From positions 124,001-188,000 of the forward strand of contig DASRBN010000035.1 of NCBI GenBank assembly GCA_035653615.1: a DNA stretch of 64,000 bases, read 5' to 3'. Shown piece by piece: positions 1 through 64,000 of this stretch (its first letter is position 1; the number at the start of each line of letters is the position of its first letter). The notes under the pieces are model-generated. The model saw only the letters and a program-made list of their open reading frames with translations. It was not told the DNA's origin and ran no database searches. Position numbers and translations under genes: made by a program. Source of the DNA: Ktedonobacteraceae bacterium (GTDB lineage Bacteria > Chloroflexota > Ktedonobacteria > Ktedonobacterales > Ktedonobacteraceae).

Positions 1-665
1 AACAGACGACCGCCCTCGGCACGCCTGGATATGCTCCGCCGGAACAATACCAGGGCAATGCTGAGCCACGTTCTGACCTGTATGCACTGGCGGCGACGCT
101 GTATTACCTGTTGACGAATCGCGATCCGACCGAGCATCCGTTATTCCAGTTTCCGCCCGCGCGCACAATTAATCCACGGTTGTCTTCTGAGGTAGAGGCG
201 TTGCTGGAACGCGCGCTGGCGCTGGATATCAACCGGCGCTACCAGACGGCGTTGGAGATGAAACGCGATATCGATGCTATCCTGTATCCAACGCTTGAGA
301 GTCCAGGGCTGCAAAGTACAGGTATAGGGACGACTCACGCACCCGGACAGTCCAGTCCGTTAGGGCGCATACCGATTTCAGGGCCGTTGGGGGGATATTC
401 ATCCGGCCAGATGCAACAGTTTTATCAACCACCTGTGTCACGACCGGTAACACGCCGGTCGCCTTTCGCGCCTTACCCGCCTTCACATACGTTCGGCAGG
501 CAGCAACAGCCATCACCCTCACCCGGCAAGCAGCCACTTACAAGCAATGTGGCTTTCGTTTTTTTCCTGTTCGTGCTGTTCATTTTCCTGCTCGGTATCG
601 TGGGCTACTTCCTGCTGAGTTACGCGCATGGCCTGGGCGCTGTTCCTACCAGTATGCCGTTCTAG
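1..665 (+). CDS. Serine/threonine protein kinase, C-terminal part (5' end outside window)
   Basis: The reading frame is open from base 3 and starts inside the kinase catalytic domain: GTPGYAPPEQYQG is the activation-loop end with the APE-like motif, followed by the conserved SDLYALAATLYYLLT helix of subdomain IX. The kinase fold ends near base 290. A Pro/Ser/Gln-rich linker of about 80 residues follows, then one hydrophobic segment (about bases 550-625, FVFFLFVLFIFLLGIVGYFL) and a short tail. This is the usual Hanks-type bacterial kinase layout, with a cytoplasmic kinase tethered to the membrane, but here almost nothing lies outside the membrane, so no extracellular sensor is visible. Substrate unknown. 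The N-lobe and the catalytic HRD/DFG motifs lie outside the window. Confidence 0.9.
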   Translation, partial: QTTALGTPGYAPPEQYQGNAEPRSDLYALAATLYYLLTNRDPTEHPLFQFPPARTINPRLSSEVEALLERALALDINRRYQTALEMKRDIDAILYPTLESPGLQSTGIGTTHAPGQSSPLGRIPISGPLGGYSSGQMQQFYQPPVSRPVTRRSPFAPYPPSHTFGRQQQPSPSPGKQPLTSNVAFVFFLFVLFIFLLGIVGYFLLSYAHGLGAVPTSMPF

Positions 666-707
666 CGTGAGTAGGATTTCCGGTGATTACCCAGAATGCA
701 ACGGGGG

Positions 708-838
708 GATTCTTCGCTGCGCTCAGAATGACATGCCCCGGGCATGTCCAGACACGTCCGGGGCATGTCATTCTGAGCGCAGCGAAGAATCCATGCAGAA
801 TGACATAGGGCATGTCATTCTGAGCGCAGCGAAGAATC
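708..838. repeat. Repeat family A cluster (three copies, one inverted)
   Basis: Three copies of a ~27-bp unit (GATTCTTCGCTGCGCTCAGA-ATGACAT on one strand): 708-734 in one direction, 764-791 and 812-838 inverted. The unit recurs at 7159, 7205, 10757, 22143, 22186, 25445 (degenerate), 63341 and 63398. The inverted pair can form a long hairpin between the convergent kinase and LacI genes. The copy at 812-838 also encodes the LacI C-terminus. Confidence 0.9.
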
Positions 839-1861
839 CATGCCAACTTTTGGGGAATCAGCAGGATTATTGTGGTGGGGAACGCTTGAACCGCGCACGA
901 CCAACTGACCTTTGAGGATCACCTGGCGGGTTGGACGGTCGGGGTCGGTGATGCGCTGGATGAGGAGTTCAGCGGCGGTTTTGCCGATCTCGTAAGTTGG
1001 CTGGGCGATGAGGGTAATGGCGGGTTGGACGAGCGAGGCCCAGGTGGTCTCGTCAAAGGTGACCAGGGCGATATCGTCAGGGATGGTAACATTGCACTCG
1101 CGTATGGCTCGTAAAGCGCCTTCGGCAATCATGCTATTGACGGTGAAGAGAGCATCGGGAGGTTCGGCAAGGTCGAGCATCTTCAACGTTGCCGCGTACC
1201 CTGCATCGGCTCTGGGTGGAATATAGCGCATATATTCGGAGCGGAGAGAGAGACCATGGGCGCGCAATGCTTTTTCGTATCCTAGCTGCCGCTCCAGGCC
1301 GGTACTCATTTCACTGCATAGGGCGGCGATGCGCCTGTAACCCTGCTCGATAAGATGAGTAACGAGGCGATAGGCCGCGTCTACATTGTCAAGCAGCACC
1401 ACATCGACATCAACATTGAAGATAGAGCGGTCAATTACGGCTATAGGAAATGGAAGATTGGAGTCTGTAAAGCTGGCGATGGTCTGACGGGTAGGCGACA
1501 TGATGGCCCCTGCGACGCTCGTGTCGCGCATCAGGTTCAGGTAGATTGCTTCCTTCTGTGGATTCTCATCTGTGTTGCAGAGTACGACGCTAAAACCCTG
1601 TTCATAGGCGGTATCCTCAACCGCGCGGCTGATGGCGGTAAAGAACGGATTGCTGATATCGGAGACGATGAGGCCAATAGTGTTAGACTGCTGCGAGCGC
1701 AAGCTGCGAGCCACCAGGTTGGGTCGATATCCTAAACGTTCTACCGCGGCCATTACACGCTCGCGTACTTCAGGTCGAACGTGCAGACCATTGGAGAGTA
1801 CGCGGGAAACTGTGGCTGTCGAGACACCGGCAGCCTGCGCGACATCTTTGATGCTAGCCAT
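815..1861 (-). CDS. LacI-family transcriptional repressor
   Basis: A 348-residue LacI/GalR protein. The N-terminal helix-turn-helix (IKDVAQAAGVSTATVSRVLS, residues 4-23) and the hinge helix (RPNLVARSLRSQ) are intact, followed by a periplasmic-binding-protein-like sensor domain beginning NTIGLIVSDISNPFF. It is divergent from the sugar kinase and ABC importer at 2277-7148 and probably represses them, responding to the imported sugar or its phosphate. Two CG-centred LacI-type operator candidates lie in the shared intergenic region. The last eight codons and the stop are encoded by a copy of repeat A (812-838), so the natural C-terminus was probably replaced. The effector is not deducible from sequence. 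Confidence 0.93.
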   Translation of the reverse strand: MASIKDVAQAAGVSTATVSRVLSNGLHVRPEVRERVMAAVERLGYRPNLVARSLRSQQSNTIGLIVSDISNPFFTAISRAVEDTAYEQGFSVVLCNTDENPQKEAIYLNLMRDTSVAGAIMSPTRQTIASFTDSNLPFPIAVIDRSIFNVDVDVVLLDNVDAAYRLVTHLIEQGYRRIAALCSEMSTGLERQLGYEKALRAHGLSLRSEYMRYIPPRADAGYAATLKMLDLAEPPDALFTVNSMIAEGALRAIRECNVTIPDDIALVTFDETTWASLVQPAITLIAQPTYEIGKTAAELLIQRITDPDRPTRQVILKGQLVVRGSSVPHHNNPADSPKVGMDSSLRSE

Positions 1862-2001
1862 ATGAACAAGTTACCTCCTGATAATGCATCTATTGCTTAA
1901 GCATGAAAGCAGAGATTTTTACTCCTTCTCATGAGCTTTTCTTTTCTCCCTTTTCCCGGTTCAGAATAAATTGGGCTGGAAACAACCTTTTGAGCAAATT
2001 T

Positions 2002-2025
2002 TTGTAAACGATTTACTACATTATA
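2002..2025 (-). promoter_or_regulatory. Operator-like half-site and -10 box near the LacI gene start
   Basis: 2002-2017 begins TTGTAAACGATT, matching one arm and the CG centre of the operator at 2161-2176. A minus-strand TATAAT (2020-2025) lies just upstream in the direction of the LacI gene. I found no good -35 box at the right spacing. Together these suggest autoregulation and possible looping between sites about 159 bp apart. The rest of 1862-2276 is AT-rich and has no gene I can support. Confidence 0.45.
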
Positions 2026-2148
2026 ACATGTTTCTGTCCAAAAGTGTGTATTTTTCAGTGCTGCTTTCCCGAGCGGGCGGCATATTGTCTTTTCTGGAAA
2101 CAAGTTTGACCAAATTATCGAATCTGTCATCTTTTCGCCCAAAAAGCC

Positions 2149-2177
2149 TTGACAAAATTCTTGTAATCGTTTACAAT
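2149..2177 (+). promoter_or_regulatory. Sigma-70-type promoter for the sugar kinase/ABC operon
   Basis: Perfect -35 TTGACA (2149-2154), 17-bp spacer, -10 TACAAT (2172-2177), about 100 bp upstream of the PfkB-family kinase. The operator at 2161-2176 fills the spacer and overlaps the -10. Confidence 0.8.
2161..2176. promoter_or_regulatory. LacI-family operator candidate
   Basis: TTGTAATCGTTTACAA is palindromic except for one symmetric pair (TTGTAAnCGnTTACAA). The central CG is the hallmark of LacI/GalR operators, where the hinge helix inserts a leucine. It covers the spacer and -10 of the promoter, so binding would exclude RNA polymerase. Confidence 0.75.
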
Positions 2178-2276
2178 TTGAACATCAAGCAATTTCTTCT
2201 CTGGCAGTAGTTACAATAGCGGGGCGAAATACTGACGAAGAGGCAACAGAAGCCCCGAAACTGGCGAGGTGGCCGT

Positions 2277-3272
2277 ATGAAACATATCATTAACCTTGGT
2301 GAAGCGCTTATCGATATCATTCCGAGTTCACCAATCCGGTTAGGTGGGGCCTGCTATACTCCTCATGCCGGTGGGGCGATAGCGAATGCTGCTGTAGCCA
2401 TTGCGCGCCTTGGGGGTTCCTCTCGCTTCATTGGGGGAATTGCGGAGGACAGGTTTGGCCGGTTACTGCTACAGGCGCTTGTCGAAAATTCCGTAGATAT
2501 CCGCTATGTGCAATTCATCGAGCGGGCACCTACGGCGGTTGCTCTGGTAACGCTGCTTGATGACGGCCAGAGACGCTTTATGTTTTTTCGCGAGGGCACT
2601 GCCGATAGCCTGTTACGGGTTGAAGAACTGAACTGGTCGGCGTGGCAAGATACGGCTATCTGTCACACGGGTGGCGTTTTACTTTCCGGCGGGCCGGCGC
2701 GAGTAGCGACCCTGGCGGCCATGGAACATACGCGGCGTGTTGGCGCAATCGTATCGTTCGATGTCAATGTCCGCGAATCATTGTGGGATGAGCCATCTAC
2801 CATACAAGAGATTCTGGCTAAAGCCGTAGAGCGCGCCGACATTCTTAAGCTCAGCGTCGACGAGGCGCATTTCTTGAGCGATCAGGTAACAGCGCCTGCC
2901 AATCCTCCTGATAGTGGCTGGTTGACCTCGCTGGGAGAAACGCTTTTAGAGAGAGGTCCGCGGCTCGTCATCATCACGCTTGGTGCGAATGGCGCGCTGC
3001 TGATGACGGCCAGCCGGCAAGTAGAGATTCGCCCTTTGCCGGTTCGTCCCGTTGACACAACCGGGGCGGGTGATGCATTTATCGGGGCAGTATTATACAT
3101 GCTGGTTCAGCAAGGCTGCTCCACCCCCTCGGATCTTCAGGTTCTGTCAGAACAGGAACTGAGTACCATCGGCAATTTCGCGAACGCGGTAGCAGGTATC
3201 AGCGTCACCCGTTATGGCGGTATTGCTTCGTTCCCTTATTTACATGAAGTCAGCGGGTTTTCGAATATCTGA
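2277..3272 (+). CDS. PfkB-family carbohydrate kinase (fructokinase/ribokinase-like)
   Basis: A 331-residue ribokinase-superfamily sugar kinase, which phosphorylates an imported sugar with ATP. The N-terminus GEALIDIIP is typical of fructokinases; AGGAIANAAVAIARLGG corresponds to the first PfkB signature; DTTGAGDAF (about residues 259-267) is the second signature and carries the catalytic Asp and anion hole. The start is preceded by GAGGTGG. It is the first gene downstream of the LacI-controlled promoter, 254 bp ahead of the ABC genes; that gap holds a 14-bp palindrome (3379-3392). Substrate, fructose or ribose, is not settled by sequence. Confidence 0.88.
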   Translation: MKHIINLGEALIDIIPSSPIRLGGACYTPHAGGAIANAAVAIARLGGSSRFIGGIAEDRFGRLLLQALVENSVDIRYVQFIERAPTAVALVTLLDDGQRRFMFFREGTADSLLRVEELNWSAWQDTAICHTGGVLLSGGPARVATLAAMEHTRRVGAIVSFDVNVRESLWDEPSTIQEILAKAVERADILKLSVDEAHFLSDQVTAPANPPDSGWLTSLGETLLERGPRLVIITLGANGALLMTASRQVEIRPLPVRPVDTTGAGDAFIGAVLYMLVQQGCSTPSDLQVLSEQELSTIGNFANAVAGISVTRYGGIASFPYLHEVSGFSNI

Positions 3273-3526
3273 AAACCCTATCCTCGTAGTGTTCCTCCTG
3301 TATTGCGTCTCGTATGGCTATCTTGTGTAGCACGCGGATTTCTATCATTGAGTCTTTGTATGTAGGCTTCGTAGGTATGTCTACTTGTAGACTTTGACCA
3401 CTTGCATGTAGCAATTGTGGCGCAAGTCCCTTGTGTACCAGCCGGTCAACACGAACTAGCGCAGGATGCGACTTTCAGCGGCGGCCGGCTTCATTCCTAC
3501 AACTTGAGAAAAGGAGTAAGAAAGGT

Positions 3527-4564
3527 ATGTCCAGATTCTTCAGAACCCCCTTTACACTTTCAACTGTTGCGGCGATTGCGCTCGTCACCCTCATTATCGG
3601 TGTGCTGATCGCTCGCCTGTTTGTCCCCACCTCGACGCGCGCAAACGGGAACGCTCCAGCTTCGGGCAAGCGCATCGATGTGATTGTCAAAGCGACCGAC
3701 TCGCAGTTCTGGCAGGCGATGCTCGCAGGCGCTCAGGCGGCGGGGAAAGACTGGGGTGTTCAGGTTGGCCTCTTTGGGGCTACATCGGAGGCAGATGTTT
3801 CCGACCAGGTAAGCCTGGTTGAAAACTCTCTCTCTCGCAATGTTGATGCTATTGTGCTTGCCGCCTCATCCTCACAGGCGTTGGATGGCGTGATTGATCG
3901 AGCGCGCGCGCAGGGCATCAAAGTGATTACTGTTGATACGAAGGTGACCACGACGAGTGACGGCTTTATTGGCACCGATAATACGAAGGCGGGTGCAGCG
4001 GCAGCTGATCGGCTGGGAGAACTCTTGCAGAAGAAAGGCATCACGACGGGTGGCATCCTGATCGAGTCTTCGGTTGCGGGCGTACAGACCATCGTTGACC
4101 GCGACTCGGGCTTCACGACCGAACTTGCGGCACGCTTTCCTGGCTTAAAGATCATCGCTCATCGCTATAACAACAACGATACGCCTACGGCACTCTCACA
4201 GGTGAATGATGCCATCTCCGCCAATTCCAACCTGGTTGGAATCTACGCCGACAATAACGTCTCAGGTGACGGTGTAGCCCAATCCTTGCAGGAAAACAAT
4301 GCGCAGAATCGTATCGTCGCGGTTGGCTTCGATTCAGACCCACAGGAGATCAACGCGATCAAAGCTGGCACACTGCAAGCCATTGTGGTACAAAACCCGT
4401 ACTTCTTTGGCTACCAGGGCGTGGTTGAGGCCGTGATGAGCGCGGAGGGAAGATTTGCCCCACCTAGCCTGGACCCAGGAGCGGTACTGGTCGATTCAAG
4501 CAATATGAACACGCCGGCAGTACAGAAGCTGTTGAATCCTCCGACTACGAAAGGGGGAGCATAA
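3527..4564 (+). CDS. Sugar ABC transporter substrate-binding protein (RbsB-like)
   Basis: I place the start at 3527 because AAGGAG (3511-3516) sits 10 bases upstream; an earlier ATG at 3431 lacks a ribosome-binding site. The 345-residue product has an N-terminal hydrophobic segment (about residues 11-30) and then a type-I periplasmic-binding fold starting KRIDVIVKATDSQFWQAM, typical of the ribose/galactose/xylose group. There is no lipobox cysteine, so the protein is presumably held by an uncleaved N-terminal anchor or released, rather than being a lipoprotein. It is followed after one base by the ATPase gene. It delivers sugar to the permease at 6123-7148. Confidence 0.9.
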   Translation: MSRFFRTPFTLSTVAAIALVTLIIGVLIARLFVPTSTRANGNAPASGKRIDVIVKATDSQFWQAMLAGAQAAGKDWGVQVGLFGATSEADVSDQVSLVENSLSRNVDAIVLAASSSQALDGVIDRARAQGIKVITVDTKVTTTSDGFIGTDNTKAGAAAADRLGELLQKKGITTGGILIESSVAGVQTIVDRDSGFTTELAARFPGLKIIAHRYNNNDTPTALSQVNDAISANSNLVGIYADNNVSGDGVAQSLQENNAQNRIVAVGFDSDPQEINAIKAGTLQAIVVQNPYFFGYQGVVEAVMSAEGRFAPPSLDPGAVLVDSSNMNTPAVQKLLNPPTTKGGA

Positions 4565-4565
4565 G

Positions 4566-6101
4566 ATGACGACCTCGACGTCCGCGACACCGGTAACGCC
4601 GCTGGTTCAGCTCAAACACATCACAAAATCCTTCGGTCCGGTGCAGGTATTGAAAGATGTCTCGCTTGAGATGTTTCGCGGTGAAGTTCTTTGCCTGGCA
4701 GGTGAAAATGGCGCAGGCAAGTCAACTTTGATCAAAATTCTGACGGGCGCCGTGGTTCGCGATGCGGGTGAATATCTCATCGATGGACAGGAGGTGGGTT
4801 CTCCCAGCCCTGCCCAGGCACGGGCGCTCGGGGTGGGCGTTGTCTACCAGGAGTTGAGCCTGCTGCCGGATGTTTCGGTCGAAGAAAACCTGCTGATGGG
4901 GCATCTGCCCTCCACGCGTGGGGTTGTCAAGAAACGGGAACTACGCGCGCGTGCCGTCCAGATGTTGGAGCGCGTAGGCTTGAACCGCATCGACCCTGGT
5001 ATGCTGGTTTCAGAATTGCCCGTGGCGACGCGCCAGATGGTGGAGATTGCCAGGGTGCTGGGAGCGAATGCGCGTATCGTGATCTTCGACGAGCCTACAA
5101 CTGCTCTTTCAGAAGAGGACGCGCAGCATCTTTTACGACTGATTCAACGGCTCAAGACGGAAGAGGGTATAGCAGTGCTGTACGTGACACACCGGCTGGA
5201 AGAAATCTTCGAGATTGGTGATCGCATCACCGTCTTGCGCGATGGCCAGCTGATCACGACGGCTCCTACTGGCGAGTTTACGCATGATACATTGATTCGC
5301 TCGATGGTCGGGCGCCAGATCGAGGCGCTTTACCCGAAGCGCGAACAAAAGCAATTTGGCAGGACGCTGTTATCTGTCCAGGGGTTGCGTTTGAAAGGCA
5401 GTCCCTACGCCATCAATCTGGAAGTGCGCGCGGGTGAGATTGTGGGACTTGGGGGACTGGTGGGAGCGGGCCGAACAGAGACGGTGCGCGCCATTTTCGG
5501 GGCTGATGCTATCGATGCTGGCAAAATATTCGTTGATGGCAAACCGCTGCCTCCAGGGTCTCCGGCCCAGGCAGTAAAGGCAGGTCTGGGATTGCTGACA
5601 GAAGATCGCAAGGAGCTAGGGATACTGGCGGATCTCTCGCTGCGGGAGAACGTGACCATCGCGAACATGTCCGCGGTCTCCCGCCTGGGGGTTGTCTCCC
5701 ATAAAGAAGAGCTTTCCCTGTTCAACCAGCTGGTGCCGCGCCTGCGCCTGAAGTACCATACGAGCGAGCAGCCCATCTCATCGCTCTCAGGTGGGAACCA
5801 GCAGAAAGTTTTGCTGAGCCGCTGGCTGGCGACAAACGCGAAGGTTCTGCTGCTCGATGAACCGACAAAGGGCGTCGATGTAGGAGCCAAAGCGGACATT
5901 TACACCATTATCGGTGATCTGGCGGCTAAGGGCATGGGCATCGTGATCGTCTCATCATACTTGCCGGAATTGCTTGGCATCTGCGACCGTGTGGTAATCC
6001 TGCACGACTTTGGAGTCACCGGCGAGCTACCAATTGAACAGGCGACGGAAGAAGAGGTACTGCGCCTGGCGAGTAGCACGCCCGTTGCAGTGAATGCATA
6101 A
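4566..6101 (+). CDS. Sugar ABC transporter ATP-binding protein with two ABC domains (RbsA-like)
   Basis: A 511-residue fused double ATPase of the carbohydrate-uptake-2 (CUT2) type. Domain 1 has Walker A GENGAGKST (residues 46-54), a degenerate signature ELPVATRQMVEIA and Walker B IVIFDEPTTAL. Domain 2 lacks a canonical Walker A, as is normal for RbsA/MglA proteins (GLGGLVGAGRTE), but has signature LSGGNQQKVLLSRWL and Walker B VLLLDEPTKGVDVGAK. It hydrolyses ATP to drive sugar import through the permease encoded 21 bp downstream. One base separates it from the binding-protein gene, so the three are one operon. Confidence 0.95.
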   Translation: MTTSTSATPVTPLVQLKHITKSFGPVQVLKDVSLEMFRGEVLCLAGENGAGKSTLIKILTGAVVRDAGEYLIDGQEVGSPSPAQARALGVGVVYQELSLLPDVSVEENLLMGHLPSTRGVVKKRELRARAVQMLERVGLNRIDPGMLVSELPVATRQMVEIARVLGANARIVIFDEPTTALSEEDAQHLLRLIQRLKTEEGIAVLYVTHRLEEIFEIGDRITVLRDGQLITTAPTGEFTHDTLIRSMVGRQIEALYPKREQKQFGRTLLSVQGLRLKGSPYAINLEVRAGEIVGLGGLVGAGRTETVRAIFGADAIDAGKIFVDGKPLPPGSPAQAVKAGLGLLTEDRKELGILADLSLRENVTIANMSAVSRLGVVSHKEELSLFNQLVPRLRLKYHTSEQPISSLSGGNQQKVLLSRWLATNAKVLLLDEPTKGVDVGAKADIYTIIGDLAAKGMGIVIVSSYLPELLGICDRVVILHDFGVTGELPIEQATEEEVLRLASSTPVAVNA

Positions 6102-6122
6102 CGAATAGAAAGGATATTACTC

Positions 6123-7148
6123 ATGGCAACAACTTCCAGTACTCCACAACCATCGCAGCAGGCTGCGATAACACAGCAGGCGGTGGAAGAACAGCGAACG
6201 CCTATCAGTCTAGGGCGTGAAAGCGGCGGCATCCTGGTTCTTTTGATCTTCGTAGCCGCGCTGATACTGTCGACGAATGACTTTTTGACGCTTACAAATC
6301 TGGACAACCTGGTGCGACAGGTGGCCGTATTCGCTATCCTTTCGGTAGGACAGCTGTTCGTGATATTGACCGGTGGTATCGATCTATCAGTTGGTTCGAT
6401 CCTGGGTCTAAGCGGAGGAGTAACGGCCCTGTTGCTCGCCAACGGTACTTCTGTCCCGGTGGCTATCCTGGTCGGATTGCTGGTGGGGCTGGTCCTTGGG
6501 CTGATCAATGGATTGCTGGTAGCGCGGCTCAAGCTTCCTCCATTCATCGCCACGCTTGGCATGCTTGGAGTTGCGCGAGGGCTGGTGCTGCTGTGGACAG
6601 ACGCTAAAACAATCGCGCCCCTGCCCGATGCCTTCAATATCATTGCTAACGGCTACGTACTCGGTTTGCCCAGCCTGTTCTGGATCCTCATCATTGTAGC
6701 GCTCATAGCGGCCTTCATACTTGGGCGAACGATCTTTGGTCGCTACGTCTATGCTGTGGGCTCAAACGCGGAATCGGCACGTCTCTCGGGCGTTCCGGTG
6801 AACTCCGTGCTGATCGCAGTCTACTGTATCAGTGGTTTGCTGGCCGGATTTGCCGGTATCCTGACCACGTCGCGACTGGGAGCGGGTATTCCTACTGCTG
6901 GAACCGGATACGAGTTACAGGCGATTGCTGGCGCGGTTATCGGCGGAGCGAGCCTGTCAGGAGCTAAGGGGCGCGTCATCGGCGCGGTGCTGGGCGCATT
7001 GATTATGGGCCTGCTTGCCAATGGCGGCAACCTGCTGGCTATCGATCCGTTCTACCTGCAAATCGCGATTGGCTTGCTGATCATCCTGGCTGTGTACTTT
7101 GACCATTTACAGGGGCGCACGCTGAATTTGTTCCGGCGCGCGGCATGA
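6123..7148 (+). CDS. Sugar ABC transporter permease (RbsC-like)
   Basis: A 341-residue membrane protein with a hydrophilic N-terminal tail of about 35 residues and then eight to ten hydrophobic segments. GGIDLSVGSILGLSGG is the conserved CUT2 permease motif, and LPPFIATLGMLGVARGL is also typical. The GAGIPTAGTGYELQAIAG stretch with the following GGASLSGAKG is the conserved coupling region that contacts the ATPase. It is the last gene of the importer operon; its stop codon lies inside a 13-bp sequence that recurs at 7258-7270 beyond the repeat A pair. Confidence 0.94.
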   Translation: MATTSSTPQPSQQAAITQQAVEEQRTPISLGRESGGILVLLIFVAALILSTNDFLTLTNLDNLVRQVAVFAILSVGQLFVILTGGIDLSVGSILGLSGGVTALLLANGTSVPVAILVGLLVGLVLGLINGLLVARLKLPPFIATLGMLGVARGLVLLWTDAKTIAPLPDAFNIIANGYVLGLPSLFWILIIVALIAAFILGRTIFGRYVYAVGSNAESARLSGVPVNSVLIAVYCISGLLAGFAGILTTSRLGAGIPTAGTGYELQAIAGAVIGGASLSGAKGRVIGAVLGALIMGLLANGGNLLAIDPFYLQIAIGLLIILAVYFDHLQGRTLNLFRRAA

Positions 7149-7270
7149 GAGATCCGGGCATGTCATTGTGAGTGCGGCGAAGAATCCTGGTCTCCCCGGG
7201 GACAGATTCTTCGCTTCGCTCAGAATGACATGGCTGGCTCACAATGACATAGCTGGTGCGCGGCATGAGA
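7138..7270. repeat. Repeat A inverted pair flanked by 13-bp direct repeats
   Basis: Variant repeat A copies at 7159-7186 and 7205-7232 face each other and can form a hairpin at the end of the importer operon. The sequence GCGCGGCATGAGA is present exactly at 7138-7150 and again at 7258-7270, bracketing the pair. The first copy includes the permease stop codon. Such bracketing is what a target-site duplication would look like, though it may instead be chance or an older local duplication. Confidence 0.75.
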
Positions 7271-7324
7271 CCTGGCCAGAGGGTGATGATGGATTTGAAC
7301 GAAATAGTCCGGCAAGGGACACGG

Positions 7325-7408
7325 AGGCCGATAAATCGGCGCTGTGTACGGTATGCCTGTCCCCCAGACAGGACTGCCCGGCCCCTACGGCGGAGCCGTG
7401 GGGCTGGT
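7325..7408. repeat. Repeat family B copy, with internal extra segment
   Basis: AGGCCGATAAATCGGCGCTG starts a repeat B unit that resumes at GGCCCCTACGGCGGAGCCGT; about 30 extra bases in the middle contain their own small inverted repeat (CCTGTCCCCCAGACAGG). With the repeat A pair it fills most of the 352-bp gap between the permease and glgC. A TATAAT at 7433-7438 could be a glgC -10 box, but I see no matching -35. Confidence 0.6.
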
Positions 7409-7500
7409 CTAATGGCGGTGAGCGGCATGAGATATAATAAACTGTACGCCTCAGCGATGAGCGGGGTATGGTTCCCCATCAAGAAAGGATGTGTTGAGCT

Positions 7501-8832
7501 ATGAGTAAGGTGCTGGCGATTATCCTGGCCGGGGGTCAGGGTGAGCGATTGAGTTTGCTCTCACAAAAGCGTGCCAAGCCCGCGGTTCCTTTTGCCGGTA
7601 AGTATCGCATCATTGATTTTGCCCTGAGTAACTGTGTTAACTCCGAGATTACAGATGTGGGTGTGTTGACACAGTATCGCCCGCACTCGCTGCACGATCA
7701 CATCGGCATCGGCAAACCATGGGACCTGGATCGCCAGAAAGGTGGGATTCACCTGCTCCAGCCGTATGTGGGCCGGAAGGAATCAGATTGGTACTCAGGC
7801 ACCGCCGACGCTGTCTACCAGAACCTGAGTTTTATTCTGGAATCGCGCTGCGACTATGTGCTTATCCTGGCCGGCGACCATATCTATCGTATGGACTACA
7901 GGCCAATGATCGCGTTTCACCAGCAGCACCGGGCTGATGTTACACTGGGGGCGGTGGTTGTGCCACTGGAGGAGGGCCATCGCTTCGGCATTCTGGAAAC
8001 AGATGCCGAGGGGCGAGTCGCTTCCTTCGAGGAAAAACCGCGCTCGCCGCGAGGCACCCTTGGCTCGATGGGAATTTATGTATTTGATCGCGATACGCTG
8101 ATTCGTGTGCTGATTGAGGATGCGCGCGCTGGCGAGAGCGGCATTCCTACCAGGCATGATTTTGGTCGCAACATTATTCCTACGATGGTGGAACACAAGG
8201 AGCGTGTCTTTGCCTATCCTTTCACTGGATACTGGCAGGATGTGGGGACGATCCATTCCTATTGGGAGGCGCATATGAAACTGCTCGATGATCCACCATC
8301 CTTCGACCTCTATGATCCCTCTTGGGTCATACATACGCGCAGTGAAGAGCGGCCTCCTGCCCACGTATACGGCGGGGCGCAGATCATTGGAAGCCTGATT
8401 TCGCATGGCTGCATTATTAAGGGGCATGTCGAGGGCAGCGTGCTTTCGCCGGGCGTGATTGTTGAGGAGGGCGCGGTTGTAAGAAACTCTATCTTGCTTT
8501 TTGATACGGTGGTGGGCGCAGGCAGCATGGTTGATCATACGATCACGGATAAAGAGGTCATCATAGGCAAGCAGTGTCAGATTGGCACCGGTGATGATAT
8601 GACGCCAAACAAGCTGGAACCGGACCTGTTAAACAGCGGTATCACGCTCATCGGCAAGCGGACGCGCCTGCCGGATCATCTGAAAGTGGGACGTAATTGC
8701 AAGATCGGAACCGACCTGCGGCCAGAAGATTTTGTTTCCGATACTGTGCCCAGCGGCGAGACAATCGAAGATCGCCGCTTCGCGCACGGTTGGGAGCGGG
8801 AGATGGCACGCCGGGTATCGGCTACAGCATGA
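7501..8832 (+). CDS. glgC: Glucose-1-phosphate adenylyltransferase
   Basis: The 443-residue product makes ADP-glucose from ATP and glucose 1-phosphate, the committed step of bacterial glycogen synthesis. The nucleotide-binding loop LAGGQGERL (about residues 9-17) and the [20 protein letters not shown] stretch are diagnostic. A Rossmann-type nucleotidyltransferase domain is followed by a left-handed beta-helix of hexapeptide-like repeats from about residue 295 ([18 protein letters not shown]). Length matches the family, and AAAGGA lies upstream of the ATG. Its partner glgA is 2.2 kb downstream on the other strand, so they are not one operon here. Confidence 0.95.
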
Positions 8833-8847
8833 ATGCAAGGCAGAGCT

Positions 8848-9831
8848 ATGCAGAATTTGCCAACCGGTACGGTAACGCTGCTGTTCACTGATATTGAGGG
8901 GTCCACACGCCTGCTCACACAGCTCGGGAATCGCTATGCCAGCGTGTTAGCTGAGTGTCGCCAGGTCCTGCGCGCAGTGTTTGAATACTGGAACGGGAAT
9001 ATCGTGGACACCCAGGGAGATGCCTTCTTCGTGGTCTTTGCGCGCGCCACCGATGCCATCTCAGCGGCCGTGGCAGCTCAACGCGCCCTGGCCTGCCACG
9101 CCTTTCCTGATGGTGTGGTGGTACAGGTTCGCATGGGTCTGCATACAGGAGAGCCAGAGCGAGTTACTTAGGGCTACGTTGGCCTGGATGTGCATCGCGC
9201 GGCTCGCTTAATGAGCGTTGGATATGGCGGACAGGTGCTGCTCTCCCAGGCAACCTGCTCACTGGTGGAGCAAGACCTGCCGGAGGGTGCATCCTTGCGT
9301 GATCTGGGGGAGCATCGCCTCAAGGGTCTCGGGCGTCCCTTGCACCTCTTCCAATTGGTGATCGATGGTCTACCCGCCAATTTTCCACCGCTGCGCACCC
9401 TGGGGAGTTTCCCAAATAACCTGCCTGTCCAACCAACAGCGTTTCTGGGACGTGAGCGCGAGGTAGGAGCTATCGGAGATCTGCTGCGCAGCGAGAACGT
9501 GCGCCTTGTGACACTGACCGGCCCGGGTGGGACGGGGAAAACTCGCCTCGCCTTGCAGGTGGCTGCAGATGTGGGTGAGATGTTCCCCGGTGGTGTGTTC
9601 TTGGTGAACCTGGCTCCCATCAGTGATCCTGCCCTGGTCGTGCCGACTATTGCTGAGACGCTGGCTATTCGAGAAGGTAGCGGACGGACGCTCCTGGAAC
9701 GCCTCGTGGAGGAACTGCGAGAGCAGCAAGTGTTGCTCCTACTGGACAATTTCGAGCAGGTGGTGAGCGCGGTAGAGCAGGTGACAACCTTACCTGGTAA
9801 TTGCAAAAACCATTTATTCATGCCCGGATGA
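8848..9831 (+). pseudogene. Broken class III cyclase / NB-ARC ATPase regulator
   Basis: The frame begins with a class III nucleotidyl cyclase catalytic domain (TVTLLFTDIEGSTRLLTQLG, then VDTQGDAFFVVF), but a TAG at 9169-9171 interrupts it just before GYVGLDVHRAARLMSV, which continues in the same frame. The second part ends the cyclase fold and enters an NB-ARC/AAA ATPase with Walker A TGPGGTGKT and Walker B LLLLDNFEQV. Shortly after Walker B homology stops (VTTLPGNCKN) and the frame closes at 9831, overlapping the end of the DeoR gene. Intact relatives carry a full ATPase, TPRs and often LuxR-type DNA binding. One nonsense mutation plus a 3' deletion make a functional product unlikely. Confidence 0.85.
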
Positions 9832-10573
9832 CGGTTATGCCTTGCGCGCGATAGGGCGCCAGCAGCTCATCGGGGACGGAACGCTCTGTGATGAGGTGTG
9901 TCAGATCGGTGAGCGGGCCGGCAATATAGGGGGCAGCGGTGCCTAATTTTTCGGCGACCGCTAAAGCCACTACCTCGGCGGCGCTGGCGATCATGGCACG
10001 TTTGACATAGGACTCTTCCAGGTTGAAGATGCTGATGCCGACATCGGGATGCAGGCCTCCTACTCCGAGGAAGCAGAGATCGGCCCGGATATTGCGATAG
10101 GCCTCGACCGTGGCAGCGCCGGAACCTACCAGTTGATGCTTGTCGAGCCTCCCTCCAATCATCACGACCTCGATCTCTGGATATTCCGCCAGAGCGAGGG
10201 CGATAGGCGGGCTATGGGTGATAACGGTGGCGCGCAGGTCGCGGGGCAGATGTTCGGCCACCTGTAGAGGGGTCGTGCCACCATCGAAGATAATCACCTG
10301 ATCCTGGCGAATGAGTTTGACGGCTGCGAGCGCAATGGCTGTTTTGGCTCTGGCCGGCTGCTGCTGGCGTTCGGTGAAGCTGGCGGTTACAGGCGAGCGA
10401 GGCAGCGCGCCTCCATGGACACGTTGCAGCATACCCGCGGCGGCCAGTTCGCGCAGGTCGCGGCGAATAGTATCTTCTGAGACATGCAGAGTTTTGCTCA
10501 ATTCGGTTGCATGCACCTTCCCATCACGTTGCAACAGCTGCATAATTGAACGTCGTCGTTCCGCGGTCAACAT
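9818..10573 (-). CDS. DeoR-family transcriptional regulator
   Basis: A 251-residue protein with the DeoR-type N-terminal winged HTH (VHATELSKTLHVSEDTIRRD, residues 20-39, then LRELAAAGMLQRVHGGAL) and the C-terminal sugar-phosphate sensor domain related to ribose-5-phosphate isomerase (DGGTTPLQVAEHLP; FLGVGGLHPDVGIS). Family members usually repress sugar catabolic genes and release DNA on binding a phosphorylated sugar. A 20-bp palindrome at 10642-10661 in the upstream region is a good operator candidate, giving autoregulation and perhaps control of the small gene at 10820. Its 3' end overlaps the end of the broken cyclase gene by 14 bp. Confidence 0.92.
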   Translation of the reverse strand: MLTAERRRSIMQLLQRDGKVHATELSKTLHVSEDTIRRDLRELAAAGMLQRVHGGALPRSPVTASFTERQQQPARAKTAIALAAVKLIRQDQVIIFDGGTTPLQVAEHLPRDLRATVITHSPPIALALAEYPEIEVVMIGGRLDKHQLVGSGAATVEAYRNIRADLCFLGVGGLHPDVGISIFNLEESYVKRAMIASAAEVVALAVAEKLGTAAPYIAGPLTDLTHLITERSVPDELLAPYRAQGITVIRA

Positions 10574-10606
10574 TGCGTTTTTTTCCTTGTAATTTCATGC
10601 TTGTCT

Positions 10607-10636
10607 TTGACATTACACGGATGCTTATGGTAACAT
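10607..10636 (+). promoter_or_regulatory. Promoter candidate for the small gene at 10820
   Basis: -35 TTGACA (10607-10612), 18-bp spacer, -10 TAACAT (10631-10636). The palindrome at 10642-10661 would cover the transcription start. The -10 is a weak match. Confidence 0.45.
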
Positions 10637-10641
10637 CAATT

Positions 10642-10661
10642 TCGTGCAGTATATTGCACGA
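10642..10661. promoter_or_regulatory. Palindromic operator candidate for the DeoR-family regulator
   Basis: TCGTGCA, a 6-base spacer GTATAT, then TGCACGA: two perfect 7-bp arms, 69 bp upstream of the DeoR start and just downstream of a plus-strand promoter candidate. Position and symmetry suit repressor binding; binding itself is inferred. Confidence 0.6.
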
Positions 10662-10756
10662 GAGTGCCAGTTGTCAACAAGCGACTGTTTTGATTGATTT
10701 TTAGTCCTCACCCTGGGAGAGGAAGGTCATTAGAGAGGTATGAGCGGTGCAGGCGA

Positions 10757-10782
10757 GATTCTTCGCTGCGCTCAGAATGACA
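10757..10782. repeat. Repeat A, solitary copy
   Basis: One unit (GATTCTTCGCTGCGCTCAGA then ATGACA) lies 38 bp upstream of the small gene at 10820, without an inverted partner nearby. It is therefore probably transcribed in that gene's leader. Confidence 0.8.
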
Positions 10783-10819
10783 GGCTCCGGGGGAAGATTA
10801 TTAGAGAGAGGTAATAGCA

Positions 10820-11014
10820 ATGAACGACGGTTTTCGACAGATCAAGATAGACCCGCCCTTGCCTTGCGTCTATCACGGTTGTGATAAGCAAGCAGGGGTT
10901 GCCATTGTTTACGAAGTTTCGGAGCGAGAATGGCGCATGGTTCCAACTTGCGAGCAGCATACTGTAGCCGTTCCCGGATGGAAGGAAGTACAGAGCGAGG
11001 TTACACATCGCTAG
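10820..11014 (+). CDS. Small Cys/His-containing hypothetical protein
   Basis: A 64-residue acidic-to-neutral protein with GAGAGG 8 bases upstream of the ATG. Two clusters, CVYHGC near residue 16 and TCEQH near residue 43, could together bind one zinc ion. No membrane segment or signal peptide. I do not recognise a family. It lies between the DeoR gene (divergent) and glgA (convergent). A real gene is favoured by the ribosome-binding site and the spaced metal-ligand pattern; function is unknown. Confidence 0.6.
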   Translation: MNDGFRQIKIDPPLPCVYHGCDKQAGVAIVYEVSEREWRMVPTCEQHTVAVPGWKEVQSEVTHR

Positions 11015-11045
11015 GTAGATTGGTGAACGAGGGGATCGTTTCGTT

Positions 11046-12524
11046 TCACATGGGAGGGAGACGCAGGACGCGCCGGTAGAGATCGCTATAGGCCCTGGCG
11101 CTGGATGACCAGCGTGAATCGTAGGCCATTGCGCGTTTGATGAGATTCGGCCAGAGGTCGCGTTGCGTGTAGAGCTGCAAGGCGCGGCGCAAGGCATCGA
11201 GCAATGCGGATGAAGTATAGGGTGTGAAGCTTATACCGTTTCCGGTGTGGGGATGAGCATTGAGGTCGGTAACTGTGTCGGCTAAACCGCCGGTTGCGTG
11301 GACAATAGGTAGTGTGCCATAGCGCAGGGCGATGAGCTGGCCCAGACCGCCGGGTTCGAAGGCGCTCGGCATGAGGAAGAAGTCGGAGCCGGCGTAAATG
11401 CGGTGGGACAGGGGGGCATCGAAGCCGATACGCGCACGAATATTGGCGGTGCTGGCCGCAAGTTCGCCAAATAAGCGCTCGTAACGCGGATGGCCGGTGC
11501 CAAGCACAACAAGCTGCAGGGGCATATTCCTTAGTTCAGCAGCAACATCAGCGATGAGATCAAAGCCTTTCTGATCTACCAGGCGACTGACGATGCCTAT
11601 CAAGGGCAATTGTGGGTCATCTGGCAGACCGAATTCTTGCCGCAGCACTGTACGATTGCGGACTTTGGCAGATGGGGCTTCCAGTTCAGTATATTGGACA
11701 GCAATATCGCTGTCGGTCGCAGGATTCCAGGCGCGCCAATCGAGGCCGTTGGGGATGCCGGAGATGCGGGGATGGCGCTGAAAAAGGACTTCGTCGAGTC
11801 CCCAACCATGGTCGAGCGTCTGGATTTCGGCGGCATAGCGATGTGACACGGTGGTCACGACATCGGCATAGACTATGCCGGCTTTCATCCAGTTTACATC
11901 GCCCCAGAATTCCAGGCCATCCGGCAAGAACACGCTCGCGCGATCCAGACCGGCTTCATCGAGGATGGAGGCATCCCAGCGCCCTTGATATTGCAGATTA
12001 TGGATGGTATAGACAATGCGGGTTGCGCCGGAACGCAAGAGGTAGCGATAAGAAGCGCGCAGGTAAGCGGCGCAAGGGGCGGTTTGCCAGTCGTTGAGGT
12101 GGATGATATCGGGGACAAAGCCGAGAGGGGGAAGCGCTTCGAGCAGGCCGCGACAGAATAGGAGAAAGCGACGCTGCTCGTCACGCTGATCCAGGCCGAG
12201 ATAGATGCGGCGGTGCTGGCCAAAATACTCCCAATTATCGAGCAGGTAGACGATGACAGGGGAATCCGGTAGTTTTGTCTCCAAGATAGAGAAGACGCGG
12301 TTATATCCGGCCATGTAAAGCGTGCGCACGATGCCTGTGGGTTTGAGATTCCAATGATTGGGATCGATGCTGCCATAGCGAGGCAAAAAAATACGTACAT
12401 CGTGGCCGAGTTCCGCCAATTCTTTTGGCAGGCTGCCTATCACATCGGCCACGCCGCCTTCCTTGGCAAATGGGACGGCCTCGGTAGCGACTATAAGAAT
12501 CCTCAAGTGCGGGTTGTCTACCAT
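11046..12524 (-). CDS. glgA: Glycogen synthase (ADP-glucose type)
   Basis: A GT5-family synthase of 492 residues that adds glucose from ADP-glucose to growing alpha-1,4-glucan. The N-terminus ILIVATEAVPFAKEGGVADV (residues 9-28) carries the KxGG nucleotide-sugar loop; HLNDWQTAP and the C-terminal PSAFEPGGLGQLIALRYGT (usual EPCGLTQ, here EPGGLGQ) are family signatures. I chose the ATG at 12524 because GGGAGG lies just upstream and it starts one base after the recD2 stop; the ATG at 12551 would overlap recD2. It is likely cotranscribed with recD2. Confidence 0.94.
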   Translation of the reverse strand: MVDNPHLRILIVATEAVPFAKEGGVADVIGSLPKELAELGHDVRIFLPRYGSIDPNHWNLKPTGIVRTLYMAGYNRVFSILETKLPDSPVIVYLLDNWEYFGQHRRIYLGLDQRDEQRRFLLFCRGLLEALPPLGFVPDIIHLNDWQTAPCAAYLRASYRYLLRSGATRIVYTIHNLQYQGRWDASILDEAGLDRASVFLPDGLEFWGDVNWMKAGIVYADVVTTVSHRYAAEIQTLDHGWGLDEVLFQRHPRISGIPNGLDWRAWNPATDSDIAVQYTELEAPSAKVRNRTVLRQEFGLPDDPQLPLIGIVSRLVDQKGFDLIADVAAELRNMPLQLVVLGTGHPRYERLFGELAASTANIRARIGFDAPLSHRIYAGSDFFLMPSAFEPGGLGQLIALRYGTLPIVHATGGLADTVTDLNAHPHTGNGISFTPYTSSALLDALRRALQLYTQRDLWPNLIKRAMAYDSRWSSSARAYSDLYRRVLRLPPM

Positions 12525-12525
12525 G

Positions 12526-14934
12526 CTATTCCTCCCATAGCGCGGGCGCATTTCTGGTCTGCATCAAACGCTCGGCCAGGGCTGTGTTGCGTTGGGCCAC
12601 GCGGTTATTCTTGACGGCTACCTCTAATGCGCGCGGCTGGCCGACGATGACACAGAGGCGTTTAGCGCGGGTGATGGCGGTATAGAGCAGGTTGCGTTGA
12701 AGGAGCATGTAGTGCTGGTTGACCAGCGGGAGTACAATGGCCGGATATTCGCTGCCCTGGCTCTTGTGGACGGTGACGGCATAGGCGAGCAGCAATTCGT
12801 CAAGTTCGTGAAATTCGTATTCGACCATCATGGGCCCGGCCTCTTCCAGGAACTCCACTTTGATGGTTGAATTTTCCTTGTCGATGCTGCGAATCCAGCC
12901 GACGTCGCCGTTAAAGACACCCTTGTCGTAGTTATTGCGCACCTGCATGACTTTGTCGCCGAGACGCAGGACGCGGCCACCCCATTCCAGTTCGACCGGG
13001 GCTTTGGGATTCAGGTGCGCCTGCAATTCTTCATTCAGGCTGGTGACGCCAAGCGGTCCGCGATACATGGGTGAAAGCACCTGAATATCGGACATGGGAT
13101 TGAGGTGATAGTGAGTGGGAATGCGGCGCTGCACGAAGTCAAGCACAAGGTGCTGAGCGCGGATGGGGTCTTCTTCGGGTATGAAGAAGAAATCGCTCTG
13201 CGGCTCTCTTTTTAAGGATGGTACCTGCCCGGCATTGATGCGGTGGGCATTGACGACGATCTGGCTTCGCTGGGCCTGGCGAAAAAGGTCCGTTAAGCGT
13301 ATGGTCGGTATCGCTTCGCTGCGCAAGAGGTCGCGCAGTACGTTGCCCGGGCCAACGGAGGGCAGTTGATCGGCATCGCCTACCAGCATCAGGTGCGCAG
13401 TGGGAGGCAGCGCCTTGAGCAGGTGATAGAAGAGCAGGATATCGACCATGGAGACTTCATCGACGATGACGAACTGGTAGGGCAGCGGATTTTCCTCGTT
13501 GCGCTGGTAGCTATTGTCATGTGGGGCATATTCGAGCAGGCGGTGCAGGGTCTTCGCCTGGAAGCCGACCGCGCCGGTAGCCTCGGTGAGTCGTTTGGCG
13601 GCACGCCCGGTGGGAGCTGCCAGGGCGACATCGACTTTACGCTTGCGCAAGACCATGAGCAGAGCGCGAATAGATGTGGATTTCCCGGTGCCGGGTCCGC
13701 CGGTGAGGATACTGACTTTCTTGTTGTAGGCCATCTGTACCGCCTCGCGCTGCTTTTCGGTCAGCACCATGTTGCGATTTTGCGCGAGGAAGTTGAAGAC
13801 GGCTTCCCAATACTGCTGGCTGACGGGCGGGAGGTTGCTGTGTGTATGCAGCAGCCTTTGCAGGAGCCGCGCCGAGCCACTTTCGGCATGCCAGAATGGG
13901 CCGAAGTAGATACGGTTTTGTGGTTGCTGTTGTTCGAGTTCAGGCCAATCGATGGGTGGCGCATCATTGTCAGCGGGCGAGGGCCGATCAATCGGCGCTG
14001 GGCGCGATAAATCGGCCCCTACGGTGGAGACAATCGATTGGGGTGGGGATGCGACTGGTTGGATTTCGATGGGGGACGAGGTCGCAATAGGTTGCGTGGC
14101 GACAGGTAGGGGAGGTTCGATGAAGATATCGCGCTGGCCGCGGAGTTGCTCGAGGGCGGGTGGCAACATATCATAGGGGGCCTGCAAGATGTCACAGGCG
14201 CGGCGCATCAATTCGTTTTCGGGCAAGAAGCAGTGACCGTCCTCGTTGGCGGCCTGGGCAAGTACGTATGAGAGTCCGGTAGCAAGGCGAGGGACGCTAT
14301 CGCGCGGCAGGCCGAGCTTTACGGCAATTTCGTCGGCGGTGCGAAAGCCGATGCCCATTACATCTTGCGCCAGTTGATAGGGATTCTCGCGAATGACTTT
14401 AATCGATTCCTGGCCGTACTGCTTATAGATGCGCGTCGCCAGGTTCATCGATACATCATGGGATTGCAGAAAGAGGTGCAGTTCTTTAATCTCGCTCTGT
14501 TCTCGCCAGGCATTGATAATCTGGTCGCGATCTTTGCCGCTAATGCCCTTGACTTCGGTCAAACGCTCCGGCTGCTGTTCGATGATGGCCAGCGTTTGCT
14601 CGCCAAAACGTTCGACGATCTTCTGTGCCTTCTTCGGTCCGATACCTTTGATCAGGCCGGAACTGAGGTAGCGCGTGATGCCTTCGACGGAGGCGGGCAG
14701 GCGCTGGGTGAAACTGATGACACGCAACTGGCGACCATATTTGGGGTCTTTTTCCCATTCTCCCTCGACGGAAAGGAGTTCGCCGACATGGACGCCGGGA
14801 AGCGTGCCGACAATAGTAGTAAGATCATCGCGAAAGAGGCGACCGCTATCGGCAGGCCGGAAACGCGCGACGGTGTAATGGTTGTCTTCATTGCGGAAGA
14901 CGATGCTTTCGACGGAGCCTTCGAGTTTGAGCAT
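12526..14934 (-). CDS. recD2: RecD2-type superfamily 1 DNA helicase
   Basis: An 802-residue 5'-3' helicase of the RecD2/YrrC type, found in bacteria with or without RecBC and linked to DNA damage tolerance. Order: an OB-like N-terminal domain, helix-hairpin-helix motifs (YLSSGLIKGIGPKKAQKIVE; EVKGISGKDRDQII), RecA-like ATPase with Walker A GGPGTGKST near residue 410 and Walker B VIVDEVSMVD, and a UvrD-C2 type motif AVTVHKSQGSEYPAIVLPL. Residues about 303-318 (VGADLSRPAPIDRPSP) are encoded by an inserted repeat B unit (13980-14024) in a low-complexity linker between the N-terminal region and the ATPase. The frame is kept, so the gene looks functional. Confidence 0.93.
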   Translation of the reverse strand: MLKLEGSVESIVFRNEDNHYTVARFRPADSGRLFRDDLTTIVGTLPGVHVGELLSVEGEWEKDPKYGRQLRVISFTQRLPASVEGITRYLSSGLIKGIGPKKAQKIVERFGEQTLAIIEQQPERLTEVKGISGKDRDQIINAWREQSEIKELHLFLQSHDVSMNLATRIYKQYGQESIKVIRENPYQLAQDVMGIGFRTADEIAVKLGLPRDSVPRLATGLSYVLAQAANEDGHCFLPENELMRRACDILQAPYDMLPPALEQLRGQRDIFIEPPLPVATQPIATSSPIEIQPVASPPQSIVSTVGADLSRPAPIDRPSPADNDAPPIDWPELEQQQPQNRIYFGPFWHAESGSARLLQRLLHTHSNLPPVSQQYWEAVFNFLAQNRNMVLTEKQREAVQMAYNKKVSILTGGPGTGKSTSIRALLMVLRKRKVDVALAAPTGRAAKRLTEATGAVGFQAKTLHRLLEYAPHDNSYQRNEENPLPYQFVIVDEVSMVDILLFYHLLKALPPTAHLMLVGDADQLPSVGPGNVLRDLLRSEAIPTIRLTDLFRQAQRSQIVVNAHRINAGQVPSLKREPQSDFFFIPEEDPIRAQHLVLDFVQRRIPTHYHLNPMSDIQVLSPMYRGPLGVTSLNEELQAHLNPKAPVELEWGGRVLRLGDKVMQVRNNYDKGVFNGDVGWIRSIDKENSTIKVEFLEEAGPMMVEYEFHELDELLLAYAVTVHKSQGSEYPAIVLPLVNQHYMLLQRNLLYTAITRAKRLCVIVGQPRALEVAVKNNRVAQRNTALAERLMQTRNAPALWEE
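13980..14024. repeat. Repeat B copy inside recD2
   Basis: GGGCCGATCAATCGGCGCTG followed by GGCGCGATAAATCGGCCCCT and ACGG matches the intergenic B repeats at 47069 and 49710 almost base for base, yet lies in the coding region of recD2 in frame. Confidence 0.88.
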
Positions 14935-15209
14935 GTGTCTTCGAATATTTTCTGTGAATGACTTGTGACCGGTTATGACAGTTGTTATCTTAACACAGTT
15001 GAGGCATGTGATGGTAGGGGATATACCATCATCCGCGCCAAAAAAGCTCTCCAGAGCGGGAAAACCAGCGGCATCTCATGGTTTTCCCGTTATATCTTTG
15101 TCGCGTTTGTAACAAAAGCAGTGAGAAGGACAGACAAAGGTCAGGGGTCTGGTTGAGCATGGTATATAATGGTAGCAAGATAACACAGAAAGGAATTCAA
15201 ATACACAAT

Positions 15210-16010
15210 ATGACACATATCCCTCATTCAGATAGCGAGCAGCAGAAAGCACAGGTACAGGATTATTTTTCGCGCACGGCTGAGGGCTACGTTGCCAGCT
15301 TTTCGCACCGTGCTGGCGATGATTTGAAGCGGCTGGTTGAATTGGGAGAATGGCAAAAGGGCCAGCGGGCGCTGGATATTGCTACAGGAGGTGGGCATAC
15401 GGCACTGGCTGTTGCGCCGCATGTGGCACAGGTGACGGTGACCGATTTGACGCCCCGTATGCTCGAAAAGGCGCGTGAGTTTTTGCTGAGTCAGGGCGTG
15501 ACGAACGCGGTCTTCCAGGTGGCAGACGCTGAGGCGCTGCCATTTGAAGACGAAAGCTTTGATCGTGTGACCTGCCGCATCGCGCCGCATCACTTTCCGA
15601 ATGTGGAACAATTTGTGCGGGAGGTGGCGCGCGTTTTAAAACGAGGAGGCATTTTCCTGCTGATCGACTGTATGGCACCATCCGAAGCGGAACTTGATGT
15701 GTTTGACAATACGGTCGAGAAATGGCGTGATCCCTCGCACGGGCGATCTTGCACGGTGGAGGAATGGCAGGCGTTCTTTCGAGAGGCAGGTTTACGCATC
15801 GAACATACGGAGTTTTTCCGCAAAGCCCATATGTATGATGATTGGACTACTCGTTCGCAAATGGTTGCCGGTGAGAAAGAAAGATTAGCAAGATACATCC
15901 TGGGAAGCAGCGAGCATATTCGTAGTTATTTTGAGGTACAAGAGGACCAGGATGGGCGACTGGTGAGTTTTACAAACGATTTCATCTTTCTTAAGGGGCG
16001 CAAAAGCTAA
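15210..16010 (+). CDS. SAM-dependent methyltransferase (UbiE/class I type)
   Basis: A 266-residue class I methyltransferase. Motif I is ALDIATGGGHTALAVAPHV, followed by the acidic end of beta-2 (VTDLTPRMLEKAREF), DAEALPFEDESFDRVTCR and the RVLKRGGIFLLIDC motif of beta-5, all typical of UbiE/Methyltransf_11 proteins. I set the start at 15210: a TATAAT at 15165-15170 would begin transcription downstream of earlier ATGs, and AGAAAGGA (15187-15194) precedes it at a rather long 15 bases. No cofactor-biosynthesis neighbour identifies the substrate. Divergent from recD2. Confidence 0.9.
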   Translation: MTHIPHSDSEQQKAQVQDYFSRTAEGYVASFSHRAGDDLKRLVELGEWQKGQRALDIATGGGHTALAVAPHVAQVTVTDLTPRMLEKAREFLLSQGVTNAVFQVADAEALPFEDESFDRVTCRIAPHHFPNVEQFVREVARVLKRGGIFLLIDCMAPSEAELDVFDNTVEKWRDPSHGRSCTVEEWQAFFREAGLRIEHTEFFRKAHMYDDWTTRSQMVAGEKERLARYILGSSEHIRSYFEVQEDQDGRLVSFTNDFIFLKGRKS

Positions 16011-16065
16011 AGATGGTAGGGGCCAGATGATGGGGTTTACCAAATGATTGTAGAATCGAGGCGCG

Positions 16066-16106
16066 AGGCCGATCAATCGGCGGTGGGCACGATCAATCGC
16101 CCCTAC
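16066..16106. repeat. Repeat B copy
   Basis: GAGGCCGATCAATCGGCGGT then GGGCACGATCAATCGCCCCT and ACC. It is the only recognisable repeat in the 351-bp gap 16011-16361; the rest holds the promoter described next. Confidence 0.85.
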
Positions 16107-16248
16107 CCTGTTCATCGGGCAGTTTGCCAGCCGGTGAAGCCCAAAGAATGGAGAGCCTGAAACAATTGTGGTACCCGTAACCGTTTAATAAACAGAAGCA
16201 ACTGAGAACATAGTGAGGAATTTGAGACAATTTGTGAGGGACGGTTCC

Positions 16249-16277
16249 TTGACAAAGTTCAGCTGTATGCGTACAAT
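16249..16277 (+). promoter_or_regulatory. Sigma-70-type promoter for the gene at 16362
   Basis: -35 TTGACA (16249-16254), 17-bp spacer, -10 TACAAT (16272-16277), about 85 bp upstream of the start codon. Confidence 0.75.
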
Positions 16278-16361
16278 ATTCGTAACGGATGTTACCAGGT
16301 AATCTGCTGAAATGATTCAGAAGGATTGAGGGGCAACACTTCTGTTTGGAGGATAGAGCAT

Positions 16362-17189
16362 ATGGGCGATGCCCGATCATCAAATCTCTTGTTACCAGGA
16401 TATTCAGGTCGTCTGTTGCATGGCGCACAAAGCGCGCTGCGCAATGCGCTGCGTCCAATGATCCATGCTCATTCGAGAACAATTTCTGAACTGTTGATAC
16501 AGCTTGATGAAGCGACGACACCTGCACAATTGTCGAAGCTGGTGAATACGTTGCAGGTGCGTATCTTCAAGTTGCCCGCGCAAAAACAGCTTGTCCAGCG
16601 CAAGCGGGTCGTTGATATGCTTACTCTGCACGTGTTACATTCACCCACGGCTTCGCTACGTACAGAGGCGGCGGGCTGGCTGCGGATGTTTATACAGGCA
16701 AGCCTGATTTCACAACCGCAAGAGATCTTTGTGACGCTGGTTACAGCAGCAACTCGCGTTCCGGCCAATGGTAGCGATGAACAACTGCATGAGTTGCACG
16801 CGTATCTGAAGATGATTTTCGACTGCTTCTGGCCTTATCGCTTTCCATATCCCGCGTACTCGTGGGAAGATTTTCCTGATAACGAAGTGTTCTATCCTCT
16901 GGCTCCTCTTTTCACGCAAGGAAACGAGGAGACGCGCGATCTGCTGATCTCTCTCTTTAACGAGTTGCCGGCACTAAACGATGAGAAAATTGCAGAACAC
17001 TTGCTTCCTGTGGCTCTGAGGTGGGCAAGTGACGGTGATACCGAACGAAGATGTAGGATCGCAAACATTCTCAGCAAGCTGAATGATCCAGCGGCGCAAA
17101 ATGCCCTCACACAGCTCCAATATGACTCCAATCCTCTGGTGGCTAACAGCGCGCGGCGGGCGGCGGAGTGCATCCGGGTAGAAAATTAA
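16362..17189 (+). CDS. HEAT-like alpha-helical repeat protein, function unknown
   Basis: The ATG at 16362 follows GGAGG by a normal distance, so I prefer it to the ATG at 16326. The 275-residue product is almost wholly alpha-helical by composition, with repeated amphipathic helices and a C-terminal part (CRIANILSKLNDPAAQNALT; DSNPLVANSARRAAECI) very like HEAT/armadillo repeats. No catalytic motif, signal peptide or membrane segment. Such proteins usually act as binding scaffolds. It has its own promoter and sits 384 bp upstream of the giant regulator. The central region containing FPYPAYSWEDFPDNEVFYP is not repeat-like. Confidence 0.7.
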   Translation: MGDARSSNLLLPGYSGRLLHGAQSALRNALRPMIHAHSRTISELLIQLDEATTPAQLSKLVNTLQVRIFKLPAQKQLVQRKRVVDMLTLHVLHSPTASLRTEAAGWLRMFIQASLISQPQEIFVTLVTAATRVPANGSDEQLHELHAYLKMIFDCFWPYRFPYPAYSWEDFPDNEVFYPLAPLFTQGNEETRDLLISLFNELPALNDEKIAEHLLPVALRWASDGDTERRCRIANILSKLNDPAAQNALTQLQYDSNPLVANSARRAAECIRVEN

Positions 17190-17573
17190 ATGCCTTCACC
17201 AATCCCGCGCTAAAAAAAAGAGGACAGGCATAAGGCACTGTCCCTACTTGCGAATCGATGAATCCTGCTGCACCAGGTGGTTCCCCATCGAGCGTGATTG
17301 TGACGATGAAGCGCGATCTTATCTGCCAACAATAGCTGCGCCCGATACTCATCGAATAAGTATTCATGTATTGAGTATAATGAAAAATGTGGGAAACGTC
17401 AAGTTTTTTTGAAAACAGGTAGCGAAAAGATTGTTTAAAACGCTGCCATAGGTTATAATTGTTTTGTCTTATATAAGAGTCATGTAATTTGTAGGGCAGT
17501 CTACTGCGGCACAGGTGAGATACGTTTTCGCCTGTACCTCTACAGCCTTCTCTGGGGGAGAGGGAAAAGACTC
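17190..17573. other. Intergenic region with hairpin and promoter
   Basis: 17222-17243 holds an inverted repeat (GGACAG ... CTGTCC). Read on the minus strand it is followed by eight Ts and looks like an intrinsic terminator, although both neighbouring genes are on the plus strand. The rest is AT-rich leader for the regulator at 17574, with the promoter at 17431-17459. No gene seen. Confidence 0.5.
17431..17459 (+). promoter_or_regulatory. Promoter candidate for the BTAD regulator
   Basis: -35 TTGTTT (17431-17436), 17-bp spacer, -10 TATAAT (17454-17459), about 110 bp upstream of the 17574 start. Confidence 0.6.
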
Positions 17574-20500
17574 ATGAATAGCAAAATCACCTACCGACAG
17601 CAATTTACGCGTTGTGGGAAACAGCGGTGTCATAAATGTAAGGACGGCCCGGGACATGGGCCTTACTGGTATGCATACTGGAGTGAAAATGGTCGCACGA
17701 TCAGCAAATATATCGGTATACATCCACCCGCGGACATCGAGATTTCCCAAATAGTAGGGGATCAGCAATCATCGTCTCAAGCAAGGCAAACAGAGGCAGT
17801 GCCTTACAAGAGTACAGATGCCAATCAGAGCGGGTTGCAGGCTTTTTCCACGGCGGCCAGCAATGCGGTGTTCAAGGGTTTATCGCTTCCTGCGCAAAAA
17901 ACGCCCGGAAGACGTGCAGAAGAGGATACAGGCGTTCCCACACATTTGCGCGTGTATCTACTTGGTCAATTTCGGGTTGAACGCAGGAGTGGAGATGGCT
18001 GGCAGGCAGTTGCCAATCGTAAGTGGCAGCGACGCCGCGCTCGCGCGCTGTTGGGTTGTTTGCTTGGCAGTCCAATGCGGAGGTTAGGAAGAGAGCAGGT
18101 GATGGAGGCGCTGTGGCCTGACCTTGATACTGAGACGGCGGCGAATCGCTTAAATGGGGCCGTGCATGAACTGCGTCAGATTCTTGAACCTGAAATCGCG
18201 CGCCCGGCGGCATCGGAGTTGCTCAGGCTGGAACGAGATGTGTTGATACTCGCGGATGCCAGTCACATATGGGTGGATGCCGAGGCTTTCGAAACGTTGC
18301 TCAATAAGGCAAATGTCAGTTCCGATCCTCCGGAGGTTGAAAAGCTACTCGAGGGGGCGGCGGCATTGTATGCTGGAGATTACCTGCTCGAGGAACTCTA
18401 TTCGCCGTGGACGACCGCGCGCCGGGAATCGCTGCGCAGGGGTTGGATGGGCCTGTTGCTCAACCTGGCAGATTTGCGGGCAGCGCGAGGAGCTCTTGCC
18501 AGCGCGATTGAACCGCTTGAGCGCCTTCTCTCTACAGACCCGACGCATGAAACGGCGGTACGGCGCTTGATGACGGTGCTTACGCAGCTCGACCGGCGCG
18601 GGGAGGCGCTACAGGTGTACCAGCAGCTGGCGGGTATCCTGCGGCGCGATTACGACAATGAGCCAATGCCCGAAACACGCGAACTGTATGAGGCGCTGCG
18701 GCAGGGTACGGCCCAGATTCCTCAAGTGCAAGTACAGAAAAGCGTCAAATATCAATTCATGCACTATTTCCCAAACGACGCGGGTGCTTCGCACGGCGGC
18801 GCGCATTATGTACCACGCCTTCCCAACGAGATTTCCTCGTTTCAGGGAAGCAGCAGGCTACCAGGACGCCACAATCAAAGTCCTCTGGTTGGGCGAGAAA
18901 AAGAACTTGCTACCATGCGGGAGCTGATGTTTGAAATTGAAGATGGGCCGGTAGTGAAAGAAGGACCGGCGGCGCCCGCGAGAGGCAACGAGGGTAGGAG
19001 TCATTTCCTGCTGTTGATGGGCGAATCTGGTATCGGCAAGACGCGGCTGGCGGAGGAATTGAGCCAGGAGGCGGTGACACGTGGCTGGTCGGTCGCGTGG
19101 AGCAGGGCTTTTGAGCAAGAGGGGACTATTTCCTATCGTCCGTGGACCGAACTGCTACGAACGCTATTACAGGATTCGGCGCGAGATTTTCTCACCTCTT
19201 TACAGGGAGGTCAGGCTGTCTCGCCTTATGTTGAGCAGGCGCTTCCGAGGAACGCTCTGGCTACACAGCAGCTTGATTTCCCCTACAATCGGCTCGAAAG
19301 GCTCAGTGTCCTGTTACCCGAACTTTCTCCACGAGATGCTTTTGTGCAGCAGAGAACATCGATGCCGCTGCCGCCCGAACAAGAGCGGCTCCATTTATGG
19401 GAGGCGACACTGGCTGTGCTGAGTATATTGAGCAGAACCAATCCTGTTCTTCTGGTGCTGGATGACTTACACTGGACTGATGATAGCAGTCTCGAATTAC
19501 TGGCCTACCTTGCTCGTCATCTTGAGGACCAGCGGATTCTGATTGTGGGCACATGTCGCGATGCGGAGGTGATGCCGTCCTCTAATTTACGCACGCTGAT
19601 TAACGATTTGCGACGTGAGAAGGTCGTCGAGACCTTGTGTGTAAAACCACTCACGCAGAGCCAGATTGGTTCGCTGGTGGCCTATCTTCCGCTGGATATC
19701 GTACAGAGTATTCAGACGCAAGCGGGTGGCAATCCGTTCTTTGCTGAAGAGCTGGCACGCTACTCGGGGACGGATACTGAAGATACACAGGCTTTAGCAA
19801 AGACGACGCTACCAGAAACAATTGCTGCTGTTCTCGACCGTCGTCTGAGCAGGCTCAGCAGCGACTGCCAGGCGCTTTTAGGTAAAGCGGCGGTACTGGG
19901 CGGTTCTTTTGAATTTAGTCAGTTGCTTTTCATGGCAAACGATCAGGGCACAAGCGAGGATACGATTCTCGACTTGCTTGAAGAGGCGCTGCGCGCGGGG
20001 TTATTGACGGAGGAGGGAACGGGGGTGCGTATTACCTATCACTTCTGGCATCCCTTGATTGTGAGCCATCTGTATGAGCGGCTCTCGGCGGCCAGGCGCG
20101 CCCAATTGCACCGCAGGGCCGCTAATGCACTCTTGCACCTGCATCATGGGCGCGAGACCGAGGTAGCGGCTACGATTACCCAGCACCTGCGCAAGGGTGG
20201 CAGCGATCCGGTGCAAATAGCCCATTATGCTGAGATTGCAGGCAATCGTGCCTATGCTCTTTCCGCTTTCTCTGAGGCCCAGTATTATTACCGCGAGGCA
20301 ATCGAGGCGATTACGGAGGGCAGCGCACCGGAAGTGTCGGCAATTGAGCAGAACCGGTTGCACCTGGCGTCCCTGCTGGAGCGTGTGGCCGAATGCACTA
20401 TGGTGCAAGGAAATTTTGAGGAGGTGCGGATACTTTATAAACGGGTGCTTGAGTTGCGCAACCAGCAGTTTGTAGAGGTAGCAAAGAATAGAGAGACGCA

Positions 20501-21962
20501 GGAACTGCAAACGTTGCGGCAGCAGGAGGCGCAAAGGCAGGCGATGATCTGGCGCGAGATAGGGCGCGCGTGGTTTTCGACGGGTGAATACGCGCACGCG
20601 CAACAATGCTTTACGCATGGCGAGCAGGTTCTACGCGAGGCCGGAGTGACATCTGGCGCTGCCTGGGCCTGTATTCAACTGCAACACGCAAATATTGCGC
20701 GCATTTTAGGAAACTATGATGAGGCGCGTCGATACCTGCGGGTGGCGCTGGAGATTCTGGAGCAGGTCAACGAAAACCAGGACAGGTATAACGAGTATCG
20801 CAACAGGCAGATAGACGCTGCGCATGCCGAACTGGAGACGCGCACGGAACGGTCGGTGATCGGGAATCCACTGGAATTAGGACGCGCGCACGAGATGCTT
20901 GGCATCACAGAGGCAATGGCGGGCAATAATGGGGAGGCGCTCAAGCATCTGAATATCGCGCTGACGATTTTTGAACGGCATGATCTGGTGATGGCGATGG
21001 CGCAGGTATGCGGCAACCTGGGGGCCGCTTATACGATGAAGGCGGAAAATTCGGTTGCGCGCGCCTATTTTCAACGCTCGCTTGAGCTGGCGGAGCGTAT
21101 GGGGGACCTGCCAAATATTGCGTTTGCCACCGGAAATCTTGCCGATGTGCTGGCGCGTTGCGGCGATTTATTAGGAGCGGAGGCATATTTCAAGCGCAGC
21201 CTGGAGGTGGCGGAACGTATCAACGACCGGCGGGAGCTGAGCTGGTGCTGCGTGGAGTTCGCGCAAGCCCTGAAAGACCAGGGCAACCTGCGCGGGGCAC
21301 TGGAACACATTCGACGCGCCCTATCACTTGGGCGATCAATTAAGAACGACAACATTATTGCCTATGCGCTGATTGCGCTGGCAGAGCTGCGGGTGACGCA
21401 GGCAATTACGATCTGCAACTTGCAATTGGTCGATCCAGGAGAACACGCGCTACTGGAGCATCCCGTTTGTCGTGGCCTGCTTTTGAGAGCGAGGGCAGCT
21501 TTACAGAGGGCACTGGCGCTGGAGGGTTTGCAGGTTGAGGTGATAGTGGAGGGACAACGTGTGATGGCGCTGGTGTCTTTCTTGTTCAATGACCTGGAGA
21601 CGGCAAGGCAAAGGGCGCTGCGAACGCTTGAGGAGGTATGCCAACACCAGATCACGCGTGAACTGGCGCGGACACATCGCTTGATTGGACGTATTCTGAT
21701 GGCACAGGGGCAAGGCGAGGGGGCGAACAGGCATTTTGAGGAGGCGTTGCGGATATTCCGCGAACACGAATTTCGGCTGGAATATGCGCGCACGCTGTAC
21801 TCTTTTAGCCTGACATTATTGGAACGCAAGAGGCAGAAGGCCCTTGCGATGCTGGCCGAGGCGCGGGAGATCTTCATTGATTGTTATGCTGCAATCGACC
21901 TGGAGATGCTTGAACAGACACTTGCCCGCTCCAATGTTGAACATGTGGCGGTGGCGAAGTAA
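17574..21962 (+). CDS. Giant BTAD / AAA ATPase / TPR transcriptional regulator with N-terminal DUF6788-like domain
   Basis: A 1,462-residue multidomain regulator. Residues 1-50 (RQQFTRCGKQRCHKCKDGPG, then HGPYWYAYWSENGRTISKYI) resemble the small Cys-rich DUF6788-type domain. About residues 122-375 are an OmpR-like winged helix plus bacterial transcriptional activation domain, as in SARP/AfsR proteins (LLGQFRVERRSGDGW; ALWPDLDTETAANRLNGAVH). Then comes an AAA/NTPase with Walker A GESGIGKTRLAEE (about residue 483) and Walker B LLVLDDLHWTDDSS (about 627), and a long TPR array to the C-terminus with clear repeats (ALKHLNIALTIFERH; GAEAYFKRSLEVAERINDRR). Family members integrate a signal through the TPRs and activate nearby or secondary-metabolite genes; the target here is unknown. 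Confidence 0.92.
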   Translation: MNSKITYRQQFTRCGKQRCHKCKDGPGHGPYWYAYWSENGRTISKYIGIHPPADIEISQIVGDQQSSSQARQTEAVPYKSTDANQSGLQAFSTAASNAVFKGLSLPAQKTPGRRAEEDTGVPTHLRVYLLGQFRVERRSGDGWQAVANRKWQRRRARALLGCLLGSPMRRLGREQVMEALWPDLDTETAANRLNGAVHELRQILEPEIARPAASELLRLERDVLILADASHIWVDAEAFETLLNKANVSSDPPEVEKLLEGAAALYAGDYLLEELYSPWTTARRESLRRGWMGLLLNLADLRAARGALASAIEPLERLLSTDPTHETAVRRLMTVLTQLDRRGEALQVYQQLAGILRRDYDNEPMPETRELYEALRQGTAQIPQVQVQKSVKYQFMHYFPNDAGASHGGAHYVPRLPNEISSFQGSSRLPGRHNQSPLVGREKELATMRELMFEIEDGPVVKEGPAAPARGNEGRSHFLLLMGESGIGKTRLAEELSQEAVTRGWSVAWSRAFEQEGTISYRPWTELLRTLLQDSARDFLTSLQGGQAVSPYVEQALPRNALATQQLDFPYNRLERLSVLLPELSPRDAFVQQRTSMPLPPEQERLHLWEATLAVLSILSRTNPVLLVLDDLHWTDDSSLELLAYLARHLEDQRILIVGTCRDAEVMPSSNLRTLINDLRREKVVETLCVKPLTQSQIGSLVAYLPLDIVQSIQTQAGGNPFFAEELARYSGTDTEDTQALAKTTLPETIAAVLDRRLSRLSSDCQALLGKAAVLGGSFEFSQLLFMANDQGTSEDTILDLLEEALRAGLLTEEGTGVRITYHFWHPLIVSHLYERLSAARRAQLHRRAANALLHLHHGRETEVAATITQHLRKGGSDPVQIAHYAEIAGNRAYALSAFSEAQYYYREAIEAITEGSAPEVSAIEQNRLHLASLLERVAECTMVQGNFEEVRILYKRVLELRNQQFVEVAKNRETQELQTLRQQEAQRQAMIWREIGRAWFSTGEYAHAQQCFTHGEQVLREAGVTSGAAWACIQLQHANIARILGNYDEARRYLRVALEILEQVNENQDRYNEYRNRQIDAAHAELETRTERSVIGNPLELGRAHEMLGITEAMAGNNGEALKHLNIALTIFERHDLVMAMAQVCGNLGAAYTMKAENSVARAYFQRSLELAERMGDLPNIAFATGNLADVLARCGDLLGAEAYFKRSLEVAERINDRRELSWCCVEFAQALKDQGNLRGALEHIRRALSLGRSIKNDNIIAYALIALAELRVTQAITICNLQLVDPGEHALLEHPVCRGLLLRARAALQRALALEGLQVEVIVEGQRVMALVSFLFNDLETARQRALRTLEEVCQHQITRELARTHRLIGRILMAQGQGEGANRHFEEALRIFREHEFRLEYARTLYSFSLTLLERKRQKALAMLAEAREIFIDCYAAIDLEMLEQTLARSNVEHVAVAK

Positions 21963-22005
21963 CATATTTAGAATGGGATTGAACAGAATAGCCAGGCAAT
22001 TCCAG

Positions 22006-22103
22006 GGGCCGATGAATCGGCCTCTACGGCACAGTCTTGAGGGCCGATGAATCGGCGGTGGGCGCGATCAATCGGCCTCTACGGCACAGTCTTGAGGGCC
22101 GAT
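22006..22103. repeat. Repeat B, tandem duplicated copies
   Basis: A 27-bp block (CTCTACGGCACAGTCTTGAG then GGCCGAT) occurs twice, at 22022-22046 and 22077-22103, around one full GATGAATCGGCGGTGGGCGC unit. This is a local tandem duplication of the B element in the 375-bp gap 21963-22337. The remainder of that gap is the repeat A hairpin and AT-rich leader. Confidence 0.8.
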
Positions 22104-22140
22104 GATGAATTTTTACCAGCAAAATCGGGAAGTACCCTGT

Positions 22141-22216
22141 GGCCATGGCATTCTGAGCGCAGCGAAGAATCTGCGTCCGACCACAGATTCTTCGCTGCGC
22201 TCAGAATGCCATGGCC
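22141..22216. repeat. Repeat A, perfect 33-bp inverted pair
   Basis: Arms 22141-22173 and 22184-22216 are exact reverse complements, with a 10-base loop (CGTCCGACCA). This is the cleanest copy of the family and would form a strong RNA or cruciform hairpin. In this copy CATGTCATTC has become CATGGCATTC in both arms, which means the arms changed together or were converted to each other. Confidence 0.95.
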
Positions 22217-22337
22217 AGGACCACTCGGATGACCGGTTTTAGATGGTAAAATTAATAACCGGCCTGATGCCGGGGTATTTTGTGAAGATTCATTATATCC
22301 ATCGATGAACAACTAGAGATATGAGGTTTATGATCAT

Positions 22338-23030
22338 ATGCCGGATATGAATGACGAACTGGCGACTTTACGACGGGATGAAGAGGTCCGTCAACGGATA
22401 CAGGACCATATCGAGCGTATTTTTGCGCATGAGGACGAAGCGCTGCGCAATGCTCTTGCTTCAGCTAAACAGGCGGGGTTACCAGAGATTCAGATCTCGC
22501 CGGTACAGGGCAAATTCCTGCAATTGCTGGCAGCGGCCTGCCAGGCGCGTAAAATCCTGGAGATTGGGGCGCTGGGCGGCTATAGTGGTATCTGGTTGGC
22601 GCGTGCCTTGCCTGCCGGTGGCCGCTTTATCACGCTTGAAATCAATCCTACGCATGCTGAGGTGGTGCGCAATTCCTTTGCCAGGGCCGGTTTGAGCGAT
22701 CGGACGGAGGTACGAGTCGGTAAAGCGCTTGATTTGCTGCCGCAGATGGAAAGTGAAGCACCGTTCGACCTCGTTTTCATTGATGCCGATAAGCAGCCAT
22801 ATCCACAGTACCTGGAATGGGCGCTGCGCCTGACACGCCCGGGCAGCATCATTGTAGCGGATAATTGCATTCGCGGCGGCAGGGGATTTGGAGACCCTAT
22901 GGATGAAGGTTCGGTAGGAGTCTTCGAGTATAACCAGCGTATTGCCAGCGATCCGCGCCTGGTTTCGCTCGACCTCGCTATGGATGATAATTTTACGGAT
23001 GGGTTTGCTATATCTGTTGTAAAAGAGTAA
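22338..23030 (+). CDS. O-methyltransferase (catechol/caffeoyl-CoA type)
   Basis: The 230-residue product matches the class I O-methyltransferase family 3. Motif I is ILEIGALGGYSGIWLARAL (about residues 74-92), then FITLEINPTHAEV for adenosine binding, the metal-binding DLVFIDADKQPYPQYLEWAL, and IIVADNCIRGG near the second divalent-metal ligand. Such enzymes methylate hydroxyls of small phenolics or flavonoid-like molecules using SAM and Mg2+. No biosynthetic neighbours define the substrate. It stands alone, between repeats and the convergent DAO-type oxidoreductase. Confidence 0.92.
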   Translation: MPDMNDELATLRRDEEVRQRIQDHIERIFAHEDEALRNALASAKQAGLPEIQISPVQGKFLQLLAAACQARKILEIGALGGYSGIWLARALPAGGRFITLEINPTHAEVVRNSFARAGLSDRTEVRVGKALDLLPQMESEAPFDLVFIDADKQPYPQYLEWALRLTRPGSIIVADNCIRGGRGFGDPMDEGSVGVFEYNQRIASDPRLVSLDLAMDDNFTDGFAISVVKE

Positions 23031-23051
23031 AGCAATATAGCCCATCCGGCC

Positions 23052-24371
23052 TTAAAGGACGAACGTTTCCCGGTGCGAGCTATCAAACGTGCGGCCAGGA
23101 GCAAATGTATGCAAGTCTATGCTGGCCTGATCAAATGGGGCAGGCAGTCGGACGTGGCCGTTTTTTACATCTCCGGCGAGGATGGCTTCGATCAGGAATG
23201 CTGTGATGGGAGCGTGCATCAGCCCATGGCCTGAGAAACCGACGGCATGGATGAGATTTTCCTGCTGCGTGTCGCGGCCAATGAGAGGGTTGGCATCGGG
23301 TGTGACGCCATAGAAGCCGCCGGTTGTAGCGATCAGACCGCCTGCATTGGCAAGCTGCGGCGAGAATTGCTCGACTTGCTCGAGGATAGCGTAGCCATAG
23401 TTATCGATCCCGTTATCGGAACGGAAGGGCGGGTCAACGCGGTCCTGGTCGGCGTCAGTGAACTGTGGTTCCGGCTCTGTCTCGTGCGCCCACATCATCA
23501 TCAGTAGATCGTGATCTGGCCGCGAGTGCGCGCCGCGGTAGCTGCCCAGACCATAGATCGTCATGGGCAGGCGCTGCCACTGCTCAGCACTCATGATGGG
23601 CTGCGCCGGTTTGAGGAAATATTGATACCGCTTAGTAGGAGCAACCGGTAACGGCATGCCGCCAATGCGAGGACTCACACGGGCAGCCCAGGCATTGGTA
23701 GCGTTGACGAACCAATCCGCTTCGAACGTCCCCTTGTTTGTTATCAGCGATGTGATGCGATTCTCATGAAGTACGGCGCCAAGCACCTCGATCTGCTGCT
23801 CTACTCGCACGCCCAGTTCCTGCGCGCGCCTGAACCCTTCGTTATAGATCATATGGGGGTTGAGAAAGCCGTCGGTTGGACACCAGGATGCGCCGATTAA
23901 GCGATCAGGCAACAGGTGCGGCCAGCGTTCCTGCACCTGTTGCGGAGTTAGCAATTCAACCGGGAGTCCCAGGCGTTGCTGCATGGCGGCGGTTGCCTGC
24001 GCGTGCTGCCAGATGTGAGCAACTTCGCGGCGCCTGCGCAGTTGCCATGCTGGAATGGCGTCGGGAGATTCGTAGAGGAAGAGGTAGCCGTTCTGATGGA
24101 TTACGGGCTGCTCGCGCACCTCGAAAGAACTATGTAAGATGTCATGGAAGTGGCTGTACCACCACTGGCTGTAGCGCATGCCAACAACGGTCTCTTCCGT
24201 ACTGAACTGCGCCCGGATACCCGCCGACGAACGGCTGGAAGAGCCATTGCCGATATGGGCTTTTTCCAGGACGGTGACGCGAAAGCCGCGCTCCGCCAGC
24301 CGGACGGCACTCAACGCAGCGGTTGCCCCACCCCCAATAATCACGATATGCTCTGTAGTAGATGCGGCCAT
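23052..24371 (-). CDS. FAD-dependent oxidoreductase of the DAO family
   Basis: A 439-residue flavoenzyme. The Rossmann FAD site is IVIIGGGATAALSAVRLAER with the ribose-binding acidic residue in VTVLEKAHIG, followed by GNGSSSRSSAGIRAQFS, typical of DAO/sarcosine-oxidase-like proteins. GGLIATTGGFYGVTPDANPL and HAVGFSGHGLMHAP form the C-terminal FAD-binding part. These enzymes oxidise amines or N-methyl amino acids. I prefer the ATG at 24371 over 24410 because the protein then begins directly ahead of the FAD motif; AAGG is nearby. Substrate cannot be told. Confidence 0.9.
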   Translation of the reverse strand: MAASTTEHIVIIGGGATAALSAVRLAERGFRVTVLEKAHIGNGSSSRSSAGIRAQFSTEETVVGMRYSQWWYSHFHDILHSSFEVREQPVIHQNGYLFLYESPDAIPAWQLRRRREVAHIWQHAQATAAMQQRLGLPVELLTPQQVQERWPHLLPDRLIGASWCPTDGFLNPHMIYNEGFRRAQELGVRVEQQIEVLGAVLHENRITSLITNKGTFEADWFVNATNAWAARVSPRIGGMPLPVAPTKRYQYFLKPAQPIMSAEQWQRLPMTIYGLGSYRGAHSRPDHDLLMMMWAHETEPEPQFTDADQDRVDPPFRSDNGIDNYGYAILEQVEQFSPQLANAGGLIATTGGFYGVTPDANPLIGRDTQQENLIHAVGFSGHGLMHAPITAFLIEAILAGDVKNGHVRLPAPFDQASIDLHTFAPGRTFDSSHRETFVL

Positions 24372-24399
24372 ACCTTCACAATCCCTTTGTGTTATTCGG

Positions 24400-24447
24400 C
24401 AGGTGATCACCCAGAAGTCACCTGGCTCGCTTCTGGGTGATCACCTG
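24400..24447. repeat. 18-bp perfect inverted repeat between divergent genes
   Basis: CAGGTGATCACCCAGAAG (24400-24417) and its exact reverse complement at 24430-24447, with a 12-base loop; each arm also contains the small palindrome GGTGATCACC. No T-tract follows, so it is not an ordinary terminator. The motif resembles the outer flank of repeat A loci (GGTGATTACCCAGAA at 682-696; GGTAATCACC at 63443-63452), so it may be a repeat end without the A core. Confidence 0.8.
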
Positions 24448-24585
24448 TTATTCGACGCTTGAGAAGAACTGGTATATAGTATATATTATCTGGCCGGGTT
24501 TTTGGGTACGGTTCAGGCCGGGCGGATGTAATATTCTTTCACTCTATCATTCTCCATTCGGGGGCAAAAGGAGTTCTGGCTTATT

Positions 24586-25362
24586 ATGACCATCGATACA
24601 GATTTTCATAGCCATGTTTCGCGCAGTTCTGCCTTGCAAATGGTGGAGTCCGCGCGCGAAAAGGGGCTGCGAATACTGGGGCTTTCAGAGCATGATTTTC
24701 AGATGCAGGAGATTCGTTCTCTTCTTGAACACCTGCCGCAAGAAGGAGTGATGCTTTCTTTTGCTGATTATATCAAGGAGGTATGGACGGCTGGCCGGCT
24801 GGCGAATTTTGATGTACGCCTGGGCATGGAGGTGGATTTTATTCCCGGCAAGAACGAGGAAATTCAGGCAGCCATAGGTGATTGCGATTGGGATTTTCTA
24901 ATCGGCTCTGTACACGAGATCGATGGCCTCTTATTCGAGAGGCATCGTAATATGGGCCAGGAAGCTGGTCAAGATCTGTGGAGGCGCTATTTCGGCTTGC
25001 TGCGAGATGCGGTGAACAGCGGCTATTTCAGCCTTGTGAGCCATCCGGTGCGGATGCGAGTTGGTAATCCTCATCTACCACCCAATTTTGACGAGGAACT
25101 GGAACGATTGGCGGCGGAGGCAGCACGTTGTGATGTGGCATTGGAGATCAATGGGTACGATGTGCTGACGTATCCCAGCCTGGTGCGAAGGCTGGCAAAA
25201 GCCTGCGCCGCACAGGGAACGCCGGTAAGCGTTGGTTCGGATGCGCATAAACCTCGGGAAGTAGCCCAGGCCCATCGATTGACAGAGGAGATTATGCGCG
25301 AGGCGGGACTATCGAGGGTGAGAATCTGGAAACAGCGCGTCGCGGAGGAATACGGGATATAG
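24586..25362 (+). CDS. PHP-domain phosphoesterase, histidinol-phosphatase-like
   Basis: A 258-residue PHP (polymerase and histidinol phosphatase) protein. Metal ligands visible include DFHSHVSRSS (residues 6-15), LSEHDFQM, the Glu in GMEVDFIPG, GSVHEIDG, SHPVRM and GSDAHKP near the C-terminus: the full PHP set. HisJ-type enzymes remove phosphate from histidinol phosphate, but other PHP proteins act on other phosphate esters and no his gene is nearby. AAAGGAG lies upstream of the ATG. Confidence 0.88.
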   Translation: MTIDTDFHSHVSRSSALQMVESAREKGLRILGLSEHDFQMQEIRSLLEHLPQEGVMLSFADYIKEVWTAGRLANFDVRLGMEVDFIPGKNEEIQAAIGDCDWDFLIGSVHEIDGLLFERHRNMGQEAGQDLWRRYFGLLRDAVNSGYFSLVSHPVRMRVGNPHLPPNFDEELERLAAEAARCDVALEINGYDVLTYPSLVRRLAKACAAQGTPVSVGSDAHKPREVAQAHRLTEEIMREAGLSRVRIWKQRVAEEYGI

Positions 25363-25444
25363 TGAGTTTTCACAAAATAACCCGGCAAAGGACAGGGGCG
25401 GATCATGAAATTTCACAACCAAATCTGTAAGCATGAGTGAGTCA

Positions 25445-25497
25445 TGTCATTCTAAACCTTTCGCTTCGCTCGAAAGGAATGTTCGCTCAGAATGACA
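25445..25497. repeat. Degenerate repeat A hairpin
   Basis: Outer arms TGTCATTCT (25445-25453) and AGAATGACA (25489-25497) and inner arms CCTTTCG (25457-25463) and CGAAAGG (25471-25477). It sits between the convergent PHP and anti-sigma genes, where it may help termination. A stretch like the C-type flank (GGATCATGAAATTTCAC, cf. 32203) precedes it. Confidence 0.65.
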
Positions 25498-25532
25498 CGA
25501 TAGGGTGCCAACCATTATGACACAAAAGGGTA

Positions 25533-27335
25533 TCAATCCGCGTATGGCTTTATATAGCAGAGATCTTGTCGAGCCGGTATCATAGGCGAATAAGCTGATA
25601 CAGATGCTTCTGGCCCTGTGTTGGAAGATTGGCTATTGGCCGGCACCGTTGTTGGGGACGAGCCGGTTCCAGGGACAGGCATCGCGTCCCAACCAGGCAG
25701 CTGCACCTGGGTATGACTATCGAGGCCCGGTATGAGGATATTTGACTTATTCAAGGTGAGATCATCGAATATAAGCCGGTGTTTGCCACCTGGGTAATAG
25801 GCATTGAGAATGAGGTCGTTTCCAAGAGGAGCCAGTGCAATATCATTGTCACAAATGGGCGAGTCTGCGGATGGAACCTGGTGATCGCACAAGGAGGTTG
25901 CTCCGGGGGCGGCGTCATTCATGACGATGGTTTCTTTTTGCTTTGGAGCGGTCACCAATTGTACGACCTGGAATCTGTCGTTTATTTCCTGCATAAATAT
26001 CAGGGTATGGTTATCTTTATACCCGATGGGTATGGCATCACCTGAGCGCAGCAGTTGCGAATCGGTGCCATCAGCATTCACGGCATAGATTCCCTTTTTA
26101 CCATCGGGGCCTTTGTTGAGATAGATGATTTTGCCGCCATCAGGACTGAGCCAGAAGGTGGAGTCGGGCGAGCGCATCGAAATGCGCTGGGGCAGCTGAT
26201 AGGGGTTCGTCGTATCGATGCGGTAAAGTGCGGGCCACGTACCCTGTTGAATGGGCAGGCCGGAAACATAGTACAGGTAAGGTGTGTGATAGAACGCGAG
26301 GTGAATTGTCCTCGGGGCGGGCAACTGGCGAACGGGGCTGCCTGTGCGGGTATTCACCTCTACCACTCCGTTTTCTCCACCGGCGACGAACACGTGACTA
26401 TCGTCCATCCAGATGGCGTTGCCGGCGTCCCGATCGTTAGCATTGAGTTGATAAAAGGAGGCGGTTTTCGTACCGGGCTGCATCGCCTGATAGAACACGC
26501 GATTGCCACTGACATAATGAAGGAGCAAGCTCTGTCCATCTGGAGTAATGCCGTCGAGTTGGACAGAAGAGGCTGCAAATGGCTGTCCAAGTGGTTGCTT
26601 TTTGCTGGTGGCAGCATCATAGTTATAGATACTTGTCATTCCGATGGCAGAACTGGCCGAAAGCACGGTAAGGCCGATCACGAACGAGCTGAAGCTCTGC
26701 CGATCAGGAGCCAGGGGGGCAGGATGAATAGCCGCACTCTGATCGCTAGCAGTATTTAGATGCGGCCCAAAAATCACAGCGGGCGAACTGGATACAAATA
26801 CGTGACTAAAGATGCCGATAGCTGCAAAAATGAGCGCCGCAATCGTTGCCAGCGAAAAGGCATTACGCAGGATATTGCGCGAGCGAACGGAAGCCTGGTG
26901 TTCTCCTACAAGTTTATGATTACTATTGCCGTTATGGTGAGGTGTAACAGCGCCAGGCGAGACGACCAGTTCTTCGAGATAATACTGCGCGCGTTTTGTA
27001 TTTGGCAGACCGTTGTCTTGCTCGCGATAAATCGCGGCAAAAATTTGCGGGATCATCGAAGGAACTTTTGATTCATTCTCCTGCAATAGGCTATATAAAG
27101 CGGCGCGCTGCCGGGAGCGTACTCGTCGCGCATGGGTAAGTACAGCGGTGCAGGTGGGGCAATCTGGCACATGGAGACGCAACTGGGCCAGTAGATATTC
27201 GTCCTGGATATCCTGCGTGATCGAAATTTTCTCAAATTGTTGTGCAATCGACGGTGAATCCAGGTCATCAATCAGGCGCAGGCAATGAGCGCTGAATGGA
27301 CAGGGTTGAAAGCCATTCCAGTCTTTCTGATTCAA
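25533..27335 (-). CDS. Membrane anti-sigma factor with extracytoplasmic beta-propeller-like domain
   Basis: Start chosen at a TTG (27335) that overlaps the sigma-factor stop (TTGA) with AGGAGG seven bases upstream; this gives 600 residues. The N-terminal ~110 residues are cytoplasmic and contain a zinc-type anti-sigma pattern (LRLHVPDCPTCTAVL), one membrane segment lies near residues 165-185 (ATIAALIFAAIGIFSHVFV), and the rest is outside and shows PD40/TolB-like strands (TFWLSPDGGKIIYLNKG; ITPDGQSLLLHY). Expected role: hold the upstream-encoded sigma factor at the membrane until a signal reaches the propeller. The signal is unknown. Confidence 0.82.
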   Translation of the reverse strand: MNQKDWNGFQPCPFSAHCLRLIDDLDSPSIAQQFEKISITQDIQDEYLLAQLRLHVPDCPTCTAVLTHARRVRSRQRAALYSLLQENESKVPSMIPQIFAAIYREQDNGLPNTKRAQYYLEELVVSPGAVTPHHNGNSNHKLVGEHQASVRSRNILRNAFSLATIAALIFAAIGIFSHVFVSSSPAVIFGPHLNTASDQSAAIHPAPLAPDRQSFSSFVIGLTVLSASSAIGMTSIYNYDAATSKKQPLGQPFAASSVQLDGITPDGQSLLLHYVSGNRVFYQAMQPGTKTASFYQLNANDRDAGNAIWMDDSHVFVAGGENGVVEVNTRTGSPVRQLPAPRTIHLAFYHTPYLYYVSGLPIQQGTWPALYRIDTTNPYQLPQRISMRSPDSTFWLSPDGGKIIYLNKGPDGKKGIYAVNADGTDSQLLRSGDAIPIGYKDNHTLIFMQEINDRFQVVQLVTAPKQKETIVMNDAAPGATSLCDHQVPSADSPICDNDIALAPLGNDLILNAYYPGGKHRLIFDDLTLNKSNILIPGLDSHTQVQLPGWDAMPVPGTGSSPTTVPANSQSSNTGPEASVSAYSPMIPARQDLCYIKPYAD

Positions 27336-27922
27336 AAACGTCCCTCCTGATCGAGCCGCGTGTAGATTTGTTGGAACGCATGCCGCGCACGGGATAAGCG
27401 ACTGCGTACGGCGGATAACGAGTCTTGTAACGTCTCTGCTATCTCGCGATACGAGAATCCCTCGGCATCCAACAACAGGCACAAGGCCGAAGCTGTTGGG
27501 AGCTGCGTCAACACCCGCTGGACCAGGTCACGTACAACTACCTGCTCTTCAAAACGCTCTTCGCTCACCAGGTATTCCTCGCTGGGTTCATCGAAGGTCT
27601 CGTCGTTCGAACCTTGTGGAGGCAAGAGCGGGACCATGGTGACATGCTTTCTACGCCGCCATTCGCTGCGCACCTGGTTGAGCGCAATGCGATAGAGCCA
27701 GGGGGCAAAGCGAAGCTCCTCTCCATTCATGCGCGGCAGGGCACGATAGGCAGCAAGAAAGGTATCCTGGCAAAGGTCTTGCGTTAATTGCACATCCTGC
27801 GTCAGACTGTAAAGCATGCGTCGAATACGTGGCTCATAATAGGTCACGAGCGTTTCGAACGCCTCCACGGAACCTTGACAGGCTGCGAGAGTGAGCTGCT
27901 GCTCATCTTCCAGTACGTTCAT
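27332..27922 (-). CDS. ECF-type RNA polymerase sigma factor
   Basis: A 196-residue group IV sigma factor. Region 2 spans about residues 20-90 (FETLVTYYEPRIRRMLYSLT; DLCQDTFLAAYRALP; FAPWLYRIALNQVRSEWRRR) and region 4 about 130-180 (LPTASALCLLLDAEGFSYRE, IAETLQDSLSAVRSRLSRAR). The linker of about 35 residues is unusually acidic. Its stop overlaps the start of the anti-sigma gene, so the pair is translationally coupled and probably cotranscribed. The target promoter is not evident; ECF factors usually activate their own operon. Confidence 0.93.
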   Translation of the reverse strand: MNVLEDEQQLTLAACQGSVEAFETLVTYYEPRIRRMLYSLTQDVQLTQDLCQDTFLAAYRALPRMNGEELRFAPWLYRIALNQVRSEWRRRKHVTMVPLLPPQGSNDETFDEPSEEYLVSEERFEEQVVVRDLVQRVLTQLPTASALCLLLDAEGFSYREIAETLQDSLSAVRSRLSRARHAFQQIYTRLDQEGRF

Positions 27923-27974
27923 ACGGTCCCAGATATTCTATAGGGTGCTGAACTCAGACCCTTTAAGGAGGATA

Positions 27975-28226
27975 ATGCAGACATCAAGCGTTTTGTCTCA
28001 TTTCAATGAGCAGATCAACAACGGCCAGGAAAGGCCATATTGTTTTACGTTATTTTGCAGGAAAGTATCACAGCGTGTCTGTGAAGTAGTTCACATTTTT
28101 GCAATGGGAACCTCAGGTATTCTGGTTGTGATCACAATGGTTCCCTTCCATTATAGTAATCGTTTAAAAGGCAAAAATGTGACATGCTTAATCCTGGCTC
28201 AAGCGGAGTACTCTACTGACGGATAA
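27975..28226 (+). CDS. Possible small membrane protein, weakly supported
   Basis: An ATG at 27975 has a perfect AAGGAGG three bases upstream and opens an 83-codon frame with one hydrophobic segment (FAMGTSGILVVITMVPFHY). It would overlap the end of the FtsX gene by 39 bp and lies in the upstream region of the sigma gene, both on the other strand. No homology is recognised. The strong ribosome-binding site is the only real support. Confidence 0.25.
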   Translation: MQTSSVLSHFNEQINNGQERPYCFTLFCRKVSQRVCEVVHIFAMGTSGILVVITMVPFHYSNRLKGKNVTCLILAQAEYSTDG

Positions 28227-31172
28227 TCCCGCTGTTATACGCACCATCATACTCATGCCAACCAGGCAGAGACTCAAGAGAATGCCGAGTACTATGATCA
28301 GCAACCAGGCCGGAATCACCACTTGCACAGGGGGTACATTCTGCAAGATATAAAACTGCCCCCCACTGATCTGGTTTGCATTCCCATTCTGTAGAGCGAC
28401 ACCGGTAAACACCAGTCCTGGAAGCGCAATTAACGAGAAGAGTGCCCCAAAGCTGATGCCCAGGATAATAGCCGCTGCATACACCATGCCTTGCTCCCAT
28501 AGCAGTACACGCGCCACCTGTTGTGACGTGCTGCCGAGGGCCTTCATTACTGCGAAGTTGACCACGTGACTACGTGTGTACAAGTAGGAGAGGACCAGAT
28601 TTCCTACGACGGCCAGGAGCATTGTCGTGACCACTCCAATGATGATGAGACCGGAGAGTGCCAGGTATAACGGGTCATGGCGCAACGCCTCTATGGTCGC
28701 AAGGCGGTCGTTCACTCCGCTTAACTGCAAGTTCCCTCTACTGAGAGCCGCTCGTACTGCTGCCAGCGAGGCCGCGTCATTGCGCGTTCGCAGCCAGACT
28801 GTGGTTGGTGTCACGCCGGCATTATTAACGATACTTAAGTAGGCCGCATAACTCTGATAATCGACCAGGACGCCACCGAAAGAAGAGGTATCGCTCGTCC
28901 CACTCACCTCTGCGCTATCACTGATCGTTGGGATATATCCCACTTCGGCAACTACCACAGCATTCACTGGATCATTCACATTATTGATGGTGAAGTGCGA
29001 ACCAATCGACAGGTGCAGCAGATTGGCCGCTGCTGCATCGACAATGGCTGCAACGGCTTTTCCCTGGCCGGCCATTGCGCGTTCAGCAATCAGTTGGGAC
29101 ATGAGCGATTGCACAGGCTGGGATGCATCTTGAGCGGTCCAGATACTTGTCTGCCCGTAGGTTGTGGCATCGACCGCGAGCAGATCCACAGAAGTGTTCA
29201 GCGAACCGTCGGATACCGGCAGCAGGTTGCTATAGCCTATAGTAGCGGATGTGACACCTGGAATGTTCCGGTATTCCTGCTCCTGCTGCTTCCAGGTATC
29301 TGCGCCGGCTAGAGCATTCAAAGGAAGCGTACCACTGAAGTCTGCCCCAACCTGAAAGGCCGCTACGTCGAGGACACGTTGCTGCTGAGAGGCCATAAAC
29401 GCGAGGGTAAAGATGGCGAAAGCGAGTGCGAGCGCGAGCAACAATACTGCGCGCATTGCCTGCCGCGGTGCCCGTGCCATCTGAGCTAATGCCAGCACCG
29501 GTGTTGCGCTGCGTCCGCGCACGGCCAGTTGCGCCGCAAAACGGAGGAGCTGCGGGAGAAAACGCAGTAGCAACAGGTTGCATCCAAGCAGTAAAAAGAG
29601 CGCACCTACAACTGTAACCGGTGGCAGGATCAGTACACGCACACGCTCGTCAAGTATGCCAGGAGCGGTGATATATACGGAGAAACCATAACCTACGAGG
29701 GCAACAACCGCGGCCAGCAGGTCTAACCGCAGGCGCTGCCAGAGTGGTCGATAGGTCGAACGTGCGACTTCACGGCGTATGGCTAGCACATCCGCACGCA
29801 TAGCCAGCGCGATAGAGATGATCATCGCGAACACACCCATCCCTACGGTTAAGAGTGCCAGCCAGCGCAAGCTCCATGCTATCGATAACAAATTCTTTGT
29901 CGTAAGCACATTGATCGCGCCCTGGTCGGCAGGCGAGAGCAGCGTATGAGCCAGTAAAAGTGCGGCGAAGACAGCTAGAACCGGTCCCAGGACAAGCGTG
30001 AGTAATCCCACACCGATGCTCTGCGTGACCAGCGCGACGAACACCTGGCGACGACTTGCGCCTCGACTCCGCAGCAGCGCCATCGCTTCGGATTGACGAT
30101 TCACCAGCACATCTGTCATCAGGCTGACAAAGAGCAAGACCAGCAACACAATCAGGCAGGCCATGCTCGTCAACGGAATATTCACCACAGCGACACGGCT
30201 GCTATAGAGAGCCAGCGTATCGAGAGGGCCACTGGCAGCCGTCTTTTCAACGTAGGGAGGATAGATGGGATTGTCGGAGAGATTGCCCAATACTTGATTG
30301 AGTTGGATAATCAGGGTATTGAGATCGCTGACATCGAAGCGCGAAGTATTCAGCGGATAATACCAGAAGAACTGCAGGTTGGTGGTAAGGACCGAGTTCA
30401 CGAATTGATTCGGTGGCGCGGCATGCTGGATCTCCTGCTCCAGCACTGAGAGGTAGGCCGTATTGGACGTGAGTACCGGGTAGCGTGTCGGGGGTTCTTC
30501 AACCGCGCTCGATGGCTGAGCAAGCGGTCCGGGCTGAAAACTTTCACCATGCCAGAATGAATCGTTATCCGTTGCAGGAGTAAAGAGGCCCACGATGCGC
30601 AGTGGTAGATTGATCGTGACCGTTTTCTGAAAAGGAGCTTCCTGGAAAGACTGAGTAAAGCTGAATTGGACAAAGAGCATGGAGCCTGGGGCTCCATGCA
30701 GCAGAGCAGCCGTCTGGGGGGTGATAGCAATTTCGACCGGGTTGCTGAACACCTGTGGCAGTCGCCCCTGGAGGAGTTTTACATGCTCCGCCGCAAGTGG
30801 TATGTCAGTTCCGATCAGGGCAACCTGATCGCGCTCTACTTGAAAGGTCGTTTTCCCCTCTGGCCCGGGAGTTGGCTTTGACAAGGCGAGAGAGTGCTGC
30901 ACGGAAAATTGTACGGGACCCGCCAGGTAGCCATTTAGATGTTGCCGCATCTCTTGATCCAGCTGCTGTGTGATACTCTGAATGGAGGTCTGTGATACAT
31001 CTTCGCCAATGCCCTGCACTTTCACATATGGCCCAATAGATGATGTTTTGAGGGTATCGCGCAATCCGACGCTCATCGTGATCTGCGAGTAGGGAGGCAC
31101 TGCACATACCAGGATTACGGCAACCAGCACACCTATACCCACAACGAGTAGCAAACGCCAGGTCTGCCGCAA
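28188..31172 (-). CDS. Large FtsX-type ABC permease, no partner ATPase nearby
   Basis: A 994-residue membrane protein of the MacB/FtsX class: an N-terminal membrane helix (LLLVVGIGVLVAVILVC), a ~300-residue extracytoplasmic domain, a cluster of helices in the middle (IPLTSMACLIVLLVLLFVSL and several more), a second large extracytoplasmic domain, and three C-terminal helices. This duplicated FtsX layout is used for lipid or peptide export and mechanotransmission. No ATP-binding gene is adjacent. The start is uncertain: only TTG (31172) is available, while sense codons reading LGWWQL continue the helix upstream without any ATG or GTG. Either a rare start is used or the 5' end is damaged. Confidence 0.85.
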   Translation of the reverse strand: MRQTWRLLLVVGIGVLVAVILVCAVPPYSQITMSVGLRDTLKTSSIGPYVKVQGIGEDVSQTSIQSITQQLDQEMRQHLNGYLAGPVQFSVQHSLALSKPTPGPEGKTTFQVERDQVALIGTDIPLAAEHVKLLQGRLPQVFSNPVEIAITPQTAALLHGAPGSMLFVQFSFTQSFQEAPFQKTVTINLPLRIVGLFTPATDNDSFWHGESFQPGPLAQPSSAVEEPPTRYPVLTSNTAYLSVLEQEIQHAAPPNQFVNSVLTTNLQFFWYYPLNTSRFDVSDLNTLIIQLNQVLGNLSDNPIYPPYVEKTAASGPLDTLALYSSRVAVVNIPLTSMACLIVLLVLLFVSLMTDVLVNRQSEAMALLRSRGASRRQVFVALVTQSIGVGLLTLVLGPVLAVFAALLLAHTLLSPADQGAINVLTTKNLLSIAWSLRWLALLTVGMGVFAMIISIALAMRADVLAIRREVARSTYRPLWQRLRLDLLAAVVALVGYGFSVYITAPGILDERVRVLILPPVTVVGALFLLLGCNLLLLRFLPQLLRFAAQLAVRGRSATPVLALAQMARAPRQAMRAVLLLALALAFAIFTLAFMASQQQRVLDVAAFQVGADFSGTLPLNALAGADTWKQQEQEYRNIPGVTSATIGYSNLLPVSDGSLNTSVDLLAVDATTYGQTSIWTAQDASQPVQSLMSQLIAERAMAGQGKAVAAIVDAAAANLLHLSIGSHFTINNVNDPVNAVVVAEVGYIPTISDSAEVSGTSDTSSFGGVLVDYQSYAAYLSIVNNAGVTPTTVWLRTRNDAASLAAVRAALSRGNLQLSGVNDRLATIEALRHDPLYLALSGLIIIGVVTTMLLAVVGNLVLSYLYTRSHVVNFAVMKALGSTSQQVARVLLWEQGMVYAAAIILGISFGALFSLIALPGLVFTGVALQNGNANQISGGQFYILQNVPPVQVVIPAWLLIIVLGILLSLCLVGMSMMVRITAGLSVSRVLRLSQD

Positions 31173-31411
31173 TTGCCACCAACCTAGAGTTATTGTTGAC
31201 AGAGTAACTGTCCAGCAATTGGGACGCGGGAGCCTTCTTGTTGTGCCTAATTATTTAATTCTCCATTTGAGAGAGCCTTCTTAATAACAACTCCAAACGC
31301 ACAACCTATCTGGCTACCTGGGTGACTTGTTGCTATGCGTGTCCATCAATCAGCTCTGCGCTAACTCACTCTCAATCTTGCATAATTGAAGAATAATCCA
31401 ACTGACATCTC

Positions 31412-31441
31412 TTGACAAGGTTTACACGAACACATTATAAT
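31412..31441 (+). promoter_or_regulatory. Promoter candidate upstream of the PD40 fragment
   Basis: -35 TTGACA (31412-31417), 18-bp spacer, -10 TATAAT (31436-31441). It lies in the 397-bp gap 31173-31569, otherwise AT-rich and without a clear gene. A minimal 11-codon frame (31535-31570, MSNLWLASYIL) with AGGAG upstream ends on the start codon of the next gene. Confidence 0.65.
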
Positions 31442-31569
31442 ATGTTTGTTTGAAAACAACAAGTAGACTTCGCACTATTAATGCATAACATGTAGAAAAT
31501 TTTATTGGCTTTTCCTATCCTCCAGGAGAGCATTATGAGCAATTTATGGCTTGCTAGTTATATTTTATA

Positions 31570-32112
31570 ATGAACGCCAATGGCTCTCAGAAACGGCCTC
31601 TACTTACAAGCATAGAGGCGGAATGGCCAGCCTGGTCGCCCGATGGTAGAAAGATCGCTTTTGTCTCGATGGATAACGATCCATCGCTCTCAGGCATCTA
31701 CCTCATAAATGCCGATGGCTCCGGCCTTGAGCGACTCACCCGAACTGCGGGGCAGTATGGACCTGTGGTCTGGTCGCCGGATAGCAAGCAGATTCTCTAT
31801 GGATACGCCACATTTGTATCTGCTGGCGCAGGTCAGAGTGTCAGCCAATCGGCCGTCTATGTGATGAATGCTGATGGCTCTCACCTGGTACAGTTGACGA
31901 AAAATGCAACGGCAGTCGATTCCTCCGAACCGTCAAGCTGGTCGCCCGATGGGACAAAGATCCTCTTTACGCGCTCTGAACGCTCTGGAGAGCATCTACG
32001 AGACATTGAAAGAACCATATGGATCATGAATGCCGATGGTTCGGGACAGACCCAGATAAATTTACCTGCTCAGATTGAGGGGGATGCCGTATTTCAGCCT
32101 TCTTCGCCATAA
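31570..32112 (+). CDS. PD40/TolB-like beta-propeller protein, probable fragment
   Basis: The 180-residue product contains three to four PD40 (WD40-like) blades: WPAWSPDGRKIAFVSMDND, VVWSPDSKQILYG, SSWSPDGTKILFTRS, alternating with IYLINADGSGLERLT and WIMNADGSGQTQ. No signal peptide or partner domain is present. Sense codons LYFI directly before the ATG continue a blade strand, and the only ribosome-binding site belongs to the overlapping 11-codon frame. It therefore looks like the end of a longer, secreted propeller whose front part is lost. It may relate to the propeller of the anti-sigma protein 4 kb away. Translation as it stands would need coupling. Confidence 0.55.
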   Translation: MNANGSQKRPLLTSIEAEWPAWSPDGRKIAFVSMDNDPSLSGIYLINADGSGLERLTRTAGQYGPVVWSPDSKQILYGYATFVSAGAGQSVSQSAVYVMNADGSHLVQLTKNATAVDSSEPSSWSPDGTKILFTRSERSGEHLRDIERTIWIMNADGSGQTQINLPAQIEGDAVFQPSSP

Positions 32113-32197
32113 AAACGCGTTCATAGACCTTAACAAAATACTGTGGGAATCAACTCGAGGCCGATCTTTTTTGACAAACTCGTTCGGGGATGGACGC

Positions 32198-32285
32198 GGG
32201 GCCGATCATGAATTTTCACCATCAAAACCGGTCATCCGAGTGATTCAGCCCCTACAGCACAGCCGTGAGGAGTGATTCATCGGCC
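32198..32285. repeat. Repeat B/C variant
   Basis: GGGGCCGATCATGAATTTTC, then ACCATCAAAACCGGTCATCC, then GATTCAGCCCCTACAGCACA and TGATTCATCGGCC. It shares ends with family B and its middle with the sequences at 22097-22128 and 25396-25412, so B elements occur in a longer form. Confidence 0.6.
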
Positions 32286-32307
32286 TTTTGCCGGAGTATT
32301 TACTAAA

Positions 32308-32730
32308 CTACAGTAATGGCCGGAAACGGGGCAGGCTCATCGTCTCACTGACCGGATCGAACACGACCGTCACCGGGAGATCAACGCGCAGGTCTGCCAG
32401 GTCGATATCCACGATGTTGGAGAGCATGCGCGGTCCTTCCTCCAGTTGGATAATGGCGAGGTTGTAGGGAGTATCGTTGACGAATTCGGGGGATTTGTTC
32501 TGGCGAATGATGGTGTAGGAGTAGACCACGCCACGTCCGCTGGCCTCTTTCCATTTCAGCGTGGTGGAGCCGCAATGCATGCAATACAGGCGTGGATAGA
32601 ACTGGTAGCTCTGGCATTGCAGGCAATATTGAAGCAGTAACTTGCCTTGCCTGCATCCCTCCCAGAATGGACGATTTTCATCTGTGACAACAGGTAATGG
32701 TTTGGGCCTGGGAGAGATGTTTTCTGGCAT
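32308..32730 (-). CDS. Zn-ribbon/OB-fold protein of the DUF35 family
   Basis: A 140-residue protein with four rubredoxin-like cysteines (CLQC at 36-39, CMHC at 50-53) followed by an OB-fold (GRGVVYSYTIIRQNKSPEF; LPVTVVFDPVSETMSLPRF). DUF35 proteins are obligate partners of SCP-x type thiolases or hydratases acting on acyl-CoA; they shuttle or position the acyl-CoA. Here the thiolase lies 0.5 kb away in the divergent operon, consistent with that pairing. Start ATG at 32730. The shared region 32731-32850 would hold both promoters. Confidence 0.9.
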   Translation of the reverse strand: MPENISPRPKPLPVVTDENRPFWEGCRQGKLLLQYCLQCQSYQFYPRLYCMHCGSTTLKWKEASGRGVVYSYTIIRQNKSPEFVNDTPYNLAIIQLEEGPRMLSNIVDIDLADLRVDLPVTVVFDPVSETMSLPRFRPLL

Positions 32731-32850
32731 AGGTGCTCCTCACATTCTTCAGAGAGATCAGGTATAATGAGCGATGATAAGAGTATATTCCAATTACATT
32801 CCACGTTACAACTCTTGCCCGGATTCGAGAGGAACAAGGAGAAATATCTC

Positions 32851-33252
32851 ATGGATCGAAATGAGAACAGCCAGTTCTGGGAAACAGATGCTGCCATATA
32901 TGAAATTCGGCGTTGTACCCTTAGTGGTCCTCTCATCAAAAATCTACCGGCAATGCGCAACGTGGACGGAGTAGAGGGATGGGTTGACCTCCACCTGCGC
33001 CCTGTTCATGCTGGAAAAATCGATATAGCGAAAGAGGCCATCATATTGACACGAGCAGGCAGTGGCTATGCTGTGTGTATTGAGGGAAGCCATTTTGTGC
33101 GTCCTACACATGAAGCTCTCGAATCAGGAATATGGCAAGTCGGCGATTGGTTGATTACCGTTTCGGGCATTGCCATTGAACAGGTGCAAGCAGGAGACCT
33201 CCTGACGCAGGATCGGAATGCAAAACAGCGGGCAGAAAGGAGTTTCCATTGA
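32851..33252 (+). CDS. Hypothetical protein in thiolase operon
   Basis: The ATG at 32851 follows AAGGAG and is preferred to an ATG at 32767. The 133-residue product has no membrane segment and no motif I can name. Its middle (GWVDLHLRPVHAGKIDIAKE and AGSGYAVCIEGSHFVRPTHE) is mixed alpha/beta. The stop overlaps the thiolase start (TGATG), so the two are translationally coupled and likely act together. A role as an acyl-carrier-like or acyl-CoA-binding partner is possible but unsupported by sequence. Confidence 0.7.
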   Translation: MDRNENSQFWETDAAIYEIRRCTLSGPLIKNLPAMRNVDGVEGWVDLHLRPVHAGKIDIAKEAIILTRAGSGYAVCIEGSHFVRPTHEALESGIWQVGDWLITVSGIAIEQVQAGDLLTQDRNAKQRAERSFH

Positions 33253-34403
33253 TGCCTTCATACAACGGGCGCATTGCCATTGTTGGGGTTGCCGAGTCGG
33301 ACTACGGGCGCGTACCTTATTTGACCGAGATGGAGATGCACGCGCAGGCCACGTGGCGGGCGCTGGAAGAGAGCGGGCTGCGCAAGGATGATATCGATGG
33401 CGTCTTCTGCAGCTCGCACTCGCTGGGCATGCCGACTGTGATGCTGTGCGAATACCTGCAGATATTTCCGCGCTACAGCGATACTACCACCATTGGAGGC
33501 TCTTCCTTCGAGGCGCATCTTAATCACGCGGTGGCAGCGATACGGACGGGCAAGTGCGAGGTAGCGCTGATTACCTATGCCAGCAACCAGCTATCCAGCC
33601 GCGGTCGCATGATTGGCACAGGTGGGCGTCCGGCGACTATTCCCGAAGCGACCTACGAAGCACCTTATGGCAATACGCTGGTGGGAGCATATGCGATGGC
33701 GGCACGCAGGCACATGCACCAGTATGGCACGACCTCAGAGCAACTGGCCGAAATCGCGGTCGTGACGCGCAGGCATGCCGCGCTTAATCCTTTGGCCATG
33801 TACCGCGAGCCGATTACGGTGCAGGACGTGCTGAATTCGCGTATGATTGCCGATCCGCTGCACCTGCTCGATTGCTGCGTGGTCAGCGATGGAGGTGGGG
33901 CGGTACTGGTGACGACGGAGGAACGCGCTCGCGACCTGAAGCAGGTGCCGGTCTTTGTGCTGGGCAGCAGCGAGAGCCATACGCACGCACACATTTCGCA
34001 GATGCCCGATTTGACCGTAACCGCCGCCGCGATGACAGCGCCACGCGCTTTTGGTGAGGCAGGGGTTACACCCGGCGATATAGATATGGCGATGATTTAT
34101 GATTCGTTCACCATTACCGTCCTGCTGCTGCTTGAGGACCTGGGCTTCTGCAAGAAAGGCGAAGGGGGTGCATTTGTGCAGGATGGTCGCATTGCTCTGG
34201 GCGGGCAACTGCCGATCAATACGGATGGTGGCGGTCTCTCCTCTAATCATCCAGGGATGCGAGGCATTTTTCTGATTATCGAGGCGACGCGCCAGTTACG
34301 CGGGCAGTGTGGGCCGCGGCAGGTGGAGGGGGCAAAGCTGGCGGTAGCGCATGGGAGTGGGGGGTTACTGTCATCGCAGGCAACAACGATTTTGGGAAGA
34401 TAG
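33252..34403 (+). CDS. SCP-x type thiolase-like protein (lipid-transfer thiolase family)
   Basis: A 383-residue thiolase-fold protein of the nonspecific lipid-transfer/SCP-x group. GVAESDYGRVP begins it; the nucleophile region reads TTIGGSSFEAHLNHAV, with serines where classical thiolases carry the catalytic cysteine, as is usual in this subgroup; HGSGGLLSSQATTIL closes it. Members cleave or condense acyl-CoA in sterol side-chain or branched-chain degradation and work with a DUF35 protein, here encoded divergently at 32308-32730. ATG at 33252 overlaps the stop of the preceding gene; the upstream TTG (33249) is less likely. Confidence 0.88.
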   Translation: MPSYNGRIAIVGVAESDYGRVPYLTEMEMHAQATWRALEESGLRKDDIDGVFCSSHSLGMPTVMLCEYLQIFPRYSDTTTIGGSSFEAHLNHAVAAIRTGKCEVALITYASNQLSSRGRMIGTGGRPATIPEATYEAPYGNTLVGAYAMAARRHMHQYGTTSEQLAEIAVVTRRHAALNPLAMYREPITVQDVLNSRMIADPLHLLDCCVVSDGGGAVLVTTEERARDLKQVPVFVLGSSESHTHAHISQMPDLTVTAAAMTAPRAFGEAGVTPGDIDMAMIYDSFTITVLLLLEDLGFCKKGEGGAFVQDGRIALGGQLPINTDGGGLSSNHPGMRGIFLIIEATRQLRGQCGPRQVEGAKLAVAHGSGGLLSSQATTILGR

Positions 34404-34414
34404 ACAACACAAAT

Positions 34415-37189
34415 TTAACTCCGCTCGGTTATCTCATGGCTCAGACGGGCTGTCTTCCTGCCCTCAGCAGATGAGATACCCATGGGGTCATTTTCTCTAA
34501 GGGTATGCTGCTGCTGGATCAGCATGGCTACGAGGCCCGTCCAGCCGGTTTGATGGCTCGCGCCGAGACCGCTGCCATCCTCACCATGAAAGTATTCATG
34601 GAATAGCAGATAATCGCGCCAGCGCGGGTCGCGCTGCATGATCTCATTGCCGCTGTTAAAGGGACGATGGCCGGATAAATCGCGCAGGAAGAGGCGTATG
34701 AGGCGCTGCGAAAGTTCGTCCGCGACTTCCTTTAAGGTGAGATAGCGGCCCGAATCGGTCGGGCATTCAACCTTAAAATCATCGCCATAGTAGTGATAGA
34801 ACTTTTGCAGGGATTCGATGAGCAGGTAGTTGATGGGAAACCAGATGGGGCCGCGCCAGTTAGAATTGCCGCCGAATAAACCAGAACGGGACTCCGCGGG
34901 TTCGTACTGCACGGTATAAGGGATTCCATCGACAGAGAGGACGTAAGGGTTGGCGGCATGAAACTTGCTGAGCGAGCGAATACCATAATCGCTTAGAAAT
35001 TCGTCCGGGGCGAGCATGCGTTTGAGCAGGGATTTCATGCGGTGGCCACGCACAAGCGCCAGCAGACGACGCTCACCCGCGTCGGGCTGCTGCCAGTGCG
35101 ATACGAGACGCGTGAGGTCGGGGCGATATTTTAGAAACCAGGTCAGGTGACCTCTGAATCGGGGCAGGGCATCGAGCAGTTCTGGCTCCAGCGTTTCAAC
35201 GGCGCAGAGAGGGATGAGGCCAACCAGCGAGCGAATCTTGATGGGCAGGTGGGAATCGTCGGGCAGGTGCAGTACGTCATAGAAGAACTCGTCTTCCTTG
35301 TCCCACAGCTTGATCCCCTCGTCGGCGATATTGTTCATGGCGGCGGCTATGGCCAGGAAATGCTCGAAAAATTTGAGCGCGATATCCTCATAGACGGGAT
35401 TATTGAGCGCCAGTTCCAGCGCAATGGTCATCATATTCAGGCAGAACATGCCCATCCAGCTAGTGCCATCACTCTGTTCGATATAACCGCCCGTTGGTAA
35501 GGGCGCGCTGCGATCAAAGACGCCGATGTTGTCAAGCCCAAGGAAGCCGCCCTGGAAGACGTTCTTGCCTTCGGAGTCCTTGCGATTGACCCACCAGGTA
35601 AAGTTGAGCAGCAGTTTGTGGAACATGCCCTCCAGAAAGGCACGGTCCGCATGACCGGTCTGCTCCTGGTCGATTTTGTAGACGCGCCAGGCCGCCCAGG
35701 CGATTACGGGTGGATTGACATCGCCAAATGCCCATTCGTAGGCCGGAAGCTGTCCGTTGGGATGCATGTACCACTCACGCATCAGCAGGTAGAGCTGGCT
35801 TTTGGCAAACTCGCTATCGACCAGGGCAAGCGGTACGCAGTGAAATGCCAGGTCCCAGGCGGCATACCAGGGATATTCCCACTTATCGGGCATGGACATT
35901 ACGCGCTCGTTATAGAGATGGCGCCATTCGGCGTTGCGCCCATAGCGTCTTTGATAGGGAGGCGCGGGTTGAGCCGGGTCGCCTTTCAACCAGAGGTCAA
36001 CAATGTAGTGATAGAACTGCTTGCTCCACAGCATACCCGCGAGCGTCTGGCGCTGCACGCGTCGCTGATCTTCATCCAGACCGGCAGGTTGAAGAGCGGC
36101 ATAATATTCATCTGCTTCCTGCTGCCTTCTGTCAAAGACCTGGTCGAAGTCCGCGAAAGGCGAGCTTACAGCAACAAACTGCCCATCCTGTACTCTTGTC
36201 AGGCGCAAACACAGGGTCACTGTAGCCCTGGCAGCTATCGTTCGAGTGTAGAGCGCGGCGGCTTTGGTACCTGTACGGGCAGGATTGACGGCTTCCTGAC
36301 GACCGTGGATAAGATACTCGTGGAAGGCATCTTTGACATAGGGGGTGGAGTTTGGCACACTAAAGAGGCGCTCGTGGTTGGTGTCATTATTTGTGAAAAG
36401 CAGGTCGTCTGCATCCTCGCAGGAGAGCATGTAGCTGCCCAGCATGGAGTGTTCGGCCTCGATTATCATGAGAGAGTGGGAATGGTTCAGTTTTGCAACC
36501 GGATTTGAACTTCCCTGTTTCAAAAGAGGGCGATCAGATTCTGCTCCCCAGGACCAGGTATTGCGAAACCAGAGGGTGGGCAGCAGGTGCAGTAGCGCCG
36601 GTTGATTGCCGCGATTGATGGCGCGGATACGTATCAGAATATCTTCGGGGGCGGCTTTGGCATATTCTATGAAGATGTCGAAATAGTTGTTGTCGTTGAA
36701 GATACCTGTATCCAGCAATTCAAATTCGGGGTCGTGCCTGCCGCGCCTGGCATTTTCTTCGACCAGTTGCCGGTAGGGGAACGCGGCGTGCGGATATTTG
36801 TAGAGCATGCGCATGTAGCTGTGCGTGGGAGTGCTATCGAGGTAGAAGTAGCATTCTTTGACATCTTCGCCATGATTGCCCTGTGTGCCTGTCAGACCAA
36901 ATAGACGCTCTTTGAGGATGGGGTCATAACCATTCCAGAGCGCGAGGGCAAAGCACATGCGTCCTTTGTCGTCGCTGATGCCACCCAGGCCATCCTCATT
37001 CCAACGATAAGCTCGCGAGCGAGCCATATCATGTGAAAAATAATCCCAGGCGCGGCCATCCGGGCTATAGTCTTCGCGCACGGTACCCCAGGCTCGTTCG
37101 CTGAGATATGGTCCCCAGTGTCGCCATGGATCACCATCGGTAATTAGACGATTATATTCAGCGGTAGCCTGTAAAGACTGGCGTTCCAT
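34415..37189 (-). CDS. GH63-type glucosidase (MGH1 family)
   Basis: A 924-residue glycoside hydrolase. [20 protein letters not shown] and [20 protein letters not shown] form a conserved N-terminal block of this group; the (alpha/alpha)6 barrel follows with [20 protein letters not shown]-like sequence near residue 480 and [20 protein letters not shown] near residue 790. Bacterial members hydrolyse alpha-glucosides such as mannosylglycerate or glucosylglycerate derivatives or short oligosaccharides. No signal peptide, so it acts in the cytoplasm, perhaps on storage or compatible-solute sugars. Substrate is uncertain. It converges with the SCP-x thiolase, only 11 bp away. Confidence 0.87.
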
Positions 37190-37360
37190 GATCTATTCCA
37201 TCCTCTGACCGGGCTTAGCGACGAGATGTCGTGATAAAAACGAAATGAGGCAATGTAAATGGTTGCTTTATTATATACGCATGGATTATCTGGTTTAAAG
37301 GATAGACGGGGAGGGTATGGATTTTTGGGGGATTCAACTTCGCGGAATGCTGGTTCAGAC

Positions 37361-37383
37361 AGGGTGAACTGGATATTCACCCT
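37361..37383. terminator. Hairpin between the VOC and glucosidase genes
   Basis: AGGGTGAA (37361-37368), 7-base loop, TTCACCCT (37376-37383), then ATCTTTTG on the plus strand. On the minus strand, where both neighbours are transcribed, no T-tract follows, so termination activity is doubtful. Confidence 0.35.
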
Positions 37384-37436
37384 ATCTTTTGTAAAGTTGT
37401 GATCATTCCATCTATACAGATGAAGACTGAATTGGA

Positions 37437-37817
37437 TTATGCGCGTGGCAGATTCGTGAATAACGCCATGTGGTTTCCAGATGGGTCGGTAAAAATGGCA
37501 AACCAGCCAATACCGGGGATTTCGGTCTTGGGCAGCACGGTTTTGCCGCCATGCGCCTCTACTTGCGCAAGCGAGGCCTCGATATCATCGGTGCCAATAT
37601 AGAGCAGTGGGCTATCGACCTTGTACTGAACCATACCGCCATCGGTGGATTGATGTACGCCGACGAAGCCACCACCGGGGCCACCTTCAGCCTGGAACAT
37701 GGTATAGTCGAAATTTGGATCGGTTTGCACTTCCCAGCCAAAGACATCAGCATAAAATTTACCAGCCGCGCGGGTATCTTCAGCGGGAATCTCGATGTGA
37801 ACGAAAGGATGGGCCAT
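37437..37817 (-). CDS. VOC-superfamily (glyoxalase-like) protein
   Basis: A 126-residue vicinal-oxygen-chelate protein with one full set of two beta-alpha-beta-beta-beta units: FVHIEIPAEDTRAAGKFYAD and the closing GWFAIFTDPSGNHMALFTN with the metal-ligand-type residues of the fold. Such single-unit proteins dimerise and may act as lyases, dioxygenases or binding proteins; the substrate cannot be predicted. AAAGGAG precedes the ATG. It resembles the VOC proteins often annotated as glyoxalase/bleomycin-resistance family. Confidence 0.88.
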   Translation of the reverse strand: MAHPFVHIEIPAEDTRAAGKFYADVFGWEVQTDPNFDYTMFQAEGGPGGGFVGVHQSTDGGMVQYKVDSPLLYIGTDDIEASLAQVEAHGGKTVLPKTEIPGIGWFAIFTDPSGNHMALFTNLPRA

Positions 37818-37963
37818 GTGAAAATCTCCTTTAGTTAAGCTAATTTCGGGCTAAATGGGTCACAATTGTTTGAGGGCATCCACAGACAGTATAGGATAAA
37901 TGTTCTAGTAAGTCAAGGCAAAAATGACGGGTAGGACTTTTGTCTTTTCGCCGGGCAGATGGC

Positions 37964-38506
37964 CTATTCGGGCAATTCTGCCAGTGAAGATTTCACCTCA
38001 ATATAGCGGGCAAGAATAAAGACAAGGTCTGAAAGGCGGTTGAGGTAGCGCACAACTTCGCCATTCTGGATGATGCCATCGTGTAGCAACTTGACGGCCA
38101 TACGCTCGGCGCGGCGAATGATGGTGCGGGCCAGGTCGAGCGCGGCGCCATCGAGGGTGTCGCCGGGGATAATAAATTTATTGGGAATTTCTACCTCCTG
38201 CTTGAGTTGCTCTTCTACCTGTTCCAGGCGTTTGACATGGTCAATGGTCATTTTGAGGCCCATTTTTTCGTAGTTTTCGGGCGGTGTTGCCAGTTCGCCC
38301 ATCAAAAGGTAGAGCTCCTGCTGAATCTGGTAAATGATCTGTTTGACTTTGGGGTCCTGGGCCATAGCGCGCGCCAGGCCGAGGGCGGAGGTGGCTTCAT
38401 CGACGGTGCCGAAGGTGTCGGGGCGCGGGTCGTATTTGGGTACGCGCTGCTCGCCAAGCAGGCCGGTATAGCCTGTATCGCCGGTGCCGGTTGTTACTTT
38501 TGCCAT
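37964..38506 (-). CDS. ATP:cob(I)alamin adenosyltransferase, PduO type
   Basis: A 180-residue protein that adenosylates cob(I)alamin to coenzyme B12. The N-terminal TGTGDTGYTGLLGEQRVPKY and the GTVDEATSALGLAR block carry the ATP-binding residues of PduO-type enzymes; the C-terminal IIRRAERMAVKLLHDG and VVRYLNRLSDLVFILARYIE complete the five-helix bundle. I set the start at 38506 (MAKVTTG), preceded by AAGGAG, rather than 38536. No B12-dependent enzyme is adjacent. It is 111 bp downstream of the degenerate Nudix gene in the same direction. Confidence 0.92.
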   Translation of the reverse strand: MAKVTTGTGDTGYTGLLGEQRVPKYDPRPDTFGTVDEATSALGLARAMAQDPKVKQIIYQIQQELYLLMGELATPPENYEKMGLKMTIDHVKRLEQVEEQLKQEVEIPNKFIIPGDTLDGAALDLARTIIRRAERMAVKLLHDGIIQNGEVVRYLNRLSDLVFILARYIEVKSSLAELPE

Positions 38507-38617
38507 GTATTTGCTCCTTTTGAGGATGATTATCAAGTGTTATGCCCTTGCAAACTTCTATGCTCACTGTATCAGAATATCACTTTCGGGAAAGATTTTT
38601 TGCTGCTCAACGTGTCA

Positions 38618-39487
38618 TTATCTTGGTGAATCAAGATAGCGATAGGTGCGGCTGACACGGCGCCAATCGAGTTCTTTGCCACGGACAGGACGTTCCTCAT
38701 CCAGTGCTTCGAGGCGGTTGGTAGCGAGGAAGCGTCGACGCAGGTTCGAGAGGTCGATCTGTTCATCTAAGGGGAAAAAGGCTTTGTAGAGCAACGTGGC
38801 CTCGGCCAGTGTCAGTGTGCCATCGCCGGTTGCCGGTTCATTCATAGTGGAAAAGGGGCGCGTTTCCTTACCCCGGCGTCTAGATGTATCCTGTTTCCAC
38901 CATTCAGTCCCTGAATCGGAAGCGCCCATCGACGCCATATCCGCGAGATAGCGCAGCACAATTTCGGGGTCGCGCTGCACTTGCGAACGTAAGGAGTGGA
39001 GTGCTGCTTCAAGCACAGGCTGGACTTCGGGATCAAGGATATGGCGGCCCGATTCGATATCAGCAACCGATTTCCAGCTGACGCGCAAGCTGGGGACAGT
39101 ATGTTCGTGCAGGTTGGGACGGAGTTCATCGCGATTGGCGCGTAGCAGGAGACTGTGGATCAAGGAAACTGAGGAACCCTGGTCAGAACTCTTCCAGATA
39201 TAGATCTGCTGCTCCTGCCAACCGGCCTTGAGTCGCAGGAGTGTTGCCTGTTCGGACCAGACGAGCAGGGCCTCCAGCGTGCGATCCACTGCATCATTTA
39301 CCGATTCTGAGCCGGCTACCAGGCGCATGGGAGGTCCCCACGGACTATCACGCAATAAGACCCACAATGACCAATCACGAATGGCAAAAATAACGACGCT
39401 TGTAGTAACGATCATCTGGCGAGGAGCAATATCGTGCGCAGGCCGCGCCTCAATTGTCCTGCCAGGGCCTGTTGAGGGCTTATGCAT
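38618..39487 (-). CDS. Degenerate Nudix domain with C-terminal winged helix (NrtR-like)
   Basis: A 289-residue protein. Residues 25-100 follow a Nudix-fold pattern (MIVTTSVVIFAIRDWSLWVL, then LRLVAGSE-like), matching the start of NrtR/ADP-ribose Nudix regulators, but the GX5EX7REUXEEXGU Nudix box is absent: the place reads GSESVNDAVDRTLEALLVWS. The C-terminal ~60 residues (LYKAFFPLDEQIDLSNLRRR and RVSRTYRYL) look like the NrtR winged helix. It may therefore bind a nucleotide-sugar signal without hydrolysing it and act as a regulator. The middle is not assigned. The start at 39487 lacks a clear ribosome-binding site; 39415 is an alternative. Confidence 0.65.
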   Translation of the reverse strand: MHKPSTGPGRTIEARPAHDIAPRQMIVTTSVVIFAIRDWSLWVLLRDSPWGPPMRLVAGSESVNDAVDRTLEALLVWSEQATLLRLKAGWQEQQIYIWKSSDQGSSVSLIHSLLLRANRDELRPNLHEHTVPSLRVSWKSVADIESGRHILDPEVQPVLEAALHSLRSQVQRDPEIVLRYLADMASMGASDSGTEWWKQDTSRRRGKETRPFSTMNEPATGDGTLTLAEATLLYKAFFPLDEQIDLSNLRRRFLATNRLEALDEERPVRGKELDWRRVSRTYRYLDSPR

Positions 39488-39608
39488 AACAAAAAACTAA
39501 CCCCGTTTCATTATGGATGGTCTGAATACTATCGATTGTACCCATTTCTGGGCGCAAGCGCAAGAGTAGTGCGATTTTTAGCGTATGTGGGGGTCAAGGA
39601 AATCAAAA

Positions 39609-39646
39609 AGACACTCCTGATCTACCTGAGGAGTGTCCTTTTTTAT
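39609..39646. terminator. Bidirectional intrinsic terminator
   Basis: GACACTCCT (39610-39618) and AGGAGTGTC (39629-39637) pair around a 10-base loop; Ts follow on the plus strand (39639-39644) and on the minus strand (TTTTT complementary to 39605-39609). It fits termination of the small gene at 39666-39821. Confidence 0.8.
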
Positions 39647-39665
39647 TGAAACTGCCGCTTTACCC

Positions 39666-39821
39666 TTAGTGGGCAAAAATCAGATGCAGGCCCAACGCGG
39701 TTGCGGCAGAGGCAAGCACAGCCAACAGTTGAAGGAGACGAATTTTCAGAAGAAATTGGCGATTATCGATAGCGATGGCTTTGGCACCATTGGATTGACG
39801 AACATATTGTTGATTCTGCAT
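39666..39821 (-). CDS. Small single-pass membrane protein (51 residues)
   Basis: A 52-codon frame (stop included) starts at the ATG complementary to 39819-39821 with AAAAGG five bases upstream and ends just before the terminator at 39609. The N-terminal 23 residues are polar (MQNQQYVRQSNGAKAIAI) and the rest is one membrane helix (LLQLLAVLASAATALGLHLI). Gene-plus-terminator arrangement and clear ribosome-binding site argue for a real gene. It does not resemble a family I know. Confidence 0.6.
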   Translation of the reverse strand: MQNQQYVRQSNGAKAIAIDNRQFLLKIRLLQLLAVLASAATALGLHLIFAH

Positions 39822-39992
39822 AACCTTTTCCCTCGTGTGAAAGAGAACCAGATGTATGTTGAAAGCGTTCTGGTCTTCATTACTCTGGCTTTCAATTACA
39901 TATACGCAGGGAGTAACAGTTTGGTTGCATGGGTTTTATGAACTGGCTCACAATTACGCAGATTGTATGCTATGTCACAAAATTGTCAGATT

Positions 39993-40691
39993 TCACACTG
40001 GTAGTTCCGGTGGCTCGCTCTCATTGCGACGTGAATGTACCTGCTCCACGTGCCCGGCGACCATAGAAGTATCGCCGCTTGAGGACGCCATCTCCGGCTC
40101 AGTTGTGGCTGGCAGGAGGTCGCTGTGCATTTCCAGCAAGCGGCGGGCGCGGCTATATTCCTGGTCGAGCAGCACGCGGAAAAGCTGTTCGCATACTGCC
40201 AGCGACTCGGCGGCAGCGGCGCGTTTTGAGGCGGTCAGGGAGCCGAGCATATCATGCCGTTTGGCGGTACGGAACAGCACATGCACTTTTTCCAGCACTT
40301 CGGCAAATTCGGCATGCACCTGCTCGTTCCAGTTCTGGGTTTCGACGACTGTCCTGGCCTTGGCGAGGAAACGCGCGCAAACTTTGATGACCGTGTTGTA
40401 TTCGTTATTTCGAGCTTCGACAATTACCTCGAGAATGCGGCGTTCATCGGCGGTGTCGAGCGCTACGACCGAAAAGATGCTTGCTTCGCCGCCCATCTCG
40501 CGAATTTCATGCGCCAACTGGCGAAATTGCTTTTCTACCTCTTCCGAATATGGGAGCAGATACACCGAATTCTGAAGCGCAAAAGCGCCCAGATTCTGTA
40601 AACGCCGCCAGACCCAGACACGCTTTTGCGATGGCTCGCTCGGTACTTTATATGTCAGTTGCAACCAACGGATAGCTTCACGTTCCAACAT
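39993..40691 (-). CDS. ChrB N-terminal domain protein
   Basis: A 232-residue soluble protein beginning with the ChrB-N pattern: WLQLTYKVPSEPSQKRVWVW followed by LGAFALQNSVYLLPYSEE. In chromate-resistance operons ChrB regulates or senses chromate; in many genomes this domain occurs alone, as here, with no ChrA transporter nearby. The C-terminal half is helical and ends in an acidic, Ser/Pro-rich tail. I prefer the ATG at 40691, preceded by GGGG, over 40709. A 5-bp-armed inverted repeat (40724-40737) lies just upstream. Confidence 0.75.
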   Translation of the reverse strand: MLEREAIRWLQLTYKVPSEPSQKRVWVWRRLQNLGAFALQNSVYLLPYSEEVEKQFRQLAHEIREMGGEASIFSVVALDTADERRILEVIVEARNNEYNTVIKVCARFLAKARTVVETQNWNEQVHAEFAEVLEKVHVLFRTAKRHDMLGSLTASKRAAAAESLAVCEQLFRVLLDQEYSRARRLLEMHSDLLPATTEPEMASSSGDTSMVAGHVEQVHSRRNESEPPELPV

Positions 40692-40723
40692 GGACTTTTC
40701 CCCCGACATAATGAAAATAGCCA

Positions 40724-40737
40724 GTAACGATTGTTAC
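40724..40737. promoter_or_regulatory. Short inverted repeat upstream of ChrB-N gene
   Basis: GTAAC, GATT, GTTAC: perfect 5-bp arms, 33 bp upstream of the ChrB-N gene start. It could be an operator; support is only position and symmetry. Confidence 0.3.
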
Positions 40738-40905
40738 CAACTGTGGTTATCGTACACCTATCGTCAAGTGGAGTCAAGCACGTTAATGACTAACACTGCC
40801 CTATCGTACAATTTGGAACTGACCTTCTGCCCGGTGTGACCATCAGAATTGACGCTATAATAACGGCATATTATCCTGCTTTATACGATGAAAGGAAAAA
40901 AACGG

Positions 40906-41301
40906 ATGGATTATGAATCCTTCAAAACCTGGTTCGAGACGTTAGGACGGGCCTGGGAGAATCGCGACCCACATGCGGCGGCAGCACTTTTTACGGAGGA
41001 TGCCATCTATCATGAAAATCCATTTGAGGAGCCGATGCATGGTCGCACGGCCATTTATCGCTATTGGTCCGAAGAGACACAGGCTCAGGAACAAATCAGG
41101 TTTCATTCGGAAATCCTGGGTGTGACCCAAGATACGGGATTTGCTCACTGGTGGGTGTCCTTTGTGCGCATATCGTCCAAGAATAAGGTGGAATTGGATG
41201 GGATTTGCGCTATTCGTTTAAATGATGAGCATCTATGTTACTCATTGCGGGAATGGTGGCACGCGCGGGAGCAGGGAGCTATTGGAACGCAGGCACTATG
41301 A
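40906..41301 (+). CDS. NTF2/SnoaL-like protein
   Basis: A 131-residue SnoaL-like (NTF2-fold) protein: FKTWFETLGRAWENRDPHAA, ALFTEDAIYHENPFEEPMHG and a closing strand VELDGICAIRLNDEHLCYSL. The fold binds small hydrophobic molecules; members include polyketide cyclases, isomerases and noncatalytic domains. I start at 40906, where AAAGGA is at a proper distance, not at 40888. It could be cotranscribed with the following PPOX gene 61 bp away. Function is open. Confidence 0.85.
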   Translation: MDYESFKTWFETLGRAWENRDPHAAAALFTEDAIYHENPFEEPMHGRTAIYRYWSEETQAQEQIRFHSEILGVTQDTGFAHWWVSFVRISSKNKVELDGICAIRLNDEHLCYSLREWWHAREQGAIGTQAL

Positions 41302-41362
41302 TATGCATAGAGGAGCTTTTTAGAATCGGGCAAGTGTGTAGAGCCCCAAAGGAGAAATAACT

Positions 41363-41824
41363 ATGGATGATACGACTGGCGAGAAGGTTTCTGCGTTTCT
41401 CGCACAATATGATACGATGGCGATTGCCACAATGCACGATGGTCAACCCTACGTTACGCGCGTATTTTTCGTTGAGGATGCTGACAGCGATAGCAGTTTG
41501 AAGCTGTATGGGACCTTCATTACGTCATCGCGCAAGCTGGCGAACCTGCGCGAAAACCCGCGCGTGGGTCTCTTTATTGGTCCCAGCGAACCGACGATCT
41601 GGCTTGAAGCGACAGCCGAGGCCCACATTCTGACCGATGATAGCGCCGTTGCAGCCGTGCGCGAAAACCTGGGGAGAAAGTCGGCGGCAGCAGCAGGATT
41701 TATTGCCATGGTTCCCACCGCGGCGGTAGAACTGCGGGTAAACTGGCTGCGCATCACGGACCTGACAGGAGGCCCCCTCTATACAGAGGTTAGCTTTAAC
41801 AAGGAGTCCTCTGGCGGGGAGTAA
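41363..41824 (+). CDS. Pyridoxamine 5'-phosphate oxidase-like flavin-binding protein
   Basis: A 153-residue split-barrel protein of the PPOX class: FLAQYDTMAIATMHDGQPYV and VRVFF-type strands, then LANLRENPRVGLFIGP, typical of the FMN/F420/heme-binding split barrel. Members include FMN- or F420-dependent reductases and heme-degrading-like proteins. Ligand cannot be determined; Ktedonobacteria-type genomes often have F420 and an LLM enzyme lies at 49793. AAAGGAG precedes the ATG. Five bases separate it from the UbiA gene, suggesting one operon. Confidence 0.85.
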   Translation: MDDTTGEKVSAFLAQYDTMAIATMHDGQPYVTRVFFVEDADSDSSLKLYGTFITSSRKLANLRENPRVGLFIGPSEPTIWLEATAEAHILTDDSAVAAVRENLGRKSAAAAGFIAMVPTAAVELRVNWLRITDLTGGPLYTEVSFNKESSGGE

Positions 41825-41829
41825 CGTAT

Positions 41830-42753
41830 ATGAATAGATTGCAGCTTTTTTTGCAGGTAACGCGAGCGCGCACATTGCCGGTGATGCTCGCGCCGGTACT
41901 GATTGGTTCGATTCTGGCGTGGCAGCAGGGTTCGCCATTTTATTGGGGATTATTCGCGCTGACCCTTATTGGAGCGTTAGCCGCGCACCTGGGAGCCAAT
42001 GTCGTCAACGATGTATTCGATTTCAGCGAAGGAGCAGACCAGGCCGCAGCGCGGATTATGCCGGAGGGACAGACGGTGGCTACTGGTTCGACGTTCCTGC
42101 TCAATGGCAAACTCTCATTGCGAACCTACCGCGTACTGGCGTTTTCCTGTTTCGCGATTGCCCTCATCTGCGGCATTGTATTGAGCCTCTTCCGGCCATG
42201 GGCGTTAGCGTTTGGCGCGCTCGGTTTCCTGCTGGCCTTTTTCTACGTTGCGCCACCGTTGCGCCTGGCATATATTGGGCGCGGGCTTGGCGAACTGGAT
42301 ATCCTGATCTCGTTCGGCATTTTGCCGGTCGTTGGTTCATACTATACTCAGTCCGGCACAGTTACATTGACGGCACTACTTGCTTCCCTACCAATTGGTC
42401 TGTATACGATGGTGGTACTCTACTTCCATCATTTTTTGCACTGGCGGGCCGACAAGCAGGTGGGCAAAGTGACGCCGGTTGTGGCATTGGGGGAGCATGG
42501 GGCGCGCATCGTGGGGGCCTTTTTGTTGCTATTGATAGCGATTGTGCTGCTGATCGATATTTTTTTACGAGCGCTGCCATGGTATAGTATCATTGCCGCG
42601 CTGACGATCATTCCGGTACAATTCGCTTTGCGGGATGCCAGGGGCGACCTGAAGCAATACCTGAAGCTGATGGCAACCAATTTCAACGGTGATATGCAGG
42701 CGGCACTGCTGATTGTCATTGCGCTGCTGGTGAGCGGTTTCTTGCACGTGTAG
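41830..42753 (+). CDS. UbiA-family prenyltransferase (MenA-like)
   Basis: The 307-residue integral membrane protein has eight to nine hydrophobic segments. NVVNDVFDFSEGADQAA (about residues 57-73) is the first Asp-rich prenyl-diphosphate/Mg2+ site; HHFLHWRADKQVGKVTPVV is the second. It resembles 1,4-dihydroxy-2-naphthoate prenyltransferase of menaquinone synthesis, but UbiA proteins also prenylate other aromatics, and no men genes are here. It is followed by a small membrane protein (42870) and 3-hydroxybutyrate dehydrogenase in the same direction. Confidence 0.88.
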   Translation: MNRLQLFLQVTRARTLPVMLAPVLIGSILAWQQGSPFYWGLFALTLIGALAAHLGANVVNDVFDFSEGADQAAARIMPEGQTVATGSTFLLNGKLSLRTYRVLAFSCFAIALICGIVLSLFRPWALAFGALGFLLAFFYVAPPLRLAYIGRGLGELDILISFGILPVVGSYYTQSGTVTLTALLASLPIGLYTMVVLYFHHFLHWRADKQVGKVTPVVALGEHGARIVGAFLLLLIAIVLLIDIFLRALPWYSIIAALTIIPVQFALRDARGDLKQYLKLMATNFNGDMQAALLIVIALLVSGFLHV

Positions 42754-42869
42754 GTTTTGACAGGCTATTGGCAAGAACTTCGGAACAGGTTACAATGCGA
42801 GGAGGGTATTTGAAATACCTGGCAAACAAACTATGAAAATCGAGGTGTACATTGACAACTGGAGTGAAA

Positions 42870-43277
42870 ATGTCGCTGCGCCTGTTCGCGACGCTGGCGC
42901 TGCTTATCGGTCTATTCATGTGGATATTTAATATTAATGAGCAAACGGGCAGTTTGATGACTACGCTGATCGCGATACACATTACCTGCGCGGTGCTGGT
43001 GTTGTTGCTCTCGATTACGGTCTTATTCTTGCCGGTACCGGCGGGCGGCAATATTCGCGCTTTTCAAGGGTTGACCGTCCTGCTGGCCGTCTGCACCATG
43101 CTGGTGGGCTATTTGCAACTGGTCGGAGTAATCGATGGCCTGGTGGCCCCATTGCTGCACCTGATCCTGGCACTGGCAGTTGTGAGCGTGATTGAGACGA
43201 CGCTGGCACGGCAGAAACGTCTTTCTCAGGCAAGCAAGCAGAATCTCAGTGTGAACGCACAGGCTCCCGCGGAGTAA
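42870..43277 (+). CDS. Four-helix membrane protein, unknown function
   Basis: ATG at 42870 has GGAG five bases upstream (an in-frame TTG at 42852 has none). The 135-residue protein has four hydrophobic segments (LFATLALLIGLFMWIF; LIAIHITCAVLVLLLSITVL; LTVLLAVCTMLVGYLQLVGV; LLHLILALAVVSVIETTLA) and a polar C-terminal tail. Layout is reminiscent of small cytochrome-b-like or DoxX-like proteins, but no haem ligand pair is clear. It lies between UbiA and bdhA, perhaps in one operon. Confidence 0.75.
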   Translation: MSLRLFATLALLIGLFMWIFNINEQTGSLMTTLIAIHITCAVLVLLLSITVLFLPVPAGGNIRAFQGLTVLLAVCTMLVGYLQLVGVIDGLVAPLLHLILALAVVSVIETTLARQKRLSQASKQNLSVNAQAPAE

Positions 43278-43312
43278 CCATCGCTGATGATACGAGTAAG
43301 GAGACAAACGCG

Positions 43313-44083
43313 ATGACGATACTGGAAGGAAAAGTGGCTATTGTAACGGGCGCTGCCAGTGGCATTGGCCTGGCAATCGCGCGCGACCTGGCGGGACGTG
43401 GTGCCCGGGTAACACTGTCGGATATCGATGTAGAGCATGGAAGCGCCGAGGCAGCTCAACTGCCGGGAGCGCGTTTTCAGAAAGCCGATATGTCCAGGGA
43501 TGAGGATTGCCTGCGATTGGTAGCGGATACTACTGCTGCCGAGGGCAAGGTCGATATCCTGGTCAATAACGCGGGCATCCAATACGTTGCGCCGATTACG
43601 GAGTTTCCCGAGGAGAAGTGGCGGCTGCTTATCGATATCATGCTGACGGCGCCGTTCGTGCTGACGAAGGCCGTGTTGCCGGGGATGTACGCGCAGCATT
43701 GGGGGCGGATCATCAATATCTCCTCGGTTCACGGGCTGAGAGCTTCAGCTTTCAAATCTGCATACGTGGCCGCCAAGCATGGCCTGATCGGCTTGACGCG
43801 GGTGACGGCGCTTGAGGGTGCGGAACATGGCGTGACGTGCAATGCGATCTGCCCCTCTTATGTGCGAACCGCGCTGGTGGAGAAACAGATTGCTTCGCAG
43901 GCAAAGGTACATGGCATTCCAGAATCCGAAGTGGTTGAGAAGATTATGGTGGCCGAAGCGCCTATTCATCGCCTGCTGGAGCCGGACGAGGTTGCGAAGT
44001 TCGTGGGTTACCTCTGCTCCGATGATGCGAGTGGCATAACGGGCAGCGCAATGACGATAGATTGCGGGTGGACGGCTCATTGA
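43313..44083 (+). CDS. bdhA: 3-hydroxybutyrate dehydrogenase (SDR family)
   Basis: A 256-residue short-chain dehydrogenase: NAD site TGAASGIG (residues 12-19), NNAG motif (about residues 84-87), catalytic Tyr151 and Lys155 in SAYVAAKHG. SYVRTALVEKQI and the closing VGYLCSDDASGITGSAMTID match the D-3-hydroxybutyrate dehydrogenase subgroup, which interconverts 3-hydroxybutyrate and acetoacetate. Its partner acetyl-CoA acetyltransferase is encoded convergently 79 bp away, so the two may serve the same C4 pathway although not one operon. AAGGAG precedes the ATG. Confidence 0.9.
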   Translation: MTILEGKVAIVTGAASGIGLAIARDLAGRGARVTLSDIDVEHGSAEAAQLPGARFQKADMSRDEDCLRLVADTTAAEGKVDILVNNAGIQYVAPITEFPEEKWRLLIDIMLTAPFVLTKAVLPGMYAQHWGRIINISSVHGLRASAFKSAYVAAKHGLIGLTRVTALEGAEHGVTCNAICPSYVRTALVEKQIASQAKVHGIPESEVVEKIMVAEAPIHRLLEPDEVAKFVGYLCSDDASGITGSAMTIDCGWTAH

Positions 44084-44110
44084 TAGACAAAGGATGGTGA
44101 AAGCGATTCC

Positions 44111-44140
44111 ACCAGGGCGACCGCAAGGGTGCGCCCTGGT
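44111..44140. terminator. Terminator-like hairpin between convergent genes
   Basis: ACCAGGGCG (44111-44119) and CGCCCTGGT (44132-44140) pair around a 12-base loop between bdhA and the thiolase. A T-rich stretch (TATATTTTTT) follows 12 bases later on the plus strand, so termination is plausible but atypical. Confidence 0.5.
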
Positions 44141-44162
44141 TGGCACGGTCAATATATTTTTT

Positions 44163-45347
44163 CTACGCGACGTTCTCGATGACGGCTGCGATGCCCTGTC
44201 CGCCGCCGATACAAAGCGAGGCGGCGCCATATTTGAGGTGGTGGCGGCGCAGTTCGTACATCAGGGTCAGTACCAGGCGCGCGCCGCTGGCTGCCAGGGG
44301 ATGACCGATGGAGATCGCGCCGCCGTTGACATTGGTCTTGTCGCGATCCAGGCCAAGTTCTTTTTCGACGGCCAGGTATTGCGGGGAGAATGCCTCGTTG
44401 ACCTCGACACGGTCCAGGTCGGAAAGGCTCAAATCGGCACGTTTAAGTGCCTGGCGAATGGCCGGAGCTGGTCCAATGCCCATGATTTCGGGTGGAACGC
44501 CGACAACACCCCAGGAGATCAGGCGAGCGATGGGCTTCAGGTTATGTTGCTGCACTGCGTCGCCCGTTGCTAGAATCACGGCTGCTCCCGCGTCGTTGAT
44601 GCCGCTGGCATTGCCGGGGGTGACGACGCCACCCTGGCGGAATCGGGATGGCAGTTTCGCCAGGGCCTCCATGGAGGTGTCACGAATGCCCTCGTCCTGC
44701 GTGATCTGAACGGGATTGCCCTTGCGGTCCTTGACTGTGACGGACACAATCTCTTCGGCCAGCAAGCCGGCCTGCTGGGCGCGACGAGCGGCAGTCTGAC
44801 TACGTAAGGCATACGCGTCCACCTGTTCTCGCGTCAGGCCATATTTTTCGGCGAGATTTTCGGCTGTGATTGCCATACCGCAGCCGACATAGCTGTCTAT
44901 GAGAGCCTCCCACAGGCTATCCTCCAGTTGCGGTGCCTGCCCAAGTTTGAAACCGTTGCGCGCTCCACGAATAACGTGGGGGGATTGTGTCATATTTTCT
45001 GCGCCGCCAGCAAGGGCAATCTGGCCCTCGCCCAATTGCAGCATCTGGGCGGCGCTGACGATGGCCTGGAGGCCAGACCCGCACAGGCGATTCACGGTGA
45101 GCGCCGGAGTTTCAATGGGTAATCCGGCTTTCAGCGCGACATGGCGCGCAAAATAGATGGCATCCTTGCTGGTCTGAATGACGTTACCCATTACTACTTG
45201 ATCGATCTGTTGGGGATTTACTCGGCTGCGTTCGATAGCTCCCCTGGCAGCGATGACACCAAGGTCGATAGCACTGACATCGGAAAGGGAGCCTTGCAAT
45301 ACGCCAAATGGAGTTCTGGCTCCATCAATGATATAAATATCCTGCAT
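44163..45347 (-). CDS. Acetyl-CoA C-acetyltransferase (thiolase)
   Basis: A 394-residue type II thiolase that condenses or cleaves acetoacetyl-CoA. The catalytic cysteine is Cys89 in NRLCGSGLQA; NVNGGAISIGHPLAASGARL carries the His, and LCIGGGQG near the C-terminus the second Cys. Start set at 45347 because AAGGAG precedes it; the ATG at 45407 has no ribosome-binding site. Near the 3-hydroxybutyrate dehydrogenase and, across 457 bp, the acetate transporter. It can serve polyhydroxybutyrate or ketone-body type metabolism; no phaB or phaC is in view. Confidence 0.93.
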   Translation of the reverse strand: MQDIYIIDGARTPFGVLQGSLSDVSAIDLGVIAARGAIERSRVNPQQIDQVVMGNVIQTSKDAIYFARHVALKAGLPIETPALTVNRLCGSGLQAIVSAAQMLQLGEGQIALAGGAENMTQSPHVIRGARNGFKLGQAPQLEDSLWEALIDSYVGCGMAITAENLAEKYGLTREQVDAYALRSQTAARRAQQAGLLAEEIVSVTVKDRKGNPVQITQDEGIRDTSMEALAKLPSRFRQGGVVTPGNASGINDAGAAVILATGDAVQQHNLKPIARLISWGVVGVPPEIMGIGPAPAIRQALKRADLSLSDLDRVEVNEAFSPQYLAVEKELGLDRDKTNVNGGAISIGHPLAASGARLVLTLMYELRRHHLKYGAASLCIGGGQGIAAVIENVA

Positions 45348-45448
45348 GATTGATTTCTCCTTGCTGGTGAAACGACTATTTGCCATTAAGTAAAGTGTAA
45401 CATCCAAAAGACTCGAGTCGCAAGCGGCAAAAACCCTGGCAATCCCCG

Positions 45449-45477
45449 TTACAAACGGGCTTTTTGTATGTTATAAT
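45449..45477 (+). promoter_or_regulatory. Promoter of the acetate transporter leader
   Basis: -10 TATAAT (45472-45477) with a 17-bp spacer to TTACAA (45449-45454), a weak -35. The spacer and -35 overlap a CCCGT-TACAA-ACGGG hairpin with CTTTTTG after it (45445-45466), so readthrough and initiation may interfere. Confidence 0.6.
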
Positions 45478-45483
45478 GTCCTA

Positions 45484-45804
45484 TAAGCACAAGCCTCAAG
45501 CGAGTGTAGCATTGATGGTTGTGCAGGCTACATCTATCGAAGGAAGGAGGTAGATAACCGGCATCATTTATACATAGGCCATACTTCACTATTCTCTGTT
45601 AGCGTTGTGTGAAGTTGATCGCCCACCCTGGGCGATTGCAAACCCATCCATAAGGTCTGTGGATGGTTCGTATCCTACCTACTCTTGCAGGCACCGCGGC
45701 CTGCGACAAGCAGATGCAAGAGGTTAAACCTGGTGTTTACCTCACATGCACTAATGAGTGTGTACATGTATTGCTAGTCTTTTAATGAAAGGTGGGAACC
45801 TTTA
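45484..45804 (+). ncRNA. Long structured 5' leader of the acetate transporter (possible cis-regulatory RNA)
   Basis: The ~320 nt between the promoter and the start codon carry several stems: TGTAGC/GCTACA (45505-45510, 45527-45532), ATCGCCC/GGGCGAT (45618-45624, 45630-45636), CCATCCA/TGGATGG (45644-45650, 45660-45666), CTCTTGCA/TGCAAGAG with an inner GCAGGC/GCCTGC (45682-45722), AGGTTAAAC/GTTTACCT (45721-45729, 45735-45742). Long-range pairing GGTAGATA (45549-45556) with TATCCTACC (45671-45679) could enclose the first part. The last hairpin AAAGGT/ACCTTT (45788-45803) holds the ribosome-binding site just before the ATG. An orphan AGGAGG (45545-45550) has no start codon after it. I recognise no known riboswitch class. 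Confidence 0.55.
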
Positions 45805-46470
45805 ATGGCTCAAGCTATTGAACGTACCGAAGTCGCAGCTCCGGCCGTTGCTAACCCTGCTCCTCTTGGCCTTAGCGCCTTCGCACTTACTACTTTTGTC
45901 CTCAGTGCCGCCAATGCACAATTCATTTTCCACGGCGATCCGATTGCTACGGGGAACATTGCTCTCGGCCTGGCGGCTTTCTATGGCGGTCTTGTGCAAC
46001 TTATCGCCGGTATCCAGGAGTTTAGAAATAACAATACCTTTGGCGCGACTGCCTTCTGCTCCTATGGGGGCTTCTGGCTTGCCGTCGCAGTTACGCTCAC
46101 GCCATTATTCGGAGGCAAGAGCCTTGTCGACCTTACTGCTGGTGCGCCGGCATCTGCGGCCGATATCTCTGCTGGAGCTGGTATGTTCTTCCTGGGCTGG
46201 ACCATCTTTACTGGATTGATGTTCCTCGGCACGTTGCGAAGTAACCTTGCTCTTATAGGCGTTTTCTTCCTCCTGTTCCTGACTTTCCTGGCGTTGACGA
46301 TCGGCTGGTTTTCAGGCGTCCCACTTCCAGGAACTGGCGCTTTGACCTGGGTTAATATTGGTGGTTGGCTCGGCATTATCACTGCGCTTATTGCCTGGTA
46401 CACGGCACTTGCCGGCGTGCTTGCTTCCACCAAGTCCGCTTTCCAGTTGCCAGTTTTCCCGATGGGCTAA
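45805..46470 (+). CDS. Acetate/succinate transporter, GPR1/FUN34/YaaH (SatP) family
   Basis: The 221-residue protein has the signature ANPAPLGLSAFALTTFVLS (residues 15-33; NPAPLGL is diagnostic) and six hydrophobic helices, ending in FQLPVFPMG. SatP-type channels take up acetate and other small monocarboxylates. Translation start lies directly after a hairpin that hides the AAAGGTGG ribosome-binding sequence, which suggests translational control by the leader. The downstream neighbour on the other strand is a small membrane protein and an aquaporin. Acetate uptake fits with acetyl-CoA acetyltransferase and bdhA next door. Confidence 0.92.
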   Translation: MAQAIERTEVAAPAVANPAPLGLSAFALTTFVLSAANAQFIFHGDPIATGNIALGLAAFYGGLVQLIAGIQEFRNNNTFGATAFCSYGGFWLAVAVTLTPLFGGKSLVDLTAGAPASAADISAGAGMFFLGWTIFTGLMFLGTLRSNLALIGVFFLLFLTFLALTIGWFSGVPLPGTGALTWVNIGGWLGIITALIAWYTALAGVLASTKSAFQLPVFPMG

Positions 46471-46590
46471 TCTTTCCAGTGTTGCAAGCTTAGCTAAGGG
46501 CCTCTGGTTAGCGGTGGTAAGTAGGAGCAACATAAACAAATTCCTCCTTGCCATCCGAGAACCGGAGGCCTTCTCGATTGTTGGTTGTAT

Positions 46591-46992
46591 TTACCTTGAT
46601 GTTGTTTCGCTGAGCGTTCGCGAGCGCCCATTCTTCATCTTGTTCGCCAGCTGGCGTGCTTCGTCCATGAAAGTGGGTCGGCGCGCACCTGAACCTTTAC
46701 TTGAGGTAAGCTGGATAGTAGCCTCGCCACTACCACCAACCGGATTCGATGCTCCTATGAGCAATTGTCCAACAAAGCGAGTTGGCGCTGAAGCACCAGG
46801 ATTATTCAGCATCTTGAACAAAGGAATGGCGGCGATAAAGATTGCCAGCGGGGGTTCGACCAGTTCAAGGGCAGTTGCCAGGCCAAGTCCTCCATAATAG
46901 CCAATTGTGCGCGGCCAGTCGATTTCAACCGGGCCAATACGACTACTCATTCCTAGCTGCTGTTGATTCACGTCTTGTTCAGATTGAGCCAT
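46591..46992 (-). CDS. Small membrane protein, unknown function
   Basis: A 133-residue protein with AAGGAAG upstream of the ATG. One or two hydrophobic segments (TIGYYGGLGLATALELVEPP, LAIFIAAIPLFKML) followed by a polar Ser/Gly/Arg-rich tail. No family recognised. It lies in the same direction as the aquaporin gene 195 bp upstream, with a repeat B between them, so they may be in one transcript. The pattern PVEIDWPRTIGYYGG ahead of a membrane helix may help to find relatives. Confidence 0.65.
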   Translation of the reverse strand: MAQSEQDVNQQQLGMSSRIGPVEIDWPRTIGYYGGLGLATALELVEPPLAIFIAAIPLFKMLNNPGASAPTRFVGQLLIGASNPVGGSGEATIQLTSSKGSGARRPTFMDEARQLANKMKNGRSRTLSETTSR

Positions 46993-47068
46993 GGTTGCTC
47001 TTCCTTTCTATTCTCTTCCATGTTCTTTGCTTCCTTCTTGTTTCCTAATGGTCGTCCGACGACTATGC

Positions 47069-47131
47069 GAGGCCGATCAATCGGCGCTGGGCGCGATCAA
47101 TCGGCCCCTACGGCACAGCGGTGGGCCGATT
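47069..47131. repeat. Repeat B copy
   Basis: GAGGCCGATCAATCGGCGCT, then GGGCGCGATCAATCGGCCCC, TACGGCACAGCGGTGGGCCG and ATT. A near full-length unit with terminal GGCCGAT repeated inverted, between the small membrane protein gene and the aquaporin gene. Confidence 0.88.
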
Positions 47132-47187
47132 CGTTGGTCTCGTCGCTCGGTTATTTTGTTACATTTCATTATCCTTGTGGTCACCTG

Positions 47188-47949
47188 TTATTTACCTTCG
47201 GCAGTCTCAACCTCATCCTGAGTTGTTCCACCATGTAAGAGCCAGGCAATGCCGACAGCTACCAGTCCACCCACGACCGGGCCAACCACATAAATCCAGG
47301 CATTGCTCAACTGACCACTGACAATGTAGGGGCCAAGCGACAGAGCCGGGTTCATTGCGGCACCACTGATCGGCCCGGCAAACAGGCCAGCAAGCGCAAT
47401 TGTGCCACCTACCGCCAGCGCTGCCGTGGGGCCGACCAGGCTATGATTGGTAGCGGTAGCCAGGATCACGGTTATCAGGAAAAAAGTAAGCACCATCTCG
47501 AATACCAGCGAAGTGAGTATGCCATAATGCGGCTCCGGAGCGCCGAGATGCTTCACCAGGCCGAAGAATGCAAGTAGCAAGAGGGCAGCAAGTATCGCTC
47601 CAATAAATTGGGCCAACCAGTAAAGAGGCACGCGGCTCCAGCGAAAGTCCCCCCGCACAGCAAACGCCAGCGTCACGACCGGATTAAAATGCGCGCCGGA
47701 TAGATTGCCAAAAGCATAGGTCATTGCCATAATCAGCAATCCCGGGGCAACGAAACGGGCTGCGTCACTTACCGCACCATGAGTCACCGTAGCAATAACA
47801 GCACCACCTGAGGCTACAAATGTCAGCGCAAAGGTGCCGACCAGCTCTGCCAGCATGCAGCGAGGTAGATCAAATGGGCGTTTTTTACTATCCGCTGCCT
47901 TTTGTTTACTACTCTCCTCACTCTGCTGAGGTTTTGTTTCACTTACCAT
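47188..47949 (-). CDS. MIP-family aquaporin / glycerol facilitator
   Basis: A 253-residue channel with six membrane helices and the two pore loops: GAHFNPVVTLAFA (first NPA box, here NPV) and GAAMNPALSLGPYIV (second, canonical). The N-terminal ~35 residues are charged and cytoplasmic. The first-box change from NPA to NPV occurs in some MIP proteins and may alter selectivity. LAEL-type start of helix 1 (MLAELVGTFALTFVASGG) is typical. Water, glycerol or small neutral solutes are the likely cargo. AGGAG precedes the ATG; the divergent neighbour is the PHS symporter. Confidence 0.9.
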   Translation of the reverse strand: MVSETKPQQSEESSKQKAADSKKRPFDLPRCMLAELVGTFALTFVASGGAVIATVTHGAVSDAARFVAPGLLIMAMTYAFGNLSGAHFNPVVTLAFAVRGDFRWSRVPLYWLAQFIGAILAALLLLAFFGLVKHLGAPEPHYGILTSLVFEMVLTFFLITVILATATNHSLVGPTAALAVGGTIALAGLFAGPISGAAMNPALSLGPYIVSGQLSNAWIYVVGPVVGGLVAVGIAWLLHGGTTQDEVETAEGK

Positions 47950-48192
47950 AGATTTCTCCTGTCTCTCAAATCACTGCCCCAAGGAAGAAAGCTGTATGTA
48001 CTGCTTCCCACTCTAATCCTATTACGTAGGTTACATAAAAAGGTGTACTATAAGATGGGTAAGCTTCTCTTCATCCTGCTTGCAAGAACCACACATGAAC
48101 TCAAAAGGTCTTCATGTTGCGTGTTATAAGTGATATGCCAATGCGATTGCTACTTTTACGCACATGCTTCTAAAGGCGGAAGGAGGCTGCTT

Positions 48193-49677
48193 ATGAGGAC
48201 ATATGAAGATACACTGAGGCAACTTGATGAGAGCCCGCTCTCCAGTTTTCATTTTAAGACGGTGGTAACTTCGGGCATGGGCTTCTTTACTGATGCCTAT
48301 GATCTTTTTGTGATAGGTGTTGTTTCAACGATCCTCAAAAGTGTCTGGCATATCAGCACATTGGATATTTCTCTCTTGAGCAGCACGGCATTGCTGTCAG
48401 CTGCTTTGGGTGCGATCATTTTTGGGCGTATCGCGGACCGTTTCGGGCGCAAGTTTGTATATGGTTATGAATTGCTTGTGCTGGCAGCCGGGGCTATTGC
48501 TTCGGCTTTCGCGCCGGGTGTAATCTGGCTGCTCTTTTTCCGTTTCGTGCTTGGTCTTGGCATCGGCGGGGATTATCCTGTCAGCGCCACGCTGATGAGT
48601 GAATATTCCAATCGTTATGATCGCGGCAAGTTGATTACCCTCGTGTTCTCGACGCAGGCGCTCGGTTTGATTATTGGGCCATTGCTGACGGTATTGTTGT
48701 TGAGTAGTGGGGTAGATCAGAATCTGACCTGGCGTATTCTGCTGGGGGTGGGAGCTATTCCGGCCCTGGCAACTTTCTGGTTGAGGCGTCAAATCGCGGA
48801 ATCCCCGCGTTTCGCATTGGCACACGGCAATACGAAGGAGGCCGAACAGGCGGTGCAACTGGTCGTTAAAGGAAAGCAAGATGGGGTCAAATGCGACAGG
48901 ATTCACAAGCAGATAACCGATGGGTCGATTGAGAAGATCAATCCGGCAATCAAAGTTGTTGCCGATGGTGATGGTGTGAACATCCAACCCGGGCATATAC
49001 TTTCCGCGCGCGAATTGTTCACGACGCGGCATTTGTTGATATGGTTGATTGGCGCTGCCGGTACATGGTTTTTGCTGGATTTCGCCTATTATGGCACGAC
49101 AGTGTCTACGCCGTTAGTGATTAAGCTGTTTAGCCCGCAAACAACACTGCTGCAGAATATGCTCTATACGCTGCTCATCTTTGTGGTGGCGGCTCTTCCT
49201 GGCTACATCGTCGCGGCACTGACAATTGATCGCCTTGGACGCAAACGTATTCAGTGGACGGGATTTGCCATGATGGCGATCTCCTATGGTCTGCTCTTCC
49301 TCTTTCCGGCGCTGACACAAATCGCCTGGACCTTCCTGCTGCTTTATAGTTTGAGCTACTTTTTTACCGAGTTTGGCCCTAATGTGACGACGTTTGTGCT
49401 GCCGGCCGAGATCTTTCCGGTCGAGGCGCGTACTACCGCACATGGCATAGCGGCTGCAACCGGAAAGATTGGAGCGTTTCTAGGAGCCTTTCTGTTTCCT
49501 TTATTGCTCAGCAACGCGGCTTTCAAACTGCCCGGAGCCATGGGCATTGCTGCCCTGGTGGCTCTCGCGGGCTTCGCGCTGACCTTCGTGCTGCCGGAAC
49601 CAGATCATAAATCACTGGAAACCATTCAGAAGGAAGGCGAACAGGAAGATCAGCAGGCGGATGTGAAAGCGGGTTGA
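48193..49677 (+). CDS. MFS transporter, phosphate:H+ symporter (PHS) family
   Basis: The ATG at 48193 has GGAGG properly spaced upstream, unlike 48130. The 494-residue protein has 12 predicted membrane helices. FHFKTVVTSGMGFFTDAYDL and GRIADRFGRKFVYGYELL (loop 2-3 MFS motif) are typical of the PHS family, as is RFVLGLGIGGDYPVSATLMS. A hydrophilic central loop contains PGHILSARELFTTRHLL. In relatives the cargo is inorganic phosphate, but some members move other anions or sugars, so I treat cargo as likely, not certain. Confidence 0.88.
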   Translation: MRTYEDTLRQLDESPLSSFHFKTVVTSGMGFFTDAYDLFVIGVVSTILKSVWHISTLDISLLSSTALLSAALGAIIFGRIADRFGRKFVYGYELLVLAAGAIASAFAPGVIWLLFFRFVLGLGIGGDYPVSATLMSEYSNRYDRGKLITLVFSTQALGLIIGPLLTVLLLSSGVDQNLTWRILLGVGAIPALATFWLRRQIAESPRFALAHGNTKEAEQAVQLVVKGKQDGVKCDRIHKQITDGSIEKINPAIKVVADGDGVNIQPGHILSARELFTTRHLLIWLIGAAGTWFLLDFAYYGTTVSTPLVIKLFSPQTTLLQNMLYTLLIFVVAALPGYIVAALTIDRLGRKRIQWTGFAMMAISYGLLFLFPALTQIAWTFLLLYSLSYFFTEFGPNVTTFVLPAEIFPVEARTTAHGIAAATGKIGAFLGAFLFPLLLSNAAFKLPGAMGIAALVALAGFALTFVLPEPDHKSLETIQKEGEQEDQQADVKAG

Positions 49678-49709
49678 GGATAGGGGATCGATTTTGAGAA
49701 ATTTCCCGC

Positions 49710-49776
49710 AAGGCCGATGAATCGGCGATGTGTACGATCAATCGGCCCCTACGGCTTCGTCGTGGGGCCGATTGAT
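49710..49776. repeat. Repeat B copy between convergent genes
   Basis: AAGGCCGATGAATCGGCGAT, then GTGTACGATCAATCGGCCCC, TACGGCTTCGTCGTGGGGCC and GATTGATC. Ends are inverted copies (GGCCGATGAATC ... GGCCGATTGATC). It may act as the shared terminator of the PHS and LLM genes. Confidence 0.85.
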
Positions 49777-49792
49777 CTTTCTATCGATTACC

Positions 49793-50656
49793 CTATTTTC
49801 CTTCGAATTCCGCTGCCAGGGGCGCGATTATCTCTTCTGCCAGCCGATGCGCGATGCCTTCGGGATAGGGGGCGCGCAGGTTGAGAATGATATGCGTCGC
49901 GCCTTCCGCTATATAAGGACGCATGCTGTCGATTGTCTCATTCATGTCGTTATAATTGACCTGCCGTTGGATAGAGCGCTGAATGGCTGATGGGTCGCGT
50001 CCAATTTCTTTACAATATCCGTTCAGAACCTCATTTTTATGGCGGAACGTTTCGATATCGCCGCCAACGAAGTTCCAGATGTCGGCATATTTAGCCACGA
50101 CGCGCAGCGTCAGTTGCTCTCCGCTGCCACCAATCACGAACGGCGGATAGGGTTTCTGGACGGGCTTGGGCTCGCAACGCGCGTCTTTGAGTTGATAATA
50201 TTTGCCGTCGAAATTGGCCACGGTTTCCGTCCACAGCAGCTTGACTACTTCGCATGCCTCACCCAGGCGACGGATGCGCTCGCCCGGCTTGTAGAGGGGA
50301 ATGCCGTACATGCTGCACTCCAGCTCGTTCCAGCCTGCTCCGATGCCGAAGTCCAGGCGGCCATGTGAAATTTGATCGACGGTCGCGCCGATTTTTGCCA
50401 GCACGGCAGGGTGGCGATAAATATTGCCTGTTACCATCAATCCGAGACGCAGGCGCTCCGTCCTGGCGGCCAGCGCCCCTAGCAGCGTCCAACCCTCTAA
50501 TTGAGGGCCGGTCGGGTCAGGGCCGAGCGGAATGAAGTGATCAAACGCCCAGGCATGCTCTAAGCTGGGGACGGTATCGGCCTCGAGCCAGACACGCAGG
50601 ATGTCATCGTAAGTAGTAAATTGGGGTGCGGTTTTGAATCCGAAGTTCAGTTTCAC
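49793..50656 (-). CDS. LLM-class F420-dependent oxidoreductase
   Basis: A 287-residue luciferase-like monooxygenase-fold protein. AWAFDHFIPLG (residues 40-50) and the LLGALAARTERLRLGLMVTG stretch are typical of F420-dependent glucose-6-phosphate/methylenetetrahydromethanopterin dehydrogenase-like enzymes, with GRLDFGIGAGWNELE and PPFVIGGSGEQLTLRVVAKY as further signatures. Coenzyme F420 is expected rather than FMN, though this needs proof. Start is a GTG (50656) with AGAGG upstream. No F420 biosynthesis gene in the window. Substrate unknown. Confidence 0.88.
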   Translation of the reverse strand: MKLNFGFKTAPQFTTYDDILRVWLEADTVPSLEHAWAFDHFIPLGPDPTGPQLEGWTLLGALAARTERLRLGLMVTGNIYRHPAVLAKIGATVDQISHGRLDFGIGAGWNELECSMYGIPLYKPGERIRRLGEACEVVKLLWTETVANFDGKYYQLKDARCEPKPVQKPYPPFVIGGSGEQLTLRVVAKYADIWNFVGGDIETFRHKNEVLNGYCKEIGRDPSAIQRSIQRQVNYNDMNETIDSMRPYIAEGATHIILNLRAPYPEGIAHRLAEEIIAPLAAEFEGK

Positions 50657-50770
50657 GAGATTACCTCTCTTGTTATTGATTTTGATTATGGTATTACCGG
50701 GCTAAGGAAATACCAAATGCCACACTGTATAGTACCATATGATTTCCCCCGTTTGGGATAGCTTGTTCAT

Positions 50771-51718
50771 CTATTTTGTTAACGCGCGTCGATACGAGAT
50801 GGCCTCCTGCATAGGGGTAAATCCGAGACCGCGGTACGATGCGAGTGTAGACAGCGCATCGCCCCAGGACTCCATTTCAATTCTGGCGGGCGCTTGCGGG
50901 ATCAACCATTGGACGGCAGTCAGGACGAGCGGAACATGGAGGCCTGTTTCACGATATTCTGGAACAATGCCTGGAGCATCAATGAGCGCGGTTGGCACTC
51001 CTCGCAGCGATGTGAGGTGTTCGCTCATTTCGGCGCGGCACATTCCGGCAACTGTTCCGCCAGGCGCAAAGAGCAGGAATATGCCCTCTTGAATGAATTG
51101 GGGAATCCATTTGCCCAATTCCTCTCGTTCAACATGCCGGTGTCCCCATAAGCCCTCGTAGCCGCGGTTCATTGCTTCAACGAGGAGGTCCAACTGCTGC
51201 ACCTGGTCGTAGCTACGAACGGTAAATCCAGAAGGCATTCTGGCTATAGGAAATCCATGGATTTCCGTAGCGAGCATGCGGGTATACATTGCCACAGGTT
51301 CGAAACCATGCGCGCTTAAGAAAGCCCTTGCAGCCGAATTCTGAACTGTCGCATAGGCCCGTACATCCTGCGCGCCCTTCTCGTGGGCGCGAGCAAGAAG
51401 ATGGTTCAAAAGTTGGCTTCCAATGCCATACAGCCGCCATTGAGGATGAACAGCGATGTGGACATCGGCATGCTCATCGTCAGGCCCCTGAAAAACTACT
51501 CCATAGCCAATGAGCGCATCGCTGTCAGATGGAAATACCACCCAGCGATCATGCATGGGGTCATGCCCAGGCCAGATTAATTGCTCGCGCAGCATCGCCT
51601 CGCTTACATCTTCGCCATCCTGGTCTGTTTGTTCGACGATTTGCAGGAGCGTCATAAGGGCAGTGAAATCGTGCTGAGGGTCAAAGTGACGATAGGTGAA
51701 TGTGTTGGCCGGGTTCAT
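50771..51718 (-). CDS. GNAT-family N-acetyltransferase, two tandem GNAT-like halves
   Basis: A 315-residue protein. The N-terminal half has the acetyl-CoA pyrophosphate loop PQWRLYGIGSQLLNHLLARA (about residues 91-110), variant of the R/QxxGxG/A motif. A second, more divergent GNAT-like half follows (about 155-310: GFTVRSYDQVQQLDLLVEAM; GIVPEYRETGLHVPLVLTAV). Such tandem GNAT proteins, like the mycothiol synthase group, acetylate small amines; here the acceptor is unknown. Upstream AGGAG lies 11 bases before the ATG. Confidence 0.82.
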   Translation of the reverse strand: MNPANTFTYRHFDPQHDFTALMTLLQIVEQTDQDGEDVSEAMLREQLIWPGHDPMHDRWVVFPSDSDALIGYGVVFQGPDDEHADVHIAVHPQWRLYGIGSQLLNHLLARAHEKGAQDVRAYATVQNSAARAFLSAHGFEPVAMYTRMLATEIHGFPIARMPSGFTVRSYDQVQQLDLLVEAMNRGYEGLWGHRHVEREELGKWIPQFIQEGIFLLFAPGGTVAGMCRAEMSEHLTSLRGVPTALIDAPGIVPEYRETGLHVPLVLTAVQWLIPQAPARIEMESWGDALSTLASYRGLGFTPMQEAISYRRALTK

Positions 51719-51795
51719 TAGTGATAAGTCTCCTCTCTTTCATTTTATCATGTCTCACAGTGGCATATTGTATAATATGAGGCAGGAGGTAAGTT

Positions 51796-52026
51796 ATGGC
51801 TAGATCAGAAATTTTCCCAGGCATTGTTTCAGATTCGGAAATTCTTGGCGGAGAGGCAACCATTAAGGGGAGAAGAATCCCTGTATCACTTGTTCTTGGC
51901 CACCTAGCAGGCGGTATGAGTATAGAAGAGATCATGTATGAGTATGACCTCACGATAGAGGATATTCGTGCAGCTCTCGGTTACGCCGCTAAAAGGATCG
52001 GAGAAGAAGTGATTCATGCCGGATGA
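51796..52026 (+). CDS. DUF433-family antitoxin-like protein
   Basis: A 76-residue protein with the DUF433 helix-turn-helix pattern: SDSEILGGEATIKGRRIPVS followed by EEIMYEYDLTIEDIRAALGY. DUF433 proteins pair with DUF5615 (PIN-like) proteins as candidate toxin-antitoxin modules, the DUF433 member acting as antitoxin and repressor. The next gene overlaps it by 11 bp and is exactly such a partner. AGGAGG is upstream, with a TATAAT at 51771-51776. The pair is visibly more AT-rich than its neighbours, a hint of horizontal transfer. Confidence 0.85.
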   Translation: MARSEIFPGIVSDSEILGGEATIKGRRIPVSLVLGHLAGGMSIEEIMYEYDLTIEDIRAALGYAAKRIGEEVIHAG

Positions 52027-52405
52027 AAGTAGTAAGAGAAGATTTTTGTTAGATGAGAATCTCCCCAAAAATCTGCTGAAAGAAATGAGGAAAGCTGGAT
52101 TTCCTACTTCTCGTGTAATCGATGAAAGGTTAAGAGGAAAACCCGATTCCGCTATTTTTCGTCGAACTCGCTCTCAGTTTGTAATTATTACAAGAGATAA
52201 GGACTACCTCAGGGTAGATTTATTTCCGAGCCCTCATTCAGGGATCATTGTAGTGAATTTGCCAAATACCACTCCTGTTGCTGAGGTCGTAAGTAAAGTG
52301 GTGGGTGCTGTGAGTATCTTACAAGAGGAAGATCTTACTAACATGGTTTACGTTGTTGAAACCGATCAGATTTATTTATTCTCTCAACATGGACATGAAT
52401 GTTAG
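52016..52405 (+). CDS. DUF5615 PIN-like toxin-like protein
   Basis: A 129-residue PIN-like protein. FLLDENLPKNLLKEMRKAG (residues 10-28) holds the acidic DENL motif of the family, and VIITRDKDYLRV the TxDxD-like second site; both are expected metal ligands of a nuclease. The start lies within the end of the DUF433 gene, giving translational coupling. RNase activity is a family inference. The C-terminus ends SQHGHEC. A hairpin (52401-52420) covers its stop codon. Confidence 0.85.
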   Translation: MPDESSKRRFLLDENLPKNLLKEMRKAGFPTSRVIDERLRGKPDSAIFRRTRSQFVIITRDKDYLRVDLFPSPHSGIIVVNLPNTTPVAEVVSKVVGAVSILQEEDLTNMVYVVETDQIYLFSQHGHEC

Positions 52406-52420
52406 GATGCCTATCCTAAC
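52401..52420. terminator. Hairpin at the end of the DUF433/DUF5615 operon
   Basis: GTTAGGAT (52401-52408), loop GCCT, ATCCTAAC (52413-52420): perfect 8-bp arms over the toxin stop codon. No T-tract follows, so it may protect the mRNA end or be weak as terminator. Confidence 0.45.
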
Positions 52421-52455
52421 AGTGGGGTAATTTAGCAATTCCAATTTTCTGAGAA

Positions 52456-53475
52456 ATGAACATGAGCGCAAAGATATACTACGATAAAGACGCTGATCTT
52501 TCCATCGTCCAGTCGAAGCGGCTGGCTTTCATTGGCTATGGAAATCAGGGGGCGGCACAGTCCAAAAATCTGCGTGATAGCGGAGCCGCGGAGATTGTGA
52601 TCGGCAATCGCGAGGATGAATATAAGCAAGCGGCTATCAATGATGGTTTTCGCGTTGTCTCTATACCTGAAGCTGCGGCGTGGGGTGATGTAGTATTCCT
52701 GCTGATCCCGGATGAGGATCAGCCGCAGGTTTTTCGCGAACAGATCGCGCCCCATCTGCGACCGGGTTCGACGCTGGTGGTCGCTTCTGGCTATAACGTG
52801 GCGTTCAAGCTGTTCGATCTGCCCAATGCTATCGATGTGGTGATGGTTGCTCCGCGTATGATTGGCGCGGGTGTGCGCGAACGCTATTTGCGAGGCGAGC
52901 CTTATCCTTGCTTTGTCTCGGTTGAACAGGATGCCAGCGGCAATGCTCTGCGCCTGGCTTTGTCGATTGCGCAGGGTATCGGCGCGACCCGCGGCGGCGC
53001 GATACAATCCTCGGCACGGGAAGAGGCGGCGCTTGACCTATTCAGCGAGCAGGCGATCTGGCCGGTCATTCTGGCAGCATTTCGGGCGGCTTATGACGTA
53101 TTGCACGCGGCGGGGTTCAGCGACGAGGCCATCCTCTACGAAATGTACCTGTCAGGAGAGCCCGCCGAAGTTTTCGAGCGCATCGCGGAACAGGGCCTTT
53201 TCCAGCAACTGACACTGCACTCGCACACGAGCCAGTACGGCCAATTGCGCGCGCTTCTAGGGGATAACGGTGAATGGCTATACGAAAGATTTAAGCGGGT
53301 GCTGGAGGATGATATTTTATCGGGACGATTTGCGCAGGAATGGTCGGATGTGCAGGCAAAAGGGTTGGAGCGGCTGGAGCAAATGCGGGGGCAGGCGCTT
53401 GAGAGTTCGCTGGGCCGAGCAGAGGCGGGGGTGAGAGAAAGTCACGCAGGATCAGACGCTCTGTTTCAAGAGTAG
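52456..53475 (+). CDS. Ketol-acid reductoisomerase-like protein with altered active site
   Basis: A 339-residue protein with the N-terminal KARI layout: AKIYYDKDADLSIVQSKRLA and the NADP-binding loop FIGYGNQGAAQSKNLRDSG (about residues 26-44). The C-terminal KARI knotted domain is recognisable (GIGATRGGAIQSSAREEAAL, LDLFSEQAI). Two catalytic blocks are changed: the usual HGFN is ASGYNVAF, losing the conserved histidine, and KGPGHxVRxEY is replaced by RMIGAGVRERY. Aspartate and glutamates of the Mg2+ site partly persist. It may not perform the valine/isoleucine pathway reaction. No other ilv gene is near. Confidence 0.8.
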   Translation: MNMSAKIYYDKDADLSIVQSKRLAFIGYGNQGAAQSKNLRDSGAAEIVIGNREDEYKQAAINDGFRVVSIPEAAAWGDVVFLLIPDEDQPQVFREQIAPHLRPGSTLVVASGYNVAFKLFDLPNAIDVVMVAPRMIGAGVRERYLRGEPYPCFVSVEQDASGNALRLALSIAQGIGATRGGAIQSSAREEAALDLFSEQAIWPVILAAFRAAYDVLHAAGFSDEAILYEMYLSGEPAEVFERIAEQGLFQQLTLHSHTSQYGQLRALLGDNGEWLYERFKRVLEDDILSGRFAQEWSDVQAKGLERLEQMRGQALESSLGRAEAGVRESHAGSDALFQE

Positions 53476-53482
53476 GCATGGT

Positions 53483-54337
53483 TCACCTGTACCTGTTAAT
53501 CTCCATTCTCAACTCTTCCGCGGCCTTGCGAGCGACCTGCGCGAAATCGTCCTCTTTTGAGGCAAAAATAATGGCGCGTGATGAGCTGATGATCATGCCC
53601 CAGCCGCGGCTGTCTTTACCGGCGTCGACGGTGGCGGCAATCTCGCCACCCTGCGCGCCGATACCCGGAATGAGGATGGGCATGTCTCCAATGATGGAAC
53701 GTACTTTTTTCAACTCGACGGGATAGGTGGCGCCGACGACAACGGCGCAATTTCCGTTGTCGTTCCAGGATTGAGCGACGTGGCGGGCAACTACCTGGTA
53801 GAGTGGTTCCTGGGAGTCGCCTACAGGCAGGTCTTGAAATTCCCCGGCACCGGGATTGGACGTTTTGACCAGGATAATGATGCCTTTCTCTTTGCGGGCC
53901 AGGAATGGCGCGAGAGCTTCTTTACCAAGATATGGATGGACGGTAATGGCATCAACGCCGATGAGATCGAATGCCGCTTCTACATATCCTGCATTGGTGC
54001 TGCCGATATCGGCCCGTTTTGCGTCCAGGATCACGGGGATGTGAGAATAGCTTTCTCGAATGTAACGTACTGTGCGGATGAGGGCTTGCAATCCTTCCCT
54101 GTCTTGCGCTTCATAGAAGGCTGTGTTGGGTTTATAGGCGCAGACAAGATCATGCGTGGCGTCGATGATTTCCCGGTTGAAGGCAAAGATGGCTTCCTCG
54201 ATGGTTTGACCACTTTTCACTTTTGCGGGAAGTTGCTCATAAGCAGAATCCAGGCCGACGCAGAGCAGGTTGCCTTGATTCCAGCAGTATTCCAGCTTTT
54301 CGATAAAGGTTGTTGGAGTCGAGTATTGTGTGGTCAT
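53483..54337 (-). CDS. pyrF: Orotidine-5'-phosphate decarboxylase
   Basis: The 284-residue enzyme converts OMP to UMP, the last step of the pathway encoded by this operon. LLCVGLDSAYEQLP and the catalytic DAKRADIGST (near residue 100) identify it as the longer, type 2 PyrF form. PILIPGIGAQGGEIAATVDA carries the phosphate-binding Gly-rich end. AAGGAAAACAAT precedes the ATG. It is the last gene of the operon and converges with the KARI-like gene with only 7 bp between the stops. Confidence 0.95.
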   Translation of the reverse strand: MTTQYSTPTTFIEKLEYCWNQGNLLCVGLDSAYEQLPAKVKSGQTIEEAIFAFNREIIDATHDLVCAYKPNTAFYEAQDREGLQALIRTVRYIRESYSHIPVILDAKRADIGSTNAGYVEAAFDLIGVDAITVHPYLGKEALAPFLARKEKGIIILVKTSNPGAGEFQDLPVGDSQEPLYQVVARHVAQSWNDNGNCAVVVGATYPVELKKVRSIIGDMPILIPGIGAQGGEIAATVDAGKDSRGWGMIISSSRAIIFASKEDDFAQVARKAAEELRMEINRYR

Positions 54338-54347
54338 ATTGTTTTCC

Positions 54348-54992
54348 TTATCTGGTGTGCTGCCGTGCTAGAAAGGCTCTTCCTTTGCCTAATTCGGTGT
54401 TGATGGGTATTTGCTGCTGGCAAAATGGACATGCTTCCTCGGCAAACGTTTCAAGGGTGATAGAAACGAGTGCGTGAATGGGGACATTGCCAACATCCTG
54501 GGATTGAACGTTGCCACGATTGCAGAGCGCGCTCAGGCCGATGACGTTGCCACCATGTTGACGCACAAGCTCGATTACCTGGCGAGCGGAGCCGCCGGTT
54601 GTCAGCACGTCTTCCACGACCAGGATGTTTTTGCCGGAGATGTATTTGTCGTAGCCACGATGAAAGGAGAATGTTTTATGCGGGCCATCGCCATCCTTTT
54701 CGGCGTAGATGGCCAGCGTTTCACCCGCTGAACGGCGGGCGTTGAGATGGTGAGCCGTCCATTGCGAGAGGACTATTCCACCCAGTACCGGGCCTACGAC
54801 AGCGTCAATGATATCTGCTTCATAGGGGTGAGCCATCAACTGGCAGAGCTGCGATATTATTGCGGTATGCAGGTAGAGCGCGTCTTTGTTGATATAGACG
54901 GAGCTATGCCGTCCTGAGCTATAGACGAAATGGCTATCGCTGACAATGGCGCCGGCATTGGCGAATAATTGCATGATTGATGGGTCGTTCAT
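54348..54992 (-). CDS. pyrE: Orotate phosphoribosyltransferase
   Basis: A 214-residue type I phosphoribosyltransferase that joins orotate to PRPP to give OMP. The PRPP loop ILVVEDVLTTGGSARQVIEL (about residues 122-141) is canonical; HSSVYINKDALYL and VVGPVLGGIVLSQWTAHHL are typical OPRTase blocks. The C-terminus contains CPFCQQQIPI, a pair of cysteines. The ATG overlaps the pyrD stop (TGATG) and AAAGGAG precedes it, so it is coupled to pyrD. Confidence 0.95.
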   Translation of the reverse strand: MNDPSIMQLFANAGAIVSDSHFVYSSGRHSSVYINKDALYLHTAIISQLCQLMAHPYEADIIDAVVGPVLGGIVLSQWTAHHLNARRSAGETLAIYAEKDGDGPHKTFSFHRGYDKYISGKNILVVEDVLTTGGSARQVIELVRQHGGNVIGLSALCNRGNVQSQDVGNVPIHALVSITLETFAEEACPFCQQQIPINTELGKGRAFLARQHTR

Positions 54993-56053
54993 CAGTTTGA
55001 ATCTCCTTTAATAACCAGCTTCTTATTTATCTGCTTAACAATCCCTGGCCCCTCGTAGATAAAACTGGTATAGATTTGAATGAAGATTGCGCCTGCGTCG
55101 AACATCCGTCGAGCATCATCGGGGCCTGAGATGCCGCCAACGCCGATGATGGGTATCTGACCGTTTAGCCGCTTGTAGAGATATTGCACAATCGCAAGCG
55201 AGCGCGAAAAGAGCGGGCGCCCGCTCAGTCCGCCAGTCTCGGACGTATTCTTGCACAATCCTGCGCGTGAAAGCGTGGTGTTTGTAGCGATGATACCACG
55301 AATCTGGCAATGCAGGCAGACCTCAATTACATCATCTACCTGGCTCTCTGTCAGATCGGGCGATATTTTCACGAGTATTGGTTTAGCTGTATCCTTGCCA
55401 GACCGGCTTGCGAGAACTTCTGCTTCCTGGACGATTGCTCGCAGCAGCTGCTCTAATGGTTCTTTTTCCTGTAGTTTGCGCAGGCCGGGCGTGTTGGGTG
55501 AGCTGACATTGACAGTAAAGAAATCGGCAAAGGCATGCAGCTTGCGCAGCGAGTAGAGATAATCCTCCACGGCCTCTTGTTGAGGAGTGATTTTTGATTT
55601 CCCAATGCTCCAACCAACCGGAATGGTGGGCTTAGGGAGCCGGGATAGCCTTTCAGAAATCTCATCTGCTCCATCATTTGGAAAGCCCATGCGGTTTATC
55701 AGCGCGCCATCCTGGGGTAGGCGAAAAATACGGGGCCGATCATTGCCCGGCTGCCGGTAGCGAGTGACAGTACCGGCTTCAAGAAAGCCAAAGCCGAGCG
55801 CGGCCAGTGCTGGGAGCGCAAGCCCATTTTTGTCAAAGCCACCCGCGAGTCCAACCGGATTGGGAAAATGTATTCCGAAGATTGTGCGTTCCAATGCAGG
55901 CGACTTGTAAGCGTTAGCCACTTCGAGAATCTTGAGCAGCGCCGGATAGCGAGAGGCGAATGCCAGCAGGTTCATGACCTGGTGGTGGGCAATTTCGGGG
56001 TCGCGAGCAGAGGCGCGAAAGAGTGCGGGGCGGATGACCGGTTTGTATAGCAT
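54992..56053 (-). CDS. pyrD: Dihydroorotate dehydrogenase, class 2 (quinone-linked)
   Basis: I set the start at 56053 (MLYKPVIRPALF), where AAGGAAAAAGGCC lies upstream, instead of 56095, which would overlap pyrC. The 353-residue enzyme oxidises dihydroorotate to orotate. FPNPVGLAGGFDKNGLALPA, EAGTVTRYRQPGNDRPRIFR and the active-site NVSSPNTPGLRKLQ with its catalytic Ser indicate class 2, a membrane-associated FMN enzyme passing electrons to quinone. IIATNTTLSRAG and GVGGISGPDDARRMFDAGA close it. Confidence 0.95.
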   Translation of the reverse strand: MLYKPVIRPALFRASARDPEIAHHQVMNLLAFASRYPALLKILEVANAYKSPALERTIFGIHFPNPVGLAGGFDKNGLALPALAALGFGFLEAGTVTRYRQPGNDRPRIFRLPQDGALINRMGFPNDGADEISERLSRLPKPTIPVGWSIGKSKITPQQEAVEDYLYSLRKLHAFADFFTVNVSSPNTPGLRKLQEKEPLEQLLRAIVQEAEVLASRSGKDTAKPILVKISPDLTESQVDDVIEVCLHCQIRGIIATNTTLSRAGLCKNTSETGGLSGRPLFSRSLAIVQYLYKRLNGQIPIIGVGGISGPDDARRMFDAGAIFIQIYTSFIYEGPGIVKQINKKLVIKGDSN

Positions 56054-56066
56054 TGGCCTTTTTCCT

Positions 56067-57365
56067 TCAGGACTGGATGGGAACCGGTTTGCCACTGCCC
56101 GGTTCGGCTATACATGTGCCATTCTCGTAGGCGAGAGAACCGCGCACAAAAACCTGCTCTATCTTTCCCTTTACTTTCCAGCCCGCGAACGGAGTCCACC
56201 CGCATTTCGATAGCATTTGCTCGTTGGTGAGCTCATACGCTACGTTCGGGTTTACCAGCACGATGTCGGCATCCTTGCCTATTTCAAGCGCACCTTTGGT
56301 TTTCAGGCCAAAGATGCGAGCGGGATTGACGACGCAGCGTTTCACGATCTCGTTGAGCGTTACTCTGCCTTCGCCTGCAGCTGTCAGCAAGAGAGGCAGC
56401 ATGGTTTGCACGCCGGGCATGCCGGAAGGAGCTTGCTCGTATGGTACGTCTTTCTCTGTTCGCGTGTGCGGCGCGTGGTCGGTTGCAATGGTATCAATCG
56501 TGTCAAAGTACGTCCAGAGAGCCTTGCGGTCGTTTTCGGAGCGTAAGGGCGGATTGACCTTGCCAAAGTTTCCCAGGTGATGCTGGTCATCTTCGTTGAG
56601 AAAGAGATGCAAGGGTGTCACCTCGCATGTAACATGGACGCCCTTGCGTTTGGCTTCCTGTATGAGCTCGAGTTCTCTGGCCGTGGTTGTATGCGCGATA
56701 TGCAAGGCCCGGCCCGTTTTCTCGGCAATGGCCAGGGCGCGACTCACCGCTATCTGGGCGCTTAAGGGCGGGCGCGATTGATTGTGATCTTTTGAGCCGA
56801 GTGAACCGAAATATTTGAGCGATTGTTCGTCTTCGGCGTGAACGACGATGGGCTTATGCAATGGGAACGTGGAAAAGTGTCGATAGAGGGGAGCAAATTC
56901 TGTTACCAGCAGCGAACCAGTTGAGGAACCCATATATAATTTGAGAGCGACGACCTGATCCGAGATTGCGAGGGCCTCTTCTATGTTGCTGTTTGTCGCG
57001 CCGAGATACAATCCATAATCGACGACGGCTTTTTTTGCTGCCAGGGCTTTTTTTTCGGCAAGATGCTCGCGGTTATCGGTGGATGGCTGCGTATTCGGCA
57101 TGTCCAGGATGGTCGTCACGCCGCCGGCAAGAGCGGCACGGGTGCCAGAGGCAAAGTCTTCTTTATGCGTTGCGCCGGGTTCGCGAAAATGGACGTGCGA
57201 ATCGATGAAACCCGGCAGCACAAGACGCCCGGCAGCATCGATCACATGCTCCCCCGGTTCGGGGACAAGATGCTCTGCCAGTTCGACTATTGTTTCGCCG
57301 GAAGTGCGGATATCCAGGCGGACTGTATCTTCTGGCAGCACAACCAATCCATTACGTAGTAACAT
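56067..57365 (-). CDS. pyrC: Dihydroorotase, type I
   Basis: A 432-residue amidohydrolase that closes carbamoyl aspartate to dihydroorotate. Metal ligands: the HxH of GFIDSHVHFREPGATHKED (about residues 53-71), the His residues of IVVHAEDE and LHIAHTTT, and Asp in TIATDHAPHTRTEK. DILVNPNVAYEL-like sequence and GKPVPIQS end it. Type I length and sequence (AllB-like class) are clear. GGAG lies 7 bases before the ATG. It is 22 bp after carB and likely cotranscribed. Confidence 0.95.
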   Translation of the reverse strand: MLLRNGLVVLPEDTVRLDIRTSGETIVELAEHLVPEPGEHVIDAAGRLVLPGFIDSHVHFREPGATHKEDFASGTRAALAGGVTTILDMPNTQPSTDNREHLAEKKALAAKKAVVDYGLYLGATNSNIEEALAISDQVVALKLYMGSSTGSLLVTEFAPLYRHFSTFPLHKPIVVHAEDEQSLKYFGSLGSKDHNQSRPPLSAQIAVSRALAIAEKTGRALHIAHTTTARELELIQEAKRKGVHVTCEVTPLHLFLNEDDQHHLGNFGKVNPPLRSENDRKALWTYFDTIDTIATDHAPHTRTEKDVPYEQAPSGMPGVQTMLPLLLTAAGEGRVTLNEIVKRCVVNPARIFGLKTKGALEIGKDADIVLVNPNVAYELTNEQMLSKCGWTPFAGWKVKGKIEQVFVRGSLAYENGTCIAEPGSGKPVPIQS

Positions 57366-57387
57366 TCAATGCTCCGTTTTGTGGTGA

Positions 57388-60300
57388 TTATATGTATTTG
57401 TTCCAGGACTTTATTGGTATTGTAGCAAGATTTTTTGAGACGATGGCCCGCGTAAATAAACGGGCCTGTTTGATTTTGGTGAACAGGGGGATATTGTGGT
57501 CAACGGCATAGCGGCGCACCAGGTAGTCGTCGTCCAGTTCCTTTTTGACGTGATTGTCCACGATGTTGATTGCCAGGTCTACCTTATTTTCACTGAAGTA
57601 GGTCAGGATATTGGGCGATTTCTGCTCGTGAATTTTATAGAGCATGGTTGCTGCGATATCATGCGCGCGCAAAAACGCACACGTTTTTTCTGTGGCATAG
57701 AGTGGAATGCCCAGAGTGCTTAAGAGCCTGGCGCTCTCCAAAAATCTGGCCTTCTTGTCCTCGCCGCCGAGACTGATAAAGATGCCTTTTGTGGGTATGT
57801 GTCCGCCGGTAGCGATAATAGCCTTGAGATAGGCCTCTTCAAGGTCTTCACCGAAGCAGGCGACTTCGCCGGTTGAGGCCATTTCGACGCGCAGGATAGG
57901 ATCGGCGCCCGTGAGTCGCGAAAAGGAGAACTGCGGCGCCTTGACCACGGTAAACGTCAGGGGCGGTATGGATAGCGGCACAAGTTCATCTTGCGAGAAA
58001 AGCGCGTCGACGAAGATTTCGATGAAGTTGATGCCGGTCACTTTCGAGATAAAGGGGAAGGTACGCGATGCGCGCAAATTGGCCTCGATGACGTAGACCT
58101 GGTTGTCTTTGGCGAGAAACTGGATGTTGAACGGGCCGGTGATTTCTAACGCCCTGGCGATTGCTCTGCCCGCCTGCTCGATCTTGTGCATGGTCTCCTC
58201 GTTGAGCGTCTGGGGTGGCAGGACGATGGTTGCATCGCCAGAATGCACGCCGGCGTTCTCTATATGTTCGGAGATCACATAGACCTTCATCTCGCCGTGT
58301 TGCGCGACGGCATCCAGTTCGATCTCTTTGACCTTCTGGAAAAATTTGGAGACGGTGACGGGATGTTCCGCCGAGACTGCCGCGGCTGCCCGGGCATATT
58401 GCTCCAACTCTTCGCGGGTATAGCAGACGTTCATGGCATTGCCCGAAAGCACGTATGATGGGCGCACCAGGACGGGAAATCCCACGCGTTCGGCGAAGCG
58501 GGTCAAGCCATCAAGGTCGACGAAGGTATCCCAGGCGGGCTGGCGAATATCGAGCGAGTCGAGCAGGCGAGAAAATTTGCTGCGATCCTCTGCCTGGTCG
58601 ATATGCACGGCGCTCGTTCCCAGGATGTTTATGCCATAGTTGTGCAGGGCCTTGACGCGATTGTTGGGAGTCTGGCCACCAACTGAGACTATCAGGCCGT
58701 AGGCCGACTCGAATTCGCAGATATCGGCGATGCGCTCGAAGGTGAGTTCTTCAAAGTACAGGCGGTCGGATGTGTCATAGTCTGTCGAGACCGTTTCCGG
58801 GTTGCAGTTGACCACGATGGAGCGTTTGCCATACTTTTTCAGGGCTTCTACGGTGCTGACGCTTGTCCAGTCGAATTCGACCGATGAGCCAATGCGATAG
58901 GGGCCGGAGCCAAGCACGATGACGGCTTCGTCGCCTAACGGCGCTATGTCATGATGCTGTCCATTGTAGGTCATATAGAGATAGTTGGTTTCCGAGGGAT
59001 ACTCGGCGGCAAGTGTATCGATCTGAAAAACCGATGGGGTAATGCCGTGTTGTTTGCGTAAGGCGCGAATTTCAAGGCCGGTTTTGCCCACGAGCTCTCC
59101 GATGCGCTTATCCGAAATGCCGAGCTGTTTCATTGCCAGAAGATGGGGAGCAGAGAGGTCCTGGCTTGCACATAAAGCCTGCTCGATATCCACGATATGC
59201 TGGATGCGCTGTAAAAACCAGGGGTCGATGCCGGTGATGGTGGCGATTTGCGAGACGGAGATGCCGTTGCGCATGGCCAGCGCCAGGGCGAACATACGCC
59301 TGGGAGTAGGCGTGTAGAGATACCTGGTCAGAATATCATCTACTGTATCATTGGCGGAAAAGACTTTGTCCGTTGTCGCACCTTCAAAGTCGAGGTCCAG
59401 CATACGAATGGCTTTCTGGTAGGCTTCTTCGAACGTCCTGCCGATGCCCATGACCTCGCCGACCGATTTCATGCCCGTGCCGATGGTCTCGTCTACTCCT
59501 TTGAATTTTGACAGGTCCCAGCGCGGTATCTTCACCACCACGTAGTCCAGGCTCGGCTCAAAGCAGGCTTGAGTGACGCCTGTGACGCGATTGGTGAGTT
59601 CCGTCAATCCGTAGCCAAGGGCGAGTTTGGCAGCCACATATGCCAGCGGGTAGCCGGTCGCCTTGCTTGCCAGGGCTGAACTGCGCGAGAGGCGGGCATT
59701 GACTTCGATTACGTAGTACGCGGACGTTCGCGGGTCAAGCGCGAACTGGACATTGCATTCGCCGACGATGCCCAGGCTTTTCACGATGCTGATAGCTGCC
59801 GAGCGCAGCATATGATATTCGCTATTGGTCAGCGTCTGGCTGGGCGCGATGACGATGGATTCGCCGGTATGGATGCCCAGCGGATCCATGTTCTCCATGT
59901 TGCAGACGGTGATGCAGTTATCGTAGCAATCGCGCACGACCTCGTATTCGACTTCTTTGTAATGATGCAGGTATTGCTCGATCAACACCTGGGGAGCGAA
60001 TGCGAGCGCGCCATTCACGATGCGTTCGAGTTCCCCGGCATCTTTGGCGATGCCCGAACCCTGGCCGCCAAGGGCGAAACCTGCGCGTATCATTACCGGA
60101 AAGCCGATGCGGTTGGCGATGGATAGAGCATCCTCGAGCGTTTCCGCGCTGCTGCTGTGAGGAGTGGGAATGTCGATGCTATGCAGATGTTCCGCGAATG
60201 CCTGACGATCCTCGGTGAGCAGGATGGCGGAAATGGGCGTGCCGAGTACGCGGACATTGTAGCGTTCCAGAATGCCTTTTTGGAACAGTTCGATGCCGCA

Positions 60301-60582
60301 GTTGAGGGCCGTCTGACCGCCAAAAGAGAGCAGGATGCCATCGGGCCGCTCTTTTGCGATGATTTTTTCGACGAAAAAGGGCGTGACCGGCAAGAAGTAG
60401 ACTTCATCGGCCAGCAGTTTCGATGTCTGAATGGTGGCGATGTTGGGATTGACCAGGACGGTCGCGATGCCTTCTTCACACAGGGCTTTGAGGGCCTGAG
60501 AGCCAGAATAGTCAAATTCGCCGGATTGTCCAATTTTGAGGGCGCCTGCTCCCAACACCAGCACTTTATGCAGCTTCTCCAC
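57388..60582 (-). CDS. carB: Carbamoyl phosphate synthase large subunit
   Basis: A 1,064-residue two-synthase enzyme making carbamoyl phosphate from bicarbonate, ammonia and two ATP, starting with a GTG (60582) preceded by GAGGAG. First half: VLVLGAGALKIGQSGEFDYS; second half repeats the pattern with IVLGSGPYRIGSSVEFDW. ATP-grasp loops GGQGSGIAKDAGE-like and YVLSGNAMNVCYTREE are visible. The allosteric MGS domain is at the C-terminus (FISLGGEDKKARFLESARLL). In most bacteria UMP inhibits and ornithine activates there. Pairs with carA 84 bp upstream. Confidence 0.96.
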   Translation of the reverse strand: MEKLHKVLVLGAGALKIGQSGEFDYSGSQALKALCEEGIATVLVNPNIATIQTSKLLADEVYFLPVTPFFVEKIIAKERPDGILLSFGGQTALNCGIELFQKGILERYNVRVLGTPISAILLTEDRQAFAEHLHSIDIPTPHSSSAETLEDALSIANRIGFPVMIRAGFALGGQGSGIAKDAGELERIVNGALAFAPQVLIEQYLHHYKEVEYEVVRDCYDNCITVCNMENMDPLGIHTGESIVIAPSQTLTNSEYHMLRSAAISIVKSLGIVGECNVQFALDPRTSAYYVIEVNARLSRSSALASKATGYPLAYVAAKLALGYGLTELTNRVTGVTQACFEPSLDYVVVKIPRWDLSKFKGVDETIGTGMKSVGEVMGIGRTFEEAYQKAIRMLDLDFEGATTDKVFSANDTVDDILTRYLYTPTPRRMFALALAMRNGISVSQIATITGIDPWFLQRIQHIVDIEQALCASQDLSAPHLLAMKQLGISDKRIGELVGKTGLEIRALRKQHGITPSVFQIDTLAAEYPSETNYLYMTYNGQHHDIAPLGDEAVIVLGSGPYRIGSSVEFDWTSVSTVEALKKYGKRSIVVNCNPETVSTDYDTSDRLYFEELTFERIADICEFESAYGLIVSVGGQTPNNRVKALHNYGINILGTSAVHIDQAEDRSKFSRLLDSLDIRQPAWDTFVDLDGLTRFAERVGFPVLVRPSYVLSGNAMNVCYTREELEQYARAAAAVSAEHPVTVSKFFQKVKEIELDAVAQHGEMKVYVISEHIENAGVHSGDATIVLPPQTLNEETMHKIEQAGRAIARALEITGPFNIQFLAKDNQVYVIEANLRASRTFPFISKVTGINFIEIFVDALFSQDELVPLSIPPLTFTVVKAPQFSFSRLTGADPILRVEMASTGEVACFGEDLEEAYLKAIIATGGHIPTKGIFISLGGEDKKARFLESARLLSTLGIPLYATEKTCAFLRAHDIAATMLYKIHEQKSPNILTYFSENKVDLAINIVDNHVKKELDDDYLVRRYAVDHNIPLFTKIKQARLFTRAIVSKNLATIPIKSWNKYI

Positions 60583-60666
60583 GTTAGCTCCTCACCTTTT
60601 CCAGTCCGTAGGAGCGGATTCTGCTCTGGCAATCCCCACGTGGCCGAATAATTCTGTTAAGCTCCA

Positions 60667-61806
60667 TTATCGTATCCCCTCACCGCTAATTTTTTCCAGA
60701 AAGTAATCAAATATCCATTCGGTATCCGCCGGGCCGGGCATGGCTTCGGGATGGAATTGTACCGAGAGGAAAGGATATTCGATATGCTGGATGCCTTCGT
60801 TGCTGCCGTCGTTCGCGTTGATGAACCAGGGCGTGAAATCTGGAGGCAGCTTCCCAACGGCAAAGCCATGATTCTGCGTTGTGATATAGCAGCGCTTTGT
60901 CCCGTTAAGGATACATGGCTGGTTCTGGCTGCGATGTCCATACTTCAGCTTGTAGGTGTCGCCACCGGCGGCCAGGGCGAGTAGTTGATGTCCAAGACAT
61001 ATTCCCAGGATTGGTATGCGCTGATCGATGGCCTTCTGGATGGTATGAATCGTCCTGCCCGCCATTTTGGGATTGCCGGGGCCGTTGGATACGACGATGC
61101 CATCGAAGGTGAAGTTCACATCCGGGGCGAAGAGGTCGAAATCCCACGGTACGGTTATCAGGCGCACATTTCTGGCCAGCAGGGAACGCGCAATGTTGCG
61201 TTTGGCGCCACAATCCAGCAGGACGATGGTCGTATCGCCATCGCCTTCTTTCGCGACATAGCGGGTCGAAACGCGCGCTACCAGGTTATCGCCATCGGGA
61301 TCATAGAAAGGGATGTCCTGATCGAAGACAATCTTGCCGAGCATGGTGCCGTGTTTGCGAATGTGCCGGGTCAGCAAGCGCGTATCCTTGATTTCCAGGG
61401 CCGGAATTTTTTCCTGCTGTAGCCACGTACCCAGGTTCATCGTGCTTTGTGCGTGCGAGGGCAGGTCAATATAGTTGGAGACGATGAGTCCGGCGATGTG
61501 AATGTGATCGTCCTCCCAGCATGATGAATCTGGCACTCCGTAATTGCCTATGATGGGATAGGTCATAGCTAAAATTTGACCGGTATACGAGGCGTCGGTG
61601 AGCGATTCTGGATAGCCTACCATGCCGGTGCTGAAAACAAGCTCGCCAGAGGCCGGGCCGGTATAGCCGAATGAGAGTCCATCGAAGGATGTTCCGTCTT
61701 CCAGGATCAGTTTTCCGTGTACCAGGTGGTTTTGCGGGACATTGGCCGATAAATCAGCGGTGGGCGCGATCAATCGTGCCCCTACAGGTTCGACGCAATT
61801 ACGCAT
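60667..61806 (-). CDS. carA: Carbamoyl phosphate synthase small (glutaminase) subunit
   Basis: The 379-residue protein hydrolyses glutamine and channels ammonia to CarB. The glutaminase triad is visible: Cys in ILGICLGHQLLALAAGG and the His/Glu in VQFHPEAMPGPAD. The start at 61806 overlaps the pyrB stop (ATGCGTAA) with GGAAAGG upstream, so pyrB and carA are coupled. Residues about 5-27 (EPVGARLIAPTADLSAN) are encoded by a repeat B copy; the usual CarA N-terminus begins only with LVHGKLILEDG. A shorter start would need a non-ATG codon. The 421-residue extension in the upstream frame is unlikely. Confidence 0.93.
   Translation of the reverse strand: MRNCVEPVGARLIAPTADLSANVPQNHLVHGKLILEDGTSFDGLSFGYTGPASGELVFSTGMVGYPESLTDASYTGQILAMTYPIIGNYGVPDSSCWEDDHIHIAGLIVSNYIDLPSHAQSTMNLGTWLQQEKIPALEIKDTRLLTRHIRKHGTMLGKIVFDQDIPFYDPDGDNLVARVSTRYVAKEGDGDTTIVLLDCGAKRNIARSLLARNVRLITVPWDFDLFAPDVNFTFDGIVVSNGPGNPKMAGRTIHTIQKAIDQRIPILGICLGHQLLALAAGGDTYKLKYGHRSQNQPCILNGTKRCYITTQNHGFAVGKLPPDFTPWFINANDGSNEGIQHIEYPFLSVQFHPEAMPGPADTEWIFDYFLEKISGEGIR
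61745..61790. repeat. Repeat B copy at the pyrB-carA junction, inside the carA frame
   Basis: GCCGATAAATCAGCGGTGGG, then CGCGATCAATCGTGCCCCTA and CAGG. One base longer than the copy in recD2 (GTGCCCC against GGCCCC). It sits between the overlapping start of carA and the true CarA homology. Confidence 0.85.
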
Positions 61807-62824
61807 TGATTTCTGCCTTTCCGAACAGGAGTGCCAGCAGCGCCATGCGGGTGTAGAGGCCGTTGCGAATCTGGGACTTGAAGTAGATTGCACGCTCATC
61901 GGCATCGACGGCGGGATCGATGGTGCCGACACGTGGCAGGGGATCCATCAAGATCATATTGCTATTGCCATGCCTGCGCAGTAGTTCAGGTGTCACCATA
62001 AATCCGTTGTTCATAGCTTCCAGGTAGTCTTCGAGGGAGTCGAAACGCTCCTTCTGGATGCGCGTCCAGTACCAGAGGTCACAATTATCGGGAATATCGC
62101 TCTCCTGATGTATCTCGATGATATGAATGCCGCGCTCGCTGAGACAGTAGTAATCGGGGCGTGTGAGACGCAGTTGGCGCGGAGAGAGCAGGTAGACAGT
62201 GTTGTTCTCGAAGAGCGACAGACCGCGAATAAGCGAATGGATCACGCGGCTGTTGAGCGGATCACCGGCAAGCAGGCAAGTTAAGTTATCGAGCCTGCCG
62301 AATTTTTCGTAGAGGGTATAGAGATCGAGCAGCGTCTGGGTGGGATGCTCATTGTTACCATCGCCGGCATTAATGACCGGGATGGAAGTGGCAACCCTGG
62401 CCGCCTGTTCAGCCGAACCGACGATTCTGTGGCGCAGTACGATGGCGTCAGAGTATGCTTCGAAGGTGCGGATGGTATCTTCGAACGACTCGCCCTTGTT
62501 GACGGAAGAGACGGTCTCAGGGTTTTGAATCTCGATGGTCTGACCGCCTAATCGCTTGACGGCTGCCGCAAAGGAGCCGAAGGTGCGGCTGGAAGGTTCA
62601 AAGAAGAGCAGAGAAACGAGGATGCCGGCCAGAAGAGATGATGGCTCGTTATTCACGGCAATCTGTTTCATCCGATTTACTAATCTAAAGAGAATGCGCA
62701 GGTCATTGGCAGAAAACTGATCGAGAGAAACGATATCTTTGCCCTTAAAATCCCCAGCAATCATCTCGATTGCGCCACTCGCCACGCTGGTTTTGTTTTG
62801 CAGGTAAGACGTGATCAGGTTCAT
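61799..62824 (-). CDS. pyrB: Aspartate carbamoyltransferase catalytic subunit
   Basis: A 341-residue enzyme that carbamoylates aspartate. Start set at 62824 (MNLITSYLQ), preceded by GGAGG five bases upstream, not 62845. FFEPSSRTFGSFAAAVKRLG corresponds to the carbamoyl phosphate site STRT (here SSRT), SSVNKGESFEDTI supplies the conserved lysine loop, and INAGDGNNEHPTQTLLDLYT is the aspartate-binding block. No regulatory PyrI is encoded. First gene of the operon, with a leader containing an attenuator-like terminator. Confidence 0.93.
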   Translation of the reverse strand: MNLITSYLQNKTSVASGAIEMIAGDFKGKDIVSLDQFSANDLRILFRLVNRMKQIAVNNEPSSLLAGILVSLLFFEPSSRTFGSFAAAVKRLGGQTIEIQNPETVSSVNKGESFEDTIRTFEAYSDAIVLRHRIVGSAEQAARVATSIPVINAGDGNNEHPTQTLLDLYTLYEKFGRLDNLTCLLAGDPLNSRVIHSLIRGLSLFENNTVYLLSPRQLRLTRPDYYCLSERGIHIIEIHQESDIPDNCDLWYWTRIQKERFDSLEDYLEAMNNGFMVTPELLRRHGNSNMILMDPLPRVGTIDPAVDADERAIYFKSQIRNGLYTRMALLALLFGKAEINA

Positions 62825-62939
62825 ACTAGCCTCCATAGCTTTCAATAAAACGTGTTTACATCATGTTGTCTCGTCGTCATTTACTCGCTGCCTGCTTCAA
62901 GAGCAAGTCCATACCCTTGAGTGTTGTGGCGAGTACCAC

Positions 62940-62970
62940 GAGGGGCGCGATCAATCTGGCCCCTACGACG
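62940..62970. repeat. Partial repeat B in the pyr leader
   Basis: GAGGGGCGCGATCAATCTGG then CCCCTACGACG: about half a B unit, between the attenuator and pyrB, so it is part of the transcribed leader. Confidence 0.6.
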
Positions 62971-62999
62971 CGACGTGGTTCAGTTGCCAACCAAAAAGG

Positions 63000-63191
63000 T
63001 CAAAAAAAATTCCCCACCCCTGAATCAACGGGGTGAGGAAGAAACACTCTTAACGAAAATGGCACCGGGTCCATCCATGGGATGGAAGAGGCGACATTTC
63101 TGCCGCATCTCGTATTCCGTTGTCTGTACCCTGTGCTTTCTGAACATGACAAAACTCGATCTTTTCCACTCAATGGAACGTCTGGAAACAT
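63000..63191 (-). CDS. Leader ORF ending in the pyr attenuator
   Basis: A 63-codon frame begins with ATG (63191), about 10 nt after the predicted transcription start, and ends in TGA (63002-63000) directly after the U-tract of the terminator; the last codons GNFF are read from the terminator's GGGG arm and T-run. There is no strong Shine-Dalgarno, so it would be near-leaderless. The peptide sequence (MFPDVPLSGKDRVLSC at the start) has no homology I recognise and is probably not itself functional. Its value is the position; compare E. coli pyrBI, whose leader ORF also runs through the attenuator. Confidence 0.45.
   Translation of the reverse strand: MFPDVPLSGKDRVLSCSESTGYRQRNTRCGRNVASSIPWMDPVPFSLRVFLPHPVDSGVGNFF
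63002..63038 (-). terminator. Intrinsic terminator in the pyr leader (attenuator candidate)
   Basis: On the minus strand CACCCC pairs with GGGGTG around a 9-base loop (arms 63030-63035 and 63015-63020 on the plus map, extended by two pairs beyond a mismatch), directly followed by eight Ts. It is about 165 nt after the promoter and 180 nt before pyrB, so most transcripts would end here unless the hairpin is prevented. No PyrR box (ARUCCNGNGAGGYU-like) is seen. Confidence 0.8.
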
Positions 63192-63207
63192 ATCTCAAAT
63201 TGCTAGA

Positions 63208-63236
63208 AGTATACACAGTAATTTTTGAAAAGTCAA
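63208..63236 (-). promoter_or_regulatory. Promoter of the pyrimidine operon
   Basis: On the minus strand -35 TTGACT (63231-63236), 17-bp spacer, -10 TATACT (63208-63213), the best promoter upstream of pyrB. Transcription would begin near 63200 and give a leader of about 375 nt. Confidence 0.8.
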
Positions 63237-63338
63237 GGTTGCTTGAAAAGCCGTTTTTATATTATAATACATCTTATAAATGAATGTTTCTTCAGAAGTC
63301 CCTGAAATGAGAGGAGTTCTCATAGTCTGAAGGGTGGG

Positions 63339-63428
63339 GAGATTCTTCGCTGCGCTCAGAATGACATGGCCCCGGACACATCCATGTGTATCCGGAACCA
63401 TGTCATTCTGAGCGCAGCGAAGAATCTC
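63339..63428. repeat. Repeat A, 31-bp inverted pair with inner hairpin
   Basis: Arms 63339-63369 and 63398-63428 are perfect reverse complements; the loop contains a further inverted repeat (CCGGA ... TCCGG). Flanking GGTAATCACC at 63443-63452 resembles the flank at 682. It lies between the pyr promoter and the TetR-family gene. Confidence 0.92.
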
Positions 63429-63515
63429 TGCCCAACTTCCAGGTAATCACCAGCATTTCCTCTCTCCTGAAAATGTCGTTTTCATAATGGGTGGTGTAGC
63501 CCCTACATGACGGTC

Positions 63516-63544
63516 TTGACATTCTCGCTTTCTCCGATTATAAT
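63516..63544 (+). promoter_or_regulatory. Consensus promoter of the TetR-family gene
   Basis: -35 TTGACA (63516-63521), exactly 17-bp spacer, -10 TATAAT (63539-63544): a perfect match to the sigma-70-type consensus. Confidence 0.9.
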
Positions 63545-63562
63545 CTAACTAAATAGTTAGAT
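63543..63562. promoter_or_regulatory. Palindromic operator at the start of transcription
   Basis: ATCTAACTA, AA, TAGTTAGAT: 9-bp perfect arms. It overlaps the end of the -10 and the transcription start, so a bound repressor blocks initiation. The encoded TetR-family regulator is the obvious candidate. Confidence 0.8.
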
Positions 63563-63602
63563 AGGCGTGTTGTTGTTCGTTAGAAAAGGAGATGAGGATA
63601 AG

Positions 63603-64000
63603 ATGTCTGAGTCTGGAGAACCTGGCAGTCGACGAGGACTTGTGCAGGATGCAAGGGGTGTGAGGGAACATTCAGAGTCACACTCACAGGCAGGTCGAAG
63701 AGGACGGACGCATAACGCAGAGGGTGCGCGGGAAGCGATTCTCAATGCAGCGGAAGCAGTCTTTGCGGAACACGGGTTCGACGGCGCGCGGATCGATGCC
63801 ATCGCAGCGGAGTCGGGCTATAACAAAAGCCTGATCTTCCAGTACTTTGGCGATAAGCTCGGGTTGTATACGGAGGTGAACAGGCGTATTGATCGGGAAC
63901 TGAACACGCTTTCAACGGGTGCCGTGGCTCCGCTGCTCGCAGATGAAACGGTTGCCAGCGATCCGCAGCGGTTCAAGGCATTGCTCGAGGCTGTTATCGG
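63603..64000 (+). CDS. TetR-family transcriptional regulator, N-terminal part (3' end outside window)
   Basis: The frame is open to the window end (132 codons seen). After a long charged, Gly/Arg-rich N-terminal tail of about 44 residues, unusual for the family, comes the TetR helix-turn-helix: AILNAAEAVFAEHGFDGARI then IAAESGYNKSLIFQYFGDK with GLYTEV beginning helix 4. The ligand-binding domain is cut off. The gene has its own consensus promoter overlapped by a 20-bp palindrome, consistent with autorepression. Ligand and target genes are unknown. AAGGAG lies upstream of the ATG. Confidence 0.92.
   Translation, partial: MSESGEPGSRRGLVQDARGVREHSESHSQAGRRGRTHNAEGAREAILNAAEAVFAEHGFDGARIDAIAAESGYNKSLIFQYFGDKLGLYTEVNRRIDRELNTLSTGAVAPLLADETVASDPQRFKALLEAVI

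What the first reader, a model, noticed from the sequence alone, without database searches (positions are those of the whole stretch)
45484..45804. Long structured leader before a YaaH acetate transporter, with hidden ribosome-binding site
About 320 nt of untranslated leader contains at least five separate stems, a possible long-range helix (45549-45556 with 45671-45679), an orphan AGGAGG not followed by a start codon, and a final hairpin (45788-45803) that hides the ribosome-binding site of the transporter. A 12-codon frame (45515-45553) ends inside the orphan AGGAGG helix. I recognise no known riboswitch. It could be a new cis-regulatory RNA responding to acetate-related metabolites, or a thermosensor.
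Basis: partly seen in the sequence, partly recalled or inferred. Interest (0 to 1): 0.62.

Follow-up and report, generated by a model that had tools for sequence, protein, structure and literature searches.

The report
Structured leader hiding acetate-transporter ribosome site
The mRNA for a bacterial acetate transporter (YaaH/SatP) begins with a long folded leader whose conserved fold covers the transporter's ribosome-binding site and which also carries a second ribosome-binding sequence that starts no protein; the arrangement recurs in this bacterial class and matches no catalogued RNA family.

Summary
The leader is real and, in its family, conserved. A predicted extended -10 promoter puts the 5' end near 45484, about 320 nt before yaaH. 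Rfam gives no match. DNA homologues lie upstream of yaaH in four relatives. A covariance model of the 3' half (45671-45802), run over 47 whole genomes, gave its significant hits only upstream of yaaH, including three further genera. Compensatory changes support four helices: P1, P2, P3 and P5. P1 pairs 45673-45680 (UCCUACCU) with the yaaH Shine-Dalgarno (SD, 45790-45797).

The SD is hidden, but by P1.

The orphan SD (45542-45550) has counterparts in most yaaH leaders of the class (background 7-10% of upstream windows). No conserved start codon follows it, and it complements the 16S rRNA tail.

Most likely: a translational control leader that keeps yaaH off by covering its SD, plus a ribosome-docking element like STAB-SD of cry3A. 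No ligand or trigger is known, a thermosensor looks unlikely, and nothing was tested at the bench. Orphan SDs also precede a few other transporter genes, so that part may be general.

The parts
45448..45477 (+). predicted sigma-70 promoter, GTTACA-18-TATAAT with extended -10 (TG); start of transcription inferred near 45484
   Evidence: extended -10 retained at the same place in most homologous leaders
45515..45553 (+). 12-codon frame MVVQATSIEGRR, not conserved
   Evidence: sequence; absent or different in relatives
45542..45550 (+). orphan Shine-Dalgarno GGAAGGAGG without a start codon
   Evidence: counterparts in most class yaaH leaders; 44-63 nt from the predicted 5' end in 14 of 18 family leaders; 16S tail duplex -19.3 against -14.1 kcal/mol for the yaaH SD
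45616..45637 (+). hairpin UGAUCGCCC/GGGCGAUUG, counterparts in G003, G019, G015
45643..45666 (+). hairpin CCAUCC...GGAUGG, counterparts in G002, G003, G019, G015, G004b
45673..45680 (+). P1 5' strand UCCUACCU, anti-Shine-Dalgarno
45687..45704 (+). P2 hairpin GCAGGC-ACCGCG-GCCUGC
   Evidence: 97% of cells paired, two pairs with two-sided changes; counterparts in 17 family leaders
45705..45718 (+). P3 5' strand GACAAGCAGAUGCA
   Evidence: 94.5% paired, five pairs with two-sided changes
45720..45743 (+). P4 hairpin GAGGU-U-AAAC/GUUU-ACCUC; compatible stems in relatives by eye, not shown by the counts
   Evidence: poorly aligned (32% paired)
45747..45764 (+). P5 hairpin UGCAC/GUGUA
   Evidence: 92.5% paired, C-G/U-A exchange
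45767..45779 (+). P3 3' strand UGUAUUGCUAGUC
45790..45797 (+). yaaH Shine-Dalgarno AGGUGGGA = P1 3' strand
45805..46470 (+). yaaH/satP acetate-succinate transporter gene

Best explanation
A two-module cis-acting leader of yaaH. Module 1, about 55 nt from the predicted 5' end, is an orphan Shine-Dalgarno that binds the 16S rRNA tail but starts no protein; a docked 30S subunit there would protect the mRNA from 5' exonuclease decay (RNase J is encoded) and/or keep a ribosome close by. Module 2, the last ~130 nt, folds into a branched domain (P2, then P3 enclosing P4 and P5) closed by P1, which pairs an anti-SD (UCCUACCU) with the yaaH SD, so translation is low until P1 opens through a ligand, a protein or a passing ribosome. 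Shown computationally: sequence conservation, compensatory changes, yaaH-linked occurrence, predicted SD occlusion, orphan-SD conservation. Inferred: the 5' end, translational repression, the function of the orphan SD. Unknown: the trigger.
For: DNA homologues upstream of yaaH in four family genomes, 72-75% identity, E to 6.5e-17. Covariance model from five leaders over 47 whole genomes: non-training hits G008 2.3e-6, G004 2.7e-5 and 0.006, G001 5e-4, all upstream of yaaH; five genomes of genus g13 score E~1, each at the same place; the few other hits have E>1. Pair counts, 13 leaders: 88.7% paired against 37-47% slid; 12 pairs with two-sided changes against 4.9 shuffled; P1 93%, P2 97%, P3 94.5%, P5 92.5%. 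yaaH SD more hidden than in most shuffled leaders in 17 of 18 family leaders and 14 of 15 from three other families, against 57% of 30 genes in the window. Orphan SD matching 8 or more of 10 positions in 17 of 18 family leaders and 14 of 18 others, against 7-10% background. RNase J, 631 bits over a cut-off of 400. STAB-SD precedent: PMC4113751 and PMC3997798.
Against: P1 is nearly invariant among close relatives, and within the family the native anti-SD/SD pairing is not better than pairing swapped between species (P=0.30). The pair counts come from an alignment fitted to the model. The model finds no significant hit outside the family, so homology with the leaders of the other families is not shown. 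In those families the orphan SD is often far from the predicted 5' end (up to ~250 nt), which does not suit simple 5' protection. No expression data.
Confidence: 0.6

Rival explanations
1. Metabolite riboswitch: the P2-P5 domain binds an acetate-linked metabolite (acetyl-CoA, acetyl phosphate, a carboxylate), which stabilises or releases P1.
For: Branched fold with near-invariant stretches among five leaders (GACAAGCAGAUGCA, UGUAUUGCUAGUC) closed by an SD-occluding helix; found only with yaaH; a divergent acetyl-CoA acetyltransferase gene sits beside yaaH in four genera.
Against: The strict stretches lie mostly in P3 helix strands and fade in more distant leaders; only one gene family is controlled.
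Confidence: 0.2
2. Ribosome standby site, as in tisB mRNA: the orphan SD holds a 30S subunit that enters the hidden yaaH site when P1 breathes.
For: An upstream dock plus a sequestered RBS is the tisB layout (PMC7708055); the orphan is 179-298 nt upstream in the family and about 100-280 nt in others.
Against: Other orphan-SD leaders (xanthine/uracil permease, amino-acid permease, sugar-binding proteins) show no extra SD hiding (ranks 0.22-0.98), so orphan SD and hidden RBS are separable.
Confidence: 0.3
3. RNA thermosensor that melts P1.
For: SD paired in a helix containing a G-U pair.
Against: Predicted P1 probability 0.98 at 20 C, 0.91 at 50 C and 0.80 at 60 C, without a sharp transition.
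Confidence: 0.05
4. Leader-peptide control: the upstream AGGAGG or the 12-codon frame is translated and its ribosome sets the fold.
For: A 12-codon frame ends in the orphan SD in this genome.
Against: The frame is not conserved; no start codon at consistent spacing follows the orphan SD, and a stop comes early in several relatives.
Confidence: 0.05
5. Anti-anti-SD switch: the orphan SD pairs with UCCUACCU and frees yaaH.
For: GGAGGUAG can pair with CUACC in this leader (-12.4 kcal/mol).
Against: z about 0 against shuffles, native pairing not better than swapped (P=0.97), equilibrium probability 0.00.
Confidence: 0.07

Closest known systems
STAB-SD of Bacillus thuringiensis cry3A mRNA (Agaisse and Lereclus 1996; reviewed in PMC4113751)
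   Same: An SD-like sequence in the 5' leader without translation start, complementary to the 16S tail; RNase J is encoded in this genome.
   Different: The cry3A element lies close to the 5' end of the stable transcript; here it is about 55 nt inside the predicted end and is followed by a folded, SD-hiding domain; stability not measured.
tisB ribosome standby site (E. coli, PMC7708055)
   Same: Ribosome dock far upstream of a sequestered RBS.
   Different: tisB uses a single-stranded site and a 5' pseudoknot; here it is a canonical SD.
Translational riboswitches and protein-binding leaders that sequester the SD
   Same: Branched domain closed by an anti-SD/SD helix.
   Different: No Rfam match, no ligand or protein known, one gene family.
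dnaK motif near satP in Enterobacteriaceae (PMC11109978)
   Same: Structured motif in an intergenic region beside a satP gene.
   Different: Other phylum, sits between dnaK and satP over a potential promoter region, proposed as possible ssDNA; no relation shown.

Membership tests
Any Rfam 15 family (4227 models) | score at or above gathering cut-off | tested here: not met
   0 hits in the window; permissive scan of the leader gives one spurious hit, 9.5 bits against 100 required
Structured cis-regulatory leader | compensatory base changes in orthologous leaders | tested here: met
   with the caveat that the alignment was fitted to the model
Structured cis-regulatory leader | consistent linkage to one downstream function | tested here: met
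   all significant whole-genome hits upstream of yaaH
Riboswitch | direct ligand binding that changes expression | not testable with these tools
   needs probing or reporter assays
STAB-SD | 16S-complementary SD-like sequence in the leader without initiation | tested here: met
   no conserved start codon; 16S tail read at L140; duplex -19.3 kcal/mol; absence of initiation judged from sequence only
STAB-SD | close to the 5' end of the stable transcript | tested here: inconclusive
   44-63 nt from the predicted start in 14 of 18 family leaders, much more in several leaders of other families; start not mapped
STAB-SD | stabilises the mRNA against RNase J | not testable with these tools
   RNase J gene present
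Ribosome standby site | RBS too structured for direct binding | tested here: inconclusive
   predicted cost of opening the SD 7.9 kcal/mol; not measured
RNA thermometer | SD helix melts within the growth range | tested here: not met
   predicted P1 probability 0.80 at 60 C; prediction only, growth range unknown
T-box leader | conserved T-box sequence and specifier stem | tested here: not met
   GGCACCGCGG lies in and around the P2 loop here and changes in relatives; no Rfam hit
Leader-peptide attenuator | conserved short ORF | tested here: not met

The most novel reading that the evidence does not exclude
A new class of translational riboswitch, confined to one Ktedonobacteria-like family, that senses an acetate-linked metabolite and controls its transporter, working together with an orphan SD that recruits or parks 30S subunits.
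Probability: 0.15. Interest if true: 0.8.

Novelty: new variant of a known kind. Interest (0 to 1): 0.5.

Why it matters
It would be a structured leader absent from Rfam, in a little-studied bacterial class, controlling an acetate/succinate transporter whose RNA-level regulation is undescribed in the papers searched here. A conserved non-initiating SD across a whole class would widen the STAB-SD idea beyond the Gram-positive examples discussed in the reviews read, and offers a direct test of whether 30S docking stabilises mRNA in this phylum.

Tried and rejected
Orphan SD as anti-anti-SD. Within-family swap test for P1: uninformative because the SD is nearly invariant. Joint alignment of the f4 leaders with RNAalifold: no useful consensus. 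Whole-leader copies elsewhere in the genome: none. Scan of the GTDB-based contig collection: only Actinobacteria-type YaaH genes, whose upstream regions score 5-7 of 10 for the orphan SD. Other classes of the phylum: 4 of 20 YaaH upstream regions score 8 of 10, no common layout seen.

Full report
What is there. The ORF 45805-46470 is a GPR1/FUN34/YaaH transporter. A promoter-like site with extended -10 ends at 45477, so the transcript should begin near 45484. The 347-nt stretch 45484-45830 folds at -117 kcal/mol, z -3.1 against shuffles. Rfam has no match, and the leader occurs once in its genome.

Conservation. A DNA search of 61 genomes found homologous leaders in four genomes of the same family, each directly upstream of yaaH. 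The alignment keeps the TATAAT box, a purine-rich orphan SD, UCCUACCU and the 3' domain. The yaaH homologues of the class (47 genomes held) were then inspected upstream. In family f1 the orthologous genes carry the layout; divergent paralogues, including both others in this genome, do not. On the YaaH tree most paralogues form a clade, with two leader-bearing rows (one long-branched) beside it. The paralogues therefore act as an internal negative set.

The 3' domain. From five leaders (alignment A4) a covariance model was built with P1 (45673-45680/45790-45797), P2, P3, P4 and P5. Over 47 whole genomes its significant matches lie only upstream of yaaH, including non-training genera g9, g5 (two copies) and g2; genus g13 matches at E~1 at the same place in five genomes, and the remaining hits have E>1. 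On the fitted 13-leader alignment 88.7% of cells pair (37-47% when slid by 1-3 columns), 12 pairs change on both sides (shuffled mean 4.9), and P1, P2, P3 and P5 are each above 92% paired; P4 is not resolved by this alignment. Because the alignment leans towards the model, the independent part of the evidence is the genome-wide hit pattern plus compensatory changes seen by eye in leaders not used for training (G008, G001, G004).

Is the SD hidden? In 18 family leaders the predicted unpaired probability of the yaaH SD ranks below one half of the shuffles in 17 and at or below 0.05 in 8. In 15 leaders of three other families, 14 rank below one half. Among 30 genes of the window, yaaH included, 57% do, mean rank 0.45. 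In f4 a different recurrent element (GACUCAUCUCC-like, noted by eye) faces a different SD (GGAGAGGAGU). Exchanging leaders between f1 and f4 weakens the pairing (centred -0.88 same family, +0.93 across; permutation P=0.002); this is in essence one contrast between two families. Within f1 the exchange test is uninformative (P=0.30).

The orphan SD. GGAAGGAGG 45542-45550 has counterparts matching 8 or more of 10 positions of AGAAAGGAGG in 17 of 18 family leaders and 14 of 18 leaders of the other families, a few of these assignments being ambiguous (for example L020, L048). Windows of the same size upstream of other genes reach this in 7% and tiles of the window in 10%. AGAAAGGAGG is the exact complement of the 16S 3' tail of this genome (L140). 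No start codon follows at consistent spacing. In 14 of 18 family leaders it sits 44-63 nt from the predicted 5' end while its distance to ATG varies from 179 to 298; in the other families the distance to the predicted 5' end varies widely. It is not predicted to be especially accessible.

Wider occurrence. In this genome exact AGAAAGGAGG also precedes, without a start codon, a xanthine/uracil permease (L148, promoter 55 nt before, gene 106 nt after), an MFS transporter and two substrate-binding proteins; in G004 an amino-acid permease has promoter plus orphan SD. Their own RBSs are not specially hidden. This favours a stability role (STAB-SD like) over standby, but the sample is five.

How it most likely works. 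P1 closes over the SD and keeps yaaH translation low until it opens; the orphan SD docks 30S subunits and protects the mRNA. The first part is supported by comparative evidence, the second by analogy to cry3A (PMC4113751, PMC3997798) and by the presence of RNase J. The trigger is unknown. A thermosensor is disfavoured by the predicted stability; a leader peptide is disfavoured by lack of conservation.

Prior descriptions. Full-text searches for yaaH with riboswitch, and for Ktedonobacter with riboswitch, returned no paper describing this element; the one related item is the enterobacterial dnaK motif beside satP. Subscription papers were not searched.

Noticed in passing
G000:C42:136327 (L148), L136, L124, L138; G004 L155: Orphan AGAAAGGAGG about 100-180 nt before transporter genes (xanthine/uracil permease, MFS, substrate-binding proteins, amino-acid permease): possibly a general leader design of these bacteria.
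   Followed up: partly
window 44163-45347 and L024, L026, L027-L033: An acetyl-CoA acetyltransferase (thiolase) gene lies divergently beside yaaH in four genera.
   Followed up: partly
L048, L051-L054, L056, L057: Leaders of family f4 carry their own recurrent anti-SD (GACUCAUCUCC-like) and GC-rich hairpins; may be a separate structured RNA.
   Followed up: partly
window 45785-45805: Mini-frame AUGAAAGGUGGGAACCUUUAA overlaps the yaaH start (UAAUG); in G002 the same AUG is in frame with yaaH.
   Followed up: no
window 45445-45459: Terminator-like stem CCCGTTACAAACGGG followed by CTTTTTG overlaps the promoter -35 region.
   Followed up: no
L101, L103 (G222, G208, family f18): YaaH leaders of another family of the phylum share sequence just upstream of the gene, and L101 has GGAGGGAGGAGGGG at about -227.
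   Followed up: no
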